A stretch of 10,756 bases of DNA, taken from positions 1 through 10,756 of the forward strand of contig JAEUJR010000575.1 in the NCBI GenBank assembly GCA_016793585.1, given 5' to 3'. Every line of letters starts with the position of its first letter. Within the stretch, counting starts at the first letter, position 1. The translations under genes were made by a program, and so were the position numbers. This stretch comes from Archangium sp. (GTDB lineage: Bacteria; Myxococcota; Myxococcia; Myxococcales; Myxococcaceae). Positions 1 through 10,756 of the stretch are shown here, piece by piece. The notes below the pieces were generated by a model. The model was not told the origin of the DNA. It was given only the letters and a program-made list of their open reading frames with translations, and ran no database searches.

Positions 1-464
1 CGGCTCGTCTCGTCGAGCTTGAGCAGCTTCGACATGCGGCTCATGTCGACGGTGACCGAAGGGCCGACGTCGCGCTCGGGGTTGACGTGCCCGGCCACGC
101 TCGTGCCGCCGCCCCATGGAATCAACCGCGTCTGCGTGCGCTTCGCCCAGTCGAGCAGCGCGCGCACGTCGTCACTGCTCTCGGGGAACGCGACCGCCTC
201 GGGGAACGGGCCGACGACGCCGGAGCGGAGCGCGACCCAGTCGGCGAAGCTCTGCCCGCGCGCGTGCCGGAGCCGGTCTTCGGGCGTGAACGAGAGGAAC
301 GAGGCGCTCGGCAGCCGTGACGGCGGCACGGCCTTCAACGCCTGCTCGAGCGACGCGTCGGAGGGCGGCACTGGCGCTCCCACCCACTCGGCGAGCGCGG
401 TCTGTGCGCGCTGCGGCACGGCATAGGTGTGACTGTCGTCGCCCCAACCATTCCAGCGTCTCAT
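1..464 (-). CDS. FAD-binding oxidase, alkyl-DHAP synthase (AGPS)-like, 3' end outside window
   Basis: Only the first 154 codons are present; the gene continues past the left edge. The protein opens with MRRWNGWGDD, like the KWNGWG signature before the FAD domain of alkyldihydroxyacetonephosphate synthases. It continues with RHARGQSFADW (residues 66-76), a P-x-x-V-x-F-P stretch, and the FAD-pyrophosphate loop PWGGGTSVAGHV (116-127) of the VAO/FAD_binding_4 fold. Known family members swap the acyl chain of acyl-DHAP for a fatty alcohol, the ether-bond step of ether-lipid synthesis, which myxobacteria carry out. Other VAO-type oxidases (glycolate or lactate dehydrogenase-like) share the FAD loop but usually lack the RWNGWG opening. 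The ATG at 464-462 overlaps the fadR stop codon (ATGA), so translation is probably coupled to fadR. The substrate-binding half is missing, so the exact reaction is inferred. Family confidence is high and AGPS function moderate. Confidence 0.85.
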   Translation of the reverse strand, partial: MRRWNGWGDDSHTYAVPQRAQTALAEWVGAPVPPSDASLEQALKAVPPSRLPSASFLSFTPEDRLRHARGQSFADWVALRSGVVGPFPEAVAFPESSDDVRALLDWAKRTQTRLIPWGGGTSVAGHVNPERDVGPSVTVDMSRMSKLLKLDETS

Positions 465-1264
465 CGCGCCTCCTTCGTCGTCGCCGGCCGCTTGCCTGGC
501 CGCGCTGCCCGCTGCATCGCGCGTTCGACGGCGAGCCAGCGCTCGAGGCTGTGCTCCATCGCCTCGCGGGTGACCTGCTCGGCCCGGCTCGCCTTCTTCG
601 CGCGCACCGCCCGCTCGAGCGCGTCGTAGAAGGTCGCCGAGGCGCGCCGGGCAGCGGGCGCGTCGAAGTAGGGCACCGCGAGCACCTGATAGAGGGCTCC
701 GAAGCCATTCAAGATGAGGGTGAAGACGGGGTTGTTCGACGCGGCCGCCAGCACCACGTGCAGCTGCCAGTCGAAGTCGGCGTAGGCCTCGGCGGTGTCG
801 TCGGGCCGGGTGGCGAGCCGCGCGAGCACCGCCGCCGGGTTCTCGTCGGTGGCCTGCCGCGCATAGGCCGGCGCCATCGCCAGGCGAACCTCGAGCAGGT
901 TGGTGACGAACCGGGGCGGCAGCTCGGCGCCGTGCCGCACCACCGCCGAGAGCACGTTGAGCCCGCCTTCACGCCAGATGTCGCGAACCCGCGTGGCCTT
1001 GCCGTGGCGAATCTCGAGCCAGCCGTCGCGGTCGAGCCGCTGCAGCGCCTCACGCAACGTCGGGCGGGTGACACCGAGTCGAGCCGCGAGGTCGCGCTCC
1101 GGAGGGAGGGTCGACCCGGGCGGAAACCCGCGGGAGAGGATGAGGCTGACGAGCTCGCCTTCGGCATGCGCGGCGGGTCGGCGGTCGGGAGAGAGCGAGG
1201 CGATGGCGGGCATATGAGGTAAGAGGTCTGACCAGTTGTCGCTGATCGCCCAGTTCGCCGTCAA
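461..1264 (-). CDS. fadR: FadR-type GntR regulator of fatty-acid metabolism
   Basis: This 267-residue protein (numbered from TTG) resembles E. coli FadR along its whole length, not just GntR proteins in general. The winged helix (about 35-95) has FPPGSTLPPERDL, VTRPTLREALQRL and RDGWLEIRHGKAT. These keep most DNA-contacting residues of E. coli FadR: Arg in PxER, TR-x-TLR, and His-Gly in the wing. The C-terminal helical domain has NLLEVR (122-127), LILNGFGALY (183-192) and S239-x3-W243, matching the Arg, Ser and Trp that hold acyl-CoA in the E. coli protein. It should therefore bind DNA until released by long-chain acyl-CoA. Start: TTG at 1264 has a strong GGAAGGAGG five bases upstream. An ATG at 1213 would give the usual family N-terminus and put the predicted FadR operator (1221-1237) just upstream, but has no ribosome site. 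The family call is firm; the start is open. Confidence 0.93.
   Translation of the reverse strand: MTANWAISDNWSDLLPHMPAIASLSPDRRPAAHAEGELVSLILSRGFPPGSTLPPERDLAARLGVTRPTLREALQRLDRDGWLEIRHGKATRVRDIWREGGLNVLSAVVRHGAELPPRFVTNLLEVRLAMAPAYARQATDENPAAVLARLATRPDDTAEAYADFDWQLHVVLAAASNNPVFTLILNGFGALYQVLAVPYFDAPAARRASATFYDALERAVRAKKASRAEQVTREAMEHSLERWLAVERAMQRAARPGKRPATTKEAR
1221..1237 (-). promoter_or_regulatory. Predicted FadR operator (autoregulatory)
   Basis: The minus strand reads AACTGGTCAGACCTCTT. It fits the E. coli FadR operator pattern, roughly A-x-CTGGTC-x-GACC-x-x-TT with inner core TGGTC-N-GACC, nearly base for base. The fadR gene here keeps the matching DNA-reading residues. The site ends 8 bases upstream of the internal ATG (1213) and lies about 27 bases inside the frame if TTG 1264 is used. 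Either way, bound FadR would block transcription of fadR and the overlapping oxidase gene. The codons it covers (TCA, TTA) are unusual for this genome, as expected if the sequence is kept for binding rather than coding. Confidence 0.75.
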
Positions 1265-1269
1265 GGCCC

Positions 1270-1278
1270 CCTCCTTCC
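1270..1278 (-). promoter_or_regulatory. Strong Shine-Dalgarno for the TTG start of fadR
   Basis: The minus strand reads GGAAGGAGG here, followed by GGGCC and then TTG at 1264-1262, a spacing of five bases. It is among the strongest ribosome sites in the window and the main argument for the longer fadR start. The same TTGACG hexamer (1264-1259) could instead be a -35 box for a promoter serving the internal ATG at 1213, so the site supports but does not settle the TTG start. Confidence 0.6.
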
Positions 1279-1301
1279 CTGCTCGCTCGATGCGAACGCT
1301 C

Positions 1302-2600
1302 TCAGCGCGAGCCGGCGTCGGCGCTCCACCGCTTGACGGTGAGGCGCAGCGCCTGCTCCTGCGCCTTCGACAAGGGCCCGGTGGTGCCGAGGGCCTCGTT
1401 CCACGAGTCGCGGGCGTCTTCGTCTTCGGGGTCGAGCTCGAGGGCGTAGAAGAGCTCGGTGCGCGCCTCGTCGAAGCGCTCCAACCGCAGCAGCACGATG
1501 CCCAGCATGGTGTGGCCCATCGGCACCAGGGGGTCTTCCGTCAGCGCCTGCTGCAGCTCGACCACCGCCTGCGGCTCCCGGCCGCGCACGCCGAGCCAGT
1601 GACCGAAGCCGGCGCGGCGCGAGGGCGTGGGCGCCGGCCCGAGCCACGCGCGGTACACGGTGATGGCCTCGTCGAGCCGGCCCTGGTCGTCGAGCAGCTC
1701 GATGAGGAGCGCCGCCGTTCGTTCATCGGGCGACTTCGCGAAGTTCTCGCGAAGCAGCTTCTCGCGGTCACCCTCCCTCGCCTGCGCCGCGCGCTGGTAG
1801 CGCTCGAGCACCCGCTTCGCCTCTTCGGCCTGGCCGTCGCGCTCGAGCGACTCCATGAGCTCGCGCGCGAGCGACTCGTCGGCAGGCGACGCGGCGAACT
1901 TCTTCTCGAGGCCCTGGCGTTTGATGCGCTCGGTGCGGTGCGCCGACGACTCGCCTCCACGCCGCGTCAGCAGCCACGGCGTCGCCACCACCCCCAGCGC
2001 CAGCACCAGCTCGAACACCACGATGCGGTTCACCACCGTGCGCCGGTGGGCCTTCTGTTCGGCGAGCTCGTCAGGGTCATCGGGCGGCTTCCGGGCCGGA
2101 GCGACGACGACGAAGGACTTCGTCATCAGGTCGGCGAGCCCGCGCCCGTCTGCGCGCGTCAGCCCCAGCAGGCCGCCCGCGAGCGCGCCCACGAAGGCCA
2201 TCAGGCAGGCGAACGTCATCACCAGGCCCAGCCCCGTCGGCACCACGAAGGCCATCACGCCGAACACCTGCGCGAGGAAGCCGAAGAGCAGCGTCAGCAG
2301 GTACGCCGCCGGGAACAAGCCGCGACCGAGCAGCTCACGGAAGGTGACGTTGGCGAGGTCGACGGGGTGCCCGTCTTCGCGGGCGAGCTCGAGGCCCATC
2401 AGCCGCATGCCGGCCGTCTGCTGCAAGAAGGCGAGCGGCACGACCGACCAGCCCAGCATCACCGCCAGCACGCCCCACATGGGCAACACCACGCCGAGCA
2501 GCTTCATCGGCACGAGGAAGGCGAGCACCGAGAGCAGCACGAGCGCCGCGCCATCGAGGAGTCCAGCGAGCACCCGGCGGCTCAAGGGAGCGAGCGTCAT
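1302..2600 (-). CDS. RDD-family membrane protein with TPR-like C-terminal domain
   Basis: This 432-residue protein has two parts. Residues 1-165 form an RDD domain: RRVLAGLLDG (8-17) with the Arg and Asp that name the family, membrane helices near 18-60 and 97-148, the linker QQTAGMRLMGLEL (60-72) matching the usual G-x-T-x-GK/R-x-x-G, and a second Asp in GLADLMTKSF (154-163). After a charged loop, a further helix (191-211) leads into a hydrophilic, helix-rich region (220-432) with TPR-like pairs, for example ELLDDQGRLDEAITVYRAWL and LLRLERFDEARTELFYALEL. The TPR part probably binds other proteins; its side of the membrane depends on helix count. Some RDD proteins act as ion antiporters, but nothing here shows transport. 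The ATG at 2600 lies 45 bases after the MFS stop and fadR follows by 37 bases, so co-transcription is plausible. Domain calls are good; function is unknown. Confidence 0.85.
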   Translation of the reverse strand: MTLAPLSRRVLAGLLDGAALVLLSVLAFLVPMKLLGVVLPMWGVLAVMLGWSVVPLAFLQQTAGMRLMGLELAREDGHPVDLANVTFRELLGRGLFPAAYLLTLLFGFLAQVFGVMAFVVPTGLGLVMTFACLMAFVGALAGGLLGLTRADGRGLADLMTKSFVVVAPARKPPDDPDELAEQKAHRRTVVNRIVVFELVLALGVVATPWLLTRRGGESSAHRTERIKRQGLEKKFAASPADESLARELMESLERDGQAEEAKRVLERYQRAAQAREGDREKLLRENFAKSPDERTAALLIELLDDQGRLDEAITVYRAWLGPAPTPSRRAGFGHWLGVRGREPQAVVELQQALTEDPLVPMGHTMLGIVLLRLERFDEARTELFYALELDPEDEDARDSWNEALGTTGPLSKAQEQALRLTVKRWSADAGSR

Positions 2601-2645
2601 GGCGCAGACCTGAACCCGAGCGGCGGCAGGGAGGCAAGCCGCGCG

Positions 2646-4712
2646 TCACTCCGGCGGCGGAGGCATCGGTTGCCGGCCCCTCAGCGCGAGCTGCGGAATC
2701 TTCAACGTCAGCAGGAAGGCCAGCACCGCGAGCACCGCCGCCAACCGGTAGACGAGCGAGATGGCGTCGGTGAACGACTCCTTGATGGCCAGGCCGACGG
2801 CGTCGATGGCAGCCAGCACCTTCGGCTGCTCCTGGTTGAAGCGCTGCTCGACCTTCAGGCGCGCCTGCTCGAGCGCCATCGCGCCCAGCCGCTCGCTCTC
2901 GGCGTCGATGATGGCCTTCACCGGGCGCAGCGCGAGGGCAGGCCCCGCACCGTCCTTCAGCTCGGAGGGAGAGACGTCGAGCGCGGCGCGCTTCACCACC
3001 GGCGGCAGCTCGTTCGACTCGAGCAGCGCCGTCCACTGGTTGGCGTCCTGCGCGGCCTGCTGCAGGCGCAGCCACGTCTCGTCACCACGCGCCTTCGCCT
3101 GCGCCACCGGCCCGCCGTTCTCGAGCGCGGCCTTCAGCGCGTCGTCTGCGAGGGGGCTCGACTTCACCGCCAGCACCGCGAGCGGGTCTCCCTCGAGCGC
3201 CTTCAACGCGAGCCTGCGCGCCCCCTCGAGCCCGTCGCGGGCCTTCTGCTTCTGGGCCTCGGCGTCGAAGCGCATGCCGGTGGCGCCACCTTCTTCGGCA
3301 GCGCCGGCGCCCTGTGTGCGCGCGAAGCCCTGCACGAGCTGCGGCGGGAGCCCCTCGGCGGCCTTGACGAGCCGCGTGGCCATCGACTCCGAGAGCGTCG
3401 TCGCGAACAGCGAGCCGACGACGGCCACGCCGACGGTCGAGCCCATCGAGCGGAAGAACGTCGTCATCGACGTCGCCACGCCCATCTGCTGCGGCGGCAC
3501 CGCGTTCTGCACCGCCAGCGTGTACAGCGGAATCGAGGGGCCCAGGCCGAGCCCGAGCAGCACCATCTTGAGCGTCACCTCTCCCTGCGTGGAGCCCGCG
3601 GTGAGCGTGAAGCCCATCACCAGAAAGCCCAGCGTCAGCACCACCAACGCCACCAGCATGAACGGCTTGTACTTGCCGAAGCGCGACGCGAGCTGCCCTG
3701 ACAGCACGTTGCCCGCGACGATGCCCATCACCAGCGGGCTGATGGTGAGGCCCGACTGCGTGGCCGTGACGCCGACGACGTTCACCATGAAGAGCGGCAG
3801 GAACACCATCGGCGTGAGGAACGCGGCGCCGAGCACGAACATCGTCAACACGCCCCACTTCACCGCGGGCGTCTGGAACAACGAGAGGTCGACGAGCGGG
3901 GCCTTCACGCGCAGCTCCCACGCGACGAAGCCGACGAGGCCGAGCACCGCCAGCAGCCCCAGCGCCAGCATCGGCGGAGCGCTCCACAGGTAGCCGACGT
4001 CGCCTTCTCGCAGCACCGAGCGGCCGAGCGAGGCGCCGACCAGCAGGGGAATCGTGCCGACCGCGAGCAGCACCGCGCCCATCACGTCGACGGGAGCGCG
4101 CTGGGTCGATGCGCCAGGCTTGAGCGGCGGCATACGCAACAGGATGAAGGCGAGCGCCACGGCGCCGATGGGCAGGTTGATGAAGAAGACCCAGTGCCAG
4201 CCGAAGTGGTCGGTGATGAAGCCGCCCAGCAGCGGCCCGACGAGCGACGAGATGCCGAAGACCGCGCCGAAGAGGCCCGAGTAGCGGCCACGCTCCGAGG
4301 GCGGAAAGAGGTCGGCCACCACCGCGAACGCCGAGGTGAAGAGCGACGCGCTGCCCACGCCCTGCAACGCGCGAAACGCGATGAGCTGCCACGCGTTCTG
4401 CGAGATGCCGCACAGCGCCGACGCCGCGAGGAAGATGACGACCCCCACGACGAGAATCACCTTGCGGCCGAAGAGGTCTGACAGGCGGCCGTACACAGGC
4501 ACCAGCACCGTCGACGACACCAGGTAGGCGGTGGTGATCCACGTGTAGAGGCCGGGCGCGAGGTGCAACGAGCGCTGCATGTCGGGGCCGGCGGTCGCGA
4601 CGACGGTCTGGTCGAGCGCAGCGAGGAACATCGAGAGCAGCGTGCCCGCGAGGGTGAGCATCTTCTGCTGACGGGTGAGCGCCGGAGGGGTCTCCGACAG
4701 CGGGGCGTTCAT
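2646..4712 (-). CDS. DHA2-family MFS drug/proton antiporter with long loop before the last helix
   Basis: This 688-residue protein has an N-terminal EmrB/QacA-type MFS unit. Visible marks are LDQTVVATAGPDM (33-45, motif D1), motif A GRLSDLFGRK (75-84), RALQGVGSA (114-122) with the motif-B Arg, and motif C VGPLLGGF (158-165). Hydrophobic segments are consistent with 14 helices, the usual DHA2 number, implying export of lipophilic compounds driven by protons. Family members are usually about 500 residues. The excess is a hydrophilic, Ala/Glu/Lys-rich stretch (about 438-650) between the penultimate and last helix (about 652-671); with N- and C-termini inside, it would face the periplasm. The C-terminus is short and proline-rich (PMPPPPE). 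The ATG at 4712 has no clear ribosome site. The gene leads the four-gene minus-strand run and diverges from the PuuD-like gene. The substrate cannot be told. Confidence 0.92.
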   Translation of the reverse strand: MNAPLSETPPALTRQQKMLTLAGTLLSMFLAALDQTVVATAGPDMQRSLHLAPGLYTWITTAYLVSSTVLVPVYGRLSDLFGRKVILVVGVVIFLAASALCGISQNAWQLIAFRALQGVGSASLFTSAFAVVADLFPPSERGRYSGLFGAVFGISSLVGPLLGGFITDHFGWHWVFFINLPIGAVALAFILLRMPPLKPGASTQRAPVDVMGAVLLAVGTIPLLVGASLGRSVLREGDVGYLWSAPPMLALGLLAVLGLVGFVAWELRVKAPLVDLSLFQTPAVKWGVLTMFVLGAAFLTPMVFLPLFMVNVVGVTATQSGLTISPLVMGIVAGNVLSGQLASRFGKYKPFMLVALVVLTLGFLVMGFTLTAGSTQGEVTLKMVLLGLGLGPSIPLYTLAVQNAVPPQQMGVATSMTTFFRSMGSTVGVAVVGSLFATTLSESMATRLVKAAEGLPPQLVQGFARTQGAGAAEEGGATGMRFDAEAQKQKARDGLEGARRLALKALEGDPLAVLAVKSSPLADDALKAALENGGPVAQAKARGDETWLRLQQAAQDANQWTALLESNELPPVVKRAALDVSPSELKDGAGPALALRPVKAIIDAESERLGAMALEQARLKVEQRFNQEQPKVLAAIDAVGLAIKESFTDAISLVYRLAAVLAVLAFLLTLKIPQLALRGRQPMPPPPE

Positions 4713-4845
4713 GGCGTAGGCGTAGCCGTCAGGCGTGCGGCTGTCGCTGAGAGAACGTCAGCGCCCTCTCCTGCCGGGGAGGCGTCGCTCGAGCCGACAG
4801 AAGACCGTCACGGCCCAGCCGACTCGGCTAAGACCGTCGGCGCTC
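4713..4845. promoter_or_regulatory. Divergent promoter region between the MFS exporter and PuuD-like genes
   Basis: These 133 bases separate two divergent starts and must hold at least one promoter in each direction, but no convincing -35/-10 pair was found. They are crowded with short symmetries: CGCTGA/TCAGCG arms (4745-4750 and 4758-4763), a 7-bp stem CCTCTCC/GGGGAGG with one G-T pair (4765-4771 and 4776-4782), and the repeat cluster at 4801-4838 listed separately. Confidence 0.5.
4801..4838. repeat. Two direct repeats flanking a perfect palindrome, operator-like
   Basis: AAGACCGTC occurs at 4801-4809 and again at 4830-4838, 29 bases apart (about three helical turns). Between them, abutting the second copy, lies a perfect palindrome AGCCGA-c-TCGGCT (4817-4829). 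The cluster ends 7 bases before the ATG of the PuuD-like gene, a position where a bound repressor would block transcription or translation. It resembles no operator I know; a regulatory role is inferred from layout only. Confidence 0.5.
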
Positions 4846-6396
4846 ATGACCATCGTCCTCGAGTGGCTCAACCTTCTCGTGCGCTGGGTGCACGTCATCG
4901 CCGCCATCATGGGGGTGGGTGAGTCGTTTCTCTTCATGTGGCTCGACAGCCACCTGACGGCGCCGACGAAGCCGCGTGAAGGCACCGTCGTCGGCGAGCT
5001 GTGGATGACGCACTCCGGCGGCTTCTATGAAGTGGTGAAGCGCAAGTCGCTCGCGCAGAACGAGCTGCCGGCGCAGCTCTACTGGTTCAAGTGGGAGAGC
5101 TACACGACGTGGCTCTCGGGCTTCGCGCTGCTGAGCGTCGTCTACTACGGCAGCGGCGCCTCGTTCCTCATCGACTCCACCGTCGCCGACCTCACGCGCA
5201 CGCAGGCGACGCTCATCAGCCTCGGGCTGCTGCCGGCGGCGTTCATTCTCTACGAGCTGCTGTGGCTCACGCCGCTCTCGAAAGACAACCGGGCCTTCGG
5301 CGTCGTCGGCCTTGGGCTGCTGGCGGGCCTCGCGTACTGGCTCACGCACCTGTTCTCGGGGCGCGGCGCGTTCCTGCAGCTCGGCGCCACCATGGGCACG
5401 GTGATGGCCGCGAACGTCTTCTTCCGCATCATTCCTTCGCAGCGGCACATGCTGGCGGCCACGAAGGCGGGCACGCCCGTCGACGTCACCTATGGCCTGC
5501 GCGCCAAGGGCCGCTCGGTGCACAACCACTACCTGACGCTGCCGGTGCTCTTCACGATGTTGTCGAACCACTTCCCCTCGACGTACGGCCACGCGCAGGC
5601 GTGGGTCGTGGTGGTGGTGCTCTTCGTCTTCGGCGCCTCGCTCAAGTACGTGATGAACTTTCGCGCGAAGACGCACCCGCTCGTGTTCGCGTCACTCTTC
5701 GCGTCGATGGGGGCGTTCGTCTTCATGACGATGCCGAAGCAGGAGTCGCTGCCGGGCCTCGAGCAGTACACCTCGGCGAAGCCGGTCTCGTTCGCGACGG
5801 TGAACGCCATCGTGCAGTCGCGCTGCGTGTCGTGCCACGCGGCGAAGCCGGGCACCGCGATGTTCACCGCGCCGCCACAGGGCATCATGCTCGAGACGAA
5901 GGAGCAGATTGGCCAGCACGCCGAGCGCGTCTACCTGCGCGCGGTGGCGACGAAGACGATGCCGCTGGGCAACCTCACTGGCATCACGCAGGCCGAGCGC
6001 GACCTGCTCGGCGCGTGGGTGGCGCAGGGCGCGAACGTCGATGCACCCGGGCCCGTCGAGCTGCCGGGAGCACCTGCACCAACCGCTCCGCCTACGCCGA
6101 CGACGCCCGAAGCGAAGGCCGACGCGCTCTTCACCGGGCTGTGCGCGAGCTGTCACGGCCTCGACGGCCGCGCCGAGACCGACACCGCCAAGGCGCTCAC
6201 CCCGCACCCGCGCGCGTACGTCGACGGCGAGTGGCAGAAGAGCGTGACCGACGAGCACCTCGCGAAGGTCATCGTCGAGGGTGGGGCGGCCGTGGGGAAG
6301 AGCCCGCTGATGCCCGCGAACCCCGACCTCGCCTCGCAACCAGAGGTCGTTCAGGCGCTGGTCAAACGCGTGCGCTCGTTCGCTCCGACGCCGTGA
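4846..6396 (+). CDS. puuD: PuuD-like (urate hydroxylase family) membrane protein with two cytochrome c haem sites
   Basis: This 516-residue protein begins WLNLLVRWVHVIAAIMGVGESF (residues 7-28), matching the first helix of the PuuD / urate-oxidase-N family (DUF989-type), including its His. About seven more helices follow to residue 295. Then comes CVSCH (327-331) in the RCVSCHAAKP context typical of PuuD, with a possible Met ligand at 372. After a Pro/Thr-rich linker (402-422) a second cytochrome c domain appears: CASCH (433-437), possible Met ligand 489. Known PuuD proteins oxidise urate to 5-hydroxyisourate and pass electrons to a single haem c; the second haem is extra. No other purine-degradation gene is in the window, so urate as substrate is uncertain. 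The ATG at 4846 was chosen because homology starts there; the frame is open upstream to 4735 but that part looks non-coding. It overlaps xthA by 4 bases. Confidence 0.82.
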   Translation: MTIVLEWLNLLVRWVHVIAAIMGVGESFLFMWLDSHLTAPTKPREGTVVGELWMTHSGGFYEVVKRKSLAQNELPAQLYWFKWESYTTWLSGFALLSVVYYGSGASFLIDSTVADLTRTQATLISLGLLPAAFILYELLWLTPLSKDNRAFGVVGLGLLAGLAYWLTHLFSGRGAFLQLGATMGTVMAANVFFRIIPSQRHMLAATKAGTPVDVTYGLRAKGRSVHNHYLTLPVLFTMLSNHFPSTYGHAQAWVVVVVLFVFGASLKYVMNFRAKTHPLVFASLFASMGAFVFMTMPKQESLPGLEQYTSAKPVSFATVNAIVQSRCVSCHAAKPGTAMFTAPPQGIMLETKEQIGQHAERVYLRAVATKTMPLGNLTGITQAERDLLGAWVAQGANVDAPGPVELPGAPAPTAPPTPTTPEAKADALFTGLCASCHGLDGRAETDTAKALTPHPRAYVDGEWQKSVTDEHLAKVIVEGGAAVGKSPLMPANPDLASQPEVVQALVKRVRSFAPTP

Positions 6397-7241
6397 AGCT
6401 CTGCACGTGGAACATCAACGGCGTGCGCGCGCGTGAGAGCGACGTGTACGACTTTCTGCGCGAGGCGCAGCCCGACGTGCTGTGCCTGCAGGAGGTGAAG
6501 GCGTCGGTGCACCAGGTGCCCGTCAGCCTTTCCAAGCACGAGGGGTACTGGTCGTACTGGCACGGCAACAAGGGCTACTCGGGCGTCGCGATTCTGGTGC
6601 GCAAGGCGTGCTGCCCGGTGCGCCCGCGCTTCAGCCACCCCGCCTTCGACTTCGAGCAGCGCATCGTGGTGGCCGAGCTCGGGAGGCTGCGGCTCGCCTC
6701 CATCTACGTGCCCAACGGCGGCAAGGACCTGGCGGCGAAGCACTCCTTCCTCGAGGCGATGGCGACGTGGGCCGCGGCCGAGCTGCGCAGCGGCCACGAC
6801 CTGGTGCTGTGCGGCGACTTGAACGTCACGCGCACGGCGAGCGACGTGCACGCCTCGGAGCGAAACGAGACCCTCGTGGGACAGACACCGCACGAACGCG
6901 CGCTCTTCGAGCGGCTGCTCGCGAATCACCTCACCGACCTCGGCCGACACTTCGCGCCCGACGACGAGTCGGTCTTCACGTGGTGGGCGCCGTGGCGGGA
7001 GCACCGTGAGCGCAACATCGGCTGGCGCATCGACTACGTGCTGACGAGCGCGGCGATGTCGGCCCTCGCGAAGACGTGTACGGCCGAGCGCCAGTTCGGC
7101 AGCAGCGACCACGGGCCCGTCAGCGCCGTCTTCGAGCGGGCGTTGTTCGACCCGGCGCTGGTCGAGGCGGGGCCCGAGCAGGTGGTCGCCGAGCCCGAAG
7201 CGCGGGGGCCCCAGCTCGACCTCTTTGGCAACAAGGTGTGA
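6393..7241 (+). CDS. xthA: Exonuclease III / AP endonuclease (Xth family) with C-terminal clamp-binding motif
   Basis: This 282-residue protein has the complete EEP-fold active site: WNINGVRA with Asn7, LQEVK with Glu34 (metal), GDLNV with Asp142 and Asn144, WRIDYVL with Asp214, and SSDHGPV with the catalytic pair Asp239-His240. The family cuts DNA 5' of abasic sites and removes blocked 3' ends in base-excision repair, in the cytoplasm with Mg2+. The catalytic domain ends near residue 250. The remaining tail is probably disordered and closes with QLDLF (274-278), the consensus beta-sliding-clamp-binding peptide, which would tether the enzyme to the replisome. The GTG start at 6393 gives the standard MKLCTWNING opening and overlaps the upstream stop (GTGA), so translation is likely coupled to the PuuD-like gene. 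The stop is 9 bases from the convergent FBP-domain gene. Confidence is high. Confidence 0.96.
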   Translation: MKLCTWNINGVRARESDVYDFLREAQPDVLCLQEVKASVHQVPVSLSKHEGYWSYWHGNKGYSGVAILVRKACCPVRPRFSHPAFDFEQRIVVAELGRLRLASIYVPNGGKDLAAKHSFLEAMATWAAAELRSGHDLVLCGDLNVTRTASDVHASERNETLVGQTPHERALFERLLANHLTDLGRHFAPDDESVFTWWAPWREHRERNIGWRIDYVLTSAAMSALAKTCTAERQFGSSDHGPVSAVFERALFDPALVEAGPEQVVAEPEARGPQLDLFGNKV

Positions 7242-7250
7242 AGGCTGCGC

Positions 7251-7715
7251 TCAGCGACCCGCGCCAGAGAGGTCGATCTTCAGCGCATCACTCGCGAACT
7301 GGCCGATGCGAGCGATGAGCTTCTCCATCGCAGGGCGAACGCTCGCGCCGGTGCGATTGGCTGCCTCTTCGAGCTTCTCGCGGCAGCTCAGGTCGGTGCA
7401 CACGTGCACGCCCGCGCGTCTGTTCCCGTTGACGGTGGCGGTCAGCAACCCCACGCCCGTGCCTGCGACCGAAGAGTGACACCATGAGCACATCGCCGGC
7501 ACCGAGGTGCCAGCACCGTTGGTGTCGAAGGCGATGCCCGTCGGCGCTCCGCCTGGCGTCGCGAAGACGATGAACACCTTGCCGCCGCCAGGGTGCGGCC
7601 AGGCGACGTAGTCCTTCACCACGAGGGGGAACGTCAGTGCGGTGACGTCGACCGTCTTGCGGTCTTTCGGGCGGAAGGCGTCGAGCAGGTCGTCGGCGGT
7701 ATCGAGCTTGAACAC
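7251..7715 (-). CDS. FBP-domain (EF-G-binding type) treble-clef zinc-finger protein
   Basis: This 154-residue protein has the zinc-binding pattern of the FBP (FusB/FusC C-terminal) domain: MCSWCH (C76, C79), then a strand VGLLTATVNG, then GVHVCTDLSC (C106, C111). In FusB-type proteins this treble-clef domain binds elongation factor G and frees ribosomes stalled by fusidic acid. Many bacteria carry stand-alone versions of about 150 residues with unknown duty, and this is one of them. The N-terminal 75 residues include the W-P stretch usual before the finger. The GTG at 7715 is the only usable start: an in-frame TGA sits five codons upstream (7730-7728). A GGAG lies only two bases before it, unusually close. 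It follows the truncated haemoglobin gene by 84 bases on the same strand. Domain call good; link to translation or resistance inferred from the family only. Confidence 0.8.
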   Translation of the reverse strand: MFKLDTADDLLDAFRPKDRKTVDVTALTFPLVVKDYVAWPHPGGGKVFIVFATPGGAPTGIAFDTNGAGTSVPAMCSWCHSSVAGTGVGLLTATVNGNRRAGVHVCTDLSCREKLEEAANRTGASVRPAMEKLIARIGQFASDALKIDLSGAGR

Positions 7716-7799
7716 GGCTCCATCATTTCATCGACGCCGGCGCGGCGAGAAGCGCCGATGGGGCCGCGAACCCCGTGGAACCGCTCGCAGCCCCTCGCC

Positions 7800-8237
7800 T
7801 CAGTGGTCGACGTTGCGCAAGAAGTCGGCGACCTCGGCGAACCGTTTGTCGAGGTACGCCCGCACCCCGCCGGTGACGCCCTTCGCGTCGAGGGCCCGCT
7901 GCATGCTCCGCAGCCAGGCATCGCGCATTGCGACGTTCACGACGACCTTCCCGTGGCGCATGCGCAGCCTCGGGTGGCCTCGCGTCTCGAGGTACGTCTG
8001 CGGCCCACCGAGCCAGTAGACGAGGAACGAGGCGAAGTGGTCGCGCGACTCGCGGCTCACCTTCCCCGGAGCGTCGCACCGATGCAGCGCCGTCAGCTCG
8101 GGCTCGTGCGTCTCCATCGCGTCGTAGAAGGCCTCGACCAGCGCCTTCGTCGCGTCGACGCCACCCAGCCGCGCGTAGGGAGGGTCGGCCTCGGTCGGCA
8201 TGTACGAGCCATCACCTTCGACGCGCAGAGAAGTCAT
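7800..8237 (-). CDS. Group II truncated haemoglobin (GlbO-type)
   Basis: This 145-residue protein matches TrHb2 globins across the fold. It shows ARLGGVDATKALVEAFYDAM (22-41) with the B10 Tyr38, His52 at the CD1 position, WLGGPQTYLETRGHPRLRMRH (75-95) ending in the proximal haem ligand His95, and RDAWLRSM (105-112) with the family's G8 Trp108. Mycobacterial GlbO has Tyr at CD1; His there is common in proteobacterial TrHb2. Such proteins bind O2, NO or peroxide and are usually tied to oxidative or nitrosative stress. The first 20 residues form a short extra N-terminus. The ATG at 8237 has no strong ribosome site. It shares an upstream region with the divergent His-rich membrane-protein gene and may be co-transcribed with the downstream FBP-domain gene. 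Confidence in the family is very high; ligand and role are not visible. Confidence 0.95.
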   Translation of the reverse strand: MTSLRVEGDGSYMPTEADPPYARLGGVDATKALVEAFYDAMETHEPELTALHRCDAPGKVSRESRDHFASFLVYWLGGPQTYLETRGHPRLRMRHGKVVVNVAMRDAWLRSMQRALDAKGVTGGVRAYLDKRFAEVADFLRNVDH

Positions 8238-8376
8238 GGGCGGCTCATACCGCAGCGGCCCGCCCCGGCCGACGAAGGCGCCGCGGCCTGGCGAGCGGGG
8301 CTCATCGCTCGAATCAGTGCCCGCGTGTGGTAGGCCGCCGCCGCATGCGTGAGGTTCCTTCGAGCGGAGACAGGCG

Positions 8377-8793
8377 ATGAACGCGCTGCTCGTCTACGGC
8401 CACCCGGCCCTCGCCACCGTGACGCTGCTGCTGGCCTGGCTCGTGTTTCGTGCGGGGTTTCATCAGCGCCTTCAGCGGCTGCGGCGGGTGACGGCTCCGG
8501 CCGGCAGTCTCGCGCGACACCTGAAGCTCGGGCCCGTCAGCGTGGTGCTCTTCGCCGCCTCGGCCATCGGCGGCCTGGGCTCGGCGGTCTTCCTGCGTGA
8601 CATGAAGCCGCTCGCCACGTTCCACGGCAAGCTGGGCCTCGTCACGACGGCTGTCTTCGTCGCGCTCTACCTGCTCGGGCGCCAGCTCACCTCGGGCAAG
8701 AAGCACCTCGCCAACCTTCACGGTGTGCTCGGGCTGCTCTCGCTCTTCGCCGCGGGCCTCACCGGCGTGCTGGGCATCTCGCTGCTCCCGTGA
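8377..8793 (+). CDS. Small four-helix membrane protein, His-rich (DUF4079/cytochrome b561-like?)
   Basis: This 138-residue protein has four hydrophobic segments, near residues 8-25, 52-72, 85-102 and 114-136. Histidines sit at helix ends: HP (9-10), H29, RHLKLG (H48), FHGKLG (H83), and H110 with LHGVLG (H115). The repeated H-x-x-LG placement recalls b561-like proteins that hold haem between paired helices, and the opening HPALATVTLLLAWLVF resembles DUF4079 proteins. I recognise the type but not a specific family, and haem binding is a guess. The ATG at 8377 has a good GGAG seven bases upstream. The gene is divergent from the truncated haemoglobin gene across 139 bases and convergent with the gyrase-B-like gene. 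Coding status is well supported by the start, the membrane pattern and the tight convergent end. Confidence 0.8.
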   Translation: MNALLVYGHPALATVTLLLAWLVFRAGFHQRLQRLRRVTAPAGSLARHLKLGPVSVVLFAASAIGGLGSAVFLRDMKPLATFHGKLGLVTTAVFVALYLLGRQLTSGKKHLANLHGVLGLLSLFAAGLTGVLGISLLP

Positions 8794-8813
8794 CAGCCGC
8801 CGCTCGGTGAATG

Positions 8814-8834
8814 GACCGCGCTCGCGCGACGGTC
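8814..8834. terminator. Possible hairpin in the convergent gap
   Basis: GACCG (8814-8818) and CGGTC (8830-8834) can pair around a CG-rich loop that itself contains CGCG/CGCG. It lies in the 39-base gap between two convergent stops and overlaps the stop codon of the minus-strand gene. There is no T-run on either side, so it is at best a weak, bidirectional intrinsic terminator. Confidence 0.3.
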
Positions 8835-10131
8835 AGAAGGCTTCGCTCCCCGCCCACGCCGCGCTGAGCCTTTCCCGGGCTCGAGGTACGGCGTCGAGGT
8901 AGACGCTCCAGGCCTCGACGAAGCGCTGCTCGATGAGCGTCAGGAGCGCGTCGGTCTCTTTCACGTCGTCGACCGTCTCGAAGGCGACGATGCCCGTGAG
9001 GTGTCGGGTCGGAGCCTCGGTGTGCGGCGAGAGCTTCACCGCCCTGGCCAGCGAGCGCCGCACGCCCCGAGCTGGCATGCCGAAGGGGTTCGTCACCCGG
9101 GCGTTGCGCAGCACGTGGAGCGGAGGCTGCGCGGCGTCGCACAGGCCGAGCGCGACCCGCACCGTGAAGTCAGGCTCGTCGATGGAGAAGTGGAAGAGCT
9201 GCTCGCTCCACAGCGGCGTGCTGCCGATGACCTTGCGCGCGGCGGCCTCGAGCGTCTCGACGTGAAAGGCCACACCGTCGAAGAAGAACGTCGCGCGCGG
9301 GAGCAGCCCGGCGAGGTGCTCCACCACCTCGCGAACCTCTTCGCGGCGAAGCGGCCGCTCGAAGAGCACCGGGTCTGGCTCGAAGAAGAGGGTGTTGTCG
9401 AAGCGGCCCCGACGTGAGCCCTGCGTCACCGGCCCGACCCTTCGCCCGAGCCGCCAGCGCTGCTGCAGCACGTCGCCGCCGCGCACCACCTCGATGGAGA
9501 ACGTGTTCGACAACGCGTTCACGACGGCGGCCTCGTCGTGCGCTCTGCCCTTCACGGTGCGCTGGTACGTGACGTGCTCGACCAACCGCTCCACCAGCGT
9601 GTCCTCCGTGTCTTCGAGCGCTTCGAACGCATAGCGCCCGCTGTCGTCCGAGATGGAGACGAGCCCGTCGAACGTGACCTCGACCTGCGTCGCGCGGCGC
9701 GCGCAGACCTCGACCGCAGGCCCCGCAAGCGCGAGCGCGAGCAGCTGCTTCGCCTCGACGGTGGTCAGAAACACCTCTGGCTGCCGGCGCACGGCGTCGA
9801 GCCCATCGGGGAGACGCAGCGGAATGGGGGCGGTGCTCGAGAACATGACCGTCAACGTCACACCGGAGTCGTCATGCGCACGTTCGACGAAGGCGCGCGC
9901 CAGGGCAGGCGTCACGCCAGGCACCGCGAAGGCCACACCCGGACCAGGCGATGACCTGAGGTCGACGCGCACGCCGGGGAGCCGACGCCGCAGCGACGCG
10001 AGCTGCTCCTGCGAGACGGTGCCGTCGAGCTCGAGCCACGGGTCGCCACCGTCTTCGCGCATCGACACGCAGCCCCGCCTGAAGCCGCAGACCTCGACGC
10101 CGATGGCCAGACACTGCTGAAGCAACTCCAT
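8833..10131 (-). CDS. GyrB/ParE-like protein with degenerate ATP site and no TOPRIM domain
   Basis: From residue 108 this 432-residue protein follows type II topoisomerase subunit B. DGLDAVRRQPEVFL (109-122) matches the GL-x-AVRKRPGMYI opening, and QVEVTFDGLVSISDD (149-163) matches the strands before the DNGRG box. AAVVNALSNTFSIEV (201-215) matches GVSVVNALS, and QRWRLGRRVGPV plus LFFEPDPVLFE (247-257) match the GyrB segment before the transducer. Residues 320-400 resemble the transducer. The catalytic Glu (E. coli E42) aligns with Leu133, Mg-ligand Asn46 with Gly137, Asp49 with Val140, and the lid GLHGVGVS has become AHDEAA. ATP hydrolysis is therefore unlikely. TOPRIM and GyrA-binding parts are absent and about 105 N-terminal residues are unfamiliar. 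The ATG at 10131 follows an in-frame TAG by four codons, fixing the start. The long uninterrupted frame argues against simple decay. Function unknown; perhaps a gyrase partner or regulator. Confidence 0.82.
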   Translation of the reverse strand: MELLQQCLAIGVEVCGFRRGCVSMREDGGDPWLELDGTVSQEQLASLRRRLPGVRVDLRSSPGPGVAFAVPGVTPALARAFVERAHDDSGVTLTVMFSSTAPIPLRLPDGLDAVRRQPEVFLTTVEAKQLLALALAGPAVEVCARRATQVEVTFDGLVSISDDSGRYAFEALEDTEDTLVERLVEHVTYQRTVKGRAHDEAAVVNALSNTFSIEVVRGGDVLQQRWRLGRRVGPVTQGSRRGRFDNTLFFEPDPVLFERPLRREEVREVVEHLAGLLPRATFFFDGVAFHVETLEAAARKVIGSTPLWSEQLFHFSIDEPDFTVRVALGLCDAAQPPLHVLRNARVTNPFGMPARGVRRSLARAVKLSPHTEAPTRHLTGIVAFETVDDVKETDALLTLIEQRFVEAWSVYLDAVPRARERLSAAWAGSEAF

Positions 10132-10175
10132 GGGCGAACGAGCCTAGGCCCACGGCGCGTCGAACGGCCCACGCC

Positions 10176-10195
10176 GTGTCAGGCCGACCTGACAC
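10176..10195. promoter_or_regulatory. Perfect inverted repeat in the divergent promoter region
   Basis: GTGTCAGG (10176-10183) and CCTGACAC (10188-10195) form a perfect 8-bp dyad around ccga, 36 bases upstream of the gyrase-B-like gene and 48 bases upstream of the FHA gene. It looks like a dimer-binding operator for one or both genes. It overlaps another inverted pair, CACGGCG (10151-10157) with CGCCGTG (10172-10178), so the two pairings exclude each other. No clear sigma70 or sigma54 promoter was found in the 112-base gap. Confidence 0.45.
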
Positions 10196-10243
10196 CGGGG
10201 CCGCCGCTCTGCTTCGGGGTGCCTGCGATAGGGTTCACGTTCG

Positions 10244-10756
10244 ATGCTCGACACCCGAACCCGCCGCACCGAGAAGCTGTCGTCGCCCCTTCTGCGGCTC
10301 GACGCCGAAGGCGCGCTTCACCACATCTCGTGGACGGTGCGCGTCGTCGGAGGGCCCGACCAGGGCAAGGGGCTCGAGGTGACCCGGGCCATCGTCGTCG
10401 GGGGTGGAGACGGCGTCGACCTGCGCCTCTCTGACGCAGCCGTCTCGGGCCAGCACGTGCAGCTCGAGCCACGGCCCGACGGCGTCTTCGTGAAGGACCT
10501 CGGCTCGACGAACGGCACGCTCATCGGCGGCGCACGGGTCGAGGCCGCCATCGTCGAGGGGCAGGCCGTCATCACCATCGGGCGCACGATGTTGTCGCTC
10601 ACCATGTCTGACGAGCGCGACGAGGTCGGCGCTCAGCTCGAACGACTCACGCCCGAGCTGCACCAGCAGCGCGCGAACCAGCTGGGGAAGGTCGTCGCGC
10701 CGCTCACGCAGCGGAGGCACGCGCAGGGACGCGACCGCGAGCCGGAAGTAGAGGTC
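10244..10756 (+). CDS. FHA-domain protein, apparently the N-terminus of a sigma54 regulator cut at an inversion junction
   Basis: The ATG at 10244 opens a frame that runs off the right edge (171 codons). Residues 30-121 form an FHA domain: TVRVVGGPDQGKGLEV, then VVGGGDGVDLRLSDAAVSGQH (S68-x-x-H71), then DLGSTNGT (85-92). FHA domains bind phosphothreonine. The Arg of the usual GR motif is Gly here (VVGGG), so binding could be weak or altered. In myxobacteria such an N-terminus is usually followed by a sigma54 AAA+ domain in the same frame. Here, after about residue 121, the frame (SDERDEVGAQLERL onward) is the exact antisense of an AAA+ segment on the minus strand, so residues past 121 are probably not natural protein. 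No clear ribosome site precedes the ATG. FHA call firm; the gene as read is likely chimeric. Confidence 0.8.
   Translation, partial: MLDTRTRRTEKLSSPLLRLDAEGALHHISWTVRVVGGPDQGKGLEVTRAIVVGGGDGVDLRLSDAAVSGQHVQLEPRPDGVFVKDLGSTNGTLIGGARVEAAIVEGQAVITIGRTMLSLTMSDERDEVGAQLERLTPELHQQRANQLGKVVAPLTQRRHAQGRDREPEVEV
10601..10756 (-). pseudogene. Fragment of a sigma54-activator AAA+ domain, inverted against the FHA gene
   Basis: Read from the right edge leftwards, the minus strand encodes DLYFRLAV, then RVPPLRERRDDLPQLV, then ELSADLVALVRHG (51-52 residues). This is the highly conserved C-terminal part of the sigma54-interaction AAA+ domain, including the DLYFRL and PPLRER motifs. The next expected motif, WPGNVREL, and the Fis-type DNA-binding helix are missing. 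From about 10604 the minus frame becomes antisense of the FHA domain and loses all similarity. The upstream part (Walker A, GAFTGA) should lie beyond the right edge on the minus strand. It could be a segment of the same regulator flipped, a second convergent regulator truncated by a deletion, or an assembly artefact. Confidence 0.8.

Follow-up and report, generated by a model that had tools for sequence, protein, structure and literature searches.

The ATPase domains of type II topoisomerases are targets of drugs and toxins and are normally tightly conserved. Eroded forms are known from meiosis, where the topoisomerase VI-B-like proteins TOPOVIBL and MTOPVIB, with degenerate GHKL sites, act as non-catalytic partners. 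Closer to DNA gyrase, a solved structure, 3CWV, already provides an example of a truncated GyrB whose site is dead; its titles read 'B-subunit of the DNA gyrase from Myxococcus xanthus' and 'DNA gyrase, B subunit, truncated'. At the positions of the catalytic Glu and the Mg-binding Asn this protein has Phe and Val; it has neither a DxGxG motif nor a Gly-rich lid, and keeps an AGPTK sequence in the transducer. The kind appears to be unnamed and is thinly known; the titles and abstract openings retrieved from an open-licence collection yielded nothing on stand-alone, TOPRIM-less GyrB proteins and no mention of 3CWV.

The gene considered here lies in a 10,756-nucleotide stretch of DNA from Archangium sp. 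(contig JAEUJR010000575.1), called the window below. It codes for a GyrB-like protein which, with its closest homologues, forms what is termed the window family. The features of the locus are:

8833..10131, minus strand: gene for the predicted GyrB-like pseudo-ATPase, 432 aa, stop codon included
9838..10131, minus strand: N-terminal domain, residues 1-98, present only in the window family; the model shows a small, GHKL-like alpha/beta sandwich
9262..9813, minus strand: GHKL (Bergerat) domain, residues 107-290, with the ATP site erased; from profile and structure matches
8836..9261, minus strand: transducer-like domain, residues 291-432; similarity traced to about residue 383-388
9733..9735, minus strand: Leu133 in place of the catalytic Glu (GyrB Glu42); motif alignment
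9721..9723, minus strand: Gly137 in place of the Mg-binding Asn (GyrB Asn46); motif alignment
9628..9654, minus strand: ISDDSGRYA, residues 160-168, for VxDDGRGIP; equivalent of Asp73 retained, Arg for Gly77
9532..9552, minus strand: KGRAHDE, residues 194-200, for the Gly-rich lid GGLHGVG; motif alignment
8950..8979, minus strand: missing QTK loop, residues 385-394; gaps at Q335 and K337 in 8 of 9 family rows
10244..10756, plus strand: divergent FHA-domain gene (Pfam FHA, E 1.6e-11), running off the window end

The initial annotation had described an intact frame for a protein without TOPRIM, GyrB/ParE-like over residues 108-432 and preceded by an unfamiliar domain. The frame is indeed intact, with 432 open codons from an ATG start and a coding-type G+C of 0.73/0.48/0.89 at the three codon positions. 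The start MELL is common to eight of the nine homologues (the ninth, P0010, begins later), and the frames are open in all ten family proteins and in two genomic copies (L001 and L002). TOPRIM is likewise absent: the protein stops at residue 432, and Pfam shows none in the 10 ORFs of the window that were scanned.

The homology of its GHKL and transducer regions to GyrB/ParE is confirmed beyond chance. Five NCBIfam gyrB/parE models match the protein (E 2.3e-7 to 1.3e-3), PDB ParE/GyrB chains are reached at a best E of 3.4e-5 with the single sequence and 2.3e-14 with the family profile, and the profile-profile comparison of residues 107-290 with 72 myxobacterial GyrB/ParE rows gives an hhalign probability of 99.4% (E 4e-21). 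The Pfam families HATPase_c and DNA_gyraseB give no match at E<=0.5. Since colinearity with GyrB/ParE spans about residues 101-383, the GyrB-like assignment holds for the GHKL and transducer homology and fold and is less well supported for the last ~50 residues. Structure prediction points the same way: the full-length model, of middling confidence (pLDDT 65, pTM 0.46), has the GHKL/transducer fold and finds its best fold match in 3CWV, the rmsd against GyrB structures being high, at about 5-6 A.

Conservation of the ATP site was followed in an alignment of GyrB/ParE with nine rows of the family, using the E. coli GyrB numbering (Glu42, Asn46, Asp73, G117, G119, Thr165, Q335, K337); P0003, P0005 and P0009 were left out of the table and show the same changes. 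The catalytic Glu42 is replaced by Leu in eight rows and by Val in one, and the Mg-binding Asn46 by Gly in eight and Ala in one. In the lid, G117 has become His in eight rows and is kept in one, and G119 has become Glu in eight and Ala in one. The earlier claim that Glu, Asn and lid had all been replaced is borne out for the Glu, the Asn and G119, and nearly so for G117, but not for the first lid Gly position, which is Gly in all nine rows. Other remnants are the equivalents of Asp73 (8/9) and Thr165 (5/9). The transducer lysine of QTK (K337), suspected to be lost, is kept in no row, with a gap in eight and Leu in the ninth. Over 28 pocket-equivalent positions, conservation is 0.875 as against 0.837 in the rest of the domain, and 3837 of 20000 random sets score as high; since the pocket is conserved like its surroundings, its erased state is stable but not specially protected. 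From the loss of the site we infer a GHKL pseudoenzyme, probably incapable of ATP turnover.

The additional N-terminal domain is present and specific to the window family. Searched alone, this region retrieved seven proteins, all of the family, among 285 candidates scored. At the genome level, where at most the best 85 first-look candidates per genome were scored, one genome (G041) gave a match at E 0.042; a match in another (G005:C467, E 0.0037) was discarded, as it runs antisense to a 540-aa frame resembling a membrane protein. The model of residues 1-98 shows a small sandwich of GHKL-like form, for which sequence comparison offers no support: the hhalign probability is at most 1.6% in three comparisons, a missing signal that does not by itself speak against such a fold. 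The top Foldseek rows for the domain, 2idl and SMU.848 (Prp-like), were set aside as poor (TM about 0.3). In GyrB, the place of this domain is taken by the dimer-swapping arm.

The window family is small. A search of 5.8 billion proteins, in which the best 8000 candidates by shared words were scored, found nine metagenomic homologues besides the window's own protein, with 65-78% identity. Genome copies were recovered at 79-80% identity (L001/L062, 'MAG: Archangiaceae bacterium isolate LZH') and at 31-33% identity (L002/L063, 'MAG: Myxococcaceae bacterium isolate Prado148'). When 195 phylum genomes were searched with the profile (E<=1e-21; at most the best nine first-look candidates per genome scored), the family turned up in two, the same two as found before. 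Between the window and L001, a single sequence pair, dN/dS is 0.378 (Nei-Gojobori), with regional values of 0.455 for residues 1-104, 0.306 for 105-260 and 0.359 for 261-432. For four neighbour genes of the same genome pair it is 0.017-0.149, so that the value for the GyrB-like gene, 2.5 to 22 times higher, implies weaker constraint than on its neighbours. With a ratio well under 1, the gene is, as far as this pair tells, under purifying selection, clearly weaker than that on its neighbours.

Myxococcota genomes hold further stand-alone, TOPRIM-less GyrB-like proteins besides the window family. One type is represented by 3CWV itself, which matches the protein of locus L107 with an E of 1.4e-179. 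Genes of this type occur in tandem, three at L104:5209-9110 and two at L110:5139-7507, arrays which suggest repeated duplication. In a second, less eroded type (22 rows, fragments included), Glu and Asn are each kept in 17 rows and G117 and G119 each in 20; of the 15 rows that have a residue at the Gln position of QTK, 13 show Pro. At least 7 of 145 genomes of the order (G001, G004, G005, G007, G019, G022, G091) contribute short frames of this type. The sister genome G001 holds GyrB, ParE and a less eroded stand-alone paralogue, and at L094:5747-9409 in this genome three less eroded genes lie in a row, the middle one of 208 aa. A less eroded paralogue accompanies the window family in each of its two genomes (n = 2). 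Elsewhere, DUF7919 precedes the stand-alone GyrB-like protein (L099:6290-7741, P0015 and P0020), a second and different N-terminal addition.

Phylogenetic placement was examined with a tree of 59 rows, which included 21 of the 58 distinct GyrB/ParE rows, all from the window's order. Short, cut or fragmentary rows (L094:7264, L098:638, L101, L105, L114, L115), near-copies (P0011, P0013) and four family rows (P0003, P0005, P0006, P0009) stand outside it. The window family forms one clade (100/100) on a long branch. The 21 GyrB/ParE rows fill one side of a branch (98/97), so that all stand-alone rows fall on the other. The best tree joins the window family to the 3CWV clade (96/85), with long branches in play, and the test does not reject grouping it instead with the less eroded proteins or the GyrB/ParE rows (p-AU 0.118 and 0.147). 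The best tree requires at least three changes of the catalytic Glu and at least two of the Mg-binding Asn.

The neighbourhood of the gene offers no recurring partner: none emerged from an all-against-all comparison of the ORFs predicted in the window and in 22 further loci, and the recurrences among these loci reflect near-relative synteny and common signalling families. In the window, Pfam identifies a FadR-type regulator, an RDD/TPR protein, an MFS transporter, a urate oxidase with cytochrome c, and exonuclease-like, FBP zinc-finger, truncated haemoglobin and DUF4079 proteins; at the other loci, 15 chosen proteins were scanned. Several window neighbours are common to L062 and none to L063. 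Compared with L062 (11353-12351), the 1-kb segment at 7799-8797, which carries the genes for the truncated haemoglobin and the DUF4079 protein, lies inverted with respect to both of its flanks. An FHA/sigma-54 gene was considered as a partner and rejected: such a gene adjoins the GyrB-like gene in L094 and L112, and the FHA gene of the window resembles the FHA/sigma-54 activator of L094, but L062 has no related gene, which makes the adjacency likely to be due to chance.

Taken together, these features suggest a GyrB43K-like pseudo-ATPase acting by ATP-independent binding, as a scaffold (probability about 0.8). A relative of the type IIA topoisomerase B subunit that has lost TOPRIM, the Glu, the Asn, the phosphate-binding lid and the QTK lysine would be very unlikely to work as an ATP-driven clamp, and the retained GHKL-transducer body could instead serve as an ATP-independent surface for protein interaction. 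This scaffold role is inferred from what the sequence has kept and lost. Candidate partners would be the cell's own GyrB or ParE, or the less eroded stand-alone paralogue; that the partner is a topoisomerase or such a paralogue is a guess, and a rather doubtful one. The initial annotation had put forward four candidate roles, namely capping of GyrB, control of supercoiling, antagonism of a gyrase toxin and an anti-phage decoy; for decoy, defence or immunity functions the analysis found no support. Canonical co-dimerisation with GyrB is argued against by the missing arm, whose place the added domain would occupy. It is conceivable, if improbable, that this domain is a stripped second GHKL fold at the place of the partner's arm, so that the protein would be a tandem of two dead GHKL-type domains and a transducer. 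If so, it could form a permanently closed or open, ATP-independent gyrase-like gate tuning DNA topology or the paralogues in Myxococcota.

The remodelled pocket might bind a nucleotide or another small ligand, making the protein a sensor without ATP turnover. The Asp73 equivalent and the one lid glycine would fit such a role, as would the Thr165 remnant and a pocket as conserved as its background; the exchange of G117/G119 for His/Glu in eight of nine rows, and of the Mg-binding Asn for Gly or Ala together with loss of the QTK lysine in all nine, makes it unlikely. The relaxed dN/dS (0.38, well above the four neighbours) and presence in only two of the 195 genomes would also suit the remnant of a gyrB paralogue in near-neutral decay, but frames open throughout the ten family proteins and both genomic copies, a ratio well under 1 and many invariant residues at 65-78% identity render this reading quite unlikely. 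An origin from a mobile element or phage was rejected: the 50,697 phage records searched held no match to the window protein at E<=0.01, and the matches in 8 plasmid records, among them genes annotated as GyrB/ParE and 'ATP-binding proteins' of Streptomyces, cover at most 61%.

The protein might also act as a decoy, or confer immunity, where toxins, drugs or phage proteins attack GyrB/ParE. Two observations would fit: stand-alone copies lie in tandem at three loci (L104, L110, L094), and a toxin acting on the right domain exists, Cpe1 being reported as a protease that cuts a loop in the GyrB/ParE ATPase domain in E. coli (PMC12136450). The target loop, searched as LHxGGK, is found in 58/58 GyrB/ParE rows, 0/30 other stand-alone rows and 0/8 family rows, and its absence from the family argues against a simple substrate decoy for Cpe1; the sequences do not favour a decoy for proteases of this kind. 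No family of PADLOC-DB 2.0.0 matches the window protein at E<=10, and neither the phage search nor any recurring neighbour lends support, so that a decoy in the wider sense seems very improbable. The wider interest lies in the stand-alone series, which ranges from near-complete to erased ATP sites and may serve as a probe of the GyrB gate without ATP or DNA cleavage, the window family representing the far end of erosion with a domain added.

How the window protein compares with known proteins can now be stated. With DNA gyrase B and topoisomerase IV ParE it shares homologous ATPase and transducer domains, and it differs by the missing TOPRIM, the erased ATP site, the lost QTK lysine and the added N-terminal domain. 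TOPOVIBL and MTOPVIB, as degenerate GHKL proteins, belong to the type IIB lineage, are eukaryotic and have SPO11 as partner. The less eroded proteins, from Myxococcota and metagenomes (e.g. L095, L096, L099, P0014, P0016), resemble it as TOPRIM-less GHKL-transducer proteins (hhalign 99.5%, E 1e-22) but retain most of the ATP site and match Pfam HATPase_c and mostly DNA_gyraseB. In another phylum, a Streptomyces plasmid (NZ_CP107820.1, L121:3941-5110) encodes a TOPRIM-less, GyrB-like 'ATP-binding protein' of 389 aa (WP_330335360.1), which differs in keeping the Glu and the lid glycines, with Tyr for the Mg-binding Asn and STR for QTK. The closest likeness is to the 3CWV type, also stand-alone, TOPRIM-less and with Glu, Asn and lid erased, and the view of the initial annotation that no family like this had been described therefore needs revision. 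This type, which belongs to the Myxococcaceae group, is the commoner one: of 195 phylum genomes at least 27 carry it (counted as open frames <600 aa, G065:C704 being left out for a TOPRIM motif in frame), every one of these in the family-level group to which G001 belongs, against two for the window family. Identity between the window protein and five rows of the 3CWV clade is 19-22%. That clade keeps Glu, Asn and Asp73 each in 0/13 rows, whereas the window family retains Asp73 in 8/9; it preserves RPxxYxG in 11/11 rows, unlike the window protein, and the transducer lysine (PTK or PVK) in 8/13, and it is without the N-terminal domain of the window family. As judged from the aligned rows, what is new in the window family is the loss of the QTK lysine in every row, together with an N-terminal domain of its own.
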